Of a stretch of 64,000 nucleotides of DNA, positions 1 to 64,000 are shown piece by piece. The notes beneath the pieces were generated by a model. The model did not search any database. It saw only the letters and a list, made by a program, of their open reading frames with translations, and was not told the DNA's origin. Every line of letters starts with the position of its first letter. Positions within the stretch are counted from its first letter, which is position 1. Where the stretch lies: positions 62,001 to 126,000 of the forward strand of contig JAFGEW010000132.1 of the NCBI GenBank assembly GCA_016931415.1. Reading direction: 5' to 3'. The position numbers and the translations under genes were made by a program. Origin of the DNA: Verrucomicrobiota bacterium. GTDB taxonomy: Bacteria; Auribacterota; JABMQX01; JAFGEW01.

Positions 1-1
1 T

Positions 2-1759
2 AAGGCCATCCTCGCCGCCGGGTACAAGACCCCTGAGACCGAGAAGCGTGGGTGGCTTCCGCCGGTCAAGGCGGGCGAGTTCCGCAATCCCGTCGTCCTG
101 CGCGCGCTGAGCGAAACACGGAAGGTCGCTAACGCCATCGTCCGCGAGTACGGCAAGCCGTCGCGTATCGTCGTGGAGCTGGCGAGGGAGACGCGCGGCA
201 CGATGAGAAGCAGGCAGGAACGCCTCTCGCAGAACCGCCAACTCGAGGCCTACCACAAGACCATTAGCGCAGACTTGGCGGCGCAAGGCATCAAGCCATC
301 GCACAATCTGGTCGAGAAATACAAGCTCGCCGACGAGTGCGAGTGGGTCTGCCCTTATACGGGACGGTCTATCGCCTTCCACCAGCTCTTCGGCGCGACC
401 CCCGAGTTCGACGTGGAGCACATCATCCCGTACAGGCGCAGTCTCGACAACAGCTTCATGAACAAGACGTTGTGCGCCAAGAGCGAGAACCAGCGCAAGA
501 ACAACCGGACGCCTTACGAGGCCTACCACGGCACGGCGCAGTACGAGGAGATCCTCGTCCGGATCAGCAAGGTTAGGCTCCCATACGAGAAGCAACGACG
601 GTTCACGATAAAGGAGCTGCCCGAGGACTTCGCGAACAGGCAGCTTGTGGACACGAGCTACGCGGCACGCTCTTGCGTCGACTATCTGCGCCAGCTTGGG
701 GTACCCGTGGACACAACGCGCGGCCAGATCACGGCCGAGCTGCGATGGCAGTGGGGCCTCAACAGCATTCTCGGCGACGACGAGGCAGTGAAGGCGCGCG
801 ACGACCACCGCCACCATGCCGTGGACGCCGTGGTGATCGCACTCACCACAAAGAAGCACATCAACAACCTGAGGCGCAGGTACGAGTTCGGACGCGAGGA
901 GCGGTTCCCTGCGCCGTGGGAGGACACAGGTGCGTCGAAAGAAGCGTTTCGGCAGATCGTGCGGGCGTCCGCTGAGGCGATCAACGTCTCGCACCGGCCA
1001 TGGCGCAAGCTTCAGGGCCGGTTCAACGAGGAGACCAACTACGGGGCCGTCGACGTCCAGAAGGGCGAGTACGTCTACCGCGTTCCGCTCAAAGGCATTA
1101 CCCCCTCCAAGGCGGCCGACATCCTTGATCCGGCCATCAGGCAGCTCGTCTGCCAACGGCTGAAGCAGCATGGCGTGGAAGGAGGGAAAGCCGCACCCGC
1201 TGCCGTCTTCAGCGACGAGAACCCGCTCTACATGCCGGCTCGCCCGGGACGCAAGGCTCCACGCATCGACTCGGTCCGCATTCGTGAGAATGCCACCACC
1301 ATGATGCCGGTGCACGACGAGACCGGCAGGGCGTATCGTTACGTCAAGCCGGGCAACAACCATCACATCGCCATCTTCGAGTACACCGATGAGAAAGGGA
1401 AGCTGCGCCGGTGCAAGGAGGTCGTGACGCGATTCGAGGCAGCCCGACGCAAGTTGGCCGGGGAGCCGGTCGTGCGACGCACGCATCCGGAGCATCCCGA
1501 GGCCAGGTTCCTCATGTGGCTCTGCAACGACGACATGCTCTTGATCGAGAAGCACGGAACAAAGCGGCTCTACCGCGTGCAGAAGATGTCGGATGGTCCA
1601 GGCCAGGAATCCGTGAACATCATGTTCCGCGCTCATACAGCCACGAGACTCGATGACCCTCAGGCTGCTGAGAGCATCCGATCGTTGGGTCCTCGTACGT
1701 TCAGCGCCCAGAAGGTCACCGTGGACCTCTTGGGTCGGATCCACCCGTGCAATGATTAA
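2..1759 (+). CDS. cas9: Cas9 endonuclease, type II-C (3' part only)
   Basis: RNA-guided DNA endonuclease of a type II CRISPR system. The frame is open from base 2 and the 5' end lies outside the window, so 585 C-terminal residues are visible. The bridge into RuvC-II (RIVVELARE) puts the catalytic Glu near partial residue 59. HNH follows with a CPYTG lead-in, DVEHIIPY (catalytic His near residue 140) and SENQRKNNRTPYEAY, closely resembling the corresponding motif of Neisseria Cas9. RuvC-III reads DDHRHHAVDAVVIAL. The remaining ~300 residues correspond to the wedge/PAM-interacting region. All visible catalytic residues are intact, so the nuclease looks active. The gene overlaps cas1 by 8 bp. 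No cas4 or csn2 follows, which with the small-Cas9 motif style indicates II-C. PAM specificity cannot be read from sequence. Confidence 0.97.
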   Translation, partial: KAILAAGYKTPETEKRGWLPPVKAGEFRNPVVLRALSETRKVANAIVREYGKPSRIVVELARETRGTMRSRQERLSQNRQLEAYHKTISADLAAQGIKPSHNLVEKYKLADECEWVCPYTGRSIAFHQLFGATPEFDVEHIIPYRRSLDNSFMNKTLCAKSENQRKNNRTPYEAYHGTAQYEEILVRISKVRLPYEKQRRFTIKELPEDFANRQLVDTSYAARSCVDYLRQLGVPVDTTRGQITAELRWQWGLNSILGDDEAVKARDDHRHHAVDAVVIALTTKKHINNLRRRYEFGREERFPAPWEDTGASKEAFRQIVRASAEAINVSHRPWRKLQGRFNEETNYGAVDVQKGEYVYRVPLKGITPSKAADILDPAIRQLVCQRLKQHGVEGGKAAPAAVFSDENPLYMPARPGRKAPRIDSVRIRENATTMMPVHDETGRAYRYVKPGNNHHIAIFEYTDEKGKLRRCKEVVTRFEAARRKLAGEPVVRRTHPEHPEARFLMWLCNDDMLLIEKHGTKRLYRVQKMSDGPGQESVNIMFRAHTATRLDDPQAAESIRSLGPRTFSAQKVTVDLLGRIHPCND

Positions 1760-2639
1760 GCGGACGATTGAGGTATCGGGGCCGGAGGCGTCGCTTTCAC
1801 TGCGCGACGGGCAGATCATCGTCAAGCGAGGCGACGAGCAGGTCGGTACGTTCAGCGCCGAGGATGTCGGCATGCTCATCGTGGACACGCCAACGGCGCG
1901 CTACACGCACGGGACGCTGATCGAGCTGCTGGAGCACGGTGCGGTCGTGGTGCTGTGCGGCAGCGATCACCTCCCCACCGCGTTCGTTGCCTCGTGCACG
2001 GGCAACACACTGCAGACCGAACGGCTCGCCGCCCAGCTCGGAGCTACGCGGCCACTCAAGAAGCGGCTCTGGCGGCAGGTCGTCCAGCAGAAGGTGCGCA
2101 ACCAGGCCGCCAACCTGCCGGAGGGATCAGAGGAGCGGGGCGACCTCCTCGATCTCGTGAAGCGGGTGCGCTCGGGCGACCCTGACAACGTCGAGGCACA
2201 GGCGGCGCGCCTGTACTGGCGGCGTTGGCTGCCAACAGAAGGCTTTCGCCGCGGCGAGCAAAGCGAAGCCCCGAACAACTTCCTCAACTACGGGTACGCC
2301 GTGCTGCGGGCGGCGGTGGCCCGCGCAATCTCCGGTGCCGGGCTGCATCCCTCGGTCGGCATCCACCACCACAATCGGTACGACGCCTTCTGCTTGGCCG
2401 ACGACCTGGTCGAGCCGCTTCGGCCCCTGGTGGATCGGGCCGCGCGCGACATCTTTTTGGAGGGACATGAGGAGATCAACAAGGAGACCAAGACACGGCT
2501 GCTGGCGCTGCTGCTCGAGCCCGTGCTCCTGGCCGGTGCACAGGGGCCGCTCTTTGTGCACCTGGAGCGGATGTTGGCATCACTTGTGCGGTGCTATGCG
2601 GGCGAAACGGCCAAACTCGACATTCCTTCGCTGGCATGA
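1752..2639 (+). CDS. cas1: Cas1 integrase, type II
   Basis: Spacer-acquisition integrase that works as a complex with Cas2. The chosen ATG gives 295 aa, a normal type II Cas1 length, and overlaps the end of cas9 by 8 bp, implying translational coupling; an in-frame extension to 1653 would only read through cas9. The N-terminal beta domain is followed by the helical catalytic domain with the metal ligands visible: Glu in DNVEAQAARLYW (about residue 149), His in VGIHHHNRYDAF and Asp in LADDLVEPLRP. An intact Cas1 implies the system can, or recently could, acquire spacers. Confidence 0.97.
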   Translation: MIKRTIEVSGPEASLSLRDGQIIVKRGDEQVGTFSAEDVGMLIVDTPTARYTHGTLIELLEHGAVVVLCGSDHLPTAFVASCTGNTLQTERLAAQLGATRPLKKRLWRQVVQQKVRNQAANLPEGSEERGDLLDLVKRVRSGDPDNVEAQAARLYWRRWLPTEGFRRGEQSEAPNNFLNYGYAVLRAAVARAISGAGLHPSVGIHHHNRYDAFCLADDLVEPLRPLVDRAARDIFLEGHEEINKETKTRLLALLLEPVLLAGAQGPLFVHLERMLASLVRCYAGETAKLDIPSLA

Positions 2640-2965
2640 TCAGAAGCCCGTACCGCATCATGTGGCTGCTCGCGATGTTCGACCTCCCGACGCTCAAGCC
2701 CGAGGAGCGCAAGGAGTACCAACGTTTCCATAAGTTCCTGATACAGGACGGCTTCACCATGATGCAGTACTCTGTGTACATGCGCTACTGCTCCAGCCCT
2801 GAGAATGCCGAGGCCCACAAGCGCCGCATCGAGGCGCACATACCCCCCGAGGGCGAGGTGCGCGTGCTGGAACTGACCAGCAAGCAGTTCGAGCGAATGC
2901 GTATCTTCTATGGAAAACTGCGCAAAGAGCCGGAAAAAGAAGTGCCCCAACTGGCCTTCTTCTGA
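2636..2965 (+). CDS. cas2: Cas2, type II
   Basis: Small ferredoxin-fold protein that bridges Cas1 dimers during spacer integration. The start codon at 2636 overlaps the cas1 stop in an ATGA junction, giving 109 aa. The first strand ends in the conserved Asp (WLLAMFDLPTLKPEER), followed by FHKFLIQDGFTMMQYSVY, typical of type II Cas2. The gene ends 48 bp before the first CRISPR repeat, leaving little room for a long leader or a tracrRNA between them. Confidence 0.96.
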   Translation: MIRSPYRIMWLLAMFDLPTLKPEERKEYQRFHKFLIQDGFTMMQYSVYMRYCSSPENAEAHKRRIEAHIPPEGEVRVLELTSKQFERMRIFYGKLRKEPEKEVPQLAFF

Positions 2966-3013
2966 GGCCATATTGAGGCATGTCTCTGACCGCCAGCAGC
3001 TTACGCGCCCACC

Positions 3014-4369
3014 ATTATAGCACTTCCGAATCTGCGGTCAACCCACAACAGGAATCCCGTGGAACGTCGCGGCGGGGGAATTATAGCACTTCCGAATCTG
3101 CGGTCAACCCACAACATCAAGCCTCATGCCGTCCCCAAGGCCGAGATTATAGCACTTCCGAATCTGCGGTCAACCCACAACATAGAGCCGAACCGCTGCT
3201 CGCTGTCTGATATTATAGCACTTCCGAATCTGCGGTCAACCCACAACCGGTGGGAGTGCGGCGTGGTACGGCCTACCATTATAGCACTTCCGAATCTGCG
3301 GTCAACCCACAACCTTGCTCACGCTCTCATCGTCAATGGCTGCATTATAGCACTTCCGAATCTGCGGTCAACCCACAACCTATATCCCCGGAGTGCCATC
3401 GCCGCTATTATTATAGCACTTCCGAATCTGCGGTCAACCCACAACATTGCGTACAAGGCCATCGCTGAGGAACTCATTATAGCACTTCCGAATCTGCGGT
3501 CAACCCACAACTCGGGCGCAACAGTGGAGGATCGAAGACAAATTATAGCACTTCCGAATCTGCGGTCAACCCACAACGCGTTAGCTGTGGGTGCGCTCTG
3601 GGGGCAGATTATAGCACTTCCGAATCTGCGGTCAACCCACAACCACGTCTGTCCCCTACACGGAGGCGGGGTGATTATAGCACTTCCGAATCTGCGGTCA
3701 ACCCACAACATATCGCACAAGATCAGCCTCGTGGCCGAAATTATAGCACTTCCGAATCTGCGGTCAACCCACAACTGCGGGGCCGCGCTCCCTGTCACCG
3801 GACCAATTATAGCACTTCCGAATCTGCGGTCAACCCACAACCGCAACGGGCGCAAGTTCATCGGCATCGAGATTATAGCACTTCCGAATCTGCGGTCAAC
3901 CCACAACCAGAATGTAGGCAAGCGTGGTCTTGCCCGTATTATAGCACTTCCGAATCTGCGGTCAACCCACAACCCGACACCCGCTACTGCCGCGCCGCTA
4001 TCGATTATAGCACTTCCGAATCTGCGGTCAACCCACAACTAGAGCGCGCCGGTCCATGCGAGTTGGACGATTATAGCACTTCCGAATCTGCGGTCAACCC
4101 ACAACATAATCCGCGATCCACCAGCGTACTCTGACATTATAGCACTTCCGAATCTGCGGTCAACCCACAACCAACATACCTATGTCGTGCTCACCAAGCG
4201 CATTATAGCACTTCCGAATCTGCGGTCAACCCACAACGGGCGCATGGAGGGCTGAACGATGAAAGAGATTATAGCACTTCCGAATCTGCGGTCAACCCAC
4301 AACGGTCCGCCTCCGCATCATTTCCGGTCCGCAATTATAGCACTTCCGAATCTGCGGTCAACCCACGAT
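3014..4369 (-). CRISPR. CRISPR array, 21 repeats x 36 bp, 20 spacers x 30 bp
   Basis: Repeats start at 3014 and recur with a 66-bp period to the last copy at 4334-4369. Read on the minus strand each begins GTTGTGGGTTGACC and ends AAGTGCTATAAT, the GTTGT...ATAAT/ACAAT form typical of type II-C repeats, so crRNAs are encoded on the minus strand, opposite to the cas genes. The repeats I compared are identical except the outermost (4334-4369), which has two changes at its right-hand end (ATC replaces GTT at the minus-strand 5' end). That degeneracy marks 4369 as the old end and the cas2 side as the likely acquisition end. No spacer matches other sequence in the window that I noticed. Confidence 0.98.
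4334..4369 (-). promoter_or_regulatory. sigma70-like promoter inside the CRISPR repeat (outermost copy; same in all 21)
   Basis: On the minus strand this repeat contains TTGACC (plus 4356-4361, 5/6 match to the -35 consensus), a 16-bp gap, then TATAAT (plus 4334-4339, a perfect -10) preceded by TG-C, forming an extended -10 (TGCTATAAT). The same elements sit at offsets +22..+27 and +0..+5 of every repeat start. Transcription would begin about 6-7 nt into the adjoining 30-bp spacer, leaving a guide of about 24 nt, as known for Neisseria meningitidis type II-C, where repeats carry an extended -10. The two mutations in this terminal copy leave both elements untouched. Confidence 0.75.
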
Positions 4370-4423
4370 TGCGACAGAGAGTCGAAGGGAGAGAGCGGAG
4401 CCGCGGTAGCTCTCGATCGCTGG

Positions 4424-6172
4424 TCAAGACGCAGGGGCCGCCGGGTCGAGGTAGAGGTAATAGGGTTCGTTCTCTTTGAGGGCGTAGAAGGGACGGAGGA
4501 GGATGTTGGGGTCGGTGCGCAGGCGGTAGGTGAGCGGCTCGCCGGGGCTGGGGACAAGGGCCTTGGCGAGGTTCTTGAGGTCGATCCTGTCTGCCGGGTT
4601 GCCGTCGAGGGAGCGGACGGCCATGACGACGGGGCCGTAGCAGATGGCGGTGGGATAGCCCCGCGCAGCGTCGAGGCTTTCGGCGCGGAAGCGCATGGGG
4701 AGTGTGACGATGAGCGTGTCGCCCGCGCGCCACTGGCGGTGGAAGCAGACCCAGTGCCCCACGCCTACTCTCGCCTCGACGGGCTTGCCGTTGATCGTGG
4801 CCGACATGCCGCCCGCCAGCCAGCCGGGGGCGCGCAGGTTGAGTCCGAACTGCGCCGGCTTCTCGATCGAGACCGTGAACTCGACCGTTTCTTCCTCGGG
4901 GAATCGCGTGCGCTGGGTGACGGTGATTGTCCGGTCCGCGTGCTTCCATTCGACGGTCGAGGGGGCGTAGAGGTTGACGTAGAGGTTTTCGGCGTCTCTG
5001 AAGTAGATGAGGTCGTGGTAGGCGGCGACGGCCATGGGGCGCGAGCCGGAGCAGCACGACCAGCCGGAATCGTAGAGCACCTTGCGCGCGCCGGCGGGGT
5101 TGTAGTCGGCGTAGTAGAACACGCGGCCATCGGCGGCGTTGGGCAGCGAGGCGCCGATGCAGTTATACAGGATACGTTCGGCCCAGTCGCCGTAGCGGGC
5201 GTCGCCCGTGAAGAGGATGAGGTAGCGGCTCAGCTTGAACGCGGCCCACGAGCAGCACTGGGTCTCGACGGTGTTGTGGGTCTCTGCGAGAAGGCGGAGC
5301 ATTTCGGCGCGGGGCGCGAGCAGCTCGTTGGGGCCATAGCCGCCGGTGGCGAACCACTGGTGCTGCCTCAGGTACTCGTACGCATTCGTGAGCACGTCGA
5401 GGTAGCGTTTCTCGCCTTTGACCGCATAGGCCATCGCCGCGCCGCTCAGGGTATTGACGTGGCTGTAGGCGTGGTAGGCGGACTGGCATTCGCCGCTGGC
5501 GCGTGTCGCGTCGTTGACGCGCGGGGCGAAGATGTCCTTGTTTCCGGCGTAGAGGTTCCAGTACTCGGTATATTCCCAGACTTCGGCGAAGTCGCGGTAG
5601 CGCGCGTCGCCGGTGGCGAGATAGGCGCGGTAGAGGTTCTCGCTGAGCGTGTACCACTCGGACCACGGGGCGCGGGGGCCGGCGCCGTCGGCGTTGGCGT
5701 AATCGCGAATGCGATTCAGGTTTCTCTCGGCCCAGTCCGTGATGCGCGCGAGGGCGGCGGGGGCCTCGGGGTTGGCGCAGTAGGCGATCATGTCGACGAG
5801 GCCGCCGACGAGCTTGTCGTAGTTGTACGTGGCGCTCGCGGGGTGGAGCGAGTAGAACGGGTAGCCGTCGGGCCCGATGCACAAGGCCCATTCGTGGAGG
5901 AGGGCGTCGGCCTTGGCTTTGCACGCCGGGTCGCCGGTGGCGGCGTACATGCGGGCGAGGCCGGAGAGGAACTGGCCGAAGATGTTGCCGCAGTCCTTGC
6001 TGTACCAGCCGCCGAGCTCGACGCCGGGCGCCGGCCTGCCTGCGCGCTCGCGGAAGCCCTTGAGCAGATCGTCGTTGGGGACGTGAAGGTAGAAGTCGCG
6101 CGTCTGGTCGAACTGGCGGCGCAGTATGCCGCCGTCGAGCCGGACGCCGCGATAGTCGAACGCTTCCAACAT
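4424..6172 (-). CDS. GH127 beta-L-arabinofuranosidase-like glycosidase (DUF1680)
   Basis: Glycoside hydrolase of the GH127 (alpha/alpha)6-barrel family, which removes beta-L-arabinofuranose from plant glycans; the exact substrate is unknown. The start at 6172 is chosen because AGGAGG lies 5 nt upstream; an ATG at 6205 adds 11 unlikely residues. The 582-aa length suits the family. The catalytic signature is present: ETQCCSWA near residue 303 (catalytic Glu plus zinc-ligand Cys) and GWSCCSGS near residue 370 (paired Cys). The barrel begins with LDGGILRRQFDQTRD, and the last ~150 residues form beta-sandwich accessory domains. No signal peptide is apparent, suggesting a cytoplasmic enzyme acting on imported oligosaccharides. 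It stands alone, tail-to-tail with the cas operon, 54 bp from the array. Confidence 0.88.
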   Translation of the reverse strand: MLEAFDYRGVRLDGGILRRQFDQTRDFYLHVPNDDLLKGFRERAGRPAPGVELGGWYSKDCGNIFGQFLSGLARMYAATGDPACKAKADALLHEWALCIGPDGYPFYSLHPASATYNYDKLVGGLVDMIAYCANPEAPAALARITDWAERNLNRIRDYANADGAGPRAPWSEWYTLSENLYRAYLATGDARYRDFAEVWEYTEYWNLYAGNKDIFAPRVNDATRASGECQSAYHAYSHVNTLSGAAMAYAVKGEKRYLDVLTNAYEYLRQHQWFATGGYGPNELLAPRAEMLRLLAETHNTVETQCCSWAAFKLSRYLILFTGDARYGDWAERILYNCIGASLPNAADGRVFYYADYNPAGARKVLYDSGWSCCSGSRPMAVAAYHDLIYFRDAENLYVNLYAPSTVEWKHADRTITVTQRTRFPEEETVEFTVSIEKPAQFGLNLRAPGWLAGGMSATINGKPVEARVGVGHWVCFHRQWRAGDTLIVTLPMRFRAESLDAARGYPTAICYGPVVMAVRSLDGNPADRIDLKNLAKALVPSPGEPLTYRLRTDPNILLRPFYALKENEPYYLYLDPAAPAS

Positions 6173-6318
6173 CCTTCCCTCCTCGTCTGAAAACAGGACA
6201 GGCACCTGTTCTCACCAGGGGGATGGTAGCACGTCGGGGTTGGGCGTCAACGGCGAGGTCTCGATGCCGTGTGGGGGGGGGCTTGGTCAAGGCGCGCGCG
6301 GTTCGGCGCGTGCAGGCA

Positions 6319-6717
6319 TCACATGGCGGAGTCGGAGTGGCGTTCGGGGGTGAGGTGGAGGGCCTTGTCGATGAAGACGGTGATGGTGTAGTGGACGCCG
6401 GCGTTGTCGGAGCCGAGGTGGACGGCGGAGGCGTCGGGGGCTTCGGTGATGGCGATGTTGCGGACCTGGCCGACGAGCTGCCAGCCGTCGCCGGAGGCGG
6501 CATCCCACACGCCGAGGGCGATGCGCGGGTTGAGGCGGACGTTGTCGATGGTGTGAACACAGCAGAAGCCGCCGAGGAGCGCGATGGTGTCGTCGGGCAT
6601 GTCGAGCGTGGACGAGAGGGCGAGATGCGGCAGGCCGTTGGTGTCGCAGGAGGCGACCCAGACGTAGCCGCCGGTTCTGCGCGCGCAGGCGAGGACGTGT
6701 CTGGCGAGGTTTTTCAT
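6319..6717 (-). CDS. Pyridoxamine 5'-phosphate oxidase-like FMN-binding protein
   Basis: A 132-aa split-barrel flavoprotein of the PNPOx-like superfamily. Supporting features are the N-terminal helix MKNLARHVLACAR, the strand-turn GGYVWVASCDTNGLPHLA, the second strand LSSTLDMPDDTIALLGGF and the later ALGVWDAASGDGWQLVGQVRNI, which follow the family strand order. The substrate is unknown; such proteins bind FMN or F420 and reduce small molecules, and some only sense. It is divergent from any metabolic partner in the window and is followed upstream by a repeat field. Confidence 0.65.
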   Translation of the reverse strand: MKNLARHVLACARRTGGYVWVASCDTNGLPHLALSSTLDMPDDTIALLGGFCCVHTIDNVRLNPRIALGVWDAASGDGWQLVGQVRNIAITEAPDASAVHLGSDNAGVHYTITVFIDKALHLTPERHSDSAM

Positions 6718-6778
6718 TGTGCGGGCTCCGTCAATGGCTCGTGAAGGGGCGCCGTGGTTGTCGTGTTGTGCGTCGTTT

Positions 6779-7245
6779 TATGGAAGCCCTTCAGGCTAGG
6801 GTTTGTTCCGTCGTCCATGTGACCCAGGGCGTTGCCCTGGGCTATCCTATGATGCCCCTTCGGGGCAATGTGACCCAGGGCGTTGCCCTGGGCTATCCTA
6901 TGATGCCCCTTCGGGGCAATGTGACCCAGGGCGTTGCCCTGGTCTATCCTATGATGGTGGCCCTTCGGGGCAACGGCGTCGGGCGTCTCGGCGCGACGGC
7001 GCGCGTTGGTGGTCTGTCGCTTCGTCGGGGCAGCGGCGGGGCCGGGGGGCCACGCCCTACATTCGGCCTCGGGCGGTGCTCTGGTGATTGTCCGTTGGTC
7101 TATGGAAGCCCTTCAGGCTAGGGTTTGTTCCGTCGTCCATGTGACCCAGGGCGTTGCCCTGGGCTATCCTATGGTGCCCCTTCGGGGCAATGTGACCCAG
7201 GAGGTTGCCCTGGGCTGTCCTATGGTGGCCCTTCGGGGCAGCGGC
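6779..7245. repeat. Cluster of five 51-bp hairpin repeats plus a 40-bp direct repeat
   Basis: Units start at 6819, 6870, 6921, 7141 and 7192, about 51 bp each. Each contains two small hairpins, CCAGGGCGTTGCCCTGG and GCCCCTTCGGGGC. A ~40-bp segment beginning TATGGAAGCCCTTCAGGC precedes both groups (6779 and 7099). The rest of the non-coding stretch up to 7665 carries degenerate GGCGTCGGGCGTCTCGGCGCG-like repetitions. No gene is supported between 6718 and 7665. Such hairpin arrays are common in planctomycete-type genomes; their role is unknown. Confidence 0.85.
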
Positions 7246-7665
7246 GTCGGGCGTCTCGGCGCGATGGCGCGCGCTGATTGTCTATCGCCCTTCGGGGCAG
7301 CGGCGTCGGGGGGTCTCGGCGCGACGGCGCGCGTTGGGGGTCTGTCGCTTTGTCGGGGCTGCGGCGTCGGGGTCTCGGCGCGGTGGCGCATCGGAGCGTC
7401 TTCTTGGGATGGGGTGCGGCGTTTCGAGGCGGTGTGGGCCAAGGTGGTGTTTCTTGCTCGCGTCGAGGAAACAGCGCTGGGCTGAGATGAAGGTTGACGG
7501 TGCTCGGGGCGGCACTAGAATGTCGGGGCGACAGGCTTGTGGGAATCCTCGACGAGGGCGAGCCGGGGCCTGTGAACTCGCGTGCGGCGGGCCGGTCTGC
7601 CTCTGGAAGACAGGCCGGGCGCGTTGGCCCGCAGATCGAGAAAGAACGGGACAGGTGTTGACCTG

Positions 7666-8583
7666 ATGGATCAGGAGAACGTGGCCAGTCTGAACGAGCC
7701 GGCCGCCGGTGTGGGCCGGGGCGGTCTGCCTCATACGCGGTATGAAGGCGGCCGGTCGCGTTTCCTCCCCTACCTCTCGCCGGTGCGGCTGGTTCGCAGC
7801 CTGTGGCGGCACCGGGCGCTGCTGCACCAGTTGAGCAAGTCGCGGTTCTCGGCGGGGCATCGCGAAGACGTTCTGGGCATGGCGTGGCTCGTGCTCGAGC
7901 CGCTGGCGCTGCTCGGGGTGTTTTCGGTCGTGTTCATCGTTATCTTCAAGGCGCCGTGGCCGGGGGCCGAGGACAAGCCGATCATGCGGGTGCTGTGCCT
8001 CTACGCGGGGATCGTGACGTACCAGATGTTCGCGCAGACGGTGAGCGCTGCGGCGGGCATGATCCGCAGCGCGCGCGGGTATGTGAAGCTCATGGTGTTT
8101 CCGACCGAGGTGCTGCCGGCGAGCGTGGTGGGCGGCATCCTCGTTCCGAGCGCGATCGGCTTTGCGCTGCTGCTCATCACGGCGACGCTGGGGGGAGTGA
8201 CGCCGACGTTGACGGCGTTGTGGCTGCCGGTGGTGCTCATTCCGATGTGGCTGCTGCTGCTGGGGCTTGTGTGGTTCCTGAGCGCGTTGTGCGTGTTCGT
8301 CCCCGACGTGCGGACGGTGACGGCGCTTGTCGCGCGGTTCATGTTCTTCCTCACGCCGATCGTGTATCCGCTCAACGCCGACCGTGTGCCGAACACGATG
8401 CGTTTCCTGCTTCGGCTCAATCCGCTCACGACGATTGTGGAGAACGTGCGGCGCGTGCTCATCTTCGGCCAGGGGCCTGAGTGGGGTTATCTTGCCGTGG
8501 TCACGCTTGGCGCGGCGCTCGTATGCCAGGTTGGGTTCGCGTCTTTCATGCGGTCGAAAAGGTGGTTCGCTGATGTCATCTGA
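7666..8583 (+). CDS. ABC-2 type polysaccharide/O-antigen export permease (Wzm-like)
   Basis: Integral membrane half of an ABC-2 exporter that moves undecaprenyl-linked polysaccharide out of the cytoplasm. From the ATG at 7666 it is 305 aa; an upstream start at 7582 would add a low-complexity Arg-rich stretch. Six hydrophobic segments are visible, and the region LGMAWLVLEPLALLGVFSVVF is the usual Wzm/KpsM entry. MFFLTPIVYPLN and LLRLNPLTTIVENVRRVLI near the C terminus match the family signature. Its 3' end overlaps the ATPase gene by 11 bp, so the two subunits are co-translated. Confidence 0.9.
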   Translation: MDQENVASLNEPAAGVGRGGLPHTRYEGGRSRFLPYLSPVRLVRSLWRHRALLHQLSKSRFSAGHREDVLGMAWLVLEPLALLGVFSVVFIVIFKAPWPGAEDKPIMRVLCLYAGIVTYQMFAQTVSAAAGMIRSARGYVKLMVFPTEVLPASVVGGILVPSAIGFALLLITATLGGVTPTLTALWLPVVLIPMWLLLLGLVWFLSALCVFVPDVRTVTALVARFMFFLTPIVYPLNADRVPNTMRFLLRLNPLTTIVENVRRVLIFGQGPEWGYLAVVTLGAALVCQVGFASFMRSKRWFADVI

Positions 8584-9868
8584 GCGCGCGCAGCAGATCA
8601 GCGGCGACACAGCGATCCACGTTGAGGGTGTGTCGAAAGAGTACCGGTTCTATGACCGGCCAAGCGACCGGCTGCGCGAGCTGGTGCTCTTCAACCGTGG
8701 CCGGCATCATACGATCAAGCGTGCGCTTCGGGACGTCTCGTTCACCGTGGCGCACGGCGAGGCGGTTGGTGTGATGGGTCGCAACGGGGCGGGTAAGACG
8801 ACGCTGCTGTCGATTCTGACGGGCACAACGGCGCCGACGTCGGGCACGGTGGACGTCTACGGCCGCGTGGGGGCGATCCTCGGGCTGGGCGTCGGGTTCC
8901 TTCCGCAGTACACGGGGCGCGAGAACCTGCGCAACGGGCTTATCGCGCGCGGCGTGCCGCCGGAGGACCTGGCGGCCAAGGAGGCCGAGGTCGTCGAGTT
9001 CTCGGAGCTTGGCGACGAGGTGGACAACCTGCTGCGCACGTACTCGTCGGGCATGCATACGCGGCTCGGGTTCTCGCTGGCGATCTCGGTCGACCCGGAC
9101 ATTCTTATTGTGGACGAGGCGCTTGCCGTGGGGGACGCGGCCTTCCAGAGCAAATGCCAGCGTGCCATTCGCCGTTTCATGGAGCAGGGCAAGACGCTGT
9201 TCTTTGTCTCGCACAACACGGGCATCCTCGAAGCGGTGTGCGACCGCGGCATTGTGCTCGATCGCGGGTGCGTGGTGTGCGACGGCTCGATCCGCGAGGC
9301 CATCGAGCAGGTCCGGCTGCGCTTCGTGGGCCATGACCCTGAGACGCCCAGCTCGCCGGGCGCGCGGGAGTGGGGTGATCCGGAGGTCGGCCTGGTGCGC
9401 ATGGACATGCGCCAGGCGCGTCTGTTGGGGGCGAACGTGTACGAGCTGCACCAGGGCGAGTGGGCACAGCTCGCGGTCACCGTGCGGACACCGGCGCCCG
9501 TCGAGCGTCCGACGCTCGGCGTGATCATGCGCAACGCGCTCGGCAAGGAAGTCTGCGGCTACTCGACGGTCAATTCGAGCGTCGCAGTGCCGCGGATCGA
9601 CGTTGGCGAGTTCTCGTTCGAGGCACGCATTCCCCTCAACGTGCCGCCGGGCATGTACACGTTCCGCGTGAGCATCGCCGACCGGGTGATCGAGCCGCCG
9701 CGGCTGGTCCACGTCTGGGAAGACGTGTGCGCTGTCCGGGTGCGGAGCGTGGGCTATACCGTGCGCGGCATGGTTGATCCTGGTATCGAGATTGTATATG
9801 GTACCGAGGTCTACTCGCTTCGTCTCGAGAACGAGCGCCGACGCGGTGCGCGACCGAGCGGCGGGTAG
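8573..9868 (+). CDS. ABC exporter ATPase with Wzt-type C-terminal domain
   Basis: ATPase subunit of the polysaccharide exporter encoded just upstream. The start at 8573 overlaps the permease 3' end, giving 431 aa. Walker A is GRNGAGKTTL (near residue 68), the signature region is TYSSGMHTRLGFSLA, and Walker B is ILIVDEALAVGDAAF, all typical of the Wzt/TagH subfamily. After about residue 250 comes a beta-rich C-terminal domain resembling the Wzt carbohydrate-binding domain that recognises the modified chain terminus. This fits the methyltransferases and sulfotransferase encoded directly downstream, which could make such a terminal modification. Confidence 0.92.
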   Translation: MSSERAQQISGDTAIHVEGVSKEYRFYDRPSDRLRELVLFNRGRHHTIKRALRDVSFTVAHGEAVGVMGRNGAGKTTLLSILTGTTAPTSGTVDVYGRVGAILGLGVGFLPQYTGRENLRNGLIARGVPPEDLAAKEAEVVEFSELGDEVDNLLRTYSSGMHTRLGFSLAISVDPDILIVDEALAVGDAAFQSKCQRAIRRFMEQGKTLFFVSHNTGILEAVCDRGIVLDRGCVVCDGSIREAIEQVRLRFVGHDPETPSSPGAREWGDPEVGLVRMDMRQARLLGANVYELHQGEWAQLAVTVRTPAPVERPTLGVIMRNALGKEVCGYSTVNSSVAVPRIDVGEFSFEARIPLNVPPGMYTFRVSIADRVIEPPRLVHVWEDVCAVRVRSVGYTVRGMVDPGIEIVYGTEVYSLRLENERRRGARPSGG

Positions 9869-10013
9869 AACACGGTGCGGCTGCTGCGAGCCGACGGCTT
9901 GACACACTCGGCACACGGAACCTAGGTCCGGTTCGCCCGCCTGAGAGGCGCGACACTGTGACCCGGCTTTCTTGTGCAACCGATCCTCCTGTACTTCAAG
10001 GAACGCGAGGCGC

Positions 10014-12365
10014 ATGGGCGATAAGAACCTGGCCACGAAACTGATCGACAAGGCACGGCAGTTCGCCGAGGCGACACCCGACGAGCGGATCGCCGCCATC
10101 CGCGATCTGCCGCGCCTCATGCTCCAGATGGCCAAGGCCGCCGTTGCGCCTCCGTCCGAGGATCGCGAGGATCCGCGCGTGGCGGAGCTGCTGGGCCACG
10201 CTCTTGTCTGGGGCACGAGGAAGCAGGCGAAGCTCCTCGGCGCGGAGGCGCGGCCGACGGATTGGGCTTATCGCTGGGTCATCGGACAGCTTCGCGTCAT
10301 CCGTTTCCTGAACGGAGGCGACAGCCTCGTGGACAAGGTTCTCGTTGACTTGGGCGCGGGGCGATGGAACCCGGTCATGGTCGAGTATGCCGACAAGGTC
10401 CGCCACGCGTGGCTTGTCGACAGAGTCGAGCCGGGTACGTCTTTTGGACGCGGCACGTTTCTTCGGGCCGACCTCGAGGCGCCTCTGCCGCTGCCGTCGG
10501 GCGGCGCCGATATTGTCGTCTGCGTCAACACGCTCGAACACCTCTCGGGCGAGGGCCGTCTGGATCTCATGCGTGAGATCGAGCGTGTCCTGGCGCCCGG
10601 GGGCCGCGCGCTCATTACCATGTCGTACCTCTTCGATCTGGACGACAACGCGCTTTCGGTGCTCTCGAAGGACCCGACGCTCGCTGAGCAAGGCAACTCG
10701 ATTACGTCGCGCGTCGACGCGGCGGCCCTGCTGGCCGCGGCGCCGCGGCTGCGCCTGCTGGGCGAATCGGATCGCTCGTTGTTGCCGGGTTTCGAGGGCT
10801 TCGACGAGCGTGCGGTGCGCGGCATCAGCGGCCTTCTCACCGAGCGGCTTGCCGACTCCGAGTGGGCGACTCTGGCGCCGCAGACCAACGCGCTTGGGCT
10901 AAGCTGGGCCGTGTTGGGCATGGCACTCGAGAAGCCGGCCGTGGGCGACATTGAGGCCGCCTGCGCATTGAGGGGAAGGGCTGCGGCGCCGTGCGGCGTC
11001 TCGCAGGCGAGGCGCCGTTTTGAGCAGGTCCTGACGGCCTGCCCGACACTCGAGGGGAAGAGGGTCCTCGTGCTGAACGACGATGCCGGCGAGCTGTCCG
11101 GCGCCATCGAGCACGCGGGCGCAAAGGTCCAGTCCTGCGTCGCGAATATGGAAGGGTATGCGGCGGTCAAGGCGCGCTACCCCGACCGCACCTGTTGGGT
11201 CCACGACCTCGAGCAGCCGTGGAACCTGCGCGTCGGCGACCGCTACGACCTGGTTGTCGTGTTCGATGTGCTGCACAGGCTTGCCGACCCCGAGCCGCTC
11301 ATCGCGTACATGACGCAGCTCGCGCCGCAGATCGTGCTCGACACGATCGTGCTTGATTCCGAGCGCGAGGAGATCATGCTCTTCGAGCCCGGCGCATCGG
11401 TGCGTTGCGCGCCCAGCCCGTCGTGGATCAAGGAGCGGTTCGAGCGCCTCGATGTGGACGTACACGACGTGTCCGGCGCCGTCGAGGACGGACCCGATGG
11501 GTGCTACACCTGGGTGCCGCAGGGCACCGGCGCGCACGACAAGGACGGACACCCGCTCCGGCGGTTCTACTTGTGCCGGCGGCGGCGCGATGCACTCTCA
11601 CCGCTCCTTGTCCACGTGCACATGCAGAAGACGGGCGGCCAGTCGGTCAATGCGTTCCTCGGCAAGCATTCGTGGTACCGAATGATTCACTACTACAAGG
11701 ACAATCCGATGGTGGCGCGCTGGGACGTGTTCCACCGCTTGGTCAACGAGAAGCCGGAGCCGTTGATCTTCACGTCGCACGTCACGCGGTTCAGCTTCCC
11801 GCCGTTGCTCGGCGGGCGGTTGGCGCTTTACTTTGCGATCTTCCGCCACCCGTACGACACGATTTTCTCCTATATCAAGTACATCAAGAAGAACTACGCG
11901 CTGCAGGTGCCGTCGCTGCGCAAGATCTTGCCAGGCAACATCCAGGAGATGCCCATCGAGGACATCATGAAGTGGTATATGCGCAATCCCACGCCGTTCC
12001 ACTTCACGGGGCACGTGCTGCCGGTGTTCTTCCTGACGCAGACGGGGGACATCGAGCGCGCGAAGGAGATCGCCGAGCGGTTCTTTTTCGTCGGAATCAC
12101 GGAGGAGATGCCGCGCAGCATGGAGGTGCTTCAGCGCAAGCTCCATCCCTACGGCTTCCATTTCCCCGAGGTGCCGTGGGAGAAGAAGAACATGACGAGC
12201 GACGTGAAGCTTGCCGGCTACGACGTTCGTACGGACCAGGAATTCCTCGATTACGCCGCGAAGCATCTGGGGCACGAGCTGGCCTTCTACGAGTGGGCAC
12301 GCGAGCGGTTCGAGCGTGAAGCGACGCGCTTCGGCGTCGTCGGCGAAGAGCCCGACGCCCGTTGA
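10014..12365 (+). CDS. Tripartite methyltransferase-methyltransferase-sulfotransferase
   Basis: A 783-aa fusion. Residues ~100-230 form a class I SAM methyltransferase (VLVDLGAGRWNPVMVEYADK, then ADIVVCVNTLEHLS and APGGRALITMS). Residues ~345-500 form a second, more degenerate methyltransferase fold (GKRVLVLNDDAGELSGAIE, DLVVVFDVLHRLADPEPLI). Residues ~530-780 are a sulfotransferase: the 5'-phosphosulfate loop is VHMQKTGGQSVNAFL and the 3'-phosphate-binding segment is FAIFRHPYDTIFSYIKY. Start 10014 is the ATG following the GAGG purine run. The gene follows the ABC exporter and precedes an FkbM methyltransferase and two glycosyltransferases, so methylation and sulfation of an exported polysaccharide is the likely job. 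The second methyltransferase may be inactive, since its glycine motif is poor. Confidence 0.85.
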   Translation: MGDKNLATKLIDKARQFAEATPDERIAAIRDLPRLMLQMAKAAVAPPSEDREDPRVAELLGHALVWGTRKQAKLLGAEARPTDWAYRWVIGQLRVIRFLNGGDSLVDKVLVDLGAGRWNPVMVEYADKVRHAWLVDRVEPGTSFGRGTFLRADLEAPLPLPSGGADIVVCVNTLEHLSGEGRLDLMREIERVLAPGGRALITMSYLFDLDDNALSVLSKDPTLAEQGNSITSRVDAAALLAAAPRLRLLGESDRSLLPGFEGFDERAVRGISGLLTERLADSEWATLAPQTNALGLSWAVLGMALEKPAVGDIEAACALRGRAAAPCGVSQARRRFEQVLTACPTLEGKRVLVLNDDAGELSGAIEHAGAKVQSCVANMEGYAAVKARYPDRTCWVHDLEQPWNLRVGDRYDLVVVFDVLHRLADPEPLIAYMTQLAPQIVLDTIVLDSEREEIMLFEPGASVRCAPSPSWIKERFERLDVDVHDVSGAVEDGPDGCYTWVPQGTGAHDKDGHPLRRFYLCRRRRDALSPLLVHVHMQKTGGQSVNAFLGKHSWYRMIHYYKDNPMVARWDVFHRLVNEKPEPLIFTSHVTRFSFPPLLGGRLALYFAIFRHPYDTIFSYIKYIKKNYALQVPSLRKILPGNIQEMPIEDIMKWYMRNPTPFHFTGHVLPVFFLTQTGDIERAKEIAERFFFVGITEEMPRSMEVLQRKLHPYGFHFPEVPWEKKNMTSDVKLAGYDVRTDQEFLDYAAKHLGHELAFYEWARERFEREATRFGVVGEEPDAR

Positions 12366-12393
12366 CCGGCCATCACCGTTGCAGGGATCCGCA

Positions 12394-13455
12394 ATGGCGA
12401 CACATCAGGAACTCTACCTGCCCCACGTTGGGTGGGTGCGTCATGCGCCAGGCGACGAGGTCGCCGCGTACCTCAACCAAGGCTGGTACGAGTATCGCGA
12501 GCAGGCGTTCACGTGGCTTTCCTTGAGGCCGGGCGACGTTGTGGTCGACTGCGGCGCACACTTTGGGCTCTACTCGCTCATTGCCGCGCGCGCGATGGAA
12601 GACCGCGGGACCGTACTTGCCGTCGAACCGAATCCGGAATCGGCTGCAGTGCTCGCGGGCAACCTCGAACGAAGCGGGGCGACGTGCGCACGCGTCGTCG
12701 AGGGGGCAATCGCTGCGCAAGCCGGCAGGGCGGTCCTCTACGTCGGCGGGCCGGACAAGGCGGCGTTTGCCGGGCTGAGCGCGCCGAGCGAGGACGCCCG
12801 GCAGGTTGAGGTTCGGACGACTACGTTGGATGCGTTGCTTGACGAAGGTGGCATCCGGCGTGTGGACTTCGTCAAGATCGACGTCGAGGGCGCCGAGCTC
12901 GACGTGCTCGAGGGTGCGAAGCGCGCGATCCGCTTGGGCGCGCTCCCGCTGCTCATGGTCGAGTTCAATGAGAACAACCTGCGGCGCACCGGCCGGACGA
13001 CGAAGGAGCTTGCGGACGCGCTCACGGCGGCCAAGTACACGCTCTGCCGCTTCGACGACGAACGGTGCGAGCTCGTGCCGTGCACGATCAGCGAACCGGT
13101 CTGGTACGACAACGTGTTTGCCGCGAGGGAGCCGGAGACGGTCAACGCGCGGCTGCGCGCGGTCGAGCGTGCGCGCCGACGCGTGGTAGACGAGATCATC
13201 CAGCGCGGGCGCGACGCGAGCCGCGTTTACGCTAGGCAGACCGCCGCGGAAGAGCGTGAACGGCAGACACAGCGCAGCCTGGATGCGGCGGCCGAACGCG
13301 TGCACATGCTCGAGCAGCACCTGAAAAGCCTGCTCACTTCGAAGTACCTGCGCGCGGGATGGAGCACGAGGATTGTCCGGAGGCCTGAGTGGGTGGACGA
13401 CTTCCTGCGTGAGGTCGAGGACCACGAGCGACGGCGGACGGATTCCGCGCCATGA
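12394..13455 (+). CDS. FkbM-family SAM methyltransferase with C-terminal coiled coil
   Basis: O-methyltransferase of the FkbM family, 353 aa. The SAM site is DVVVDCGAHFGLYSLIAARA (near residue 48) with acidic loop VLAVEPNPESAAVLAGNLE, and the family signature RRVDFVKIDVEGAELDVLEGA follows. After about residue 240 there is a charged helical region (RLRAVERARRRVVDEI through VHMLEQHLKSLLTSK) predicted as coiled coil. It probably methylates a sugar in the same polysaccharide pathway. The 3' end overlaps the next gene in an ATGA junction. Confidence 0.9.
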   Translation: MATHQELYLPHVGWVRHAPGDEVAAYLNQGWYEYREQAFTWLSLRPGDVVVDCGAHFGLYSLIAARAMEDRGTVLAVEPNPESAAVLAGNLERSGATCARVVEGAIAAQAGRAVLYVGGPDKAAFAGLSAPSEDARQVEVRTTTLDALLDEGGIRRVDFVKIDVEGAELDVLEGAKRAIRLGALPLLMVEFNENNLRRTGRTTKELADALTAAKYTLCRFDDERCELVPCTISEPVWYDNVFAAREPETVNARLRAVERARRRVVDEIIQRGRDASRVYARQTAAEERERQTQRSLDAAAERVHMLEQHLKSLLTSKYLRAGWSTRIVRRPEWVDDFLREVEDHERRRTDSAP

Positions 13456-14429
13456 AGCCGCCGCTGTCAGTCGTCATTGTCACGTACAACCCCCGCCCCC
13501 GCGTGCTCGAGTGGGCCATTGACTCGATCGAGCGGCAGACCCTGCCGAAGGACCAATTCGAGCTGCTTCTCGTTGACAACAATTCCGATCCGCCTCTCGA
13601 CCTCGATGAGCTTCGGCGTGGGCGCTCGTGCGAGATGCGGCTCGTGCGGGAGCCGCGACAGGGCAACGTGTTCTCGCGCTGCAAGGGCATCGTTGAAGCG
13701 CGCAGCGATCTGATCGTGTTCGTTGACGACGACAACTTCCTCGCCCCCGATTACCTGGCCGAGTCGTTGCGCATCGCGCAGGTGCAACCGAGCATCGGCA
13801 CGTTCAGCGGCATCTGCGACGCCGTGCACGAGCGGCCCGTGCCGCGGTGGAGACGGTGCATACTGCCGCACGTCTACCCGTATCTCGCCGTCCGCAACTA
13901 CGGCGACCGTGTGATCACGTCGAGCGAGGACAGGTGGGGGCCGTGGGAGCCGCCGACATCGGGTATGGTGCTGCGCAAGGACGTCGGGATGCGTTTCGTC
14001 GACTTCGTCGAGCAGTCACCGGCCGCGCAGGGGCTTGGGCGCAAGGGGAAGTCGTCGCTGCTCGCGTGCGAGGATTCGCTCCTGGCTCGGATGGCGTACC
14101 GGCTCGGGTATTCGTGCTCCTACCAGCCTTCGCTGCGGCTGTATCATTATATCAAGGCGTCGCGCCTTGAACTGCGATACCTTTACCGGCTCATGTACGG
14201 GCTGGGGCGGTCGTACGTGTTGCTCGATCGCGTGCTCGGACGGCCGCTCGAAGGTTCGGCGCAGACGATCAACACGGCGAGCATCAGTGTCGCGCTCGTG
14301 AAGCGGTTTCTCGGCCGGCTGCTGCACTACCAGCTCGCGGGACCGATCCTGTGGGGGTGGGACGCGGGGTTTTTCATCGAGCTTCGGCGCCAACACCAGC
14401 GGGCCGTGCGGGCATTACCGCCATGCTGA
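13452..14429 (+). CDS. Glycosyltransferase family 2
   Basis: GT-A fold glycosyltransferase of 325 aa. The N terminus PLSVVIVTYNPRPRVLEWAI is the nucleotide-sugar fold, and LIVFVDDDNFLAPDYLAESL supplies the DXD-like metal site near residue 97. The protein ends in amphipathic helices that may associate with membrane. The start overlaps the FkbM gene by 4 bp. It belongs to the polysaccharide operon; donor and acceptor sugars cannot be inferred. Confidence 0.92.
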   Translation: MKPPLSVVIVTYNPRPRVLEWAIDSIERQTLPKDQFELLLVDNNSDPPLDLDELRRGRSCEMRLVREPRQGNVFSRCKGIVEARSDLIVFVDDDNFLAPDYLAESLRIAQVQPSIGTFSGICDAVHERPVPRWRRCILPHVYPYLAVRNYGDRVITSSEDRWGPWEPPTSGMVLRKDVGMRFVDFVEQSPAAQGLGRKGKSSLLACEDSLLARMAYRLGYSCSYQPSLRLYHYIKASRLELRYLYRLMYGLGRSYVLLDRVLGRPLEGSAQTINTASISVALVKRFLGRLLHYQLAGPILWGWDAGFFIELRRQHQRAVRALPPC

Positions 14430-15310
14430 CGTTCTCGATTGTCATACCCAACTTCAATTCGGGCGCGGTGCTCGAGCGGTGCATCGAGTCGCTGCTCGCG
14501 CAGGGGCATTCCGCGCTTCAGCTCATCATGGCCGATGGCGGCAGCACGGACGAGTCGCGCGCCATGATCGACAAGTATCGCGAGCATTTCGACGTCGTCA
14601 TCAGCGAGAAGGACGACGGGCAGGCCGACGGGATCAACAAGGGGCTTTCGCGCGCCACGGGCGATGTCGTCGGCTGGCTGTGCGCCGACGACGAGCTGCT
14701 GCCGGGCGCGCTCCAGCACGTTGCCGAGACGTTCGAGCTGCACCCCAACGCGGATGTAGTCAACGGGGCGTGCGAACGGCGCTATCCCGACGGTTCACGG
14801 GTCATCTACAAACCGGACGCCGATCCGTGGAGCGTGATCACCGTCAAGGACGTGATCGAACAGCCGAGCACGTTCTGGCGTCGCGCGCTCCATGAGCGGC
14901 TCGCGCCGCTGGCGAGCGATTACTATATGGCGTTCGATTGGGACCTGTGGATTCGCATGCGCAACGCGGGCGCGAAGATCGTTACGACAAATCGCGTGCT
15001 GTCGCGTTACTACTTCACCGAGGAGAACAAGTGCGGGCGTGCGGGCAACCGGTTCGCGGAGGAGGCGTTCCGCATTATTCGCCAATACGGTCCGCTCGGT
15101 GGCCGGCTCGCGTTCGTCTACCGATTCATCTACAGGCATTTCGACCTCAAGGGCTGCTATGACCGCCCGGTCACCTGCTCACGCGCGCGGTGGTTGGCCT
15201 ACTGGCTCACGCGCGCCGTTCTCAACGTCCTCATCGGGCCCCGACTGCTCAACATGTACAACTGGCACTTCGCATCCTGCCAGGAGCGCGGCCTGAAGTG
15301 GTGGGAGTAG
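14423..15310 (+). CDS. Glycosyltransferase family 2
   Basis: GT-A glycosyltransferase of 295 aa starting inside the end of the previous gene (7-bp overlap). Motifs: LTFSIVIPNFNSGAVLERCI at the N terminus, MADGGSTDESRAMIDKY, the EKDDGQADGINKGL loop typical of WcaA-like GT2 enzymes, and VGWLCADDELLPGAL carrying the DXD-equivalent. An aromatic/basic C terminus follows. It is the last gene of the exporter/modification operon; a repeat field follows immediately. Confidence 0.93.
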   Translation: MLTFSIVIPNFNSGAVLERCIESLLAQGHSALQLIMADGGSTDESRAMIDKYREHFDVVISEKDDGQADGINKGLSRATGDVVGWLCADDELLPGALQHVAETFELHPNADVVNGACERRYPDGSRVIYKPDADPWSVITVKDVIEQPSTFWRRALHERLAPLASDYYMAFDWDLWIRMRNAGAKIVTTNRVLSRYYFTEENKCGRAGNRFAEEAFRIIRQYGPLGGRLAFVYRFIYRHFDLKGCYDRPVTCSRARWLAYWLTRAVLNVLIGPRLLNMYNWHFASCQERGLKWWE

Positions 15311-15349
15311 ATGCGCGAGGTCTTCTCTGAGCGACAAGGGCAATACCCT

Positions 15350-15512
15350 CAATCGCCCCTGACGGGGCTCGGATTGTTTCGCCCCGACGCGAACCACGGG
15401 CTATCGCCCGTGGCTACTGCCAACCGCCCCTGACGGGGCTCGGATTGGTCCGGCCCGGCGCAAACCACGGGCTATCGCCCGTGGCTACTGCCAATCGCCC
15501 CTGACGGGGCTT
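15350..15512. repeat. Three copies of a 71-bp double-hairpin repeat (last truncated)
   Basis: Units begin at 15350, 15421 and 15492. Each carries GCCCCTGACGGGGC and CCACGGGCTATCGCCCGTGG hairpins separated by about 25 bp; the third copy stops after the first hairpin. They follow the last glycosyltransferase gene and may act as transcription-termination or mRNA-stabilising structures. Nothing else is supported between 15311 and 15743. Confidence 0.85.
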
Positions 15513-15743
15513 CAGAAGGGGCTTTCGTGCCAACGAGTTACACGATGCCCAGCATTCGCGCCATCACGCTCCTGTGAGAAACGCGGGCTACGGGTATTGA
15601 CGTGTTCCCGGTGCGGGAGAGCTATGCCCCGACGTCGTCGTCTCAAGAGCCTTCCCAACCGATCCTCACACTCCAGGCGATGTCTTTCAGCCTTTGGCCT
15701 TTGTGCCCGTGAGTTCGGGGGGATGGGTCTTTGGGGAGAGCTA

Positions 15744-16763
15744 TCAGTCCCACTCCAGCCGGTCGGCGTTGGCGGCGGCAAGGCTGCCGAGGACACGGGC
15801 GGCGAGGAAGGTGGCGTAGACAAGGATGACGCTGGCAGCGAAGAGCAGGACATAGGTATGCGGGGCGAGCTGGGCAAGGTCCGAGAAGCTCTCGAGCGAC
15901 CAGTAGGCCTTGATTGTGGAGCCGAACACGTGGATGGCGAGGAGAGCCACGACGAGGGGTACGGCATAGAAGGCGATGCAGGTGAGCGCGTAGTGCCCGG
16001 CAACCCGCACGAGGCGCGGCACGAACATGAACGGGTTGAGGCCGCGCAGCGAGTCGAGTCGCGCAACGGCAAGTAGCGACATGGGCAGCATAGCCAAACC
16101 GAGCACGGCCAGCACGCGCACGACGAGCGAGAAGCCGGGCCGGATGACAAACAGGATGAGCGTGCCGACGTTGGCGGACATCATCCGGCCAAACTGCTCC
16201 CACGTGGCGGGCGTGCCATCGGCAAGGCGTGCGGCAGCGACGGCCGGCAGCGTCCAAAGAATCAGCACCGCGGCGAGGCGGAGAGCAGTGCCGATCATGT
16301 AAAGGGGCGGAGCCTCGCTCGGCGCGGCGGGCGGGCCCTCTTCTCGCAGGGCCGTTGTGCGGATCGTGCCGAACAGAAGCATGACGAGGTAGCCGCCGGC
16401 GATGAACCAGAAAAACGCGGCGGCGATGATGCCGACCACGGCGTGTGCGGTGGCAGCGAAGCCGTACGCGACCGGGGCAGCGAGCACCAACGCGAGAACA
16501 AAGAGTGCACTGAGGAACAGGACAAGAGCGCCGCGCCCCCAGAGCGGCCAGACAGGCGCCGCAACGAGATAGTGACTGAACGTGTGTGCGGGGCCAACGG
16601 TCTCTCGCACTTCGAGCGGATCGAGCCGACCACCGCACTCGGGGCAGATCAGAACGCTGGCGTGTTCACTGCCGCCGTGGACGGCGCAGTCGGTGCAGAA
16701 CTTCTTCGCGCATCCGGCGCACGAGAAGGCGGCGGCTTTGCGGTCATTGACGCAGTGCGACAT
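15744..16763 (-). CDS. Multi-pass membrane protein with N-terminal B-box-like zinc finger
   Basis: A 339-aa protein from the ATG at 16763; upstream in-frame sequence to 16946 is Arg/Pro-rich and unlikely to be translated. The first ~45 residues hold a Cys/His cluster, CVNDRKAAAFSCAGCAKKFC then CPECGG, like the B-box zinc fingers found at the N terminus of bacterial membrane proteins. The remainder contains about six hydrophobic segments in a Yip1-like arrangement. No function is assignable. It is monocistronic, convergent with the polysaccharide operon. Confidence 0.75.
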   Translation of the reverse strand: MSHCVNDRKAAAFSCAGCAKKFCTDCAVHGGSEHASVLICPECGGRLDPLEVRETVGPAHTFSHYLVAAPVWPLWGRGALVLFLSALFVLALVLAAPVAYGFAATAHAVVGIIAAAFFWFIAGGYLVMLLFGTIRTTALREEGPPAAPSEAPPLYMIGTALRLAAVLILWTLPAVAAARLADGTPATWEQFGRMMSANVGTLILFVIRPGFSLVVRVLAVLGLAMLPMSLLAVARLDSLRGLNPFMFVPRLVRVAGHYALTCIAFYAVPLVVALLAIHVFGSTIKAYWSLESFSDLAQLAPHTYVLLFAASVILVYATFLAARVLGSLAAANADRLEWD

Positions 16764-17013
16764 GGGCGCACCCCCACACGCGACGGCACGGACGGCGTTG
16801 GGCCAGACCCTCACAGACAGCAAGCTCTTACACCATGCGCGCAGGATACGCAAGGGCAGATTGCTGCGTGGCGCCGGCCGGGCGTGGGCGCCTCGCTTGG
16901 GGCTGCACTGCAGGTTGCCTGAATCGTCCCGAGCAAGACTAGCCACAACGGTGAGGCGAGCGCGCGGGTAGACGTCTTCCCCGTCTGCTCCGTGGGGAGG
17001 AGGGCCAAGTGCG

Positions 17014-17385
17014 CTACGGAGCGGGTGTGAGCTGCAACAGCTCCAGTAGCCGTGTGGCGACCTCCTCGAGTATCCGGTCGGAGGCCTTGCCGAGTCGTCT
17101 CCTCAACAGGCCTCTATCGAGGGCCGCGAGCCGGCAGATCCGGAACACCGAATCCACTTGGAGTCCACTCTGCCGGAAGTCCGCGTCCGCTTGGTGCAGC
17201 ACGAAGTCGCTCGTGCGGGCCTTTCGGGCCTGCGAAGAGATCATGAGACAGACAACGTCAGGATCCGATGCATTGTGTCCATCGCTTGAGAGGACAAGCG
17301 CGGGGCGCACCGCGTTGGAGGAGAGATCAGAGAAGGGAAAGCAGACCAGAACCACTTCACCCCTTCTGACAGTGGGGGCGTTCAC
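17014..17385 (-). CDS. MazF/PemK-like toxin
   Basis: A 123-aa protein with the MazF fold signature RRGEVVLVCFPFSDLSSNAV, then RPALVLSSDGHN and VVCLMISSQ, which shape the RNA-cleaving site in characterised MazF enzymes. It is therefore probably a sequence-specific endoribonuclease toxin. Its start overlaps the stop of the preceding 85-aa gene by 4 bp, the coupling expected of a toxin-antitoxin pair, but that neighbour does not look like a known MazE or AbrB-type antitoxin. Confidence 0.85.
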   Translation of the reverse strand: MNAPTVRRGEVVLVCFPFSDLSSNAVRPALVLSSDGHNASDPDVVCLMISSQARKARTSDFVLHQADADFRQSGLQVDSVFRICRLAALDRGLLRRRLGKASDRILEEVATRLLELLQLTPAP

Positions 17386-17639
17386 AGCGGCTCGCCATCC
17401 TCGATTGTGTAGATATCCTCGCCCGGGTCAGCGAGGTAGTCAAAGCAACCTGCCCCTTCGAGATGAACGAGTAGACGTTCGTCGGGAACCTCCGTATAGG
17501 CAACCGGGACAACCGCCCGCACGTCTACTGTGAACTGAAAGTACGTGTACTTGAACCGCGTCCCCTCGGCGATCGGAACGGACTCATCAGGAGGTTCACC
17601 GGGGACCTGCAGTCGCTCCTCCCTCAAGTGCGGACTCAT
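17382..17639 (-). CDS. Hypothetical small acidic protein, candidate antitoxin for the MazF-like toxin
   Basis: An 85-aa acidic protein, unrecognised. Visible features: a Pro/Glu-rich N terminus, a central hydrophobic strand pattern (KYTYFQFTVDVRAVVPVAY) and an acidic tail (DPGEDIYTIEDGEPL). It lies between the DUF6941-like gene and the toxin gene with 4-bp overlaps on both sides, so it is certainly co-translated. Position and acidity fit an antitoxin; there is no DNA-binding motif to confirm it. Confidence 0.6.
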   Translation of the reverse strand: MSPHLREERLQVPGEPPDESVPIAEGTRFKYTYFQFTVDVRAVVPVAYTEVPDERLLVHLEGAGCFDYLADPGEDIYTIEDGEPL

Positions 17640-18040
17640 CTCTGCTCTCCGAGCTTCAGCACTTCAAAAGGTCGGTTTCCGACGAGCACGCCGTCACACA
17701 GGAACTGGAACTCGTAGAGACCCGGCTCGGGAAACGTGATGCCGCGGATGTTGAATCCGAGCTCCACCACTGCGTTCGGACTCTGAAACTCGACTGGCCC
17801 TTCGACCTCAAGGATCGGGTTGCCTTCGGACGACTTGACGCACTGCAACTGCGCCTGGCAGCGGCCGCGCCCCTCTGTAAGAGAGACGAATACAGAGAGG
17901 GCCGGATGTCTTACCGGAAACGTCTTCGCGTTGACGCGGTTGAAGATTCCGACAAGGGTCTTCTTCCCGGTCTCTCGATCCTCGATTATGCTGTCGCAGA
18001 TGATGAACGCCAGGTTCTGCGGCGAAAGAGCATCCGGCAT
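17636..18040 (-). CDS. DUF6941-like protein
   Basis: A 134-aa beta-rich protein beginning LAFIICDSIIEDRETGKKTL and continuing VGIFNRVNAKTFPV, the pattern of the DUF6941 family as I remember it (small proteins of unknown role, often annotated hypothetical). The second half repeats a beta-sandwich style (VVELGFNIRGITFPEPGLYE, then FQFLCDGVLVGNRPFEVLKL). It is the first gene of a three-gene overlapping operon ending in a MazF-like toxin. Confidence 0.6.
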   Translation of the reverse strand: MPDALSPQNLAFIICDSIIEDRETGKKTLVGIFNRVNAKTFPVRHPALSVFVSLTEGRGRCQAQLQCVKSSEGNPILEVEGPVEFQSPNAVVELGFNIRGITFPEPGLYEFQFLCDGVLVGNRPFEVLKLGEQR

Positions 18041-18126
18041 TCCGTCTTCCTTTCCTGGGGCACGAGTTCCGTCTCGGCTATCCCATACACCATTTGTGCC
18101 AGATTGTCCATCTCACGCGAGAGCCC

Positions 18127-19230
18127 TCAGGGCCGGCCATGCCCGCGCAAGCTACTGATGATGCGGAGGTTGGAGGCGGGGAACGTGTAGCGCGCAAAGT
18201 CGGTGGGGCGGGCCCAGGCGATACGTTGGGCATAGTGCGCGTGCGGGCGGCCGCGCGTGATGCGGCAGCGGTAGACGTGCAGGGTGACGTGGTAGTGGGT
18301 GTAAGTGTGATCAACCTCGCAGAGCTTCTCGCCTACTTCGACTTCGACGCCGAGCTCCTCGATCAGCTCGCGCCGGATGCAGGCGGCGATTGACTCGCGC
18401 GGCTCGCGCTTGCCGCCGGGGAACTCCCAGAGGCCGCCGAGGCGGTCGTCGTCGGGCCGCTGCTGGATGAGGTAGCGGCCACGCTCGCAGACGACGGCGA
18501 CGCCGATGTCGTGCTTGAGGATCTTCGGGCGCCTGATTCTGACGGGCAGCCTGTCTTGCCAACCGCGCGCCTGGGCGGTGCAGAGCGTCTTGATGGAACA
18601 GGCGCCGCACTTCGGGACGCGTGGCGTGCAGACGAGCGCGCCGTGCTCCATCATCGCCTGGTTGAAGTCGCGCGCCTCGCCGTCTGGGATGAGGGCTTCG
18701 CTCAGCGTCCAGAGCAGCCTGCGCGTCGCCGCTTTTGAGGGGTCGCGCCGGATAGCGAAGACGCGGCAGAGCACGCGGGCGACGTTGCCGTCGAGGATCG
18801 GCGCGCGCAGGTTGCAGGCGATGCTCAGCACGGCGCCAGCCGTGTAGCGTCCGAGTCCGGGTAGCGCGCGCAGGGCATCGAAGTCGCGCGGTACGCGGCC
18901 GCCGTGTTTTTCGACGATGAAGCGGGCGGCCCTGTGCAAGTTGCGGGCGCGCGTGTAATAGCCGAGGCCTTCCCAGTGCTTGAGCACGTCGTCGAGCGGT
19001 GCGGCGGCAAGCACCTTGATCGACGGGAAGCGGCGCATCCAGCGCTGGAAGTAGTCTTTGACGCGCTCGACCTGGGTCTGTTGGAGCATCATCTCGGCAA
19101 CGAGGACGCGGTAGGGCGTGATGCGGCGTCGCCACGGCAGGTCGCGCATGGTGGCGCGGAAATGCCTCAGCAGGCGGCGCCGGAAGATCGTCGCCTCGCG
19201 CGGATCGGGTTGTCCTCGAAGCTGTTTCAT
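18127..19230 (-). CDS. mutY: A/G-specific adenine DNA glycosylase MutY
   Basis: Removes adenine mispaired with 8-oxoguanine. The protein has 367 aa from the ATG at 19230. The HhH-GPD domain shows the catalytic Glu in AEMMLQQTQVERV, the hairpin loop LPGLGRYTAGAVLS and the catalytic Asp in ILDGNVARVL. The iron-sulfur loop CTPRVPKCGACSIKTLC has the C-x6-C-x2-C-x5-C spacing. From about residue 225 a NUDIX-like MutT domain (GLWEFPGGKREPRESIAA, RRELIEELGVEVEVGE) recognises 8-oxoG. It is divergent from the mod operon with a short shared upstream region. Confidence 0.96.
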   Translation of the reverse strand: MKQLRGQPDPREATIFRRRLLRHFRATMRDLPWRRRITPYRVLVAEMMLQQTQVERVKDYFQRWMRRFPSIKVLAAAPLDDVLKHWEGLGYYTRARNLHRAARFIVEKHGGRVPRDFDALRALPGLGRYTAGAVLSIACNLRAPILDGNVARVLCRVFAIRRDPSKAATRRLLWTLSEALIPDGEARDFNQAMMEHGALVCTPRVPKCGACSIKTLCTAQARGWQDRLPVRIRRPKILKHDIGVAVVCERGRYLIQQRPDDDRLGGLWEFPGGKREPRESIAACIRRELIEELGVEVEVGEKLCEVDHTYTHYHVTLHVYRCRITRGRPHAHYAQRIAWARPTDFARYTFPASNLRIISSLRGHGRP

Positions 19231-19314
19231 GGGTCTCACCCGGTCGTCCCGTTCGCGACATGCTAGGGGCCGGGGGCGCATCTGTCAAAGCGGGCTTTTC
19301 ACAGGAGAGGGGTT

Positions 19315-19342
19315 TTGACATGACAAGCGGGGCCCGTATAAT
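19315..19342 (+). promoter_or_regulatory. Consensus sigma70 promoter of the molybdate/tungstate transporter operon
   Basis: TTGACA at 19315-19320 and TATAAT at 19337-19342, separated by 16 bp: both hexamers match the consensus perfectly. Transcription would start near 19349, about 30 bp before the chosen start codon of the binding-protein gene, with GGGAGGAGAG between as the ribosome site. Confidence 0.8.
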
Positions 19343-19378
19343 GCGCCCATCGTTGTTGTGGGAGGAGAGACTGCGCCG

Positions 19379-20284
19379 ATGAAAGCCGCCGTGATCATCG
19401 TGGCCGTGCTGCTTGTCGTCAGCGCTGCGGGCATCATCGTTCTCGAGCTGCTTGTGTCGTCGGACTACGATGCGTCGAAGGAGCCGGTCGTCGTGCTCGC
19501 GGTGTGGGACGTCAAGCCTGCGCTCGACGAGATCATCGGTCGTTATGAGGCGCAGACCGGGCGGCGCGTCGAGGTGCGGTTCGGCTCATCGAGGGAGCTG
19601 CTCGCGCGGCTCAAGCTCGACGGCCGGGGCGACGTGTTGATCTGCTCCTCGGTCGTCGCGCGCGCGCGGGCCTCGAACGAGGGGCTCATCACCAGATGGG
19701 CGCCGGGCGCACTCGCCTACCTTGTTCCCGCCATCATCACGCGGTTTGACTGTCCCGTTGAGGTTACGGGCCTGGACACCCTCGTCGCCGAGGGCCTCTC
19801 GCTCGTCATCGCCGATCCCGAGCAGGAACCGATGGGCCGCTTCGCTGCCCACATGCTCGAGGAGGCGGGCCTCGGAAAGGACGCACGCGCTCTCATCGCC
19901 CTGACGCCGGCGGATGCGCCGACGGTTGTCGAGCTCGTGTCGCTTGGCAGGGTGGACGCGGCGATCGCCTGGGGCGCCATGCAGCAGTGGGACCCGGAGT
20001 TTCTACGCGTCCTGAAGGTCGAGCGCAGTGTGACGGGCGTTGCAGCCGTGCGGGTCGCGGTGACGACGTTTGCGCGAGACACGGCCGCCGCCGACGAGTT
20101 GGTTGCCGTGCTCCGCTCGGCCGAGTCGCAGGAGGTGTTCCGTAAGTGGCAGTACGCCGCCACGCTCGACGAGGCGGCCAAGGCGGCACCGCGCGTGAGT
20201 CGCGCGGGCCTCGGCAAAGAGCCCGACGTGCCGGAGCGCTGGCGCGGACAGACCGAAAACACTGATCCAGGAGAGACGCCATGA
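19379..20284 (+). CDS. Molybdate/tungstate-type ABC transporter substrate-binding protein (ModA-like)
   Basis: Periplasmic oxyanion-binding protein of 301 aa. The ATG at 19379 is preceded by GGGAGGAGAG; a GTG at 19358 would overlap that site. An uncleaved-looking N-terminal hydrophobic segment (residues 2-23, no lipobox Cys) suggests membrane tethering. The mature part follows ModA: VKPALDEIIGRYEAQTGRRV, the anion loop FGSSRELLARL, and DVLICSSVVARARASNEGLI. Permease and ATPase genes follow, the first with an ATGA overlap. Whether it binds molybdate, tungstate or another oxyanion cannot be decided from sequence. Confidence 0.8.
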   Translation: MKAAVIIVAVLLVVSAAGIIVLELLVSSDYDASKEPVVVLAVWDVKPALDEIIGRYEAQTGRRVEVRFGSSRELLARLKLDGRGDVLICSSVVARARASNEGLITRWAPGALAYLVPAIITRFDCPVEVTGLDTLVAEGLSLVIADPEQEPMGRFAAHMLEEAGLGKDARALIALTPADAPTVVELVSLGRVDAAIAWGAMQQWDPEFLRVLKVERSVTGVAAVRVAVTTFARDTAAADELVAVLRSAESQEVFRKWQYAATLDEAAKAAPRVSRAGLGKEPDVPERWRGQTENTDPGETP

Positions 20285-21111
20285 GTGACGTGCTCGGCCA
20301 GCCCGTGTTGCGGCGCCGCCGCATGGACGTGTTCCGCGTCCTGGCGGCATTGGCGGGCCTCGTCGTCATCGCCTACATCGTGCTGCTTGTCGTCGTCGAC
20401 ACGACGCTGCTCGGCCCGAACACGCTCGGCGAGCTGCTCTCGACCGAGCGGACACTGCGCTCGATTCTGCTCAGCCTTGCGGTGGCGCTTGTGGCGTCGG
20501 CGATGGCGATGGTCGTCGGCATTCCGGCTGCGTACGCGCTGTCGCGGCTGCGGCTGCCGGGCCGGGCGGTGTTCGACACACTTGTGGACGTGCCGATCGC
20601 GCTCTCGCCGATTGCGCTGGGCGTGATTCTGCTCGCGATGTTCAGCACGGGGCCGGGCCGGTTCGTCGAGGACAACGCCGTGGCGTTCAGCTACGCGCTG
20701 CCGGGCATTCTGCTCGCACAGCTTACGGTTGTGTGCGCACTGACAATCCGGCTGCTCAAGACGGCGTTCGACGACGTGTCCCCGCGGCTCGAGACGATCG
20801 CGCGGACGCTCGGGAGCACGCGGTGGCGCGCGTTCCGGCGAGTGACGCTGCCACTCGCCCGGCGGGGCGTGTTCGCGGCGTTTGTCATCTCGTTTGCGCG
20901 GGCGTTCGGCGAGTTCGGCGCGACGACGATGATCGCGGGGGTGGCCCCGGGGCCGCGCGAGACGTTGCCGGCCGGCATCTACCTCAAGTTCATGACGCTC
21001 GAGGTGAGCCATGCGGCGGGCCTGATCGTGCTCGGGATGCTCGTCGCGTTCGTCGTCATTCTCGTGCTGCGGATGGCGACATCGGCCGACCTGAAGCGAG
21101 AGATCTGGTAG
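20281..21111 (+). CDS. Molybdate/tungstate-type ABC permease (ModB-like)
   Basis: A 276-aa inner-membrane permease of the CysTWA/ModB class with six hydrophobic helices. The ATPase-docking EAA loop reads ETIARTLGSTRWRAFRRVTL (about residues 171-190), followed by FARAFGEFGATTMIAGV, the ModB/CysU signature. It overlaps the binding-protein gene by 4 bp. Confidence 0.88.
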   Translation: MSDVLGQPVLRRRRMDVFRVLAALAGLVVIAYIVLLVVVDTTLLGPNTLGELLSTERTLRSILLSLAVALVASAMAMVVGIPAAYALSRLRLPGRAVFDTLVDVPIALSPIALGVILLAMFSTGPGRFVEDNAVAFSYALPGILLAQLTVVCALTIRLLKTAFDDVSPRLETIARTLGSTRWRAFRRVTLPLARRGVFAAFVISFARAFGEFGATTMIAGVAPGPRETLPAGIYLKFMTLEVSHAAGLIVLGMLVAFVVILVLRMATSADLKREIW

Positions 21112-21119
21112 GAGGCGCC

Positions 21120-22208
21120 ATGATCGAGCTGATCAGTCTGAGCGTCCGGTTCGGGCTCTACCACCTTCACGAGGTGACGGCGAGCATCGAGACGGGCGAG
21201 TACTTCGTAGTCACCGGGCCCGCGGGCGGCGGCAAGACCGTGCTGCTCGAGACCCTCATCGGCCTCCATAGACACTATCGCGGCCGCATTCTGCTCGACG
21301 GGACGAACATGCGCGGCGTGCCGGTCGAGGCGCGCTCGATCGCCTACGTGCCGCAGGACTACGGCATTTTCCCCCACCTCAGCGTGCAGGCAAACCTCGT
21401 CTATGGCGCGCGTGAGCGCGGCCTGGGGCGCGACGACGTGGCCAAGGAGCTCGACGAGCTGCTGGACCTTTTCGACCTGCGCACGGTGTTGACGCGAACA
21501 AAGGCGGTGGGGTTGAGCACCAGCGAGCAGCAGCGGATCGCCATCGCCCGGGCGCTGCTCTCGCGGCCCGCCGTCCTGGTGCTTGACGAGCCGATGGCGT
21601 TTCTCGACGCGCCCGTGCGGCGCGAGATGATGCTGCGGCTCAAACGGCTCAAAGAGACTTCGGGCGTGACGATCATCCACGCCACGCGCGATCTCGACGA
21701 GGCCCTCGCCCTCGGCACGCGAGTCGCCGTGTTGATCGAAGGGCGCGTTCAGCAGGTCACGCGTCCCGACGCGCGGCGGATACGGCCTGCCGACGCGACG
21801 GTGGCGCGTTGGATAGCCGGACGCAACGTCTTGCCGGCCACAGTGCGAAGTGCGGATGATGCGGCCGGCACGGCCTTGGTTACATGCGGCGAGGCGGAAC
21901 TGACGGCCGCGTACGGGGGCGGTAAGCTAAGCTCCGGAATGGCAGTGCTCGTGGGGTTCCGGGCGCAGGAGGCGTGGCTGCTTGGCACGGAAGAACCGCC
22001 CGAGGGCGCCAACATGCTCGAAGGCACGGTCGGGGCGCTGCTCAGCTACGGGAGCACGGACACGCTTGTGGCCAAGGTTGCCACACTTGGGCAGGAGGTT
22101 GAAGTCGCCGTGCCGCGCTTGGCGTCGGCGCAGCACCGTCTGGCCGACGGAGCACGTGTGCGGATTGCCGTGCCGCCTGGCGCGCTCTGGCTGGTCGAGC
22201 GCGACTAG
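21120..22208 (+). CDS. ABC ATPase with C-terminal TOBE-like domain (ModC/WtpC-like)
   Basis: Energises the ModA/ModB-like importer. The ATG at 21120 has GGAGG 4 nt upstream, giving 362 aa. Walker A is GPAGGGKTVL, the Q-loop is VPQDYGIFPHLSV, Walker B is VLVLDEPMAFLDAP and the switch His is in IIHATRDLDEALALG. The ABC signature is unusual: LSTSEQQRIAIARAL instead of LSGGEQQR. Residues ~300-360 (MLEGTVGALLSYGSTDTLVA) resemble a TOBE oxyanion-binding domain, which often provides feedback inhibition. The gene is convergent with and overlaps the next by 4 bp. Confidence 0.87.
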   Translation: MIELISLSVRFGLYHLHEVTASIETGEYFVVTGPAGGGKTVLLETLIGLHRHYRGRILLDGTNMRGVPVEARSIAYVPQDYGIFPHLSVQANLVYGARERGLGRDDVAKELDELLDLFDLRTVLTRTKAVGLSTSEQQRIAIARALLSRPAVLVLDEPMAFLDAPVRREMMLRLKRLKETSGVTIIHATRDLDEALALGTRVAVLIEGRVQQVTRPDARRIRPADATVARWIAGRNVLPATVRSADDAAGTALVTCGEAELTAAYGGGKLSSGMAVLVGFRAQEAWLLGTEEPPEGANMLEGTVGALLSYGSTDTLVAKVATLGQEVEVAVPRLASAQHRLADGARVRIAVPPGALWLVERD

Positions 22209-22816
22209 GTGGGTGTCGAGCCGTTGAGAAGCCTGCGGATCAGGGGCACGATCACGCTCGCGAAGAAGATCAGAACGACAAAGCCGTTGAACACGATGCC
22301 GATGATGGCGGGGATGTGATGCTCGCCCCGCATGTTGACGCCGACGATGCCCAGGGCCAGACCAAGAAACGCCACCCCTCCAACGATCCGGAACCACCAG
22401 GTCAGAAACGGCGTCTTGTCCCCGTACTGGCCCGCGTCGAGCAGCACCCATACGGCCAACAGCGCGACCGCGATCAGGCCGACCTTGAAGGAGAGCGATC
22501 CCCAGGGATTGAACGCGCCCTCTTCCATAACTACGGCCCGGACCTTCGGCCGGTCGATGGAGCGGGTTCTGTCGCCGGCCTTGCCGTTAGCCGCTCTGGT
22601 CTCAATCGCCTTGATACGCGACAGCTTTTGGTAGGCGTCCCGCGCGGCGTTGCGAACAGCGTCGTCGAGCTCGTTCTCGATGGCCCAGTGCAGGGCAGGC
22701 AGGGCGTGGTCCTTGTCGAGCGTGCTCAACTCCTCGATGGCGGCCAAGCGCACGCCGTTGTCGAGGTCGCCGAGTCGCACGATGAGCGCGTCAACGCGTG
22801 CCTTGATTTCCCCCAT
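22205..22816 (-). CDS. HEAT-repeat protein with C-terminal membrane helices
   Basis: A 203-aa protein starting at the ATG preceded by GGAGA (22816). Residues ~5-65 form HEAT-like helices (LDNGVRLAAIEELSTLDKDH, ALPALHWAIENELDDAVRNA). A charged linker leads to three or four hydrophobic segments from about residue 100 to the end (VGLIAVALLAVWVLL, IVGGVAFLGLALGIVGVNM, VVLIFFASVIVPLI). It looks like a membrane-anchored scaffold; partner unknown. The 3' end overlaps the convergent ATPase gene. Confidence 0.7.
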   Translation of the reverse strand: MGEIKARVDALIVRLGDLDNGVRLAAIEELSTLDKDHALPALHWAIENELDDAVRNAARDAYQKLSRIKAIETRAANGKAGDRTRSIDRPKVRAVVMEEGAFNPWGSLSFKVGLIAVALLAVWVLLDAGQYGDKTPFLTWWFRIVGGVAFLGLALGIVGVNMRGEHHIPAIIGIVFNGFVVLIFFASVIVPLIRRLLNGSTPT

Positions 22817-22990
22817 GACACAGATCTCCCGCGTCCAGATCCTCTCTGGCAACTGCTTACCCGGGCACAGTGTAGGGGGGCGGGCAGAGGGAGCGCAACC
22901 GAAAAGAGCCGCCGACGAGGCCGCCTCGAACGTTGCCCGGCGGATACCGCCCTGCTATGGTGTCGCCGTCACCTGACAGGCGAGGAGGCG

Positions 22991-23611
22991 ATGGAGCAGT
23001 CCCGAGCAACCCCGACGAAGGCAACGTGGCCTGCGCGGCTGGCGTTTGCGCTCTCGGCAGTGATGAGCCCCGTGTTTGTGGCGACGGCAGCGATGGCGCT
23101 GGCCGTCCTCAAGTTCACGTCGGGCGCTGCGGCGCTCTCGTCTCTCGTGGTGATGGTCGTCTTCGGCAGCGCGTTCGGGATGGCGCTGGCTTATGTGCGC
23201 GCGCGGCGCAAGGGACTGAGCGACCTGCATATCCACGAGCGGCGCGACCGGCCGGGCTTCTTCCTGCTCTGCATGGCGGCGGCGCTGGCCGGCGAAGCGG
23301 TGCTGGCGGTGATGCGATCACCCGTCGGGGTGCTTGTATTCATGGGCGCGTACGCGGCGTGCCTGGGCCTCATCGCTCTGACGACGCTGGCGACGAAGCC
23401 AAGCGTCCATTGTGCGACGATGACGGCGTTTGCGGGTGCGCTGCTCGTCGTTGAACCGATTGGGGTGCCGTTCGCGGCGGCGGGGCTTGTGGGACTGGTG
23501 TGGGCGCGCCTGCACCGCCGGCGGCACACGCTCGCCCAGTGCCTGTACGGGATCGCCATCGGCGTGGCGACGGTCGCGGGCGCCTACCTCGTCTGGCGCG
23601 CTCTCGGGTAG
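22991..23611 (+). CDS. PAP2-superfamily-like membrane protein
   Basis: A 206-aa polytopic protein preceded by a GAGGAGG ribosome site. Residues fitting a degenerate lipid-phosphatase motif are ERRDRP (C1-like), KPSVHCATMTAFAG (compare PSGH in C2) and ARLHRRRHTLAQCLYG (compare SR-x5-H in C3). About six hydrophobic helices surround them. The likely role is dephosphorylation of a lipid phosphate such as undecaprenyl pyrophosphate, which would suit the polysaccharide genes, but the motif is imperfect. The first in-frame codon far upstream (22316) only mirrors the opposite-strand gene. Confidence 0.6.
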   Translation: MEQSRATPTKATWPARLAFALSAVMSPVFVATAAMALAVLKFTSGAAALSSLVVMVVFGSAFGMALAYVRARRKGLSDLHIHERRDRPGFFLLCMAAALAGEAVLAVMRSPVGVLVFMGAYAACLGLIALTTLATKPSVHCATMTAFAGALLVVEPIGVPFAAAGLVGLVWARLHRRRHTLAQCLYGIAIGVATVAGAYLVWRALG

Positions 23612-23712
23612 TAAATGCGTGACGGTGCTCGCCGGCTCTGCTACGATGTCCGCCAGTCGGGATCTCTTGTGACACGGAAACCCCAGGCCATTCGAGCAAT
23701 AAGGAGAAGACC

Positions 23713-24774
23713 ATGGCCATTGTCAATACGGTGCGGATGTTCGAGGTCGCGCAGCGCGAGGCATTCGCCATCGGCGCGTTCAACGTCAACAACATGGAGT
23801 TGCTCCAGGGCATCATTTGGGCGGCCAAGGAGCAGCAGGCGCCGATCATCCTGCAGATCTCACGCGGTGCGCGCGAGTATGCCAACATGAAGTACCTGCG
23901 CGCGCTCATCGACGTGGCCGTCGAGGAAGCGCCCGAGGTGCCTATCGCCATCCACCTCGACCACGGCGACCTTAAGACCTGCATGACGTGCATCGATGAG
24001 GGCTACACGTCGGTCATGTACGACGGGTCGAAGCTGCCGCTTGCCGAGAACATCGCCACGACGAAGCAGGTCTGCGACTACGCGCACAGCAAGAAGCCGT
24101 ACATCAGCGTCGAAGCGGAGCTCGGGATGCTCGGCGGGATCGAGGAGGACGTGGTCGGCGTGGCCGAAGAGGACGTCATGAAGTTCCTCACCGATCCGAA
24201 CGAGGCCGAGCAATTCGTGCGCGAGACGAAGTGCGACTCGCTCGCCGTGGCGATCGGCACGAGCCATGGGGCGTACAAGTTCAAGCACACGCCGAAGCTC
24301 GCGTTCGACCGCATTGACGAGATCGCGGCCAAGATCCCGGGCACGCCGCTCGTGATGCACGGCTCGTCGTCGGTGCCGGCCGAGTTCGTCGCCGCGATCA
24401 ACAAGTACGCCGTGCTCGACCAGACCAACGCGGAGTTGTGCAGGACGGCCGGCGAGACGAACTGGGAGCAGATGCCCAAGACGATGGGTGTGCCCGAGGA
24501 GGCGATCGCTCGCGCGGCCAAGATGGCCGTGTGCAAGGTCAATATCGATACCGACCTGCGGTTGGCGCTCACGGCATCGATCCTCAAGGCCTGGGGCGAG
24601 TCGAACGACGCGCTGTGGAAGTGGACCGAGGCGGGCAGCAAAGGCAAACGCCCTGAGTTTCCGTTCGACCCCAGGAAGTACCTCGGCCCCGGCCGCGAGG
24701 CCGTGAAGGCGATCGTCGCCCGCAAGATGCAGGCCCTCGGTTGCGCGGGCAAGGCCAAGGCGGTGATGGGATAG
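23713..24774 (+). CDS. fba: Class II fructose-1,6-bisphosphate aldolase
   Basis: Zinc-dependent aldolase splitting fructose-1,6-bisphosphate in glycolysis or gluconeogenesis. The 353-aa protein starts after AAGGAGA. Motifs: AIGAFNVNNMELLQGIIWAA, catalytic/zinc segment PIAIHLDHGDLKTC, EAELGMLGGIEEDV, the second zinc site GTSHGAYKF, the phosphate loop VMHGSSSVPAEFV and CKVNIDTDLRLA. Complete and presumably functional. A CAGGAT-rich inverted repeat follows the stop. Confidence 0.96.
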   Translation: MAIVNTVRMFEVAQREAFAIGAFNVNNMELLQGIIWAAKEQQAPIILQISRGAREYANMKYLRALIDVAVEEAPEVPIAIHLDHGDLKTCMTCIDEGYTSVMYDGSKLPLAENIATTKQVCDYAHSKKPYISVEAELGMLGGIEEDVVGVAEEDVMKFLTDPNEAEQFVRETKCDSLAVAIGTSHGAYKFKHTPKLAFDRIDEIAAKIPGTPLVMHGSSSVPAEFVAAINKYAVLDQTNAELCRTAGETNWEQMPKTMGVPEEAIARAAKMAVCKVNIDTDLRLALTASILKAWGESNDALWKWTEAGSKGKRPEFPFDPRKYLGPGREAVKAIVARKMQALGCAGKAKAVMG

Positions 24775-24864
24775 AGAAAGGAATCTAGACAGGATCAGGA
24801 GGAGTCCTGTCAATCCTGTTGGTCCTGTCCAATGTCGTCTCCTGTTTGATCGGAAAGGCATCCT

Positions 24865-25278
24865 GTGGAACACGGGGACGTGACAGAGCAGATCATCGGT
24901 TGCGCGTATCGTGTGCACAACACCATGGGCTTCGGTTTCCTTGAGTCGGTGTACGAGAACTGCATGCTCGTCGAACTGCGCAAGACGGATCTTGAGGTCG
25001 AGCAGCAAGCGCCGATCAGGGTCAAGTACGACGACACGGTCGTCGGCGACTTCATGGCCGACCTTGTAGTAGAGGACTGCGTTGTCGTCGAGCTCAAGTC
25101 GGTGCGCCAGTTGGTGAAAGCGCATGAGGCGCAGCTCGTCAACTACCTCGTCGCAACGGGCAAGCCGGTGGGCTTGTTGATCAACTTCGGCGAGCGGGGA
25201 GTCGAAGTCCGCCGCAAGGTACGCGAGTTGCCCGAGGCGCACCGGAGGAAACCCGCGGAAGAGAAGAAGAATTCGTAG
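24865..25278 (+). CDS. GxxExxY family protein
   Basis: A 137-aa protein with the family motif GFGFLESVYENCMLVEL and nuclease-like strands VVGDFMADLVVEDCVVVELK (D...ELK, a PD-(D/E)XK-like pattern), then AHEAQLVNYLVATGKPVGLL and INFGERGVEVRR. Start is GTG at 24865 with AAAGG 6 nt upstream. Family members occur in many bacteria beside ACAGGAT-type repeats, as here; the function is unknown. Its last ~20 codons are duplicated 257 bp downstream. Confidence 0.9.
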   Translation: MEHGDVTEQIIGCAYRVHNTMGFGFLESVYENCMLVELRKTDLEVEQQAPIRVKYDDTVVGDFMADLVVEDCVVVELKSVRQLVKAHEAQLVNYLVATGKPVGLLINFGERGVEVRRKVRELPEAHRRKPAEEKKNS

Positions 25279-25727
25279 ACAGGATCGACAGGATTCACTG
25301 GATCGGGAGGAATCCTGACAATCCTGTAGATCCTGTTGATCCTGTCTGAATGTCCCCCCATTTCGTCCAGCGCGACGGCAAGCTCCGACCAGTTGAGCGT
25401 TTCGGCTTTAAACCAGAACTTGAAGCAGGCGAACGCAGCGGGCGGCAATACTGACGATCTCACGATCAGCTAAAGGTGCGCGAGTTGCCCGAGGCGCACC
25501 GGAAGAAACCCGCGGAAGAGAAGAAGAATTCGTAGACAGGATCGACAGGATGCACTGGATCGGGAGGAATCCTGACAATCCTGTCAATCCTGTTGATCCT
25601 GTCTGAATGTCCCCCATCTCGTCCAGCGCGACGGCAAGCTCCGACCAGTTGAGCGCTTCGGCTTCAAACCAGAACTTGAAGCAGGCGAACGCAGCGGGCA
25701 GCAACACTGACGATCTCACGATCAGCT
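25216..25727. repeat. 257-bp tandem duplication with CAGGAT-type short repeats
   Basis: Bases 25216-25471 and 25473-25727 are near-identical copies, differing by a few substitutions and a one-base length difference in a C run. Each copy contains the last ~20 codons of the GxxExxY gene, a block of GACAGGATnn/AATCCTGTnn repeats forming an inverted structure, and a region matching the sequence just before the ABC permease gene. The second gene tail has no start of its own. A related CAGGAT block lies at 24788-24830. Confidence 0.9.
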
Positions 25728-26463
25728 ACGCGATCCACTTCCGCCGGATGTTGCGCAAGCTCATGCCGAAGAGCACCACGCAGAACGCCCCCAGGAGGCC
25801 GAAGTTCAGCAGCAGTGCCATCCGCCCCGCCTGGCGAATCGAGCCATGCAGCACGTCGGCCCCGTAAGTCAGCGGCAGCACATACGACAGCGGCCGCAGC
25901 CAGACCGGCAGTTGCTCGATGGGGAAGAACAGGCCACACAGGAACAGCATCGGAAAGCGGAAGAAGTTCGAAAAGGTCTGGGCTTCGAAAACCTCGCTGA
26001 CCGAGACGGCAATGAACAGGCCCAGGAACGTCGAGCTGATCGCGATGAGTATGATGGCGGGAACGAGCGCCGCCCAGTTCACGCCAGAGAGGTCGGTCAG
26101 GAACGCCGCCATGATGACCGGTACGAACGCGTTGGCCACGCCGAAGAGGATCGCGCCGGCGGTCTTGGCCAGCATCAGCAGCTCCAGGGAGATGGGCGCC
26201 AGAAGCAGCCGTTCGAGCGAGCGGCCCTTTTTCTCGAACGTCACGGTAACAGACAGCAGGCTCGTCGTGCCGAAGAGCACCGACACGGCCATCACGCCCG
26301 GCAGCATCGCCGGGATGCTGTCCAGGCCCGCGCCGGAGCGGATAAAGAACATGCCCGTCCACGCTAGAGGAAAAATCAAGCCCCAACTGATGTTCGGCGG
26401 CTTGAGGTAGTAGGCTTGCATGTCCTTGGCCAGGATGTTCCAGAATGCGATCCACGCCTTCAT
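25726..26463 (-). CDS. ABC-2 type transporter permease
   Basis: A 245-aa membrane protein with six hydrophobic helices; MKAWIAFWNILAKDMQAYYL at the N terminus, TFEKKGRSLERLLLAPIS in the cytoplasmic loop and LPLTYGADVLHGSIRQAGRM near the end follow the ABC-2 drug/lipid exporter pattern. Its ATPase partner is almost certainly the gene at 28568-29602, although two unrelated genes lie between. Its start overlaps the stop of the methyltransferase gene upstream (ATGA), so translation is coupled to that gene. Confidence 0.9.
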   Translation of the reverse strand: MKAWIAFWNILAKDMQAYYLKPPNISWGLIFPLAWTGMFFIRSGAGLDSIPAMLPGVMAVSVLFGTTSLLSVTVTFEKKGRSLERLLLAPISLELLMLAKTAGAILFGVANAFVPVIMAAFLTDLSGVNWAALVPAIILIAISSTFLGLFIAVSVSEVFEAQTFSNFFRFPMLFLCGLFFPIEQLPVWLRPLSYVLPLTYGADVLHGSIRQAGRMALLLNFGLLGAFCVVLFGMSLRNIRRKWIA

Positions 26464-27257
26464 GCGCGGCCTCCCATCTGCGTCTTCTCCTGCTTCATCA
26501 CACGCGGCACTCCAACGACCTCCGCAGCCGGAACACGGCGCGCGGCGGAATCGCCGTCCGGTGCAACGCCCTGTTCGGCGTTGGCTTCTCCCGGTGAGCC
26601 GAGACCGTTGCGACGAGGCTGACTGCGCCGCAGGATCACGACGCTCTTCTCATCTTGCCAAAGAAGGTCCAACCCGAATCGACTGCACAGGAACATGAAG
26701 GTCTTCTGATGGTAGAACGATGTATGCGTCTCGTCGTTGGTGTAATGCCACGTAGCGAACTGCTCGAGTGTTGCCCAGCGCTCGGTCATGATCGCCAACA
26801 GCCCGCCAGGCTTCAGCAGGCTGCAGAGCCGCTGGATGTCTTCGCTCGGACGATGAAAGTGCTCGAAGCACTCGGTCGAGAAGATGAAATCGTACGGCGG
26901 TTTCGGGGGAGAGTCTGCGAAGAAGGGATCGTAGTCCTCACACGCGATTCCCTGCTGCTTCACAAGCTGCGAGAGCGTCGGACCCGGGCCGCACCCATAG
27001 TCCAAGCCTCGCATCGTGCTGTCCAGGTAGGGAAGCATCGGATGCAGGACGCGGTTCAAGAACCTGACATAGCCCTCGTTGTCGACGCTGTTCTGGTGCG
27101 TTGCGTAGCGTGCCTTCTCTTTCTCGAGGGATACATGATGGCGCGCGTCCACGAAGATCAGTGCGCAGTTGTGGCAGAGATGATACCGGCGGTCATCCGC
27201 ACCATGAACGCCTTCCGTGTGGCCGGAGGCCAAGCACAATGGACACGTGATGAGCAT
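26460..27257 (-). CDS. Zinc-ribbon class I SAM methyltransferase with an acquired tail
   Basis: A 265-aa protein. The N-terminal zinc ribbon CPLC...CHNC (residues 5-31) is followed by a methyltransferase core (GLDYGCGPGPTLSQLVKQQG, FIFSTECFEHFHRPSEDIQR, LLKPGGLLAIMTERW). The core ends near residue 215 (KSVVILRRS). The last ~50 residues are low-complexity and finish in MKQEKTQMGGRA, nearly the same peptide found in the tail of the ABC ATPase, so the C terminus looks like read-through into the old ATPase-permease junction. Target unknown. Confidence 0.8.
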   Translation of the reverse strand: MLITCPLCLASGHTEGVHGADDRRYHLCHNCALIFVDARHHVSLEKEKARYATHQNSVDNEGYVRFLNRVLHPMLPYLDSTMRGLDYGCGPGPTLSQLVKQQGIACEDYDPFFADSPPKPPYDFIFSTECFEHFHRPSEDIQRLCSLLKPGGLLAIMTERWATLEQFATWHYTNDETHTSFYHQKTFMFLCSRFGLDLLWQDEKSVVILRRSQPRRNGLGSPGEANAEQGVAPDGDSAARRVPAAEVVGVPRVMKQEKTQMGGRA

Positions 27258-27536
27258 GTTCCTGTCCCTACCCTGCCATTCGAGGACCGGCCGCAGGGCC
27301 TGTCGCGTCTGGGCATAACCGGTTGAGGGTATCCGTGCAACTCTTCGTCACCGAGGATATGGAGAAGCTCAGCCCCAAGGCGATGCTTGGCGGTCTCGGA
27401 GGGTACGGCCACATGTTGCTGGGATATACGCTCAAAGACGCGACCCGGGCCTTCGTGCGCCGCCTCCCATCTTTGCCTTCTTCATGTCCTGGGCATTACA
27501 CGAAACCAGAGCCTGGAACCGGCATGATTGCGAGAC

Positions 27537-28571
27537 TCACTCTAGCCGCTTACGTCGCTTCGCAGACACTTGCTTTGCCAGTTGCCGCATATCCTCAACA
27601 ACATCGGCCTCGTCGACAATCTCCATACCCAGGAGCGTTTCAATTACGTCTTCAAGTGTGACGATGCCCACGCCGCCGCCATACTCGTCGACTGCCAGAA
27701 ACAGGTGCTCACGCCGGTGAACGAACTCCTTCAGGATGGCTGGCAATGTGGCCAGTTCCGGTACGGCGTGCAGGGGACGTGCCAACTCCCCAAGGGTTGC
27801 CTCAGTCTTTCCTTCACAGTGGGCCCGGAAGAGGTCCAGCCGATGGACGACTCCTTTCGGATCGTCAAGCGATGTGCCAACGATGGGAATCCGGGAGAAG
27901 CGAGGCGGCCCGCCACGGGTAATCTCCCCCACCGTCTGATCCGCCCGGAGGGCGAACACAACAGTCCGAGGGGTCATAATATCCTCGACAGTGACCTCAC
28001 GGAATGCGATGAGATTGCGTAGGAGTGACGCTTCCGTGTGATCGATGGCGCCCTCTGCCAGCGCCATGTGGGCGAGGCTGCGAATCTCGTCGCGGCTCAA
28101 CCGTGGGACAGCCTGCTTTCGACCTGACAAGAGTAAGGAGATCCAGTTGCACGCCGCTACGACTGGCCTCAGGATGATAATCATCCCCTGAATAGTCCCC
28201 GCAGCGAACGGGGCAAGTCTCTTGGCATGTACCGCCCCAAGGGTTTTGGGGATAATCTCTGAGAAAACCAGGATGAGCAGAGTCACGACAACGCTGACCA
28301 CGCCAACCCAAGCGTCACTCCATATGATCGCCGCTTCCGCGCCAACGCCGGCGGCCCCCAATGTATGCGCGAATGTGTTCAGCGTGAGAATTGCGGCTAG
28401 TGGCTGGTCAATATCCTCTTTCATGCGCTGCAGCCGCTTCCCCGAGGCATTGTTCTGCTCAACCATGACCGCAACATGTGAACGCGGAACACTGAGCAGC
28501 ACAGCTTCCATGAGTGAGCAAAGAAAGGATATGACGAGCGCGAGCAGCAAATACATCATCAGTAGGATCAT
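27537..28571 (-). CDS. CNNM/CorC-type membrane protein (DUF21 plus CBS pair)
   Basis: A 344-aa protein whose ATG at 28571 overlaps the ATPase stop (ATGA). Residues 1-170 form a DUF21 transmembrane domain (LVISFLCSLMEAVLLSVPRS, ILTLNTFAHTLGAAGVGAEA, SEIIPKTLGAVHAKRLAPF). Then come DEIRSLAHMALAEGAIDHTE and a CBS pair starting at VEDIMTPRTVVFALRADQTV. There is no clear CorC_HlyC domain after the CBS pair. The family is implicated in Mg2+ or cation efflux. Its placement between an exporter ATPase and permease is odd. Confidence 0.88.
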   Translation of the reverse strand: MILLMMYLLLALVISFLCSLMEAVLLSVPRSHVAVMVEQNNASGKRLQRMKEDIDQPLAAILTLNTFAHTLGAAGVGAEAAIIWSDAWVGVVSVVVTLLILVFSEIIPKTLGAVHAKRLAPFAAGTIQGMIIILRPVVAACNWISLLLSGRKQAVPRLSRDEIRSLAHMALAEGAIDHTEASLLRNLIAFREVTVEDIMTPRTVVFALRADQTVGEITRGGPPRFSRIPIVGTSLDDPKGVVHRLDLFRAHCEGKTEATLGELARPLHAVPELATLPAILKEFVHRREHLFLAVDEYGGGVGIVTLEDVIETLLGMEIVDEADVVEDMRQLAKQVSAKRRKRLE

Positions 28572-29602
28572 GCGCGAGGCCCTCTTGCTGATGTGATAGG
28601 TTCGGACCGCAATCTGCGTGCGTCGGCTCCCGTTTTCTCTTTCTCCTGCTTCATCGCGCCGGCCTCGATGCCCGTGATGTGGACGAAAACCTCCTCGAGC
28701 GAAGGGCGAATCTTGCGCGCCTCGGACACCTCCGCGCCATGGTCCTCCAGGAATCGCACTACTGGGCCGACCCGAACGGGTGAGAAGGACTCCAGACGGA
28801 TGGCGCTGTCGGAAGTCGCCTTGCACTGCAGATGCGGGAACTCGGCCACGATCGCCTCGCACAGCCTGGCCGCGCCGTCGGGAACGGTGAACTGCATGAC
28901 ATGACGGCCTTCCGTTTGCCGCATGAGGTCCTCGACGGTGTCGGTGCGGACAATCCGGCCCTTGACGATGAAGGCGATGCGCCCGCACAGCCGCTCGGCT
29001 TCCTCGATGTAGTGCGTGGTCAGGAAGATCGTTGTCGCGCCGGCGTTCAGGTCAGCGATCAGTTGCCGGATCTGGCGCGCGCTGGCGACATCTATGCCGG
29101 TGGTCGGCTCGTCGAGGAACAGGATGGCCGGCGCGTGGATGATGCCCGCCGCGATGGTGAGCTTGCGCTTCATGCCCCTGGAGTAGCCGGCGAATTTCCG
29201 GCCGGCCGCGTCGGCCAGGCCGAAGCGGTCGAGCAACTCGCGCGCCCGCGCTTCGCGCTCGCGCTTGCCCATGCCGTATAGCGAGCCGCAGAAGCAGAGG
29301 TTCGCGAAGCCCGACAGCTCGGGATACAGGTTGCTCTCGTCGGGCACAACGCCCATGAGGTGCTGGGCGGCTTTGGGGTTCTTCGAGCAGTCGATGCCCG
29401 CAATGCGAATCGTGCCGGCATCCGGCCGCGCCAGACCGGTGAGCATGTTGATCGTCGTGGTCTTGCCCGCGCCGTTTGGGCCGAGGAAGCCGAACAGCTC
29501 TCCCTCGCGCACGCCGAAATCGACGCCCGCAACGGCCCGCACCTCGCCGAAGCGCTTGGCGAGACCGTGTACGTCAATGGCAAGACGGCCCTCATCCATC
29601 AT
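28568..29602 (-). CDS. ABC-2 exporter ATPase
   Basis: A 344-aa ATPase of the DRA/CcmA-like exporter class. Walker A GPNGAGKTTTINML (near residue 40), signature YSRGMKRKLTIAAGI, Walker B AILFLDEPTTGID and switch His TTHYIEEAERL are all intact. After FVHITGIEAG the C terminus reads MKQEKEKTGADARR and then an Arg-rich tail, which does not look like a native ATPase end. The start overlaps the DsrE-like gene by 4 bp. It presumably partners with the permease at 25726-26463. Confidence 0.92.
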   Translation of the reverse strand: MMDEGRLAIDVHGLAKRFGEVRAVAGVDFGVREGELFGFLGPNGAGKTTTINMLTGLARPDAGTIRIAGIDCSKNPKAAQHLMGVVPDESNLYPELSGFANLCFCGSLYGMGKREREARARELLDRFGLADAAGRKFAGYSRGMKRKLTIAAGIIHAPAILFLDEPTTGIDVASARQIRQLIADLNAGATTIFLTTHYIEEAERLCGRIAFIVKGRIVRTDTVEDLMRQTEGRHVMQFTVPDGAARLCEAIVAEFPHLQCKATSDSAIRLESFSPVRVGPVVRFLEDHGAEVSEARKIRPSLEEVFVHITGIEAGAMKQEKEKTGADARRLRSEPITSARGPRA

Positions 29603-29919
29603 ACGGTGATGACCTTATCGGAATCGCGTACGAGCTCGTACTGATCCTTGAGCGTCGACAGCGGACAGACCTCCGAGCCCTCCGAGTTGCGCAGCTTCAG
29701 GCAGGCTCCGCATGCGAGGAACTCGCCGCCGGCGTCGAGGACTTTCTGCGCCTGGTCCTTGACGTTGAACTTGGAGTCCTGGATCCTGTCTATCTCAACG
29801 CCTTTGCCGGAAAGGAAGACGCGCACTTGGTCGCCCTGTTCCAGGCTGTAGAGCGCCAGACGCAACGCGTTGAAGACAGTCTCCGGATCGGTCTGCGTGA
29901 TGATCATGCCGAGCTTCAT
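29599..29919 (-). CDS. DsrE/DsrF-like sulfur-relay protein
   Basis: A 106-aa DsrE-family protein: MKLGMIITQTDPETVFNALR, ALYSLEQGDQVRVFLSGKGV and the Cys segment FLACGACLKLRN, where a conserved Cys can carry persulfide. Members move sulfur between enzymes or act as small thiol proteins. Start ATG at 29919; the stop overlaps the ATPase start by 4 bp. It lies in an ArsR-headed operon with a Cys-rich peptide, so thiol or metal stress is the likely context. Confidence 0.85.
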   Translation of the reverse strand: MKLGMIITQTDPETVFNALRLALYSLEQGDQVRVFLSGKGVEIDRIQDSKFNVKDQAQKVLDAGGEFLACGACLKLRNSEGSEVCPLSTLKDQYELVRDSDKVITV

Positions 29920-30135
29920 TTAGCTTGTTCCTTCTGAATGCCGGTTGGTGTGTGGATGGATCCTGGTATCGCCGTGGTACCTGCCGATGTGTTCGGGCGC
30001 GCAATCCTCGGGCATACGCTTCGGGTTGTCCGGCTTACGACAGCGCTGCTTCCTTTCATGGCAGCAGGTTATCTCGATGCCTCTTGCGTGTTCGGGCAGG
30101 TCGCCCGCATGCGGTTTATCATCGTATCCTCCACC

Positions 30136-30519
30136 TTACGCCGCCCTGCAACGGTTCTGCCGTTGCAGCATAAGACTGATCACCACGACCTGGGCGACGG
30201 CGATGGCCTCGAAGGTGAAGAAGGCGATCAGGTGCCCGTGAACAACGCCGTCCCAGCCGAGGACGCTGAACATGACGACAGGCGTGAGCGGGATCATGAT
30301 CGCCGGCACGACAAGGGCCGCAACGTACAGCGGCTTCGAACTGCGCAGCACGGCCGGTGTCAGGAACGCCAACGCCAGCGCGCCGCAGATCGTCTCGGAC
30401 ACAATCGCTCTCGGCGCGCAGACAAGGTCGAGACGCAGGTAGACGAACATCACCAGCGGGGCCGCCAGCGCGATCGCCAGGTAGATCAGGTAGGGGTTCG
30501 TATTCGAGCTTGGCCTCAT
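30136..30519 (-). CDS. Small four-helix membrane protein
   Basis: A 127-aa protein starting MRPSSNTNPYLIYLAIALAA, with four hydrophobic segments (to about residue 120) and a short basic end. Its start overlaps the Cys-rich peptide gene in an ATGA junction. I do not recognise the family. A 216-bp gap without a visible gene separates it from the DsrE-like gene. Confidence 0.65.
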   Translation of the reverse strand: MRPSSNTNPYLIYLAIALAAPLVMFVYLRLDLVCAPRAIVSETICGALALAFLTPAVLRSSKPLYVAALVVPAIMIPLTPVVMFSVLGWDGVVHGHLIAFFTFEAIAVAQVVVISLMLQRQNRCRAA

Positions 30520-30698
30520 TGGCAGCACCCGGAGCCGGATGCTCCACAGCAGCCGTGCTGATCGTCCTTGCGCTTGACGGGCCCGCACGGGTGGCCTTCA
30601 ACGTCGCCGTGGCACTCCTTGATCTGCTCGGGCGAGCATTTTCCCGCCTTGTTCGTTTTCTTGTCGGGTCGCGTGCAGCCTTCGTTCTTTCCGCACAT
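30516..30698 (-). CDS. Cys-rich 60-aa peptide, probably metal-binding
   Basis: A 60-aa peptide with nine cysteines and conserved-looking blocks CGKNEGCTRPDKK, CSPEQIKECHGDVEGHPC and a terminal double CC. It sits 29 bp downstream of an ArsR-family regulator and overlaps the next gene by 4 bp, so it is very likely translated. The Cys/His density suggests metal chelation or delivery, perhaps of the metal sensed by the regulator. This is inference; no characterised homologue comes to mind. Confidence 0.65.
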   Translation of the reverse strand: MCGKNEGCTRPDKKTNKAGKCSPEQIKECHGDVEGHPCGPVKRKDDQHGCCGASGSGCCQ

Positions 30699-30727
30699 GT
30701 CTGTTTCTCCCTCGTTCCGAGTGTGTG

Positions 30728-31003
30728 TTATTCACCTGCGGTGTCGAACAGCTTGGCGATGGAGCCGGCGTACCGACCCAGCGCGTCGCGGTTGACCGTG
30801 TAGTGTATCCAGTAACCGTGCTTTTCGGCCTCGACAAGACCGGCCTCCTTGAGGATGCGCAGATGCTGCGAGACAGCGGACTGGGTGATCTTGAGCTTGG
30901 CCGTGATGGCGTTGACGCACAGGGAGCGGTCTTTGAGGAGCCGGAAGATCTTGAGCCTCGGCTCGGACGACAACGCTTTGAGAACCTTGACCAAGGCCGC
31001 CAT
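30728..31003 (-). CDS. ArsR/SmtB-family metalloregulator
   Basis: A 91-aa winged-helix repressor. MAALVKVLKALSSEPRLKIF is the N-terminal helix, SLCVNAITAKL places a Cys at the alpha3 position used by ArsR/CadC sensors, and ITQSAVSQHLRILKEAGLVE is the recognition helix, followed by the wing (HGYWIHYTVN). I chose the ATG at 31003 because GGAG precedes it by 9 nt; the ATG at 31018 has no ribosome site and lies against a dyad likely to be the operator. It probably represses the operon running down to about 25.7 kb in response to a metal or metalloid. Confidence 0.9.
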   Translation of the reverse strand: MAALVKVLKALSSEPRLKIFRLLKDRSLCVNAITAKLKITQSAVSQHLRILKEAGLVEAEKHGYWIHYTVNRDALGRYAGSIAKLFDTAGE

Positions 31004-31017
31004 CGGATCGCACTCCA

Positions 31018-31039
31018 TTAGTATGTTAGACCTTACTAA
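31018..31039 (-). promoter_or_regulatory. Probable ArsR operator
   Basis: A perfect dyad, TTAGTA-N10-TACTAA, centred just upstream of the chosen regulator start. Its AT-rich arms stand out from the GC-rich surroundings and resemble ArsR/SmtB operators in size. It would block transcription of the regulator operon when bound. Confidence 0.6.
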
Positions 31040-31252
31040 TACATCTCGACCCAGCCGTCAAGGTTTTTTCCGTGGTTTTCCGCGCGGCGGGACACACGAA
31101 GGCCCAACACCCGGAGACTCAGACACCCCACAAATGGATGCAGCCGGGCAGGCCGAAGCCCGCCTGGCCAGGTGATAGCACCTCATCGCCACACGAGAAA
31201 GCGCCGATGTGACATGGACCCGCTCTGCGGAAGACTCACCGAGGCTCGGTCA

Positions 31253-32194
31253 TCAGGGGATGGCTCGGCGAGACACACCGGACTCGCTTGTCCATAGCGG
31301 TCTGCTGAAGTCATACTCCCGTTCCATGCACGAGAACCCGCTGTTCGCATACAAGCTCTTCGCCGCCGCATTGGAATCGCTTGTACTCGCCATGACCCAC
31401 TTCGCTCCGCGTTCCCGAAGACGGCACAGGCACTCGTGTATGAGCGCCCTGCCGATGCCCTTGCGTCGGAAGGCAGGCAATACCGCGAGGGGTTCGATCT
31501 CGGCCGACCGATTCTTCTGATCAAACCAACATAGAGCAAGGCCGGCAAGCTCACCACCGGGGGCGACGGCAACCAGATCGAGTTCTTGGCTATAAAGAGG
31601 GAACTGCCGCAACCGCCTGTAGGCCTCTCCAGTGTATGCCGCGTTGAGTGTGTGTTGATGTCGTCCCACGCGCGCGTTGACATCCTTCCCGTCCGCGCGG
31701 CGGATCGAGAAGCCCTCTGGCAAAGGCGGTGCAGGCAGCGGATCTCCAAGCGCACGCACCATTTGGACATAGACCCCGACATCACGGCTGAACCCCAGAG
31801 CCTCGAGGTCAGCGACGCGAGAAGACTCCAGGCCATAGGTGCTCGTGAGCAGAGTGTCCTGAGCCCCTTCCTTCGCGCGGCCTTGCAGCTCGCCTATGGT
31901 CCACAGCCACATCTTGCGCTCGAGACCGCACATCTCAGGGTCGACCTGCAGGTCGACAGCGTAGCCTGCATTGAAGCGGTAGATCATGGCCAGTCCAACC
32001 ACCGCACCATCATGACGTTCCCACAGTATGATGTTCTCTTGAGCAACAAATGCCGGGTCCCTTAGCATTCGCCACGCCAGATCCCCAACATGGTACCCCA
32101 CGGGGCGAACTCGTTGGAGACCCACGCGCTGCACCAACTGAACCATCAGCGGTAGGTCCTCGCAGCCCCTGTACATCCGGGGTGTCGCAGTCAT
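31253..32194 (-). CDS. Tandem GNAT acetyltransferase
   Basis: A 313-aa protein with two GNAT-like halves: an N-terminal degenerate one (residues ~1-150, VVGLAMIYRFNAGYAVDLQV) and a C-terminal one with the acetyl-CoA loop (LAVLPAFRRKGIGRALIHEC, about residues 238-257, the R-x-x-G-I-G pyrophosphate motif) followed by STSDSNAAAKSLYANSGFSC. Substrate unknown. A ~90-bp element at 32271-32362, lying upstream on the same strand, is related to one before the next gene. Confidence 0.85.
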   Translation of the reverse strand: MTATPRMYRGCEDLPLMVQLVQRVGLQRVRPVGYHVGDLAWRMLRDPAFVAQENIILWERHDGAVVGLAMIYRFNAGYAVDLQVDPEMCGLERKMWLWTIGELQGRAKEGAQDTLLTSTYGLESSRVADLEALGFSRDVGVYVQMVRALGDPLPAPPLPEGFSIRRADGKDVNARVGRHQHTLNAAYTGEAYRRLRQFPLYSQELDLVAVAPGGELAGLALCWFDQKNRSAEIEPLAVLPAFRRKGIGRALIHECLCRLRERGAKWVMASTSDSNAAAKSLYANSGFSCMEREYDFSRPLWTSESGVSRRAIP

Positions 32195-32270
32195 CGGAGT
32201 CCCTGACTAGGTGTAGACGCCGGTTCAGATCATATCGCTGGGCACCCAGGGACCGCAGCGTCCGGAGCCC

Positions 32271-32362
32271 GTGCAGTCAGGCAGAAAAGGAGGTCTTCTG
32301 CTTCTTCTTCGAGGAGGGTGGACACGGCCCTTTCCACAGGCCAGGCGGCGCCCCTCAGCGCC
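32271..32362 (-). promoter_or_regulatory. Diverged upstream element, copy A
   Basis: About 90 bp matching 33978-34070 at roughly 70 percent by eye, including GGCAGAAAAGGAGGT and a terminal CAGGC-x-GGCGGCG hairpin-like block. On the minus strand it lies upstream of the acetyltransferase gene at 32194. It could be a shared leader RNA, a promoter block or an old insertion scar. Confidence 0.5.
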
Positions 32363-32574
32363 GGGAACGGGATCGCACGACAGCTGCACCGTGTCAAGGG
32401 TTTCCTGTCAGCCCGAATCGACGGACAGAAGACCACGGTCGATTGGAAGGCAGTCATCCGATGGGTGCCCGAAGCAGCACGGGCGTCCCGCCGTGTCTCC
32501 CCGGCACGGCTGCGACGAAAACGGGCAAGATGCCCGTGCCACAATGCTCATGCGCCGACTTGGCTGTCACACAA

Positions 32575-32606
32575 CGAGGGCGGGCCGGAGCCCGCCCTCG
32601 CATGCG
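32575..32606. repeat. Hairpin repeat
   Basis: GGCGGGCCGGAGCCCGCC inside a longer palindrome flanked by GAG/CTC. A weaker relative, GGCAGGCCGAAGCCCGCC, is at 31146-31163. A second hairpin, ACGGGCAAGATGCCCGT, lies nearby at 32520-32536. The 32195-32624 stretch holds only these structures and the upstream element. Confidence 0.6.
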
Positions 32607-32624
32607 TGGTGACGATGTGGCCGT

Positions 32625-33947
32625 TTATCTCGATCCGGCAAGTGCCTTCTCCATCGCGTCAGCCGCCGCGATCAAGACGTCCTGAACGGGACGTAGAATG
32701 CCATCGGCGTGCTGAATCTGTTTCTGGAGATCGCCCATCATGGCGTGATAGCCGACTCCCCTGTCCCACGTCGTGAACGGGCGGAGGAGGCGCTCGATGG
32801 TGTCGTAGCTGCCGGCGGCGGCGTGGAGGTGGGCCGCTCTCTCGGGCGGCAGATCGGACGCCCAGCGCCGGAGCGCGCTGGACGCGGCAGCGGCGCCCTC
32901 ACAGACGCTGGTGGCGCTGTCGCGGGCGCAGCTCCACCCGCGCGCACGGTCCGGGTTGGGGGCTGACTCGACGCACGCCGCACAGAACGGGACATGGTGC
33001 ATCTTGTCGATCCAGGCATCGACGCCGGCCGCGCCGTAGACCATCCGGTCGCTCGACTCGAAGGGCGGGCGATCACCCCGAATGCGGTGGACGGCCCGCT
33101 CGATGGCCGCCCGCGCGGCCTCGGTGTCGCTGAGCTCCACCTCGTTCGGTGACAGCGCCCAGCAGCGCTCCGTCTCGACGAGGACGTTGTCGCGCCGGCC
33201 GTTGAGCGTGGCGCCGAGGATCAGGCCATCAGCACGGGCTTCCTCGACGATTCCCGGCCACATCCACGACACGAACGGGCCGCCCTCGGGTGAAGCCCAG
33301 GCGTACTCGACGATGACGACGCATCCCCGTTCCATGGCGTCGCGGAAGATGTCGGCGCATCCAGTGAGGTGCTTCTCCCTGAACCGCTGCGGCTCGTCTA
33401 CGGGACTGACATCGGTCGACGGCAACTCCAGCTCCTCACAGTGCACGCCGAAGCGCCCGGCGAGGATATCAAGCCCGTGTGCCCGCCCACGCTGATGCCA
33501 GAAGGAGGGACACAGCTCCGGCAGGAAGAAGGCGGGCGCGAAGGGATTGGTCGACAGTGCAACCACCTCATCGTACGGCGCGTCTCGACCGAGTCGCTTC
33601 GCGGCGGCCGCGAAAATGAGCGAGAACGCGTCGTCCGAGTGGCCGTTGCCGACGAGCGCGGTCTCCACGTTTCGCTTCGACGCGGCCGCGTCGCCCGCGA
33701 CGGACTCGACTTGCTGCTTCAGCGCCTCCCAGTTCCTGAAGCCGTACTCCATCGCGAGAGCGAACTGCACCTCCTTGAGGGTGAACGGCGCGGCGAGGAC
33801 CTCCTCGTTGGTCGCGTTCGCGAAGCGGTGGAGTCGGCGCAGCGTGCTGCAGACCAAAGGATCTCGGTCTCTGTGGCCTTTGAGGAGCCGCTTCGCCTGC
33901 TTCTTGAGGTGCTCGAGGTTGGGACGTTCGGGCAGCGGGGAAACCAT
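32625..33947 (-). CDS. VSPLPERP-type N-terminal domain protein of unknown function
   Basis: A 440-aa protein. The start at 33947 begins MVSPLPERPNLEHLKKQAKR, a helical module (to about residue 90, ending YGFRNWEALKQQVES) that usually precedes ankyrin repeats in other bacteria. No ankyrin repeats follow here. Instead residues ~110-280 form an unrecognised globular domain (ALVGNGHSDDAFSLIFAAAA, CVVIVEYAWASPEGGPFVSW) with several Cys and Trp residues, and the C terminus is helical. An earlier in-frame ATG at 34106 would extend into the upstream element and is unlikely. Confidence 0.7.
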   Translation of the reverse strand: MVSPLPERPNLEHLKKQAKRLLKGHRDRDPLVCSTLRRLHRFANATNEEVLAAPFTLKEVQFALAMEYGFRNWEALKQQVESVAGDAAASKRNVETALVGNGHSDDAFSLIFAAAAKRLGRDAPYDEVVALSTNPFAPAFFLPELCPSFWHQRGRAHGLDILAGRFGVHCEELELPSTDVSPVDEPQRFREKHLTGCADIFRDAMERGCVVIVEYAWASPEGGPFVSWMWPGIVEEARADGLILGATLNGRRDNVLVETERCWALSPNEVELSDTEAARAAIERAVHRIRGDRPPFESSDRMVYGAAGVDAWIDKMHHVPFCAACVESAPNPDRARGWSCARDSATSVCEGAAAASSALRRWASDLPPERAAHLHAAAGSYDTIERLLRPFTTWDRGVGYHAMMGDLQKQIQHADGILRPVQDVLIAAADAMEKALAGSR

Positions 33948-33977
33948 GATCCACCTTCCTTTCCGTTCGCGCCCGGG

Positions 33978-34070
33978 GCCTGCACTCTCGGGCAGAAAAG
34001 AAGGTTTCTTTCGTCTGCTCTTGAAGGTGGGTTGAACCCTTGCCGCAGGCCGGGCGGCGTCCCTCAACGC
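33978..34070 (-). promoter_or_regulatory. Diverged upstream element, copy B
   Basis: Related to 32271-32362. It lies about 30 bp before the start of the gene at 33947 on the minus strand. Shared blocks are GGCAGAAAAGAAGGTTTCTT-like sequence and GCAGGCCGGGCGGCGTCCCT. A shared position upstream of two minus-strand genes favours a regulatory or leader role over chance. Confidence 0.5.
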
Positions 34071-34128
34071 CACAAAGATAATGGCACATGCTCGTGCCGT
34101 GGTCAAGGCGTTTTGTCACGTACTAGGG

Positions 34129-34998
34129 CTACACGGCGAACACGTCGTCGGCAGCGTCGAGATGCGAGGCGAGGGCGAGGGCTGTGATCGGGTTGGCGGC
34201 GAAGGGCGGAAGGCCGAGACGCTCGATGACGTCGGCCGTGCGCCGGGTGAGATCGAGGTCGGGCGCGGCGGCTTGGCTGGCGCGGACGGCGCGGTGGACC
34301 TTGCCGACGTAGGCAGTGGCGGCGTTGACACGCTCGGCGATCCGGTCGCGCGTGATGGGCGCGTCGTCGAGCGAGGAGAGCAGCAGGTCAACGCCCACGA
34401 AGCGGCGGAGGCGCTGGAGGGAGCGGACGGTGTCGGCGGCGTCGGTGTAGGTGGGCATCGAGCCGGACTCGACGAGGGCGTCGCCCGTGATGAGCACGCG
34501 GCCGGCCTCGTGCAGCAGGGCGATGTGGCCGGGCGAGTGGCCGGGGGTGTGGATGACGCGCAGGGTCTGGCCGGCGCCGAGGTCGATGCGCGCGCCATCG
34601 TCGAGCACGTCGTCGACGGGCACGCCGCCCTCGACGAGCTCGTGGAAGCCGGGCACGGGGCGCCGGCGAGCCTGGAGCTCGACGTCCTCGATCCACGGCT
34701 GGTCGGCGGCGTGGGCCGCGAACCGGCATCCGGTCGCCGCGCGCATGGACTGCGCCGAGCCGATGTGGTCCGGGTGCGCGTGCGTGAACGCGCAGACGGC
34801 TACCTCGTCCGGCCGCCGGCCGATCCGGGCAAGAAACTCCCCTACCCGCGCCCACGAGCCGGCCACCCCGGCATCGACGATGCCGACACGGTCGCCGAGC
34901 ACGACGTAGATCCACGTGAAGCGCTCGAGCCAACGGCCACCCGGCAGCGGGATCGAAAACGGTACGCGGATGGCGTGGATGTGATCGGTGATCTCCAT
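34129..34998 (-). CDS. MBL-fold metallohydrolase
   Basis: A 289-aa metallo-beta-lactamase-fold hydrolase. The ATG at 34998 with GAGGT just upstream is the start. Zinc ligands: THAHPDHIGSAQ (HxHxDH, near residue 70), TPGHSPGHIALL and the bridging Asp in VLITGDALVESGS. The C-terminal ~90 residues are helical and probably shape the active site. Substrate unknown; glyoxalase II-like, lactonase and nuclease roles all occur with this fold. Confidence 0.92.
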   Translation of the reverse strand: MEITDHIHAIRVPFSIPLPGGRWLERFTWIYVVLGDRVGIVDAGVAGSWARVGEFLARIGRRPDEVAVCAFTHAHPDHIGSAQSMRAATGCRFAAHAADQPWIEDVELQARRRPVPGFHELVEGGVPVDDVLDDGARIDLGAGQTLRVIHTPGHSPGHIALLHEAGRVLITGDALVESGSMPTYTDAADTVRSLQRLRRFVGVDLLLSSLDDAPITRDRIAERVNAATAYVGKVHRAVRASQAAAPDLDLTRRTADVIERLGLPPFAANPITALALASHLDAADDVFAV

Positions 34999-35183
34999 CG
35001 TGACCTCAGTGACCGTCCTTGCCGGGCCATCTTTGCACAGTCGGGGCGCCGATGAAAGCATTGACACAGCCTGGGGGCGCTGCTATAAGCGCCTCGTCCT
35101 CCATGGAGTGCCTGCCCCACGGCGACCGGCATGGTTGGCGGCGTGGAGGTTGGCAGGCGCGTTGCTTGGCAAAGAGGCCGGAC

Positions 35184-35435
35184 GTGGACATCAACATCGA
35201 ACTGACAGACAGCAACGGCCTGGTCGAGGCCCTGTGCCCGCAGCTTGGCCTGGTTGCGCGCGCGTCGAGCCTGGAGGAGGCGCTCCAGCGCATCTCGCGG
35301 CTTGTCGTCTACGTCACGAGCAGCCTCGACGAGATGCCCTTGACCATCGGCGAGGACCAGGAAGGATCCGAGCGGCTGACCGGCAGGTCGGCCGACCGCA
35401 ACTTCTACCTGCCCCGCCATCCGAAGGTACATTAG
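35184..35435 (+). CDS. Small hypothetical protein, weakly HicB-like
   Basis: An 83-aa protein from GTG 35184. VEALCPQLGLVARASSLEEA, then LQRISRLVVYVTSSLDEMPL recalls the HicB beta-alpha fold (pattern C-P-x-L-x-x-A...S-x-E-E-A), but there is no HicA toxin gene beside it and no DNA-binding domain. It ends just before the tRNA cluster. Longer in-frame starts reach back to 35019 without support. Confidence 0.45.
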   Translation: MDINIELTDSNGLVEALCPQLGLVARASSLEEALQRISRLVVYVTSSLDEMPLTIGEDQEGSERLTGRSADRNFYLPRHPKVH

Positions 35436-35463
35436 CGCGCCACGCGCGCGAGACGATCACGGT

Positions 35464-35541
35464 TCCGCGGTAGCTCAGTTGGTAGAGGTCCGCGCAAGGC
35501 GCGGCTCGCCCCTGGCGGGATTAATCACGCCTTCGGCGTGA
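35464..35541 (+). pseudogene. tRNA-Asn 5' fragment fused to hairpin sequence
   Basis: Bases 35464-35487 repeat the first 24 nt of the intact tRNA-Asn (TCCGCGGTAGCTCAG onward). Then the sequence changes to a hairpin block containing CGCCCCTGGCGGG and the palindrome TCACGCCTTCGGCGTGA (35525-35541). No tRNA 3' half follows, so it cannot fold as tRNA. Confidence 0.75.
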
Positions 35542-35589
35542 CCTCCGGCCTCGGCGCGGCGGGACTGCAGACAGGTAGTGGAAATCGGT

Positions 35590-35665
35590 TCCGCGGTAGC
35601 TCAGTTGGTAGAGCGGGTGGCTGTTAACCACTTGGTCGCAGGTTCGAGTCCTGCCCGCGGAGCCA
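35590..35665 (+). tRNA. tRNA-Asn(GTT)
   Basis: Complete cloverleaf: acceptor TCCGCGG pairs with CCGCGGA, D-arm TAGCTCAGTTGGTAGAG, anticodon arm around CTGTTAACC (anticodon GTT, Asn), T-arm with GGTTCGAGTCC, discriminator G and an encoded CCA at 35663-35665. The only intact tRNA seen in the window. Confidence 0.95.
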
Positions 35666-35686
35666 CTTTCTTCTGGCGAGGCGAAG

Positions 35687-35782
35687 AGGTAGCTCAGTTG
35701 GTCGAGTCCCGCCGGAGGCGGTCCCGCCCCAGGCGGGATTGGTTACGCTTCCAGCGTGATTCGAGTCCTGCCCGCGGAGCCA
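35687..35782 (+). pseudogene. tRNA-Asn mosaic with anticodon region replaced by hairpins (copy 1)
   Basis: GGTAGCTCAGTTGG (D-arm) is followed by ~57 bp of hairpin sequence (GTCCCGCC... CCCAGGCGGG ... TTACGCTTCCAGCGTGA) replacing the anticodon and variable arms, and then by the exact tRNA 3' end TTCGAGTCCTGCCCGCGGAG with CCA (35760-35782). The 5' acceptor strand is lost. Not a functional tRNA. Lies 35 bp before the GIY-YIG gene. Confidence 0.8.
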
Positions 35783-35816
35783 GTCTTTTTTCGCCTCCCC
35801 GAGGGAAAGACAGCCC

Positions 35817-36071
35817 ATGGCGTTCTGGACTTACATCCTCCAGAGCGAGTCGACGGGCCGGTTCTACTGCGGGTCCAGCGACGACGTGGAACGACGCGTC
35901 CGCCAGCATAACGACCCCGAGTACCACGGCTCCAAGACCACGAAGCGTTTCCAGGGCCCCTGGCGTCTTGTCTGGCACCAGGAGCACGCGTCGCGATCAG
36001 AGGCCATGCAGCAGGAACGCCGCATCAAGAAGCGCGGCATCCGACGCTTCCTCGATGACGCGGAGCGGTAG
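35817..36071 (+). CDS. GIY-YIG nuclease (UPF0213/YhbQ-like)
   Basis: An 84-aa single-domain GIY-YIG endonuclease: TYILQS (GIY position), FYCGSSDDVERRVRQHN (YIG position with catalytic Arg), and the catalytic Glu in AMQQERRIKKRGIRRFL. It lies exactly between two tRNA-Asn mosaics (35687-35782 and 36065-36161), and its TAG stop is the GGTAG of the second mosaic's tRNA D-arm. This arrangement suggests the nuclease gene moves or spreads together with tRNA fragments. In stand-alone members the cellular target is poorly known. Confidence 0.92.
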   Translation: MAFWTYILQSESTGRFYCGSSDDVERRVRQHNDPEYHGSKTTKRFQGPWRLVWHQEHASRSEAMQQERRIKKRGIRRFLDDAER

Positions 36072-36161
36072 CTCAGTTGGCGGAGTCCCGCCTGCGGCGG
36101 TCCCGCCCCAGGCGGGATTGGTCACGCTTCCAGCGTGATTCGAGTCCTGCCCGCGGAGCCA
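36065..36161 (+). pseudogene. tRNA-Asn mosaic with anticodon region replaced by hairpins (copy 2)
   Basis: Same structure as 35687-35782: GCGGTAGCTCAGTTGG, hairpin insert (GTCCCGCCTGCGGCGG, CCCAGGCGGGATTGG, TCACGCTTCCAGCGTGA), then the intact tRNA 3' end and CCA ending at 36161. Its first bases supply the stop codon of the GIY-YIG gene. Confidence 0.8.
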
Positions 36162-36600
36162 GATTGGCGTTCGCGAGCTTCCGCGATTCCGGGTCGGCGC
36201 AAGGCCCCGCAGGGCACCTCTCCTCGGGGACCCACAGTTCAAGGCGGAGTCACGACCAGGTGCGCCGATGAGCGCGCTCACCAGAATCGCGGCGTCGAGG
36301 AAACACAGATAAGACTTGCATGAGGTCACATTGCGCCCTATCCTGCACCTGTACGAGTCCTGATGGCAAAGGGCTTGAGCAGGGACGAGGCTTGCCGCAG
36401 CCTAGGCAGCTGCGCCGTGCCACGTCGACAGGAGACTGCATGAGATTACTCTTCCATGAGTCGGACGCGGGAGCCAGTTGGGAACGATGGCCGCCACCGC
36501 ATGTCCCCGATGTTGCGTTCCCCAACTCCGTTCCGGGGCTTCCCAGATCGAACCACGGCGCCAAGCGATGAACCTGCGTTAGTACGGGAGGAGTCTGGCC
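36162..36600. other. Intergenic stretch; possible PIN-domain remnant
   Basis: No supported gene. On the minus strand near 36250-36300 a short frame reads FLDAAILVSALIGAPG, like the first strand and helix of a PIN-domain toxin, followed by unrelated sequence. The rest shows nothing recognisable. The promoter of the downstream liv operon should lie here. Confidence 0.35.
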
Positions 36601-37728
36601 ATGAGCAGAAGGTACATGGTTGCAGCAGCAGTGATCGTCCTCGTTACTGTCCTCGTTGTTGTCCTTGCCCTGCTGAACAGGGGGAAGCAACCCGAGCCTG
36701 GTATCCTGAAGGTCGGCGTCGTTTTACCGCTGACGGGGCCGGCGGCTGACCAAGGCAAGGATATTCTCTCGGGCATCGAGATGGCCAGAGATGAGATCAA
36801 CGGGTCGCGCAAGAACGACGACCCCAAGGTAGAGCTCATCATCGAAGACAGCATGGCTTCGCCGAAGGGTGGCGTCTCGGCCCTTGAGAAGCTGATTCAG
36901 ACGGAGCGCCCGCCGGCTGTGATCGGCCCGATCGCCAGCTCCGTCATGCTGGCGATGATCCCCGTCGCCGAGCGTGAGAAGGTGGTTCTGCTCTCGCCGG
37001 CTGCGTCGAGTCCCCAGATCTCCAACGCAGGTCGCTACATCTTCCGGATCTCGCTTCTGGCGCCTCCTCAAGCGAGAGCTCTGGCCAAGTTCGCCAAGGA
37101 CGAACTTAGCGCCGAGCGAGCCGCCGTGCTGTACGTCAACGACGACTCGGGGATTTCGTACAGGGACGCCTTCCGCGATGCGTTCGCTGCCCAGGGTGGT
37201 ACAGTGGTCTTTGAGGACTCGTACGAAAAAACCGGGACGGACTTCCGAACCCAGTTGACCAAACTGAAAGCGGCGAACGCCGAGATCACATTCGTCCCTG
37301 GCATCCCGCAGACGGTCGGGCTGATCCTGAAGCAGGCCAGGGAACTCGGCGTCGACACCCAGTTCCTGGGGAACTACGGAACCGAGGGGGAAAGCCTTCT
37401 CACGTTGGCCGGGAACGCGGCCGAGGGCTTCATATACACCTCCATCCCTGTGTCCGACGAGTTCGTCAAGTCTTTCGACGCGAAGTTCGGCCGTCATCCC
37501 ACGATAGGTGCTCCGCTAGGCTACGACGCGCTACAGGTTGTTGCGCATGTCGCCAAGGCCCACGGAACATCGTCAGAGGCGATCAGAAAGGGGCTATCAG
37601 AGCTCAGGGACTACGACGGCGCCACCGGACTGACAACCATTCTTCCGTCAGGGGATGCTGAGAAGGAGGTGACCTTGAAGGCCGTGAGTAATGGAGCCTT
37701 CACTGGTTACAGAGTAGGTCAGCAGTGA
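36601..37728 (+). CDS. Liv-type branched-chain amino-acid/amide ABC transporter binding protein
   Basis: Periplasmic binding protein of 375 aa. The ATG is preceded by a GGGAGGAG site. An N-terminal hydrophobic segment (residues 6-25) lacks a lipobox. The LivJ fold is clear: LKVGVVLPLTGPAADQGKDI, GIEMARDEIN, PPAVIGPIASSVMLAMIPVA, ERAAVLYVNDDSGISYRDAF and FVPGIPQTVGLILKQAREL. It is the first gene of an operon with livHMGF-type genes downstream, but two non-transport genes intervene. The ligand may be an amino acid, amide or other small molecule. Confidence 0.9.
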   Translation: MSRRYMVAAAVIVLVTVLVVVLALLNRGKQPEPGILKVGVVLPLTGPAADQGKDILSGIEMARDEINGSRKNDDPKVELIIEDSMASPKGGVSALEKLIQTERPPAVIGPIASSVMLAMIPVAEREKVVLLSPAASSPQISNAGRYIFRISLLAPPQARALAKFAKDELSAERAAVLYVNDDSGISYRDAFRDAFAAQGGTVVFEDSYEKTGTDFRTQLTKLKAANAEITFVPGIPQTVGLILKQARELGVDTQFLGNYGTEGESLLTLAGNAAEGFIYTSIPVSDEFVKSFDAKFGRHPTIGAPLGYDALQVVAHVAKAHGTSSEAIRKGLSELRDYDGATGLTTILPSGDAEKEVTLKAVSNGAFTGYRVGQQ

Positions 37729-40439
37729 AGCCCGGTGAGACTCGAAGGATGTCCACTGAGGGAGAAGAGGTCGGCTGCGCGACGCAGGTGGCACGCCCTT
37801 CTGATAGTCAGTTCCGTGCCGAGTTCACCAGCAGCTTCGAGGCCCTAAAGTGCTACCTTCGCACCGAGTGGAGGAGCAACCTCACGGTGCGCAGATACGA
37901 AGTGGAAGTTGCCAAGGTCTTACGCGAGGTTCTGCACGCGGTCGAGGGACACCTCGCGTCATGCAACCCGCGTTTCCGGCTTGGTAGAGCTATCGCTTAC
38001 CTCAACTCGCCGGTCATCAAAGCCCGCATACGCATACCGCTGTTCGGAGGCACTGCGACAGGCGATCGTCTTGAACAGACTGATCGCGACGGGAAAGACC
38101 GCAATGTGTGGTCGCGTAAGGCCCGTGAAGGGAATGAACGGAGCCTGATGTTCTTTCGGCCTGACGAGCCGACTCACCTTCTGACGGAACACACGTGGCG
38201 ACTCAGGCCTGATCGTTCCTGGGGGAAAGGACATGCGCTTTGCGTCTTTCAGTTTCGCGATGACCAATGGACGTTCATCGAGCACGCTGAGGATCGAGTC
38301 TTCTCTGTCCACGCCGGCGCATCTCGTGGAGTCTGTAAGACCCTGCAAGATGGCACGGGTAAGAGTGCACAGGAAGCTCGCGCGCAAGCCGTCGCGGAGT
38401 ACCTGGGGTATTCCTCGAGCGATGCCCTGTGGTTGAAGCTAGCTGGTGATCTTAATAGCAGATGCAGATTCCTTGTAGCCAACAACGCGGCCAGCCCTGA
38501 TGTTCCCATTGTTGAATACACGAAGGAGCACGCGAGAAAGCTGTTCATGAGACCTCTCCAGCTCCTCCATAAACTGCAGCTGGAGGGGTCCCCTGGGGCG
38601 AATATATTCTACCTCTCTGACGTCTGCCAGACAGAATTCATGGGCGGCATAGACGCCGAGATTGTCCCCTCGCCCGCCGTCAACGGCGACAAAGAGCACA
38701 CGGAGATCGCCAAGGATCTCACTGCGTTCTTGGAGGAGATACAGTGGGTGGTGAGCCAGTATGTCTTGCACCTTGTATCCGCGGCGGAGCGTGGTCATCA
38801 AGTGGAGGGTGACGTGTATGCGGAGGCTTACTTCGGGCGTTGGCCCAAGGGTGAGCCTGGCGCCGATTACCACGGACTGAGAGACATGCTGTCGCTGTTT
38901 GAGCAAATGCAAAAGGGGATTGGCGGAAACAACGCGTTTGCTCGAGAGGCGATTGAAGTAGTGGGAAACCACCTCAGGCTGGCTGGAGGAACCATTGGCG
39001 AGTATTGGCGGGGCTACGACCGCTGGGCGTTCGAGGTAGCATGCACAGTCGCGCGCCTTTTTCACTGCTTGCTGCCGAGGCTTTTCCCCGGAGGGGACGG
39101 CGGCACAACTATCACCGATATCGTCCAAGGCAGCAGTGGACGCCTCCGGACCCTCGACAGCCTGCTCGCCGAACAGCCTTTTCTTGTCAGGCAGCTGTTC
39201 CGCGGACTGAGTGCAGAGGACGAGTTATTTGCGCTTCCCCTCTACCGGGAGCACTTCGTGCACTCATTCCATGTGTTCATGCTTGGCTTGGTATTCCTAT
39301 ATTGGCGACCGCAGGAGGTTTTCCCGGGCGAATCTCTAGCAGCGATGGGACGAGGCCAAGCAGATGTGCTTGTGCGGCGCTGGTTTCTGGTTTCGATGTG
39401 GCACGACATCGCTTACTCGCTCGAGAAGGGGCGAGAGCTGGCGGAGAGGCACATCCACAGGCTTCTCGGCAAGGAAAGAGTTAGGCGGTTCCGCGGGCTA
39501 CTCCCGTCCATGCCAAGCCTTGGTCACCTCTTTCAGGTTGAGCAGCTCATTGAGACACTCGAAGACGCGACAAGCTCCCCTCTCGATGCGAATGAATCAA
39601 AACGCAATCCTCCAATGTTTGCCATGCACAACGAGCTCCGCGCAGCGGGGATTCGCATCAGAGATGTTGTCTCGGCTGTAGCCTTCGACCGAGCAGACCA
39701 CGGTATCTGGTCTGCACTCCTTCTGGCCCATGCGCTGACGTGCCCGTGCCATCAACTCTCAGACCGGTCAGCTTGGGATCTGATCGGACGAGACCTTGGC
39801 GGAGATGGTGGTCGCGCCAATCAGATGACAGGGCTGGGAGTGCTGGCCTTGGCAAAGGCAGTCATGCCACATCATGTATACTCGTGGGACTGGCCGTCCA
39901 TGCTGGAAACCTTCTACTCATGTCCGGAAGCCGGCGTCAGAGGTCAGTTCCCCGAAGCCACAATCACGGGCGCGAACCATCCATTGGAAAGTCAGTTCCG
40001 TACCGCGCACCTCAGCGTCATGGACAATGAGCTTGGATACTTGCTGGTGTTGACAGATGTTCTGGGGCAGCTTGGGCGCGAGGCGTCAGAGAAGGCAAGT
40101 GACGTGCCCAGCGCTCTCAACATAAAGCTTATTCGGTTCCTCGTGTCGGGTGACCCGCCTCACGTGACAGCAGTCTTCCACTATGGGGGAAGAAAGGATG
40201 GGGGTCTCGATCCAAACAAGATGTTGAAGTACTACGGGCTTCCCGCTCTGTACCTGGGTCTGGATATGGCCAAGGATACCTTGGAGGGTGAAATACGCGG
40301 GGACGAGTTGTGGTTGTCGGACGGATCGGGGAGCACGGCGCGTCCCCTGAAGCCTGGACGGCTGTACATTGCCGTTGTCACTGATCGGGACATGCCCCGT
40401 TTGCAGATTAAGGTTCGAGTCTGCACGTTAAAATCGTGA
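37725..40439 (+). CDS. Large protein with HD-like region, function unknown
   Basis: A 904-aa protein starting at GTG 37725, overlapping the binding-protein stop (GTGA); an ATG at 37749 is an alternative. I do not recognise the family. The central part has an HD-phosphohydrolase-like pattern: REHFVHSFHVFMLGLVFLYW (~residue 508), MWHDIAYSLEKG (HD at ~559), FDRADHGIWSALLLAHAL (~652) and MPHHVYSWDW (~713). The N-terminal ~300 residues are mixed alpha/beta and the C terminus beta-rich. No membrane helices are evident, so it is probably cytoplasmic. Co-translation with an importer suggests processing of, or signalling about, the imported compound. Confidence 0.6.
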   Translation: MKPGETRRMSTEGEEVGCATQVARPSDSQFRAEFTSSFEALKCYLRTEWRSNLTVRRYEVEVAKVLREVLHAVEGHLASCNPRFRLGRAIAYLNSPVIKARIRIPLFGGTATGDRLEQTDRDGKDRNVWSRKAREGNERSLMFFRPDEPTHLLTEHTWRLRPDRSWGKGHALCVFQFRDDQWTFIEHAEDRVFSVHAGASRGVCKTLQDGTGKSAQEARAQAVAEYLGYSSSDALWLKLAGDLNSRCRFLVANNAASPDVPIVEYTKEHARKLFMRPLQLLHKLQLEGSPGANIFYLSDVCQTEFMGGIDAEIVPSPAVNGDKEHTEIAKDLTAFLEEIQWVVSQYVLHLVSAAERGHQVEGDVYAEAYFGRWPKGEPGADYHGLRDMLSLFEQMQKGIGGNNAFAREAIEVVGNHLRLAGGTIGEYWRGYDRWAFEVACTVARLFHCLLPRLFPGGDGGTTITDIVQGSSGRLRTLDSLLAEQPFLVRQLFRGLSAEDELFALPLYREHFVHSFHVFMLGLVFLYWRPQEVFPGESLAAMGRGQADVLVRRWFLVSMWHDIAYSLEKGRELAERHIHRLLGKERVRRFRGLLPSMPSLGHLFQVEQLIETLEDATSSPLDANESKRNPPMFAMHNELRAAGIRIRDVVSAVAFDRADHGIWSALLLAHALTCPCHQLSDRSAWDLIGRDLGGDGGRANQMTGLGVLALAKAVMPHHVYSWDWPSMLETFYSCPEAGVRGQFPEATITGANHPLESQFRTAHLSVMDNELGYLLVLTDVLGQLGREASEKASDVPSALNIKLIRFLVSGDPPHVTAVFHYGGRKDGGLDPNKMLKYYGLPALYLGLDMAKDTLEGEIRGDELWLSDGSGSTARPLKPGRLYIAVVTDRDMPRLQIKVRVCTLKS

Positions 40440-40454
40440 GGAGCCTCGGAGAAA

Positions 40455-41984
40455 ATGGATGTACGGGCCGTTCTTTTTGTGGAGCCCCTCGGACAATTGA
40501 CACAACCAAGCGGATACATGCGGACGTGTTACCTTGAACCGATCACTCTGGAGTGCCTAGCGGCAGCCGCGGAGGAGGCCGGCTTTGAGGCGCAAGTGGT
40601 GTCCGGCTGCGTGACGGAGGAGGATATCAGGGCAGCTGTGCGGAAAGGGAAGCCGCGGGTTGCCGGGTTCAGTGTTCATACGTATGTGTATGATACAGCT
40701 CTGCTGTTGGCGAAGGTAGCCAGGGAGACAGCGCACTCGCTTGGCTACCACCTCGTAACCGTGTTTGGTGGATGCCATCCGTCTGCCTTGCCAGGGGAAG
40801 TCGCTTCTCAGCCCTCGGTTGACTTCGTCGTCGTGGGCGAGGGCGAGCGAACGCTTCAGGAACTGCTGAGCGTTGTCGCTGATGGTGGCGATGCGCACAA
40901 TGTCCGCGGTCTGTGGTTTAGCGAGAACGGTCAACTCGTGTTCACCGGCCGTCGCGAAAGGGTCTGTTGCCTCGATGATCTCCCGTGGCCCAAACGATTC
41001 CCGAGATTCCTGAACAGAGCGAAGCAGTATCAGATTGCCTATCCACCTCCCGGGCGCCAAGTTCGGATCGCGCAGGTCATGTACTCGCGAGGGTGCCCCT
41101 TTTCGTGCATGTTCTGTTCTTCCGAGAGCACCTGGGGCAGAGAGGCCCATTGGCGTTCGCCCTCGAAGGTCGTAGACGAGATCCAGTTTCTGGCGGACCG
41201 GTACGGCACGAACCTCGTCTACTTCCCTGACCTGACATTCAACGCCAACAGGCAGAAGGTCCTTGATCTGTGTGAGGAATTCGTGTCGCGGCGCCCGCCT
41301 GTGCACTGGTGGGGGCTGTTCCGCGCGGATCTTCTCGACAAGGAGCTTCTCGATTCGCTCGCGGCTGCGGGGTGCGTCAAGATCAGCCTTGGAATGGAGT
41401 CGCCCGACGACGACATTGCGCAGGACGTCAAAGGCACCTACCACGCCGAGCATGCTGGTCTTCACGAGATCCTCTGCTACGCGGACAACCTGGGCCTGAT
41501 CATCAAGGCTTTTCTCATCATTGGCTTCCCGAGCGAAACGCCGGAGCTCATCCGGGGCTACAAGGATCTCCTGCTGGATCTTCCCATCGACGAGTTGCGT
41601 GTCACGTTTGCGACACCATTCCCAGGGACGCGATTCTACACGGAGTGCATCAAGGCCGGATGGCTACCCGACAAGCCCGATTGGGCCAAGTTCACGACGG
41701 AACAGCCGGTCCTGGCGCATCCGACGATTCCTGCAGTCGAGTTGGAGGGGCTTCGTGAGGAGCTTGTTACTGGCTTCTACATCGATAACCGTTATGCGAA
41801 GCACGCGGTCTCGAAGGTGACGAAGTTCCCCCATCTGATCGATTCGTGGCGCGAGTACTTCCGGTTCCTTGTGACGAAGGACGTGTTCCGTGGTAGGGAA
41901 CAACAGGCAGAGAAGCTGATCACCCGGCTCGAGTTGTGCGTTTCGCCAGCGCGCGGTCAACACGGTGTGCATGTGAGCCCCTGA
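40455..41984 (+). CDS. B12-binding radical SAM enzyme
   Basis: A 509-aa cobalamin-dependent radical SAM protein. Residues ~1-150 form the B12-binding Rossmann domain (GGCHPSALPGEV, FVVVGEGERTLQELLSVV). The radical SAM barrel starts near residue 210 with YSRGCPFSCMFCSS, the CxxxCxxC 4Fe-4S ligands. Later SLGMESPDDDIAQDVKGTY and FLIIGFPSETPELIRGYKDL match the class B/BchE-type family. Members methylate or rearrange unactivated carbons in natural products, cofactors and lipids. It lies inside a Liv transporter operon, 15 bp after the HD-like gene. Confidence 0.9.
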   Translation: MDVRAVLFVEPLGQLTQPSGYMRTCYLEPITLECLAAAAEEAGFEAQVVSGCVTEEDIRAAVRKGKPRVAGFSVHTYVYDTALLLAKVARETAHSLGYHLVTVFGGCHPSALPGEVASQPSVDFVVVGEGERTLQELLSVVADGGDAHNVRGLWFSENGQLVFTGRRERVCCLDDLPWPKRFPRFLNRAKQYQIAYPPPGRQVRIAQVMYSRGCPFSCMFCSSESTWGREAHWRSPSKVVDEIQFLADRYGTNLVYFPDLTFNANRQKVLDLCEEFVSRRPPVHWWGLFRADLLDKELLDSLAAAGCVKISLGMESPDDDIAQDVKGTYHAEHAGLHEILCYADNLGLIIKAFLIIGFPSETPELIRGYKDLLLDLPIDELRVTFATPFPGTRFYTECIKAGWLPDKPDWAKFTTEQPVLAHPTIPAVELEGLREELVTGFYIDNRYAKHAVSKVTKFPHLIDSWREYFRFLVTKDVFRGREQQAEKLITRLELCVSPARGQHGVHVSP

Positions 41985-42014
41985 ACATTCACCACGCTCA
42001 GATGGAGTGAACGC

Positions 42015-42893
42015 GTGGCAGTGCAGGTGATCCTCAACGGCCTCATTGCGGCCAGCCTTACCTTCCTCGTGGCAAGTGGGTTTGCCCTCATTCTCAGAAC
42101 GGCGGGCTTCCTGCACTTCTCGCACGGTGCCGTCTTCGCTCTAGGCCCTTACGTCACCGTCGTGATTGCCGCCGGAGCAGGTGCCCCTCTCGTATTGGCG
42201 GTGGCATGCGCCGTCGCTGTCTGTGCGCTGGTCGGGTGCAGCATGGAGTTCGGCGTCTACAGGCCGCTTCGTCGGAAGGGCGCCACGTCCCTTGTCATGG
42301 TCCTGGCTTCGTTTGGTCTATACATCGCGCTGGAGAACTTGATAGGCTTGACTTTCGGTGTGAATGTGCGAACCCTCGGGTTCACGGACATGGAACCTGG
42401 CATTAAGCTGCTCGGCGCCAGGATCACTGAGATGCAGCTTCTGTCTCTGGGAGTAGCCGCAGTGTATGGCGTGGGAGCCGCAGTCCTTCTGCACGCCACC
42501 AGAATCGGTAAGGTAGTCCGCGCGGTGGGGATTAGCGGCATCCTGGCCGAGGTCTGTGGTGTGAAGACCGACCGGGTCATTCTGACCGTCTTCGCCCTGG
42601 GCTCTGCGATGGCCGGACTGGGAGGCATCATTTCGGCTCTTGATGTGGGCATGACGCCTGGAATGGGATTGAAGGTGGTCATGCTGGGGCTAGTGGCAAC
42701 TGTTGTTGGTGGTGCCAATCGACTCTCAGGTGTCGCTCTTGGCTCGCTTCTCGTCGGGATGACGGACCACATGGGTGCCTGGCTGGTCGGCTCGCAGTGG
42801 CGAGATGCTGTCCTGTTCACCTTTCTTCTAGGTGTCCTGCTTCTTGGCCCACGTCAGGCCATGACCAGACGTACTGACGTGGCGGGTGTCTAG
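42015..42893 (+). CDS. Liv-type ABC permease, LivH-like
   Basis: A 292-aa inner-membrane permease starting at the GTG of GTGGCAGTGCAG. LNGLIAASLTFLVASGFALI at the N terminus and VVMLGLVATVVGGANRLSGV near the end are typical LivH; RAVGISGILAEVCGVKTDRV is the ATPase-contact loop. The stop is immediately followed by the LivM-like gene. Confidence 0.92.
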   Translation: MAVQVILNGLIAASLTFLVASGFALILRTAGFLHFSHGAVFALGPYVTVVIAAGAGAPLVLAVACAVAVCALVGCSMEFGVYRPLRRKGATSLVMVLASFGLYIALENLIGLTFGVNVRTLGFTDMEPGIKLLGARITEMQLLSLGVAAVYGVGAAVLLHATRIGKVVRAVGISGILAEVCGVKTDRVILTVFALGSAMAGLGGIISALDVGMTPGMGLKVVMLGLVATVVGGANRLSGVALGSLLVGMTDHMGAWLVGSQWRDAVLFTFLLGVLLLGPRQAMTRRTDVAGV

Positions 42894-42905
42894 GTGCTGA
42901 CAGGT

Positions 42906-43787
42906 ATGGACTACCTTCTCCACATCTTGATTTTGATAGGCATTTACGCGATTCTCTCCGTGTCGCTTGATCTTATTGCCGGCTATGCGGGCATGCTGTC
43001 TGTGGCACATGCCGCGTTCTATGGCGTTGGAGCGTATGTCGGTGCGCTCATGGCTTTGAGGCTTGGGGCTCCCTTCCTAGTCAACCTCATCTGCGCCTTC
43101 CTGCTCGGAGGCTTCCTTGGGGCACTCGTGGGAGTGACTTCACTGCGCTTGCGGAATCAGCATGTCGTGATCACGACCTTTGCCCTTCAAGTTGCCATCT
43201 TCAGTCTGATGAACAACTGGTTGGAGCTCACTCGCGGCCCTTTGGGGATTCCCGGCATCCCGCGCCCGGTGCTGTTCGGCCTGAAGGTGTCGACGCACTT
43301 GCACTTTCTGCTCCTCGTCCTAGCGGTGAGTGCGGCAACTTTGTGGGCAATCTGGCGCATAACCCTTTCGCCCTTCGGTCGGGTGCTTGCGGCAATCCGG
43401 GAAGACGAAGCCTTTGCTGAGGCCACGGGTAAAAACGTGGCCGCGTGCAAGGTACTGGTCTTCCTGGTCGGCGGCGGCTTTGCAGCGGTTGGAGGTGTTC
43501 TCTATGCGTACTACATCAGCTTCGTCGATCCGACCAGTTTCACGATAATGGAGTCTATCTTCATCATCTGCATCGTAGTTGTCGGCGGTGCTGGGAGCTC
43601 CTGGGGACCAGTACTCGGTGCCATCATCCTTGTCGGGCTTCCCGAGTTGCTCCGATTCCTTGGTTTGCCGGCAGCGGTGGCGGCTGGCGTGCGCCAGGTC
43701 ATCTATGGCGTCGCTCTTGTGACGTTTGTCATGTGGAGGCCGCAAGGTGTTCTCGGGAAGTACTCATTTGACCAAGGCGGCTCCTAG
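42906..43787 (+). CDS. Liv-type ABC permease, LivM-like
   Basis: A 293-aa permease from ATG 42906; a GTG at 42894 directly after the previous stop is the alternative start. DLIAGYAGMLSVAHAAFYGV is the LivM signature region, RLGAPFLVNLICAFLLGGFL follows, and AIREDEAFAEATGKNVAACK is the cytoplasmic coupling loop. Complete, with about eight hydrophobic helices. Confidence 0.92.
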   Translation: MDYLLHILILIGIYAILSVSLDLIAGYAGMLSVAHAAFYGVGAYVGALMALRLGAPFLVNLICAFLLGGFLGALVGVTSLRLRNQHVVITTFALQVAIFSLMNNWLELTRGPLGIPGIPRPVLFGLKVSTHLHFLLLVLAVSAATLWAIWRITLSPFGRVLAAIREDEAFAEATGKNVAACKVLVFLVGGGFAAVGGVLYAYYISFVDPTSFTIMESIFIICIVVVGGAGSSWGPVLGAIILVGLPELLRFLGLPAAVAAGVRQVIYGVALVTFVMWRPQGVLGKYSFDQGGS

Positions 43788-43789
43788 AG

Positions 43790-44548
43790 ATGGTATGCGA
43801 GGTGCTGAAGGCTAACAGCATTGACAAACGCTTCGACGGAGTTGTCGCCCTGTCGGGCTTCTCGTGTGGGGTGCGGGAAGGCGAGGTGCTGGGCCTGATT
43901 GGCCCCAACGGGGCCGGCAAGACGACGCTCTTCAACGTAATAGGCGGCTTCGTCAAGCCTGAGCGCGGTCGTATCGTATTCATGGGGAGCGAGCTGACGG
44001 GAAAGCCACCGCACAAGGTAGCCAGGCGCGGAGTTGCCAGAACGTTCCAGGACCTGCGTCTGATCCGTCGCCTGAGCGTCATGGAAAACGTTCTGTTGTC
44101 CTTCCGGAAACAACCCGGAGAGAAGCTGGCAAACGTGTTCCTCCGTCCAGGGTTAAGCACCAGGTGCGAGAAGAAGAATCATGACACAGCGTCCTTGCTG
44201 CTGAGAGAAGCCGGCCTCGTCGACAGAATGAATGATTCAGCTAACGACATCTCGTACGGGCAGCAGAAGCTCCTGTCACTCATCTGCTGTCTGGCCGCTG
44301 ACGCGGACCTCCTGCTTCTCGATGAACCAGTTGCCGGCATCGCCCCTCAGATGATTCAGCAAGTACTGAAGATCATCCGCGGCCTGCCTGACCGCGGCAA
44401 GACGGTCATGCTTATCGAGCATGACATGGATGCGGTGGCGCAGGTGTGCGATCGGGTGATTTTCATGGATGCGGGAAGGAAGGTCTGCGAGGGGACGCCG
44501 GATGAGGTGCGCGAGGATCCGCGCGTGATCGAGGCGTACCTGACCTGA
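43790..44548 (+). CDS. Liv-type ABC ATPase, LivG-like
   Basis: A 252-aa ATPase two bases after the permease gene. Walker A GPNGAGKTTLFNVIGG, Q-loop VARTFQDLRLIRRLSV, signature DISYGQQKLLSLICC, Walker B LLLLDEPVAGIAPQ and switch IEHDMDAVAQVCDRV. The YGQQ signature is the normal LivG variant. Confidence 0.93.
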   Translation: MVCEVLKANSIDKRFDGVVALSGFSCGVREGEVLGLIGPNGAGKTTLFNVIGGFVKPERGRIVFMGSELTGKPPHKVARRGVARTFQDLRLIRRLSVMENVLLSFRKQPGEKLANVFLRPGLSTRCEKKNHDTASLLLREAGLVDRMNDSANDISYGQQKLLSLICCLAADADLLLLDEPVAGIAPQMIQQVLKIIRGLPDRGKTVMLIEHDMDAVAQVCDRVIFMDAGRKVCEGTPDEVREDPRVIEAYLT

Positions 44549-44560
44549 GGTGGTCGCGTC

Positions 44561-45262
44561 ATGCTGAGCGTCAAAGCACTGGAGACAGGATACGGCAAGA
44601 AGCAGGTGCTCTTCGGCGTCTCGCTGGAGGTCGGCCGTGGGGAGATCGTGGCCGTCATCGGCCCGAACGGCGCAGGTAAGTCGACGGTGCTGAAAACGGT
44701 CGTCGGGTTGCTTTACCCCTGGACGGGCCACATCGTTTTTGAGGGCTCGTCCACGAATGGCTCTTCGCCGGCACGGAACGTGGCTCGTGGCATCACCTTC
44801 TCGCCCCAGGGCAATCGCGTCTTCGACGAGCTGACCGTGAAGGAGAACCTGGAGATCGGCGGTTTCAGGTTGCCGCGGCGGGAGCTAAAGGGGCGGATCG
44901 AGGAGGCATTCGAGTTCTTTCCCGTGCTGAGGGAGCGGGCACGGACCAGGGCGGGCAAGCTGTCCGGCGGGGAGCAGCAGATGGTGGCACTGGCGCGTGC
45001 GTTGGTGCCGAAGCCGAAGCTGCTCATGCTCGACGAGCCGTCGCTGGGTTTGGCCCCCAACCTCGTGACCGCCGCTTTCGAGAAGATCGCCGAGGTCAAC
45101 CGTGAGACCGGGGTAGCCGTCCTCATCGTCGAGCAGAAGGTGCGGCAGGTGCTGGAGCTCTGCCATCGCGTCTACTCCCTGAAGCTCGGCCGCGTGGCCT
45201 TCGAGGGCCGTCCCGACGAGCTCAAGGACAACCGCGAGAAGCTCAAGGAGCTGTTCCTGTAG
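44561..45262 (+). CDS. Liv-type ABC ATPase, LivF-like
   Basis: A 233-aa ATPase, last gene of the operon. Walker A GPNGAGKSTVLKTVVG, Q-loop TFSPQGNRVFDELTV, signature KLSGGEQQMVALARAL, Walker B LLMLDEPSLGLAPN, switch region IVEQKVRQVLELCHRV (Gln in the switch position, normal for LivF). Confidence 0.93.
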   Translation: MLSVKALETGYGKKQVLFGVSLEVGRGEIVAVIGPNGAGKSTVLKTVVGLLYPWTGHIVFEGSSTNGSSPARNVARGITFSPQGNRVFDELTVKENLEIGGFRLPRRELKGRIEEAFEFFPVLRERARTRAGKLSGGEQQMVALARALVPKPKLLMLDEPSLGLAPNLVTAAFEKIAEVNRETGVAVLIVEQKVRQVLELCHRVYSLKLGRVAFEGRPDELKDNREKLKELFL

Positions 45263-45301
45263 CGTCCTGCGACGAGGAACCGCAGAACGTAAGTGAAGCC
45301 C

Positions 45302-45321
45302 CCCGGCCGGAAAGCGCCGGG
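45302..45321. terminator. Possible bidirectional terminator hairpin
   Basis: CCCGGC at 45302-45307 pairs with GCCGGG at 45316-45321 around an 8-nt loop, midway between the convergent livF-like and STAND genes. No T run follows, so it would be a weak or factor-assisted terminator. Confidence 0.35.
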
Positions 45322-45344
45322 CGCGCTCCAATTCGACTCTGTGC

Positions 45345-48300
45345 TCACGGGATGGTCGCATCCAATACGAAAGCGCGGAGCGTGACGTCGCTGCCCGAGA
45401 GATCGTTCGCCTGGTTCTCGAGGAAACCCCGGGCTTCATCGAGTGTGGTGAACCGACGGGGCTTGCGCCGCTTAGGGTCCTCGGGGTCCCACTTGTCACA
45501 CAGGAACCAGCCGACGAGGTACATCCCGTAGGCTGGCCGTTGACCTCGGAGGTACTTGTCGAGTAACTGCGTCTGCATAGCTGTGTGCAGTTCGTCGTTC
45601 CAGCACCCCTTGGTCTCGATGGCGAGAGACAGAGCGGTGCCATCACAGGCCACCGCATTGACCTTTATGTCAGTGAGACCCCGGGACATCTGCACTTCTC
45701 GGTTCGGGACGATCTGCGAATCACGGAGGTCGTTCTTGAGATGCTCTTGTACCCTATCCGAGAGCCGGGGCTCGTCTTTGGGCCTGTACACCGGCGTGTG
45801 GCCCTCCTTGGGCTCGTTCCACAGGTTGTACACCGCCCGGCTGTCGCCGCGGAGACCAGCCTGGAAACGAGCAAGGGAAGCCATCACCACGTCGAGAAGC
45901 TGTTCGCCGCTCTCGACGAGACGGCTGTCGTGCTGCTTCGCGAGGCTGAGCATGATCTCGGGGGCCACACCTTCCCAAGTGCTGCTCATGGTCCTGGCGC
46001 GCGCTCGGTGCACGGCGTTTCTGTAGTCCTCACGCGCAAACTCCTCCGCGATCTTGCGGACGCCCTCGTAGGCTTCCGTGGTCCCCCTTTCGCAGAGCTG
46101 GTTCAGCAGGGCGTCCCTGAAAAACGCCACGTCCTGCCCTAGCCCAGCCCCGGTGACGGCCGAATACTCACTGGGAGGCCATCGTCTCGCGATCCAGATG
46201 TAGAGCTCCGCAATACTCCGGGCGTTCAGCAGTCCCGCCATCTGGGCCGAGAACGTCTGGTCACGCAATCCGGTGACGAGTGTGATCACTTCTTCGAGGA
46301 AAGCCGGGTCGCCCTGGAGGTCGGTCCACACCGCATCAAAGCCGGCTTGCCCACCGCGTACCAATAGGGCCGTTGCTGCTGCTCTCGCCCTGTTGCGTTC
46401 CTCACCCTCGGACGGAGCGGGGATCGTGACGTACGATCGTCCGACCTTTATAGCGTCGCCGTTGCCGCGGCGCAGCACCTCAACCAGAACGTCGAAAAGG
46501 GACCCTCCCTTCAGGCTGCAGTCTGTCTGGAGTCGCCGCAGGAGCTCTTCGGCAAGCCGCCGGTCCGAGCACCTCACCAGCTTCCCTAACACCGAAACGC
46601 ATCCATACTTCCGATCTTCCACGTCGATCAGAGCGTTCATCGCTCCGATGACCTCCGCCGGAGCATGGTCATAGACCTTCTCGATGAGCTGGGACGCCAC
46701 GTCATCTTCGGCTTGGGACGGATACTCAGGGAACGAGATGACAGCGGGCGCCCATTTGGACCAGATCACGTTCGGAAGTTCCTGCAGCGCCGTGGGCGCC
46801 ACCCTGAAGAGCAGCGCGATTGCCCGGTAGCCCGCAAGCGAGGGATGGCGTTGGACGACGTCCTGCCCGAGCCACCTATCGGTCTCAGGGTCACCTCGCA
46901 TAAGGTACTCCTTGGCCGCTCTGACGATGCGTGCTCGGAACTGCTCGTCGCTTGCCTGCCAGCCCGGGAGAGCTGTAATATCCGGCGCGAATTCCGGATC
47001 GATGGGATAGGCGTCGTTGTCGAGCATGAGGGCCATGTCATGGTTCAGACGCCACCACGCGTCTGTATCACCGGCTTCGAACGCCCTCAGCCCCGTCTCG
47101 ACGAGCTCGCGAAGCGGGGGGTGCGTCGGAGGCTTGGCCTCCCTGCGTACCGAGAACTCCTCGTACTCTCTGAGTAGCCTGCGCGCTTGTGCCGCTTCGC
47201 TCGAATCGAGTCTTACTGGCTCGAACTCGGCCTTGAACTCCTCCCTTAGGATGGCGCTCTCTTTCGTAGATGCAAGGACGGCCATCACCTGGGCCGTGTC
47301 GAAGCGGTTCCAGAGGAGAGACACCAGCTTGGTCAAGAGCCTCTGCACACCCGCGTCGGTCGTGGCCAGCAACTCCTTAAGAAGCCACGGCAGATCTTCA
47401 GACGTGAGCAAGCCGGGGCAGCTGGAGAGCAGCGCGTGCGACGCGCCCTTCTCTCCGGTCAGGCCAGACACCAGCGCCCGGGCAACTCGTCTACGTCGCC
47501 CTTCCGACAGAACAGCGAAACTCGGTGCGTCCTCTTCGTTCCCCAAGACCCGGTCCCGATGCGAGATGCGCACTAAGGCTGCCTGAACAAACGCATCAAG
47601 CACCACCTCGTCGTCTAGATGGCAGAAAGCCAACGTCACTATGGCATGGACCAACTCACGAATCCTCAGGGATAGGCTTCGATCTGGGCCTTGTTGCCGT
47701 GCCCATTCAAGAGCAACGGGAATGTCGGGAACACCAAGGTCCCTCATTAGCCCAGGATCCAGGAATCGCTGGTAGGGGCCCGTGCAGTTCCCTCTCTTCT
47801 GAGGCGTCAAAGCGGAGAACAACTCCTTCGCCGTGATGTGCTCTGGCCACAGAATCTGGAGAGCATATCCCTTCAGCTGGTCACGCTCGTCCGCAGGATC
47901 TGGACGCAGCAGCTTGCGCAGTTGCGGCAAGACGTCTTGACTCCCGATCTTACCGGCTGCGCGCGTTGCTGCCACACGAACCGGGAGCGGCTCCTCGTCG
48001 CTCAGTGCCACATTGGCAATGAGTCCTCCCAATCCCTTGAGCTTGCACGCGCCCCCGATCTCTATAGCTAGGCACCGTGCTTCGGCTGACCTGTTTCTGT
48101 CTTTGATCCATGGTGTGAGCTGGTCCTGAAGACCGCTATGGTTCAGCACGTCGAGCCTGTCATCTAGATCCAGGTCGTGGATAAGGATACGGCCCGATTC
48201 CGTCAACTCGAGCAGGAAACCAGTCAGCCGAGCACGGCTCTTCTCGTCTGCGTCCGCCATCGGCTTCCGCAGGAGCGACCTGGGATCCACTGTGGCAACG

Positions 48301-49562
48301 CGGTGCATGACTTCGGGACTCGCAACGGCGAGCCACACGACCATGTCCCGCAACTGCGGGATGACCTCAAGGGGCTCACCCGCACACGGGGGGCGGAAGA
48401 TCAGATCGCCGATCTGGTCCGGCGTAAGGTGGTGGTGCACCAACCACATCGCTGCCAGAAACTCCTCGTAGCTCTTGTGTCCCCAGCCCAGCAGTCGGCC
48501 TCCGCGCGAAGTGAAGAGACCGGTCCTGAGAACCTCCTCTATCGCATGCGCGTCGACGGTGAGACTCGTGTCGCTGACAGACTCGGGAGGTTCACCACCA
48601 AGCCGCGACACGGTGAGCAGGCCTTGCGCCCAGGAGACCGCGTCGTCGAGGTCGCTGGAGATGGCTATTCGTTTCCCAAACAGGGTTAGCGCGGCGATCC
48701 GTTCTGCGACGGCGAACCGTTGCTCGGGTGTGAGCGCCTCGTGGCGTTCCCTGTGCCGACGGAAACCTCGCGCCGCGCAGAGCCTCAAGCAACCCCGTCG
48801 ATACAGCTCGAGCTGGGTGCTCGGGATCTCTCCAGTCGCCTCGTACTCGTCCAGGAGCGTCTCGAGCGTCACGGGCTTGATGGCAAACGGCACGGCTGCT
48901 TTGTGCGCTACTTCACGCATGAATCCTTCTGGATCGGAGAGCTTTCGTCTGGCAGCTAGTGCTACGTCCTTGCGGCGGAGCGGCACAAGCTCATACACGG
49001 CCGTTCTGCCTTGACCCCAGAGCCGTTCGAAGTCCTGCTCGAGAAACGCGACACTACGCCAGGCACCTGTTCGGCAGACCAGCCGAAGGCGCAGGTTGGG
49101 CAGGCTGTCTTCGCCGAGCTGATTGAGCTGTTCGGTCAGAAGCTTGGCAGCACCTGTCATGTCGACGAGGCATTCGTCAAGGCTGTCCAGGTACATCTCG
49201 AGGATGTAGTCGGACTCAGCCCAGTCCCTGACCTCCCTGGATCCGAACACCGCATCGCGAATGCCGACGTCGGTGTTGTAGCCACCGAGATCGCGGGCAC
49301 AGACGTGGCCGCCAGACGCGGCAAGCGTCGCTTTGCGGTCCCGCACTAGATCCTCAAGGACAAACGTCTTGCCGATGCCGGGCTCGCCGATCAACACAAG
49401 GCAAGGGATTTCGGCAATGGTATCGAAGGACACCAGATCCGGCTGAAGGGCAGAACCGAACTCCTCATCAGGATCCCAAAGGAAGCCGCCGTCGCTCAAG
49501 TCGCAGCTGCGATCTGGAGGACACCAGAACCTCTTCCAGGGGTACCGTTCTCTGCTAGGCAT
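45345..49562 (-). CDS. NACHT/STAND NTPase with C-terminal PD-(D/E)XK nuclease domain
   Basis: A 1405-aa protein from ATG 49562. Only ~55 residues precede the NTPase: Walker A LIGEPGIGKTFVLEDLV (residues ~58-74), Walker B YLDSLDECLVDM (~124-135) with the small/acidic residues of the NACHT clade, then VCRTGAWRSVAFLEQDF as a sensor-like strand. From ~500 to ~1250 the protein is helical and HEAT-like, a likely ligand-sensing solenoid. The C terminus has a restriction-like core: TDIKV (Asp ~1298), AIETKGCWNDELHTAMQTQL (Glu-x-Lys ~1316-1318, trailing Gln). Known Avs-type STAND defence proteins carry nuclease effectors at the N terminus; here the effector is at the C terminus. Probable anti-phage abortive-infection sensor. 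Confidence 0.85.
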   Translation of the reverse strand: MPSRERYPWKRFWCPPDRSCDLSDGGFLWDPDEEFGSALQPDLVSFDTIAEIPCLVLIGEPGIGKTFVLEDLVRDRKATLAASGGHVCARDLGGYNTDVGIRDAVFGSREVRDWAESDYILEMYLDSLDECLVDMTGAAKLLTEQLNQLGEDSLPNLRLRLVCRTGAWRSVAFLEQDFERLWGQGRTAVYELVPLRRKDVALAARRKLSDPEGFMREVAHKAAVPFAIKPVTLETLLDEYEATGEIPSTQLELYRRGCLRLCAARGFRRHRERHEALTPEQRFAVAERIAALTLFGKRIAISSDLDDAVSWAQGLLTVSRLGGEPPESVSDTSLTVDAHAIEEVLRTGLFTSRGGRLLGWGHKSYEEFLAAMWLVHHHLTPDQIGDLIFRPPCAGEPLEVIPQLRDMVVWLAVASPEVMHRVATVDPRSLLRKPMADADEKSRARLTGFLLELTESGRILIHDLDLDDRLDVLNHSGLQDQLTPWIKDRNRSAEARCLAIEIGGACKLKGLGGLIANVALSDEEPLPVRVAATRAAGKIGSQDVLPQLRKLLRPDPADERDQLKGYALQILWPEHITAKELFSALTPQKRGNCTGPYQRFLDPGLMRDLGVPDIPVALEWARQQGPDRSLSLRIRELVHAIVTLAFCHLDDEVVLDAFVQAALVRISHRDRVLGNEEDAPSFAVLSEGRRRRVARALVSGLTGEKGASHALLSSCPGLLTSEDLPWLLKELLATTDAGVQRLLTKLVSLLWNRFDTAQVMAVLASTKESAILREEFKAEFEPVRLDSSEAAQARRLLREYEEFSVRREAKPPTHPPLRELVETGLRAFEAGDTDAWWRLNHDMALMLDNDAYPIDPEFAPDITALPGWQASDEQFRARIVRAAKEYLMRGDPETDRWLGQDVVQRHPSLAGYRAIALLFRVAPTALQELPNVIWSKWAPAVISFPEYPSQAEDDVASQLIEKVYDHAPAEVIGAMNALIDVEDRKYGCVSVLGKLVRCSDRRLAEELLRRLQTDCSLKGGSLFDVLVEVLRRGNGDAIKVGRSYVTIPAPSEGEERNRARAAATALLVRGGQAGFDAVWTDLQGDPAFLEEVITLVTGLRDQTFSAQMAGLLNARSIAELYIWIARRWPPSEYSAVTGAGLGQDVAFFRDALLNQLCERGTTEAYEGVRKIAEEFAREDYRNAVHRARARTMSSTWEGVAPEIMLSLAKQHDSRLVESGEQLLDVVMASLARFQAGLRGDSRAVYNLWNEPKEGHTPVYRPKDEPRLSDRVQEHLKNDLRDSQIVPNREVQMSRGLTDIKVNAVACDGTALSLAIETKGCWNDELHTAMQTQLLDKYLRGQRPAYGMYLVGWFLCDKWDPEDPKRRKPRRFTTLDEARGFLENQANDLSGSDVTLRAFVLDATIP

Positions 49563-49988
49563 GTGCGGGCGTCCTTCTGCGGTCGCATCTTCAGCGGGGC
49601 GTGGACATCTCTCCGGCGGACGTTGTGCGCCCCCGTCAAGAGAGGCGCCCGGGACGCCAAGCCCCCCTCGCGCCTGGTTGATTCTGGCCCTCACAGCTCT
49701 CAAACGCAAGTACGAAGCATGGTTGACCGTCGGCCTCCGGCCGAGGGGCCACTGGTTTCACCTGTTAACCTGGCGACGTGATCCCGGCAGTGGCTTGGTG
49801 ACTCGTCATAAGACGAGGGCTCGGGGGTTGACGCCCTGGCTAAGAACGGCTATCAGGACGAGGCCGCGTGGAGAGCCACTTCACCTTGCCCTTCGGCAAG
49901 GGTAGCCCAATAATCTGCAGGGCATAGGTCGTCCAGAGCAGGTCGAGATCGTGGCTCTGCCGAACGTGCAGATCTGCAAGATGGTCGC

Positions 49989-50264
49989 ATGATCAGGTAC
50001 GCGACGGACACATCAAGGTGGGAGCCGTGGCAGCGCGACTACGGGCTGGGGTTGATTCTCATCATTCCGCCGGAGGAGGTGGCGCGGCAGATCGATCCGC
50101 TGCGCGCGAAGCACGATCCACGCGCGTTCGCCAACTGCCCCACGAGAGCTTCCATTTCCAGAGACAGGGCACGTTCTTCCTCGGCGCTTCCCGTCCGGAC
50201 GAAGGCGCGCACCGATAGCACATTGGCCCACGCGGTGACGGCCGCGCGCGCTGGAGACGGGTAA
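49989..50264 (+). pseudogene. 2'-5' RNA ligase (2H phosphoesterase) family remnant
   Basis: From ATG 49989 the frame reads MIRYATDTSRWEPWQRDYGL, then GLILIIPPEEVARQIDPLRA and KHDPRAFANCP, closely like the N terminus of bacterial 2'-5' RNA ligase-like proteins. After about residue 53 the sequence turns to unrelated Arg/Ser-rich residues; the HxTx catalytic motifs are absent. Truncated and surely inactive. Confidence 0.6.
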
Positions 50265-50455
50265 GGGGTGCGGGCGGACCGCACCTCCCGCCATTTCGAA
50301 CCTTGCAGAGTCCGGAGCCTTGCGTGCAGGCAACCCACGGCCAGCCACTGCATCCGCCGGACTTCGCTATTGCCAGACGCAAGCGCACCTGACATATTGC
50401 TCTGCACAGAAGACCAATGGTTGGCCTTTGGTGCAGACCGATTATGGAGGCCGTC

Positions 50456-50677
50456 ATGCCCCCGGCACTGCTGAAATCCTGGATAGACCGGCTGCAGGCG
50501 AGCGGCCGGTACTCGTTTCTGAGGTCGGAGGCGGTGCGCGACAGCGGAGCCATTCCCCCTTCTGAGACGAGGTGCGGAGGTTCGCGCGGTGGGGTTCGCT
50601 GTCTTCGGGACGAGCCGCGGAGAGGGCGGTTGGATTTCAGCTCGCGGAGACGCGGGAGTCGTTGTGCGCTCGGTTGA
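50456..50677 (+). pseudogene. AbiEi-like antitoxin N-terminal remnant
   Basis: ATG 50456 follows GGAGG and reads MPPALLKSWIDRLQASGRYS, then FLRSEAVRDSG, similar to the helix-turn-helix start of AbiEi-type antitoxins. Beyond that a frame change gives Arg-rich nonsense and a stop. Probably a decayed toxin-antitoxin gene. Confidence 0.4.
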
Positions 50678-50926
50678 CCGGCGGATATCTCGCGGGATTG
50701 TTTGGGGCTTCTGCATGAGACGTGGACGGGAGAGTGGGCATGCGGGGACAGACCGGGCACGTGGGGTTGCCTGGGTCAGGATCCGCAGCCTGGGGCGCGA
50801 TGGCGATGAGGGCGGCTGCGGGTGTGTGTCAGGAGTCTTCGCCCCGGCCGTCGGCTGTTCCGGCTCGCGAGCGTGCCATGTGCGGCATCGCCGCCTCGAC
50901 TACCGCTCGAAAGCAACCCGTCGTGG

Positions 50927-53641
50927 ATGGGCGCGCCTGAGGTGAGCTGCGATCTCACGCTGACACCTGCCGGTCGCCTTCTCGTGCGTGAAGACGAGGG
51001 TGAGGATGGTGTTGGTCCCGACGCCTGGATGAAGAGAGCCGTCGCTGCTTTCTCGTCCTGCCAGGCCGCCGGTCTTTTCGCGCTCGCCGCCACGAGGCCG
51101 GACACGCCGCCGCCACCATCGTTCTGCTTCTGGCGCGATTTTGCCTGCGCCTACGTGACGCAGCTCTGCCGGACGCCCGAGATCGCAGGCAATCGCCTCA
51201 GTCTGATCGAGCCGCCTGCTGAGACAGAACGAATGACCATGCTGCTCTCCGCGCCACCGATGCGGGGCGGCGAGTACTTGAGCAGCGACGTGTTCCGCGA
51301 TCTGTGGGTTGACCTTGACGCGTGGGTGCGCGAAGAGGTCAGCCGATCGGACGGGCTGACGGTTTGGCTGCGCAGACAGGCGCCACTCTGGCATCAGGTC
51401 GGTCGCGTCTGTTTTCACCTCGCCGAGAACAAGCGCGATCCCGAGTACCCGTTTGCGTTTCTGGCCACCTATGCGCCCCGTCTTTCCAAAGGCGGCCGGG
51501 TGCAGTATCAGCCCCTGGGCAGGGCGCTGCAGGAATACGCGGGCGAGCGGAATAAGAGGATGCTGATCAACCTGCTCTCGCCGGTTCATCGGGCCGCCGA
51601 GCAGGTTGACTTCGTCAAGGACCTCGTCGAGTCCGGCGATGTGTTCCATCCGTTGGCGTGGTCGCCGGGCGATGCGTATCGTCTGCTCAGGAGCGTTCCT
51701 CTCCTCGAGGAGACCGGGCTGCTTGTTCGACTTCCCGACTGGTGGCGCAAGCGGCAGCGCCCGCGCGTGGCGGTCACCATCGGTGAGAAGAGGAAAGGCG
51801 GTCTGGGCGCGGACGCCATGTTGGATTTCAGGGTTGATCTCGCCTTGGGCGACGAGAGGCTGACCGAAGCCGAGTGGCGTGAACTCATGGCGTCGGAGGA
51901 CGGGCTTGCCTACGTCAAGGGGCAGTGGATCGAGATTGATCGTGGCAGGCTGTCTCAGGCCCTGGAGCATTGGAGGCAGGTGGAGGCCGAGGCGGCGGGC
52001 GGGGGCATCTCGTTCATCGAAGGCATGCGGCTCCTCGCCGGGGCGCCCGCGGACCTCTCGACCGACGCCGCATCGAAGGAATCGGATCTCGAGTGGTCGT
52101 TCGTTGACGCGGGCGAGTGGCTCGGCGACGTCCTCTCGGCCCTGCGCGATCCTGACGTGTTGGCATCCGGCAGACGCGGCGGGGGCTTCCGCGGCACGCT
52201 TCGTCATTACCAGGAGGCCGGGCACAACTGGCTCTGGTTCCTGTCGAGTCTTGGGCTCGGCGCGTGTCTGGCCGACGACATGGGGCTGGGCAAGACCATC
52301 CAGATCCTGTCGCTCCTGCTGGCCCTGAAAGAGGACAAGGGCGCACCGCGCCGGCCGTCGCTGCTGGTGCTTCCGGCATCGCTCGTGTCGAACTGGAAGG
52401 CCGAGATGGAGCGTTTCGCTCCGACACTCGAAGCCGCATTCATCCACCACTCGGAGACGGACAGGGAGGCGCTTGACGCGATTGCCGAGAGGCCCGGCGT
52501 GGTTCTGTCGAAGACCGACGTGGTCCTGACGACCTATGGGATGCTGCTCAGGCAGCCGTGGTTGCTCGACCAGAGCTGGCGGCTGGTCATCCTGGACGAG
52601 GCCCAAGCGATCAAGAACCCGTCGGCACGCCAGACGAAAGCCGCCAAGCAACTCAAGGCGGACTCGAGGATCGTGCTGACGGGCACGCCGGTGGAGAACC
52701 GGCTTTCCGATCTCTGGTCGCTGTTCGACTTCATCTGCCCGGGTCTGCTCGGTTCGGCCGCACGGTTCAAGAGATTCGTCAAGGGCCTGGCTGCGCGCGA
52801 GCAAGACCGGTACGCGCCGCTCAGAGACCTGGTGCGTCCGTACATCCTGAGGCGGCTCAAGACCGACAAGCGCGTCATTGCCGATCTGCCCGACAAGACC
52901 GAGATGAAGGCGTTCTGCGGCCTGTCCAAGAGGCAGGCAGCGTTGTACGCGAGGTCGGTCGCGGAGCTCACGGAGGCGCTTCAGGGGCTCGACGGGATGA
53001 AGCGGCGCGGGCTTGTGCTGGCCTACCTGATGCGATTCAAGCAGATCTGCAATCACCCGAGCCAGTTGCTCGGTGACGGTGCGTACGAGCCGGGCGACAG
53101 CGGCAAGTTCGACCGTCTCCGGGAGCTGTGTGAAGAGATCGCGTCGCGGCAAGAGAAGGTGCTCGTGTTCACCCAGTTCCGCGAGATGACCGAACCGATC
53201 GCCGTCTTCCTCGGCGAGGTGTTCAGCCGCGAGGGCCTTGTTCTGCACGGTGGAACCGCCGTCGGCAAACGCCGGAAGTTGATTGACGCATTCCAGCGGG
53301 ACGGCGGGCCGCCATTCTTCGTGCTTTCCCTCAAGGCGGGTGGCACGGGACTCAACCTGACCGCTGCCTCGCACGTATTGCACTTCGACCGTTGGTGGAA
53401 CCCGGCCGTGGAGAACCAAGCGACGGACCGGGCCTTCCGCATCGGCCAACATCGGAACGTGGTGGTGCACAAGTTCGTGTGCCGGGGGACAGTCGAGGAA
53501 AAGATCGATGCCCTGATCGAAGAGAAGATAGGCTTGGCCGACGACATCTTGAAGACGGGAGCCGAAGCGCTGCTGACCGAGATGGGCAACGAGGAGCTGC
53601 TCAAGGTCGTGGCGCTCGACATCAACCGGGCGGTCCTGTAG
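50927..53641 (+). CDS. SNF2-family DNA helicase/translocase
   Basis: A 904-aa bacterial SNF2 protein. The ATG at 50927 is the likely start; in-frame sequence back to 50822 has no support. Residues ~1-420 are the bacterial SNF2 N-terminal region. The motor follows: Walker A LADDMGLGKTIQILSL (~450), DEAQ box VILDEAQAIKNPSA (~557), TGTPVENRLSDLWSLFDF, and in the second lobe LSLKAGGTGLNLTAASHV and NPAVENQATDRAFRIGQ. It uses ATP to track along DNA. A SWIM zinc-finger gene follows 10 bp later, a recurrent pairing in bacteria whose role is unknown. Confidence 0.93.
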   Translation: MGAPEVSCDLTLTPAGRLLVREDEGEDGVGPDAWMKRAVAAFSSCQAAGLFALAATRPDTPPPPSFCFWRDFACAYVTQLCRTPEIAGNRLSLIEPPAETERMTMLLSAPPMRGGEYLSSDVFRDLWVDLDAWVREEVSRSDGLTVWLRRQAPLWHQVGRVCFHLAENKRDPEYPFAFLATYAPRLSKGGRVQYQPLGRALQEYAGERNKRMLINLLSPVHRAAEQVDFVKDLVESGDVFHPLAWSPGDAYRLLRSVPLLEETGLLVRLPDWWRKRQRPRVAVTIGEKRKGGLGADAMLDFRVDLALGDERLTEAEWRELMASEDGLAYVKGQWIEIDRGRLSQALEHWRQVEAEAAGGGISFIEGMRLLAGAPADLSTDAASKESDLEWSFVDAGEWLGDVLSALRDPDVLASGRRGGGFRGTLRHYQEAGHNWLWFLSSLGLGACLADDMGLGKTIQILSLLLALKEDKGAPRRPSLLVLPASLVSNWKAEMERFAPTLEAAFIHHSETDREALDAIAERPGVVLSKTDVVLTTYGMLLRQPWLLDQSWRLVILDEAQAIKNPSARQTKAAKQLKADSRIVLTGTPVENRLSDLWSLFDFICPGLLGSAARFKRFVKGLAAREQDRYAPLRDLVRPYILRRLKTDKRVIADLPDKTEMKAFCGLSKRQAALYARSVAELTEALQGLDGMKRRGLVLAYLMRFKQICNHPSQLLGDGAYEPGDSGKFDRLRELCEEIASRQEKVLVFTQFREMTEPIAVFLGEVFSREGLVLHGGTAVGKRRKLIDAFQRDGGPPFFVLSLKAGGTGLNLTAASHVLHFDRWWNPAVENQATDRAFRIGQHRNVVVHKFVCRGTVEEKIDALIEEKIGLADDILKTGAEALLTEMGNEELLKVVALDINRAVL

Positions 53642-53651
53642 GAGACGAGTG

Positions 53652-54767
53652 ATGAGCTGGTACCAATGGAGACCTTACGTGCCCGTAGCTGTGCGCCGCA
53701 TGCAGGCTCTGAAGGAGATGGAGAGGCTCCGGAAGAAAGGAACGACCATCCAGCCCGTGCGGATTGAAGGACGGAAGATTGCGCGGACGTTCTGGGGCGC
53801 GGCCTGGTGCGACCATCTCGAGTCGTTCAGCGACTACTGGAACCGCTTGCCGCGCGGGCGCAGCTACGTTCGCAACGGGTCGGTGTGTCACCTCGACATC
53901 GCCAAGGGCAAGGTGAACGCCATGGTTGCCGGCTCTTCTCTCTATGAAGTGAAAGTCGCCATCAAGACGCTTCCCTCGACGAGATGGAAAGACATGAAGA
54001 CGCGGTGCGCCGGGCAGATCGGCTCGCTCCTGGAGCTGCTCCAGGGCAGGCTGTCCGACAACGTGATGAAGGTCGTGACCGACCGAGACAAGGGCTTGTT
54101 CCCCTTGCCCGGCGAGATCAGCCTCGAGTGCAGTTGCCCCGACTGGGCGGTCATGTGCAAGCATGTGGCAGCGGTTCTCTACGGGGTGGGCGCGCGCCTC
54201 GACGAGAAGCCGGAGCTGCTGTTCCTGCTGCGCGGAGTGGACCACGAGGAACTGATCAGCGACGAGATCGGCCTCGCGACGGCGACGGCACAGACGGGCA
54301 GCGGCCGCAAGCGTATTGCGGATGAGGCCCTGGCGGACGTGTTCGGCATCGAGATCTCGGAGGATACGGCGCCTGCCCGGACAGCGCGCGCGCAGAACCG
54401 AACGCGGGCTGCGGCCGGATCCAAAGACGCTTCCCGCGCCACGGCCAAACGGATCGTGAAGCCGAAAGCCAAAGCCGTCGCGCGCGCGCGACGAGCCAAG
54501 GCGACATCCGCAGCAGGTGCGAAAACCTCTTCGCGCGTCGCGCGACGCACCCTGCCCGTCACCGGCAGGTCCGTGCTGCAGCTTCGGGCGGAGTTCGGCA
54601 TGACGCGGGCGGAGTTCGCGAGGCTTCTCGGGGTCACTGCGCCCTCGGTGAGCAACTGGGAGAAGAAGACCGGAACGCTCCATCTGCATCAGCGCACGCT
54701 CGATGCATGGACCACGGCGACGCGATTGACCAGGCAACAAGCCTGGCGGAAGATGAGGCGTTCGTGA
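53652..54767 (+). CDS. SWIM zinc-finger protein with C-terminal XRE-type HTH
   Basis: A 371-aa protein, start ATG with GGAG 7 nt upstream. The SWIM finger is CSCPDWAVMCKHVAAVL (CxC...CxH, residues ~160-176), embedded in a domain that typically accompanies SNF2 helicases. Residues ~240-300 form an Ala/Lys/Arg-rich, histone-tail-like linker. From ~305 an XRE-like helix-turn-helix follows (LRAEFGMTRAEFARLLGVTA, PSVSNWEKKTG). The extra HTH suggests direct DNA binding or regulation. It pairs with the SNF2 protein. Confidence 0.88.
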   Translation: MSWYQWRPYVPVAVRRMQALKEMERLRKKGTTIQPVRIEGRKIARTFWGAAWCDHLESFSDYWNRLPRGRSYVRNGSVCHLDIAKGKVNAMVAGSSLYEVKVAIKTLPSTRWKDMKTRCAGQIGSLLELLQGRLSDNVMKVVTDRDKGLFPLPGEISLECSCPDWAVMCKHVAAVLYGVGARLDEKPELLFLLRGVDHEELISDEIGLATATAQTGSGRKRIADEALADVFGIEISEDTAPARTARAQNRTRAAAGSKDASRATAKRIVKPKAKAVARARRAKATSAAGAKTSSRVARRTLPVTGRSVLQLRAEFGMTRAEFARLLGVTAPSVSNWEKKTGTLHLHQRTLDAWTTATRLTRQQAWRKMRRS

Positions 54768-55094
54768 GCCGAGTATCACGGACAAGTGGGCAGTCTTCGA
54801 CGAGTATATAGGCCGCGGCACGCACCGCGGCTGGACGCCTGTGCCTGAGATACTCCGTGAGTATGGCCGGGGATCTCATCTTCGCGCCCCGCGTCCCGCG
54901 GGGGATGAAGTAGCGCACGCGGCCGGGCACCTACGTCTCCAGCTCATCCCAGACACTCGTTGAGTTCTCGGTCCCGTTTGTGCTTCCGTTGCCCATAGGA
55001 CGTTCTTCGTGCTTCGGCCCGATGGCTGAGGGTTGGGGCTCGTACTGGAAGGTTCTCGCCGCCCTCTGTCTGTTTTTTGGGGCGTACCTCCGGA
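54768..55094. other. Intergenic, nothing recognised
   Basis: A 327-bp gap between the SWIM gene and the convergent methyltransferase gene. I see no supported reading frame, hairpin cluster or RNA gene. Confidence 0.5.
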
Positions 55095-55871
55095 TCAGGC
55101 ACGTCGCCAAACGTCGGCGGCGACAGACGGGTCAGCGGTCTTCTGCGCCACGACCATGATTTCCATCTCGTCCAGGTCGAGGAGCCTCCTGCCCCAATTC
55201 CCCGCTGTTCCGCCCCACATGTTGAGCACGGGCATGCCGGCGAGGTGGAAGAGGAGCGTGAGTTCCGTTGGGACGAAAGCTCGCTCGCGAAGCGCGACGG
55301 GAGGCAGTCCTTCTCGCGGTGGGTGTGCTGACAATTCAACCATCATCAGGGGGTCAAAGCGCCACTCCTCGACATCCTTATTCGTGTATCTGCGGAGCAT
55401 GGCTGTTCCATTGAGTAGCGTGATCACTGCCTTGGCCTGTGGTCTCAGGCTTCGGGAGATGTTACACAGGATTGAGAGCGGCTGACCGATCGGATCATCG
55501 CTTTGACCAAGAAGCCCGAAGGCTCCCTCGCAGAGACAGATCGCGCCATCATACTCGCCGGGAGGCGAGAATCGAGCCGCATCCGAACGGATCCAGGTCA
55601 CATTCACGCCGGCGGTCCTGGCCGCCTCAGCGGCCCTGCCGAGCATCTCGGAAGACACATCCAGCCCCGTGACCGCATAGCCTCGCTTGGCCAACTCGAT
55701 GGAGTGACGGCCCGTGCCGCATCCCACATCGAGGATTGAACCGCCCGCGTGCAGTGACAGCTCCTCAAGCAGGAAATCCACCTCGACAACCGTGTTCTTT
55801 GTGAACACGTTGTCCTCGTAGATCGGGGCATGAGCGTCAAAGAACTCCTCCCACGTGCTTTTCTGCGCCAT
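55095..55871 (-). CDS. Class I SAM-dependent methyltransferase
   Basis: A 258-aa methyltransferase starting MAQKSTWEEFFDAHAPIYED at 55871; an in-frame extension to 56117 looks non-coding. SAM-binding motif SILDVGCGTGRHSIELAKRG (~residues 47-66), acidic loop AVTGLDVSSEMLGRAAEAAR, and motif II-like GAICLCEGAFGLLG. Residues ~130-230 form a substrate cap. Substrate unknown; small-molecule or protein targets are both possible. Confidence 0.9.
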   Translation of the reverse strand: MAQKSTWEEFFDAHAPIYEDNVFTKNTVVEVDFLLEELSLHAGGSILDVGCGTGRHSIELAKRGYAVTGLDVSSEMLGRAAEAARTAGVNVTWIRSDAARFSPPGEYDGAICLCEGAFGLLGQSDDPIGQPLSILCNISRSLRPQAKAVITLLNGTAMLRRYTNKDVEEWRFDPLMMVELSAHPPREGLPPVALRERAFVPTELTLLFHLAGMPVLNMWGGTAGNWGRRLLDLDEMEIMVVAQKTADPSVAADVWRRA

Positions 55872-56359
55872 GACACGTCCTTTCGTCTCGCCTCCCCAGG
55901 TATCTTCTGATCGCGCTGGTCCGCAAGACGCGCTTCCGTCTGAGACTTGGGTGGTGCGTACCATGGTCTCGCAGCCTGTCACTCCACGAGCCACGCCGCA
56001 GCCGCTGTCACCAGCGACAAGCGGACCGGCGCCCGGATGTGAAGACCCCTTTCGCAAGAAGACACAGGGCCACCATCCATGCGGCACATTGTCCGATCGC
56101 CCGCGAGGCTGGGTCAAGTCCTCTCTTGACTGCAGTCACCGAGCGGTGCAGCGCCCACGTTATTGTTGTCGGGCGGCCGGTCTTGCCAGGTCCGCGTCGC
56201 GGCTCGCCGGTGTCCGGGCCGCCCGTGCCGGCCCCGCGGTGAGCCGGCGTTGGATAGCTCTTGCGCTGCCCCAGCATTTCTGGTTAGACCTTATCTGTAC
56301 GACAGGTGGAGTGCGCGTGGTATCCCCTACTCTCGGGCAGTGCCGCCCGGGTGCTCGCC
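55872..56359. other. Intergenic, nothing recognised
   Basis: About 490 bp between divergent genes. It should contain both promoters, but no clear -35/-10 pair or repeat family is visible. Confidence 0.45.
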
Positions 56360-57025
56360 ATGATCAACCAAATCTCACAGAGTCAGGCCGATTCCGAGTG
56401 GCCCGGTGACTGCGGCCATTTTGTCGTGTGGCGGGCTGCACGGCACCATGGCATGAACGTGTCGCTCAGGGAGATCAGTTACCGGATCAGCCCCTGGGTC
56501 GTTTTCACCGGGCCGATCACCGTGCAACGGCATCTGAGCAGACTTGGGATACGATCCACGTTCCACAACAGCTTCTCCGCGGCGCAGATCAAGGAGAAGC
56601 TCGACGAGGGGAAGCCGGTCATCGCGATGGTCAACATGGAGACGGCCAACTTCACGGACGGACTGAGCCATTACCTCTTTGTCGTCGACCATGACAAGAG
56701 GGGCTTCTATTTCTACGATTCATATTACTGGCTCGCCGCGTACCGGAGAGCGAAGGATGCGGCAGCGTTCGAGCGGCCGTACTTCATGGACTTCGCCGAG
56801 TTCGAGAGAAGCCGTCAGAACGTGCTCCAGCCAAGACAGCTTGTCGGAAAAGTGGAAAGCCTCGTTGGAATGGAGAAGTTCGTCATTGTGGTAGATGAAA
56901 GCGCGAAAGAAGCCATCGGCTGGAAGATCATGCTTGTCTTGAGGCTGCAGTACGTCGCGGAAAGAATCATCGAGGGCGTGGGAACGGTCGGGGCGTTCTT
57001 CTCGAGGCTGGGACGATCGCGTTGA
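56360..57025 (+). CDS. C39-like cysteine peptidase family protein
   Basis: A 221-aa protein from ATG 56360 (GTG 56306 is a possible longer start). DCGHFVVWRAARHHGMNVSL near the N terminus carries the candidate nucleophile Cys, and GLSHYLFVVDHDKRGFYFYD places the catalytic His and downstream Asp/Tyr as in the C39-like papain fold. Helices follow (LVLRLQYVAERIIEGVGTVG). It may cleave a leader peptide or another substrate, but no peptide precursor gene is visible beside it. Confidence 0.65.
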   Translation: MINQISQSQADSEWPGDCGHFVVWRAARHHGMNVSLREISYRISPWVVFTGPITVQRHLSRLGIRSTFHNSFSAAQIKEKLDEGKPVIAMVNMETANFTDGLSHYLFVVDHDKRGFYFYDSYYWLAAYRRAKDAAAFERPYFMDFAEFERSRQNVLQPRQLVGKVESLVGMEKFVIVVDESAKEAIGWKIMLVLRLQYVAERIIEGVGTVGAFFSRLGRSR

Positions 57026-57125
57026 GGCGGCGTGGGCGGCGGTTCTCGCGGTTGTCGAGGCCTGCGTCTCGTCGAGACGGTTCGCCGCACAGGGAGCCAG
57101 GACACTAGACCCGGGAGCGTGACAC

Positions 57126-57902
57126 ATGGCGAAGATCAGACCCAGCGGAGGCTACCGCGACCTGCGCAGTTTCCAGACGGCCACCATCATCTACGACGCC
57201 ACCTACTGGTTCTGCGAGCGGTTTCTGGAGCCCCGATCGCGGATGAGCGACCAGATGGTCCAGGCTGCCCGCAGCGGCCGGCAGAATATCGCCGAAGGCA
57301 GCCGCGCCTCCGCCACCTCCTCGCAGACCGAGCTGCGACTGATCAACGTCGCGCGGTCCAGTCTGGAGGAGCTCCTGCTCGACTACGAGGATTTCTTGCG
57401 GCAGCGTCACCTGAGACGCTGGGCACCGGATGACACCGAGGCGCTGGCCGTCCGGAAGATCGGCCGCATTCATGCCGGAGATCCGTCCAATCCGTCGGAT
57501 CCGTCGGATCCGTCTGATGAAGGGCGGTACGCGCTCTACGCCGAGTGGCTCGATCACGAGGACCCGGCCATCCGGGCGAATGCCCTCCTGTGCCTCATCA
57601 ACCAGACCAACTACTTGCTCGACAAGCAGATCGAAGCGCTGGAAGCGCAGTTCATTGACGGCGGCGGCTACAGCGAACAGCTCGCCACCGCCCGCCTCGC
57701 CGAACGCAACCGCAAGAGGACAGCGCATCGGCCCCACGCGACAGATCCGTCCGATCTGTCAGATCCGTCCGATCCCATTCCGTCATGTCCTGAGTGCGGC
57801 AGGGCGATGGTGCTGCGCACCGCCCAGAAAGGAAACAACGCCGGCAAGCAGTTCTGGGGCTGCTCCGGCTACCCCGACTGCAAGGGCCTCCGGGACGTCT
57901 GA
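57126..57902 (+). CDS. Four-helix-bundle protein with topoisomerase-type zinc ribbon
   Basis: A 258-aa protein. The first ~100 and ~130-190 residues form an rRNA-IVP-like four-helix bundle (DLRSFQTATIIYDATYWFCE, QMVQAARSGRQNIAEGSRAS, TELRLINVARSSLEELLLDY). The C terminus is a zinc ribbon of the topoisomerase I type (CPECGRAMVL... FWGCSGYPDCKG). Two runs of 9-bp GATCCGTCn repeats encode DPS-type linkers (57480-57515, 57744-57779). Such bundle proteins sit in 23S rRNA insertions and near mobile DNA; the zinc ribbon suggests nucleic-acid binding. Start ATG 57126. Confidence 0.88.
   Translation: MAKIRPSGGYRDLRSFQTATIIYDATYWFCERFLEPRSRMSDQMVQAARSGRQNIAEGSRASATSSQTELRLINVARSSLEELLLDYEDFLRQRHLRRWAPDDTEALAVRKIGRIHAGDPSNPSDPSDPSDEGRYALYAEWLDHEDPAIRANALLCLINQTNYLLDKQIEALEAQFIDGGGYSEQLATARLAERNRKRTAHRPHATDPSDLSDPSDPIPSCPECGRAMVLRTAQKGNNAGKQFWGCSGYPDCKGLRDV
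57480..57515. repeat. 9-bp GATCCGTCn repeat run inside coding sequence
   Basis: Four 9-bp units (GATCCGTCC, AATCCGTCG, GATCCGTCG, GATCCGTCT) encoding DPSNPSDPSDPSD. A second run of related units is at 57744-57779. The period of 9 keeps the frame open, so copy number can change without breaking the gene. Confidence 0.85.
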
Positions 57903-58184
57903 CACTCCCGGCCGAAGCGACCGTGCAACTGCCTGAAACGCTGTGCTCGCTCCACGGGCCAAACGCCTGGAGAGCGCCCTGCTTGGACGAGGGGCAGGCG
58001 CCAGGTTCGAGCAGCTTGGCGTTGACCAGCGCTGCGAGTAGCCACAGACTGCGAGAGCATTCGGATCAGCTCGGGCCATAGCAGATGACGGTAACGCCAT
58101 CTGCACCTATCCGTCACGTCCGCGGTTTGCGCGTCGGAGCGGTAACGGAAGGCATGCGTACGCCGGGATGCAGTGAGATCAAGG

Positions 58185-59579
58185 ATGAACACAAGGCGAT
58201 CTATACATCCGTTTGAGGGCCAGCGGTGGGACGTGGGTGTAATCGGAGCGGGGCCCGCCGGGCTTCTTTCCGCGATTTTCGCCGGGCGCGGTGGTCGATC
58301 CGTGGTCGTTGTTGACCGGATGGCGCAGGCGGGGCGCAAGCTGTTGGCGACGGGCGGGGGGCGGTGCAACATCACGAACGCGGCGGACAAGGCGGCGATG
58401 TGCGCGGCGTTCGGCGAGGCGGCGCGCTTTGTGCGCCCGGCGATGATGGCGTTCGGGAGCGGCGAGCTGCTGGCGTTGCTGGCGTTGCTGGGCGTGGAGT
58501 GCGCGGCGGAGGACGGCTTCCACTACTTCCCGCGGTCGGGGTCGGCGCGCGACGTGCTCGACGCGCTGCTCGACGAGTGCCGCACGCTGAATGTGGAGAT
58601 GGTGGCGGGCTGTCGCGTGACGGCCATCGAGACGGACGCGGGGCGGGTTGTGGCGATGGATACGGACAAGGGCCGCGTGTGCGTTCGGGCCGCGGTGCTC
58701 GCCGCGGGCGGGCGCAGCTATCCGGCGCTGGGGTCGGACGGGTCGGGGTACGCGCTTGCCGAGGCGCTGGGCCACGGGATCGTCGCGCCGCTGCCGGCGC
58801 TGGCGGGACTGAAGGTGAAAGAACGATGGCTGCGGGCGCTGTCGGGCGTGGCGGTGGCCGACGCGGTGCTTTCCGTCGCGGTGCCTGGAGCGAAGTCGGT
58901 TCGGACGCGCGGCGAGCTGCTCTTCACGCACACGGGTCTGTCGGGGCCGGCGGCGCTCGATGCGTCGCGCACGATATCGCGCGCGCTCCTCAAGAGCGCG
59001 CACGTGGAGGTGGGCATTGACTTTGCGCCCGGCCTGACGCGCGAGGCGATCGAGTCGGGGCTGCTCGCGGCAAGCGCGGCGTCGGGCAAGCGGCTGGTGC
59101 GGACGGAGCTGGCGCGCTACGTGCCGGCGTCTCTGGCGCGGAAGCTGTGCGCCTTGGCGGGCGCTCGTGAGCAGGAACGCGGACGGGCGCCGGTCGGCCC
59201 GCAGGCGCGGACGCGTTCTCTCGAAGCGACAAGGAGGCAAAGCAGTTGCCAGTCCCCCTTGTCGCCGGAGACGACGCTGTCGGCGTTGACGGTGCGCGCG
59301 CGCCGGTCGCTGCTCAACGCGCTGAAAGAGTGCCGCGTGCGCGTGACGGGCACGGACGGGTTTTCCGGGGCGATGGTGACGAGCGGCGGCGTTGATCGGG
59401 CGGAGATTTCGCCGCGCACGCTGGAGTCCACGCGGGTGAAAGGCTTGTTCTTTGCGGGCGAGGTCGTGGACGTCGACGGCCCGTGCGGCGGCTATAACCT
59501 GCAGTGGGCGTTCTCGAGCGGCCGGCTGGCGGGGCTGTCGGCGGCGGAGAACGCGGGACGGTCGCCGGACGAGGTGTAG
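58185..59579 (+). CDS. BaiN/HI0933-type NAD(P)/FAD-dependent oxidoreductase
   Basis: A 464-aa flavoprotein. VGVIGAGPAGLLSAIFAGRG is the FAD dinucleotide fold, followed by GRKLLATGGGRCNITNAAD, the family hallmark. RTRGELLFTHTGLSGPAALD and the closing GLFFAGEVVDVDGPCGGYNL complete the signature. Start ATG 58185 or GTG 58173. Around residues 335-370 an Arg/Ser-rich stretch departs from the family pattern and coincides with a palindromic DNA insert (59226-59265). The reaction is unknown; the family reduces or oxidises small substrates. Confidence 0.9.
   Translation: MNTRRSIHPFEGQRWDVGVIGAGPAGLLSAIFAGRGGRSVVVVDRMAQAGRKLLATGGGRCNITNAADKAAMCAAFGEAARFVRPAMMAFGSGELLALLALLGVECAAEDGFHYFPRSGSARDVLDALLDECRTLNVEMVAGCRVTAIETDAGRVVAMDTDKGRVCVRAAVLAAGGRSYPALGSDGSGYALAEALGHGIVAPLPALAGLKVKERWLRALSGVAVADAVLSVAVPGAKSVRTRGELLFTHTGLSGPAALDASRTISRALLKSAHVEVGIDFAPGLTREAIESGLLAASAASGKRLVRTELARYVPASLARKLCALAGAREQERGRAPVGPQARTRSLEATRRQSSCQSPLSPETTLSALTVRARRSLLNALKECRVRVTGTDGFSGAMVTSGGVDRAEISPRTLESTRVKGLFFAGEVVDVDGPCGGYNLQWAFSSGRLAGLSAAENAGRSPDEV
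59226..59265. repeat. Palindromic element inserted in frame in the flavoprotein gene
   Basis: Perfect 9-bp arms GCGACAAGG (59226-59234) and CCTTGTCGC (59257-59265) enclose a smaller hairpin GGCAAAGCAGTTGCC. It lies within coding sequence without breaking the frame, reminiscent of palindromic elements that insert into Rickettsia genes. Confidence 0.7.
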
Positions 59580-60048
59580 GATCTCGCGCGCAGGCGCGGA
59601 GACCGCAGAGAGGGTACCCTGAGGCCTCGCGGATCGGCAGACATCCCACCCGTTCACGAAGCGTGCGTCACCGCTCAACCCAGGTCGCCGGATCGGTGGT
59701 GATTCTCGTCGAGACGGAGCATGGGATCTCACGCAGAGGCGCGGAGCGCGCAGAGAGGAGATCGTGCGTCCAGCCTCTTCGTGGCGGGATGCCTGAGTGT
59801 AGCCGCGGGCGCGAGGGCGGGCTCAAGAAGTATGCTCTGGAGGGGCATGAGTGGGAAGGCATCGGCGCGACGCGATTGCGGCTGGTGTTTCTGCAAGGAT
59901 GCACTGGCACGCGTTCCTGTTTTCTGTTACGAGGGCAAGGCGGCAGCGCTTGGTGTCGCCGCGACAGCGGCGCGCGAGGGGGCGCATGGACGTTTTGTCG
60001 AGGGACGTGAGGCAACCGGTCACAACCGGCTGAGAACGGGAGGCAGTC
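59580..60048. repeat. Intergenic with two CGCAGGCGCGGAG-type repeats
   Basis: CTCGCGCGCAGGCGCGGAGA and CTCACGCAGAGGCGCGGAGC, each followed by GCAGAGAG, at about 59582-59613 and 59728-59759. They match the widespread ACGCAGAGGCGCAGAG type of dispersed repeat seen in many bacterial genomes. No gene is supported. Confidence 0.6.
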
Positions 60049-60924
60049 GTGACGAAGAAGCGTTTGACGAGATCGGATAAGCTTGCTTTGCTCGAGGTGA
60101 CGGCGCCCTGGGAATGGCCGGAGGATGCCCGGGAGACGCTGTTGGCGGTGCTGCAGGACGCGGAGGCCGATCAGGCCGAGCGAGTTCTCGCAGCCGAGCT
60201 GGCGGGCGACACCTGCGTCATTGACGACACGGTGGTTGCGGCGCTGCTCGCCCTCGCGCAAGACGCCGATGAATCAGACGAGCTGCGCGGCAAAGCCGCG
60301 GTCGCGCTCGGGCCGGCGCTCGAGTTGGCCGACACCGACGGTTTTGATATGCAGGAGATGGTTGTGATCTCCCAGGAGGCGTTCCATGACGCCATCGATG
60401 CGCTGCGCAAGCTGTACGGCGATCCCAGCGTACCGCAATTTGTGCGGCGGCGCGTGCTCGAGGGGTCGGTGCGCGCGCGGCAGCCCTGGCACAAGGAGGC
60501 CGTGCGCCGCGCGTATGCGAGCGATGACGAAGAATGGAAGCTCACGGCGGTCTTCTGCATGAACTACGTTCGCGGCTTCAACAAGCAGATCGTCGAGTCG
60601 CTGGGGAGCGACAATCCGCTCATCCATGACGAGGCGGTGCGAGCGGCGGGCAACCAGGAGGTCAAGGCCGCCTTCCAGCACATTGCCGGTCTGATCGAGT
60701 CCGACGACACCGAGAAGAATCTCCTGCTCGCCGCCATCAATGCCGCCTCCTCGATCCGGCCCGGCGAGGCGGCCAGCCTCGTCGCCGATCTTGCCAACTC
60801 CGATGATGAAGACATCGCCGCAGCCGCCGACGAGGCGATCGCGTACTCCGAACTGCCCTGGGACGATCTGGATGTCAGCGAGGTCGAGGGCTGGGTGGAG
60901 GATGACGATGAGTTGGACGACTGA
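60049..60924 (+). CDS. HEAT-repeat protein
   Basis: A 291-aa acidic alpha-solenoid starting at GTG 60049 with GGGAGGCA before it. Repeats of paired helices run through the protein, for example QAERVLAAELAGDTCVIDDT, VRRRVLEGSVRARQPWHKEA and KNLLLAAINAASSIRPGEAA. The C terminus is very acidic (EVEGWVEDDDELDD). Likely a protein-protein scaffold. The next genes downstream on the strand are RraB-like and TPR proteins. Confidence 0.75.
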   Translation: MTKKRLTRSDKLALLEVTAPWEWPEDARETLLAVLQDAEADQAERVLAAELAGDTCVIDDTVVAALLALAQDADESDELRGKAAVALGPALELADTDGFDMQEMVVISQEAFHDAIDALRKLYGDPSVPQFVRRRVLEGSVRARQPWHKEAVRRAYASDDEEWKLTAVFCMNYVRGFNKQIVESLGSDNPLIHDEAVRAAGNQEVKAAFQHIAGLIESDDTEKNLLLAAINAASSIRPGEAASLVADLANSDDEDIAAAADEAIAYSELPWDDLDVSEVEGWVEDDDELDD

Positions 60925-60989
60925 GCGGCGACGTGCCCCGACAGGCAGCGTTCTGAGGGTATTCGCGGCGTTGTCTCGACGCAGCACGT

Positions 60990-61343
60990 ATGCACCCCGA
61001 TGGGAGAGGAGAGTTGGAGCACGGTCTTGAGAACGTGAAGGCGCTGTTCGCGCGGATGGCCGCAGACGGATGGGACACTGCTGCCCCGCTCAAGTGGGGA
61101 TTCTTCTTCATTCATTCGAGCCGGGAGCCCCTTCTCGAGGTTGTCGCAGAGCTGAAGGACTACGGCTACAGCGTCGAGTCGCTTGATACGAACGACGACG
61201 GGCAGTGGGTCCTGCAGGTTTCCAAGACCGAAGTCCTGGCGGCCGAGAAGCTATACAGGCGAAACCTGTCGTTCAGCGAGCTGGCGGAGTACTGCGGCGT
61301 CGATTCGTACGACGGGTGGGATGTCGGTAGAACCGAGAGCTAG
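60990..61343 (+). CDS. RraB/DUF695-like protein
   Basis: A 117-aa protein; ATG 60990 or TTG 61014 (which follows GGGAGAGGAGAG) may be the true start. FFFIHSSREPLLEVVAELKD, then YGYSVESLDTNDDGQWVLQV shows the ferredoxin-like RraB fold, known in E. coli to inhibit RNase E. Its ending (SYDGWDVGRTE) is like the G-W-D-x-G end of stand-alone family members. Function here uncertain. Confidence 0.7.
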   Translation: MHPDGRGELEHGLENVKALFARMAADGWDTAAPLKWGFFFIHSSREPLLEVVAELKDYGYSVESLDTNDDGQWVLQVSKTEVLAAEKLYRRNLSFSELAEYCGVDSYDGWDVGRTES

Positions 61344-61414
61344 GTGACTGGCAACGGAGCGCGACAAGCGATGCGGGGAGTCGTAGGACGGGTAAGACAT
61401 GAGGGGCCGGCTCG

Positions 61415-62314
61415 ATGACCAAGAAGAAAGCAGGAAAGAAGAAGGCGAAGAAAAAGGCCAAGGCAAAATCCAAAGCAAGGGCGAAGGATTCCAGCGCGTT
61501 GCTGTCCGGGTTCTTGCCTCCGATCGAGTCGCTTGAGGGGTTTCTGTCGAGTCTTGGGTTGCGGGGCGGCGGCTCACTGAGCGCGGTGGATGAGGCCCAG
61601 AATATCATGTACGAGGCTTGGGGCGCCCGTAGCCGCAAGCGGGCAGTGGCCTTGGCAAAGAAGGCGCTGGCGGTCTCCGCGGACTGCGCGGATGCGTATG
61701 TTCTGCTCGCCGAGGAGACGGCAGAATCGCTTGAGGAACTCACCGACCTGTATTTGAAGGGTGTTCAGGCCGGTGAGCGAGCACTCGGCGAGGAGGCATT
61801 CAGGGACGACGCCGGCCACTTCTGGGGCATCCTGGAGACGCGGCCGTACATGCGCGCCCGGGTCGGTCTAGCCGGGTGCCTCTGGGAAGCAGGGAACCGC
61901 GAAGAGGCTGTCGGGCACTACTGGGACCTGCTGCGGCTCAATCCCAACGACAACCAAGGTGTTCGCGACCTGCTGCTGCCGCGCCTCATCGAGTTGAATC
62001 GGGACGAGGACGCCGAGAGGCTGTTCATGCAGTTCAAGGAAGACGGCATGGCGGTCTGGATGTATTCGAGGGCGCTGCTCGACTTCCGCAAGGCGGGGGC
62101 GTCCTCAGCGGCGAATGCATCTCTCAAGGCCGCGCTGAAGGAGAACGAGCATGTTCCGGCCTACCTCCTGGGGCGCAAGGCGATGCCTGAGGATCTTCCG
62201 GAGTTCTACGGCTTCGGCGATGAAAGTGAAGCCGTGTTGTTCACGCACGGGAACTTGGGGGCATGGCGAAGCACTCCGGGCGCGCTCGAGTGGCTTACGG
62301 CTAAGGTGAGGTGA
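61415..62314 (+). CDS. TPR protein with Lys/Ala-rich N terminus
   Basis: A 299-aa protein. The first ~25 residues are Lys/Ala-rich, histone-like, and may bind nucleic acid. TPR-like repeats follow (RKRAVALAKKALAVSADCAD, AYVLLAEETAESLEELTDLY, LAGCLWEAGNREEAVGHYWD, LLRLNPNDNQGVRDLLLPRL). The overall order resembles ST7/SEC-C-associated TPR proteins. Function unknown. Confidence 0.75.
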   Translation: MTKKKAGKKKAKKKAKAKSKARAKDSSALLSGFLPPIESLEGFLSSLGLRGGGSLSAVDEAQNIMYEAWGARSRKRAVALAKKALAVSADCADAYVLLAEETAESLEELTDLYLKGVQAGERALGEEAFRDDAGHFWGILETRPYMRARVGLAGCLWEAGNREEAVGHYWDLLRLNPNDNQGVRDLLLPRLIELNRDEDAERLFMQFKEDGMAVWMYSRALLDFRKAGASSAANASLKAALKENEHVPAYLLGRKAMPEDLPEFYGFGDESEAVLFTHGNLGAWRSTPGALEWLTAKVR

Positions 62315-62523
62315 ACGCGGCCTGAGTTACCACGCGGAGCCAGGGCAGGCAGAGGCCTTGTCCCACGCTCGTTCGTCCGACCATGTCCGCGATGTCTGCC
62401 TGTGTGGTTCACTGCGTCACGGCGTGTCGGCGTGAAAACCGTTGACGGGGCGGTGCCGGGCGGTATAGTCGCGGTCCGCATTGGCATGACACGACCACGG
62501 CAACCTGATGAAAGGGATCATCT

Positions 62524-63444
62524 GTGAAGTTCGGCGCTCAGAGTGAAGCACAGACTCTTCGCACACTGCTCCTGCACCGGCCGAAGGCCGGGGATTTCCG
62601 CTGGGTGCGTGAGGACACGCAGGCTTACTACAACATCGATGCGACGCTCAATCCGGAGAAGTTCATCGCGGACTACGACAAGATGGTGGAGGCCTTCGCA
62701 TCGCAAGGCGTGGAGATCGTCTTCCTCACGGACGTGCTCAAGGGCCACGCCGAGGCGATGCGCTACATCTCGCGGCGGCCGAACCTGACCTACATGCGCG
62801 ATATGGCGACGGTGTACAACGACGGCGCCGTCGTGATGAACCCGTTCCTTAAGGGGCGGCAATGGGACGGGTGGGTCGTCGCGGAGTGCTTCCGGACGAT
62901 GGGTATTCCGATCCTGGGCGAGATCAGCTACCCAGGCTATCTCGAGGGCGGCGGCGTCGGATTCCTCAATAACAAGATCGGGTACGTGAGCCTCTGCGAC
63001 CGGGCGAACGAGGACGCGATCAATCAGCTCGCGTCGTGCGTGCTCAGCGGATCGCTCGAGCAGCTCGTGGTGGTCAACCTGCCCTACGGCCACGTCCACA
63101 TTGACGGGCTGTTCATGGTGGTTGACGAGAAGACGGCTTTCGCCTACCGGCCCGTGCTGGAGATCTCGCCGACGCGCGTGCTGCACCGCGGAGGTCGCGT
63201 CGAGCACGTATGGTTCCTCGACTACCTCGAGGCGCTCGGCTTCGATGTGATCGACGGCCCGGACCAGAATGAGATGAACTACGTCGCGTTCGCCCCGATG
63301 CGCGCGATCGGCTACGACTTCGTCACGACGAACGCCGGTGTCATCCGCTCGCGCGGCGGCGAGGTGGTCGCCATCCCGGGCGGCGAGCTTGCCAAAGGAC
63401 GCGGCGGCGTGCACTGCATGACGTGTCCCCTGCTGCGCGGGTGA
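62524..63444 (+). CDS. Amidinotransferase-fold enzyme (arginine deiminase/DDAH-like)
   Basis: A 306-aa alpha/beta-propeller of the guanidino-modifying superfamily. GTG start with AAAGGGA upstream. Motifs: NLTYMRDMATVYNDGAVVMN (substrate Asp region), EGGGVGFLNN, the catalytic His in YGHVHIDGLFMVVDEKTAF and the catalytic Cys in GVHCMTCPLLRG at the C terminus. The substrate (arginine, methylarginine or another guanidine) cannot be fixed. It hydrolyses or transfers a guanidino-type group. Confidence 0.85.
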   Translation: MKFGAQSEAQTLRTLLLHRPKAGDFRWVREDTQAYYNIDATLNPEKFIADYDKMVEAFASQGVEIVFLTDVLKGHAEAMRYISRRPNLTYMRDMATVYNDGAVVMNPFLKGRQWDGWVVAECFRTMGIPILGEISYPGYLEGGGVGFLNNKIGYVSLCDRANEDAINQLASCVLSGSLEQLVVVNLPYGHVHIDGLFMVVDEKTAFAYRPVLEISPTRVLHRGGRVEHVWFLDYLEALGFDVIDGPDQNEMNYVAFAPMRAIGYDFVTTNAGVIRSRGGEVVAIPGGELAKGRGGVHCMTCPLLRG

Positions 63445-63565
63445 CATCTGCACCGCTCCGTGTGACCATGCTCGCCCGTGTTGTCGCGGGACCTGAGGGC
63501 GGGAAGCATCAAGGGTGAGTCCATGCGCGCGCGCAGGCTGCACATGTGCAGGCACGCTTCGGCGC

Positions 63566-63967
63566 TGGGGGTACGGCGTGCGGTGGAACAGCGACCACGT
63601 GGCGATTGTCACGGACAAGCTGAGCGATCTTCTTGCGGAGATCGTGCGGGCTGATGCGCTCAGCCGGGTGCACTTGGCGCTCGACTATTTCGATGCCTCG
63701 ATCAACCGCGTTGGGGCGTGGGTGATCGGGATGAGGGCGACGCACCGGGCGCTGCTTGTGGCGCTTCTCGAGCCGATCGAGCGGCTGCGGCAGTATAAGG
63801 CGGCGGGTGACGGCTTCCGGCGTCTCGCGCTGCTTGAGGAATGTAAGTCTTTGCCGCATGGGGTGATATGGAAGCGCTGGTGCGAATCGAAGGGGGTGCC
63901 GGGTGACGAGCGCTGGCTCGATCGGGTGACGGATTACGAGCGGCTCGTGCAGCGCGGTCGGGGGTAG
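63566..63967 (+). pseudogene. rhaA: L-rhamnose isomerase, C-terminal fragment
   Basis: GVRWNSDHVAIVTDKLSDLL, VHLALDYFDASINRVGAWVI and RRLALLEECKSLPHGVIWKR match the last ~130 residues of L-rhamnose isomerase (full length about 420 aa). The upstream sequence back to 63445 does not encode the rest of the barrel, including most metal ligands. The fragment therefore appears truncated by deletion or rearrangement and should be inactive, although it retains an open frame. Confidence 0.8.
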
Positions 63968-64000
63968 ACTCGGCATGGTCTCTCGGCAAGTGACGGTGTC

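Follow-up and report, generated by a model that had tools for sequence, protein, structure and literature searches.

A DUF6941 protein, a small acidic protein and a MazF-family toxin are encoded, in that order and in overlapping genes, within the window, the 64,000-nucleotide stretch of DNA analysed here, and the same three genes are neighbours in bacteria of unrelated lineages, a recurrence that suggests a toxin switch of three parts instead of two. The reading that we favour, and hold at evenly balanced confidence, is a translationally coupled toxin-antitoxin operon in which the 85-aa middle protein acts as antitoxin, with DUF6941 as a partner dedicated to it. The first-pass annotation had described a MazF-like toxin in a three-gene operon joined by 4-bp overlaps, with a DUF6941-like protein encoded first and an acidic 85-aa protein without a MazE-like motif between them, and this description holds: the minus-strand open reading frames and both junctions were verified, the first and third proteins match PF22091 and PF02452, and the middle protein is acidic and has no Pfam match at E<=5. 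The parts of the operon are located as follows.

17636 to 18040, minus strand: DUF6941 gene (gene 1), 134 aa; PF22091, E=3.6e-24
17382 to 17639, minus strand: gene of the 85-aa acidic protein (gene 2), the probable antitoxin; no family match
17014 to 17385, minus strand: PemK/MazF-family toxin gene (gene 3), 123 aa, GTG start; PF02452 (PemK), E=1.3e-15
17636 to 17639, minus strand: ATGA, the 4-bp overlap of the stop of gene 1 and the start of gene 2
17382 to 17385, minus strand: GTGA, the 4-bp overlap of the stop of gene 2 and the start of gene 3
17487 to 17639, minus strand: N-terminal module of the 85-aa protein, residues 1-51, GTRFKYTYFQFTVDVRAVVPV, the proposed DUF6941-facing part
17385 to 17447, minus strand: C-terminal tail of the 85-aa protein, residues 65-85, CFDYLADPGEDIYTIEDGEPL, the proposed MazF-neutralising part

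A search for the same gene order in other genomes, suggested in the first-pass annotation, recovered the trio in four phyla, and because of this recurrence the arrangement is taken to be more than chance. When PF22091 and PF02452 were searched across 44 genomes of the window's phylum, DUF6941 was found about 280 bp before PemK in two of them (G012 and G013), each trio having 4-bp overlaps at both junctions, and a fourth trio, from another phylum (G379), was found through the tail profile described below, not through DUF6941. Nine complete trios were assembled, namely G000 (the window), G012, G013, G379, G178, G141, G394 (congeneric with G141), G492 and G738, while at a tenth locus (L201 of G473) the PemK frame appears broken. 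The junction between DUF6941 and the middle gene is a 4-bp overlap in seven of the nine trios (14 bp in G492, a 3-bp gap in G379), and that between the middle gene and the toxin is a 4-bp overlap in six, with gaps of 8-9 bp in G178, G141 and G394.

By its profile match, the third protein is a member of the PemK/MazF family, scoring 58 bits against PF02452 (curated cut-off 23.1) over 108 of the 109 profile positions; it is the sole PemK match in its genome, and MazF structures in the PDB match it at E about 2e-6. In an alignment of seven relatives, R27, P28 and S51 are invariant, and S51 aligns about where S. aureus MazF has a Thr; a conserved Arg and a Ser/Thr are what we take to be the PemK/MazF active-site residues. 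Toxicity and mRNA endonuclease activity are accordingly predicted for this protein from its family membership.

The 85-aa protein, which contains 18 acidic and 6 basic residues, matched no family at E<=5 in Pfam or NCBIfam and none at E<=1 in PHROGs, and its one PADLOC match (E=0.037) is at chance level and meaningless. A degenerate MazE/AbrB domain was considered and rejected, there being no Pfam trace of one at E<=5; at that threshold the AbrB/SpoVT DNA-binding domain, the criterion for MazE, is absent, as is PF01954 (AF2212-like), which is present in the relatives L002, L003 and L006. An AlphaFold model of the protein (mean pLDDT 49.6) was unusable and was left out of the evidence.

Other small proteins, whose N-termini are unrelated (AF2212-like and others), also carry the C-terminal tail of the 85-aa protein, FDYLADPGEDIYTIEDGEPL; they are mostly encoded directly upstream of PemK/MazF genes, and the tail is therefore likely to be a toxin-neutralising element. 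A search of GTDB genome contigs with the 85-aa protein returned five loci, every match being confined to its C-terminal part and a PemK gene following the tail protein directly at all five, including L005; three of the four tail proteins tested carry the PF01954 AF2212-like domain at the N-terminus and the fourth has another N-terminus. Residues L69, E74, D75, Y77, D81 and G82 of the window protein are invariant among seven aligned proteins, and the protein carries the pattern F-[DE]-[FYW]-L-x-D-P-x-E-D-I-Y-[ST]-x-x-D-G just before a PemK gene; tail pattern and downstream PemK gene together define, in this analysis, the unnamed group that we call tail-type PemK antitoxins. A profile built from seven tail proteins, three of them trio members (A1), matched 16 of 384 genomes, four of which hold DUF6941 trios. 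Among the 12 non-trio genomes, a whole or partial PemK ORF lies beside the tail in eight (G074, G081, G124, G193, G233, G268, G331 and G337) and was not found there in four (G077, G228, G270 and G283), and at least part of a PemK ORF adjoins the tail in six of the ten non-trio genomes matched by the profile A9 introduced below. Plasmids from Alicyclobacillus acidocaldarius and Synechococcus elongatus likewise carry this tail ahead of PemK. Since it stands beside PemK genes repeatedly, in genomes and on plasmids, the tail is the part that goes with MazF; it seems to pass freely from one N-terminal module to another, and the 85-aa protein that bears it here is very probably the antitoxin. No DUF6941 gene was found in the flanks of the 27 other tail antitoxins, which seem to manage without one, and this counts against the tripartite reading.

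Two further tail-bearing sequences were observed. At L281:1100-1900 (minus strand), the tail is fused to what by eye is a DUF433-type antitoxin-like part, followed by a PemK gene. On a viral contig, IMG/VR UViG_3300024429_000015, a 53-aa ORF (L124:2914-3075, plus strand) consists of little but the tail, AGSFDFLNDPSEDIYSLEDGEE; no PemK gene was found near it, and the phage might use its product as an antidote against MazF-type toxins of the host.

In a tree of the toxins, eight of the nine from trios group with the tail-type toxins without forming a separate clade, and that of G178 (L096) stands apart on a long branch. The first-pass annotation had named a usually solitary toxin orthologue as evidence against its proposal; this did not come true, since an ORF with the tail lies ahead of most of the closest relatives of the toxin, though most of them are without DUF6941.

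The operon resembles the type II MazEF/PemIK modules in its PemK/MazF toxin, in the small acidic antitoxin gene just upstream with a 4-bp overlap, and in the acidic C-terminal tail, which stands where MazE has an extended C-terminus that wraps the toxin; by analogy with MazE, the tail may cover the toxin's RNA-binding face. Unlike those modules, the trio has an antitoxin with no AbrB/MazE, RHH or HTH domain and an extra conserved first gene, DUF6941, and since the AbrB domain is missing it does not qualify as MazEF when MazE is the criterion. Two-gene PemK modules with tail antitoxins, including those with the AF2212-like N-terminus and those of the S. elongatus plasmid pANL (WP_011055146.1) and the A. 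acidocaldarius plasmid pAACI01 (WP_015759733.1), share the tail and the PemK toxin branch with the trio, but have other N-terminal modules and no adjoining DUF6941. That PemK partners other than MazE are real is illustrated by Synechocystis Ssl2245, the partner of the PemK toxin Sll1130, which is described as one that cannot be placed in any known antitoxin family and was shown to bind RNA (PMC12475003), and which differs from the trio in belonging to a two-gene system; XF1863 is another non-MazE partner of MazF, according to Makarova et al. 2009 (PMC2701414).

The N-terminal half of the 85-aa protein matches no known family, and clear relatives of it were seen only beside DUF6941. Local alignment with the tail removed, compared with 1000 shuffles, related the window's N-terminus to those of G492 (z=10.6, 0/1000 shuffles) and G738 (z=5.4, 1/1000), as well as G492 to G012 (z=4.3, 4/1000) and G012 to G013 (z=18). 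The N-terminal halves of G379, G178 and G141 have no significant similarity to the window's (p=0.089 and above), which counts against the tripartite reading. When a profile of six trio middle proteins (A9) was searched in 300 genomes of the G178 phylum, 11 genomes matched, with a full-length match only in the G492 trio, itself a row of the profile; the other matches were by the tail or by chance, and none had DUF6941 in its flanks. By eye, the MazF-type antitoxins seemed to share an N-terminal motif with L193's putative VapB, but no pair that included this VapB reached p<0.1 in the shuffle test, and the idea was rejected. Across the loci compared, the N-terminal module thus tracks DUF6941 while the tail goes with MazF, and the arrangement is therefore read as a tail for MazF and an N-terminal module for DUF6941. 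Of the two possibilities raised in the first-pass annotation, a new type of antitoxin or control of the toxin by two proteins, the evidence favours a combination: as judged by sequence comparison, the N-terminal half of the antitoxin and the conserved DUF6941 gene in front of it are new, and the toxin-facing tail, already widespread before PemK/MazF genes, is not.

In the mechanism that we propose, the MazF-family protein would cut mRNA as an endonuclease, and the acidic C-terminal tail of the 85-aa protein (EDIYTIEDG) would lie against MazF and so neutralise it, as the extended C-terminus of MazE does. The N-terminal half of the antitoxin, in which no DNA-binding domain is recognisable, would be a module found specifically in operons with DUF6941; DUF6941, made first, would bind this module and keep the antitoxin folded, stable or in place, and its stress-induced loss or titration would free the toxin. 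We infer the neutralisation by the tail, the binding of DUF6941 to the N-terminal module and the system's need for DUF6941, as well as a stabiliser or sensor role for DUF6941, which is the least certain step. The poor models of both proteins give no structural support for contact between DUF6941 and the antitoxin.

Such a division of labour would make the trio work most like the TAC (toxin-antitoxin-chaperone) systems, to which it is comparable by analogy. In TAC, a short added module, transferable between systems, makes the antitoxin dependent on a dedicated third protein (PMC5105189), and loss of the chaperone frees the toxin (PMC11618068). According to the same two papers (PMC5105189, PMC11618068), HigBA-SecB of M. 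tuberculosis and CmdTAC share with the trio an antitoxin whose ends are split between the toxin and a dedicated third protein, a split that for the trio is proposed, and a third protein whose family has solitary members elsewhere. The trio differs in that its third protein is DUF6941 and not SecB-like, that its extra module is N-terminal and not a C-terminal ChAD, and that the DUF6941 gene comes first; because it has no SecB, it is not TAC by definition. SecB was absent both from the PDB profile matches of DUF6941 (E<=1) and from the 50 listed fold matches of its weak model.

The logic of the trio is also comparable to that of first-gene regulators. In omega-epsilon-zeta and PaaR-PaaA-ParE, the first gene encodes a DNA-binding repressor; the trio likewise places its third component first, but DUF6941 has no DNA-binding domain recognisable by sequence. 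An alternative that we consider unlikely is a two-component MazF module with a tail-type antitoxin, in which DUF6941, as regulator or repressor, takes over repression of the operon because the antitoxin is without a DNA-binding domain. The first position of the DUF6941 gene and the lack of a recognised DNA-binding domain in the antitoxin agree with this, as does the mean computed pI of the trio DUF6941 proteins, which is higher (7.8, n=10) than that of the others (6.5, n=203); the window copy, however, is acidic (pI 5.2), and no DNA-binding fold is recognised in DUF6941. It also counts against a regulator that neither an inverted-repeat operator nor a sigma-70-like promoter was detected upstream of the window operon, the single 9-nt palindrome being just inside or next to mutY; this mutY-like gene, whose product has HhH-GPD and NUDIX domains, is on the same strand at a distance of 86 bp. 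In the G738 trio, by contrast and in favour of a regulator, a promoter-like sequence of the form TTGACA / CATAAT is seen by eye right before the DUF6941 gene (L230:1170-1209, plus strand), and since it ends about 8 bases before the start codon, it suggests a near-leaderless operon transcript. A regulator would moreover leave unexplained why the N-terminal module of the antitoxin tracks DUF6941.

The wider distribution of DUF6941 bears on the three-part reading as well. The family is present in 62 of 384 sampled genomes and in 184 of 392 genomes of one phylum; in many genomes its gene stands singly among neighbours that have no relation to it. Flanking sequence (on each side a median of about 1.2 kb) was taken from 384 genomes drawn across Bacteria and from three phyla, and among the matches listed a PemK ORF was found beside 10 of 215 distinct DUF6941 proteins. 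Since DUF6941 occurs mostly without PemK and often singly, its basic role is something else. The 205 proteins without PemK count against a tripartite system and speak for DUF6941 as a passenger: a two-component MazF module would have settled by chance behind an ordinary solitary gene, and translational coupling alone would keep the two together; the PIN toxin and the RelE-like gene found once each after DUF6941, described below, look as chance insertions might. We regard this as quite unlikely, because the flanking PemK gene is in all ten cases downstream, on the same strand and separated by one small ORF, never upstream or on the opposite strand, against about 0.4 PemK neighbours expected by chance among 215 loci; this figure is our own arithmetic and assumes 10 PemK genes per genome of about 3 Mb, the largest number in any genome among the best PemK matches listed. 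The trios span four phyla, have related antitoxin N-termini, and lie among differing neighbours, which in the trios looked at are, named by eye, mutY, LemA-like, biotin-carboxylase-like, EF-G-like with DnaG-like, and RRM protein genes. A FastTree phylogeny of 213 DUF6941 proteins places all ten from trios in a single subclade of 42 sequences (support 91).

Within this subclade, the trio members are interspersed with 32 solitary DUF6941 proteins outside trios, which counts against the tripartite reading, and the tree needs at least seven changes between the trio and the solitary state; the link between DUF6941 and the toxin has therefore probably been gained or lost several times or has spread sideways. 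A solitary DUF6941 in G010, of the window's phylum (L055:1468-1914, plus strand), is 47% identical to the window's and, in the set aligned, closer to it than any trio member; it has no adjoining PemK gene, and loss of the toxin pair is possible there. A phage origin was rejected because neither the window's 85-aa protein nor DUF6941 was found to have a viral relative, as was a plasmid origin, no plasmid DUF6941 being found.

Tight three-gene arrays were also sought behind all 213 DUF6941 genes. At L202, L228 and L260, DUF6941 is followed, tightly packed, by a middle protein of about 130 aa without a family and an HEPN-like protein of about 145 aa, a label that rests on one weak Pfam match (L202, E=0.092); a fourth such locus, L242, was found by profile, and G738 carries both a MazF trio (L230) and this HEPN-like trio (L242). 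These four loci are a repeated association and possibly another DUF6941-linked system. Single cases are L193:570-1734 (plus strand), where DUF6941, a 96-aa ORF and a PIN-domain protein (PF01850, E=4e-11) are joined by two 4-bp overlaps, and L176:643-1609 (minus strand), a tight array of DUF6941, a 102-aa RelB-like ORF and an 89-aa RelE-like ORF, typed by eye, the last having no Pfam, PHROGs or meaningful PDB match. Because toxin genes are common, these two may be chance. It is a tentative proposal, more doubtful than probable, that DUF6941, or subclades of it, is a third toxin-antitoxin component not tied to one toxin type, which would be encoded first, bind an antitoxin module, and serve MazF (10 loci), HEPN-like (four loci) and possibly PIN and RelE-like toxins (one locus each).

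The fold of DUF6941 is probably an all-beta sandwich, according to a low-confidence single-sequence AlphaFold model (mean pLDDT 59.9, pTM 0.49). A Foldseek search with this poor model gave no match at E<=0.001, the best being carbohydrate-binding modules (CBM6 1uy1, E=0.019, not significant), and because of the model's low confidence such matches mean little. A sensor role for DUF6941, in which it would couple the complex of antitoxin and toxin to a ligand such as a sugar, a cell-wall piece or a phage protein and ligand binding would release MazF, would suit these neighbours and has a precedent in CmdTAC, where a capsid protein releases CmdC (PMC11618068), but it is very unlikely given the quality of the model and the absence of a defence-gene neighbourhood in the window flanks read. 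A search for DUF6941 and PF22091 in the collection of papers available found none naming either.

To our knowledge, only a few toxin-antitoxin systems are tripartite and leave the release of the toxin to a third protein, and in the chaperone-type examples known this protein is SecB. A conserved operon of DUF6941, antitoxin and MazF would add a third protein unrelated to SecB and give a first functional handle on DUF6941, and, if its independence of toxin type is true, DUF6941 would correspond to the SecB-like chaperones while having a fold unrelated to theirs. The trio would also define a tail that neutralises MazF and passes from one N-terminal module to another, which would make toxin binding separable from control.

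Follow-up and report, generated by a model that had tools for sequence, protein, structure and literature searches.

The tRNA-Asn locus described here, which lies in a window of 64,000 nt (the whole stretch of DNA that was analyzed), probably represents a widespread family of small mobile elements of a homing-like kind, directed at tRNA genes. In this family, a gene for a minimal GIY-YIG nuclease is associated with pieces of a tRNA gene in which hairpins occupy the place of the anticodon arm; this anatomy recurs at tRNA genes of many isotypes, the nucleases cluster by isotype on a protein tree, one pair of genomes provides an occupied and an empty site, and pieces of tRNA move with the nuclease. 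We infer that the nuclease cleaves its target, that the unit is copied by repair, and that the hairpins have a part in the process.

Organization of the tRNA-Asn locus

The locus comprises an intact tRNA-Asn gene, three mosaics of tRNA-Asn sequence and hairpins (A, B, and C), and a nuclease gene.

35464 to 35541, plus strand: mosaic A, tRNA-Asn nt 1 to 24 (35464 to 35487) followed by three hairpins, without the tRNA 3' end
35490 to 35504, 35505 to 35519, and 35525 to 35541, plus strand: hairpins of mosaic A, CCGCGC-AAG-GCGCGG, CTCGCCCCTGGCGGG, and TCACGCC-TTC-GGCGTGA, respectively
35590 to 35665, plus strand: intact tRNA-Asn (GTT) (ARAGORN; Rfam tRNA, 72 bits; whole-genome search)
About 35688 to 35782, plus strand: mosaic B, tRNA nt about 6 to 24 (35688 to 35706) and nt 54 to 76 with CCA (35760 to 35782)
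35709 to 35721, 35723 to 35737, and 35743 to 35759, plus strand: hairpins of mosaic B
35817 to 36071, plus strand: GIY-YIG nuclease gene, 84 amino acids (Pfam PF01541, 1.3e-16; alignments)
36067 to 36161, plus strand: mosaic C, tRNA nt about 6 to 24 (36067 to 36085) and nt 54 to 76 with CCA (36139 to 36161)
36088 to 36100, 36102 to 36116, and 36122 to 36138, plus strand: hairpins of mosaic C

A first-pass annotation of this DNA had described an intact tRNA-Asn with three partial copies, two of which kept an exact tRNA 3' end with CCA, and a GIY-YIG gene lying between two copies and taking its stop codon from the second. This description was confirmed: the tRNA was called by ARAGORN and Rfam, sequence matches identified the three partial copies, with mosaic A identical to tRNA nt 1 to 24 over 35464 to 35487, mosaics B and C retain exactly nt 54 to 76, and the nuclease stop codon (TAG, 36069 to 36071) coincides with the TAG within the D-arm sequence GGTAGCTCAG of mosaic C. 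The 102-nt segments that contain mosaics B and C are 93% identical, with the nuclease open reading frame (ORF) between them. These two mosaics cannot be tRNAs, because they retain neither the 5' strands of the acceptor and T stems nor the anticodon arm. In a whole-genome search of the 4.06-Mb assembly, the mosaics were confined to this locus, and the gene at 35590 to 35665 was the sole full-length tRNA-Asn found. When folded as RNA, mosaics B and C were better than shuffled sequences (z scores of -3.24 and -3.85, respectively) and mosaic A was no better than its shuffles; an Rfam scan of the locus returned tRNA alone above threshold. A chance origin of the mosaics was ruled out by the exact repeats and the shuffles, and an assembly artifact was rejected on the ground that the anatomy recurs in many genomes, including G102 (locus L148), which is a single contig with 100% completeness.

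Hairpins within the mosaics

The annotation had also described the same pair of hairpins in two of the copies. The first of the pair, CCCGCCCCAGGCGGG, is exact in both mosaics (at 35723 and 36102), whereas the second, TCACGCTTCCAGCGTGA, is exact at 36122 and carries one change at 35743, in mosaic B; four matches to TCACGCTTCCAGCGTGA were found at up to three mismatches, a number equaled in none of 100 shuffles. Beyond this pair, mosaics B and C possess a third hairpin at the front (CCGCC-NNN-GGCGG), and mosaic A holds diverged forms of the B and C hairpins. The bases of the first hairpin differ between A and B/C with pairing retained, and the last hairpin displays a compensated change, from TCACGCC-GGCGTGA in A to TCACGCT-AGCGTGA in B and C.

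Whether such hairpins keep to tRNA mosaics was examined in five genomes, and the answer was mixed. TCCCGCC-N(3-4)-GGCGGGA occurs three times in the window genome (two within tRNA mosaics, both at the window locus), four times in G357 (all within mosaics), three times in G331 (two, one of them in the solo mosaic at L225 described below), and four times in G102 (two), so that 10 of 14 lie in tRNA mosaics across these four genomes; in the fifth, G018, the similar palindrome TCCCGCC-NNN-GGCGGGA was found 132 times, scattered in the manner of REP sequences. The hairpins are, then, mostly tied to tRNA mosaics in four genomes and form a dispersed family in one. A universal hairpin was rejected in view of this dispersed repeat and of the variation in hairpin sequence from genome to genome; owing to that variation, the recurrent feature is a hairpin at that place and not one particular hairpin.

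The palindromes of G018 are dispersed over L074, L224, and many more sites, and this genome also has a GIY-YIG gene with a hairpin mosaic of tRNA origin at its flank, a possible partnership of nuclease and palindrome that would be analogous to REP/RAYT. At L225, in G331, an intact tRNA-Arg lies about 300 nt away from a solo tRNA-Arg-like/hairpin mosaic, and a GIY-YIG gene lies about 3 kb away.

The nuclease

The window protein consists of the GIY-YIG catalytic domain only, is of the UPF0213/Slx1 kind, and conserves the catalytic Tyr, Arg, and Glu in alignments. The best match in a PDB sequence search was 1zg2 (UPF0213 BH0048; 1.5e-17), and Foldseek, run with an AlphaFold2 model (pLDDT, 87.7), ranked UPF0213 first (1.3e-4); by sequence and fold, UPF0213 BH0048 and Slx1 are its closest relatives of solved structure, with weaker matches to I-TevI and UvrC. 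Neither Pfam nor the AlphaFold2 model revealed a separate DNA-recognition domain, and the NCBIfam intron endonuclease model scored 19.7 bits, under its cut-off of 56. I-TevI-type enzymes have a DNA-recognition part that this protein lacks, which leaves sequence-specific homing uncertain. The gene is under purifying selection, with dN/dS of about 0.10 in the two pairs that were distant enough, the remaining pairs being too close, saturated, or badly aligned. A phage origin was considered and rejected, as the clade of nucleases found at tRNA-Asn (see below) was not found in IMG/VR and the PHROGs match was weak, and a role as a defense system was likewise rejected, with weak PADLOC matches only.

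Survey of nuclease loci

A profile built from 15 sequences related to the window protein was used to query 44 genomes of the window's phylum and a 384-genome sample of relatives that includes that phylum; every match listed at the chosen thresholds was included, 61 within the phylum and 77 outside it (138 loci), and because of the composition of the query, the fractions given here describe this branch and not all GIY-YIG proteins. Within 100 nt of the nuclease, intact tRNAs reach 1.94 per kb at the phylum loci and 2.28 per kb at the others, compared with about 0.045 and 0.040 per kb, respectively, beyond 600 nt, which is an enrichment of about 40 to 60 times, and 81 of the 83 tRNAs within 300 nt lie on the same strand as the nuclease. 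At about half of the loci surveyed, no intact tRNA lies within 300 nt, which counts against the targeting of tRNA genes.

Of the 69 tRNA-linked loci (36 families; L012, described below, is included), 55 have a further fragment of a tRNA within 450 nt, in most cases derived from the same tRNA, and 31 of the 36 families have a fragment whose best match is a tRNA of its own locus. The side occupied by the intact tRNA goes with the type of fragment: where the intact tRNA is upstream of the nuclease, the fragment beyond the nuclease is of the 3' type in 13 cases and of the 5' type in 4, and where it is downstream, the fragment in front is of the 5' type in 23 cases and of the 3' type in 3 (Fisher P = 4e-5, a descriptive value, since loci were counted as independent though some are related). 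The 5' fragments mostly end at nt 25 to 30, where the anticodon stem begins, and a perfect hairpin abuts the broken tRNA end in 37 of 67 tested, compared with 3% at control positions.

The nearest relative of the window nuclease, at L012 in a member of the Desulfobulbaceae (65% identity), is likewise at tRNA-Asn and is set in the order of two tRNA-Asn/hairpin mosaics, the intact tRNA-Asn, the GIY-YIG gene, and a 3' mosaic of tRNA-Asn and hairpins; the first two mosaics have a 101-nt period and carry the hairpin TCCCGAC-GGT-GTCGGGA. Four 67-nt tRNA-Asn/hairpin repeats precede the intact tRNA-Asn, nuclease, and 3' mosaic at L133, a tRNA-Glu mosaic array is present at L163, and related arrangements occur also with tRNA-Pro, Asp, Ser, Met, Gln, Ala, Cys, Gly, Lys, Leu, Tyr, Arg, and Glu. 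At five of the seven tRNA-Asn loci of the clade described below, the tRNA fragment supplies the stop codon of the nuclease, as the D-arm TAG in the window and L133 and as the anticodon-loop TAA in L012, L135, and L143.

In the flanks fetched around the GIY-YIG relatives at L013 to L042, mostly from sphingomonads, no tRNA was called; many of these proteins have C-terminal tails that share repeat-like peptides (VSTSLDTNG and SEVE), which suggests that palindromic repeats are fused to the gene end. At L268, in G150, a tRNA-Asn-derived mosaic just upstream of the nuclease is apparently inverted, the orientation elsewhere being direct.

Isotype association on the protein tree

The tree was built from 81 nucleases and 85 columns, and with so few columns, many of its forks are open. 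Isotype clusters on it, with 44 changes against a shuffled mean of 57.5 and none of 200 shuffles as low. One clade (support, 99/96) unites the nucleases of the window, L012, L069, L133, L134, L135, and L143, all at tRNA-Asn, with an eighth member, L151, that is at tRNA-Pro and has a long branch; the genomes of the tRNA-Asn clade represent at least five phyla, as judged from separate phylum listings and the Desulfobulbaceae record. The link to isotype is imperfect, and the Asp, Arg, Val, and Leu labels are unclustered. When three phyla were sampled more widely for the tRNA-Asn clade, few members were added, these phyla being small; three loci were new, in G388 and G393, and at these, tRNA pieces were present and no intact tRNA was called in the fetched DNA, and the clade is therefore not always at an intact tRNA.

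Occupied and empty sites

One clear comparison of an occupied and an empty site was obtained, from two genomes of the same genus, G003 and G019, which have in common an upstream gene, a tRNA-Pro that differs by one base, and a downstream tRNA-Arg. Only G003 has the nuclease and a 3' mosaic, beginning right after the CCA of tRNA-Pro, and the matching site of G019 holds unrelated sequence of about 200 nt. The first-pass annotation had proposed a search for empty sites in related strains; this pair supplies one at tRNA-Pro, but none was found for the window's own tRNA-Asn locus. Similarly, G129 and G269 share a tRNA-Ala and its downstream flank, and at the same spot the former has a mosaic and a nuclease and the latter a solo mosaic with different hairpins. 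G393 contains two nuclease copies 6 kb apart, with homology that spans the ORF through the tRNA D-arm and TCCCGCC; no intact tRNA was called in the fetched flanks of the two copies, and the tRNA piece therefore belongs to the nuclease unit. The nuclease copy in G388 is interrupted by TGA.

Proposed mechanism and alternatives

We propose a unit composed of a one-domain GIY-YIG gene and a piece of its target tRNA, with one or more hairpins in the place of the anticodon arm. The nuclease would cut or nick the matching tRNA locus, and repair of the break would copy the unit beside the cognate tRNA and on the same strand, with the carried tRNA piece providing homology, leaving an intact tRNA at one end of the unit and a truncated copy at its other end; an intact tRNA upstream would thereby be accompanied by a 3' piece behind the nuclease, and an intact tRNA downstream by a 5' piece in front of it. 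The hairpin-swapped copies have no anticodon region and may escape cutting; alternatively, the hairpins may be the substrate that an Slx1-like enzyme recognizes. Cutting followed by break repair would account for strand, adjacency, the rule of 5' and 3' pieces, the isotype clades, and presence/absence, and repeated cutting would also explain the tandem mosaic arrays. Two observations count against a homing-like process: the intact tRNA next to the nuclease retains the presumed target, and G269 has a mosaic without a nuclease.

The first-pass annotation had envisaged a homing-like unit of nuclease and mosaic directed at tRNA-Asn. This core idea is well supported, on the strength of seven distant genomes in one clade, G393, and the presence/absence pairs; about a dozen or more isotypes are involved, however, and not Asn alone, and homing, in the sense of cleavage and copying, would have to be accomplished by a protein without the classical recognition part. 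We also put forward, tentatively and at somewhat less than even odds, a fuller proposal, in which a minimal Slx1-like nuclease would recognize tRNA genes or hairpins by DNA structure, carry tRNA homology, preserve an intact tRNA, and protect its own copies by hairpin swapping, with protein clades specialized by isotype, and these elements would constitute a new class of bacterial mobile element.

The most durable of the alternatives, although an unlikely one, is that tRNA genes and GC-rich palindromes form cruciforms on which a structure-specific Slx1-like enzyme acts, that repeated cutting and misrepair duplicate tRNA ends and swap hairpins, leaving the mosaics as scars, and that the gene spreads by ordinary recombination at tRNA genes and not by homing. 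The kinship with UPF0213 BH0048 and Slx1, the lack of a recognition domain, the replacement of hairpin by hairpin at the D and anticodon arms, and the tandem mosaic arrays of L133, L163, and L012 are all in its favor, but scars of this kind do not fit well with the correspondence of isotype to protein clade across phyla or with a tRNA D-arm and hairpin that accompany the nuclease away from any called tRNA.

It is less probable again that the system operates on RNA, with expressed mosaics that serve as decoys or regulators resembling tRNA and a GIY-YIG protein that acts on, or is controlled by, tRNA or tRNA-like RNA in the manner of a toxin and its antidote. The ends of the mosaics are often lost (mosaic A and the L133 arrays), no Rfam family except tRNA reached threshold, matches to defense libraries were weak, and GIY-YIG proteins are, to our knowledge, DNA nucleases; these points weigh against an RNA function, whereas the location of the mosaics on the tRNA strand, the better-than-shuffled folding and retained CCA end of B and C, and stems that keep pairing despite base changes (A compared with B and C; G129 compared with G269) speak for it. 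The ends of tRNA genes are classic attachment sites and the genes common landing sites, but the idea that the nuclease and tRNA pieces are hitch-hiking remnants of larger integrative elements is very improbable, given that no recombinase was present among the neighboring ORFs tested, that the unit is only about 0.4 kb, that the fragments lack the anticodon arm and have hairpins, and that some units are located upstream of the tRNA with 5' pieces.

Relation to known systems

A homing-like family of tRNA-linked units is best filed as a relative of known GIY-YIG elements and as a member of no one known family. The closest described relative is SegB of phages T4 and T6, a GIY-YIG gene that, as here, adjoins tRNA genes (PMC13096335; PMC2988022); with cleavage sites that lie within tRNA genes, this homing enzyme promotes the spread of the tRNA region and drives its amplification in tandem, and free-standing enzymes of the GIY-YIG type are, according to the same paper, poor at cutting the donor allele that carries them (PMC13096335). 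The SegB cleavage motif given there, RAWTSGAAC, would by our reading be the complement of the T-loop. SegB is a phage gene in a tRNA cluster, whereas the bacterial protein is a bare 84-amino-acid domain nearer to UPF0213/Slx1, and SegB is not known to be accompanied by hairpin-swapped tRNA copies (PMC13096335; PMC2988022). The best match in sequence and fold is to the single-domain GIY-YIG proteins of UPF0213/COG2827 (PDB 1zg2 [BH0048] and 1ywl) and to Slx1, for which no link to tRNA was described in the open-access literature searched; Slx1 is a longer, partnered, structure-specific enzyme, unlike the 84-amino-acid window protein.

Tyrosine-integrase islands resemble the window unit in that they are beside a tRNA, keep the intact tRNA, and have a truncated copy at the far side, but the window unit has no integrase, occupies about 0.4 kb, and has hairpins in place of the anticodon arm; no tyrosine or serine recombinase was found among the neighboring ORFs tested. 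A nuclease gene flanked by short GC-rich palindromes, with dispersed palindromes in G018, recalls REP/RAYT, in which the enzyme is a Y1 transposase and not a GIY-YIG nuclease; the palindromes here are inside tRNA copies, and the window genome has no dispersed palindrome family (three hairpins, two at the locus). Bacterial tRNA genes can also host group I introns, part of which carry homing enzymes, including some of the GIY-YIG type (PMC3984707), but Rfam detected no intron RNA at the window locus, and the nuclease gene adjoins an uninterrupted tRNA. The first-pass annotation knew of no described system of this exact structure, and our search of the open-access literature was in agreement, yielding no account of chromosomal GIY-YIG genes that are linked to tRNAs and accompanied by hairpin mosaics. 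The bacterial tRNA-linked nuclease family is real and recurrent and apparently undescribed in the open-access literature searched.

If the homing-like interpretation is correct, broken tRNA copies, odd hairpins, and small GIY-YIG genes would be parts of one selfish family that spares a working tRNA, UPF0213-type proteins would gain a candidate role, and tRNA-gene homing would extend from phages to bacterial chromosomes, with an 84-amino-acid nuclease and a possible natural series of tRNA targets.

Elsewhere in the window, an ORF of 904 amino acids without a Pfam match (37725 to 40439) adjoins a periplasmic-binding-protein gene. A recurrent set of tRNA-Ser-linked GIY-YIG genes occurs in the window's phylum (L075, L076, L077, L095, L096, L098, L111, and L120), and several of its members overlap or abut the tRNA-Ser gene.
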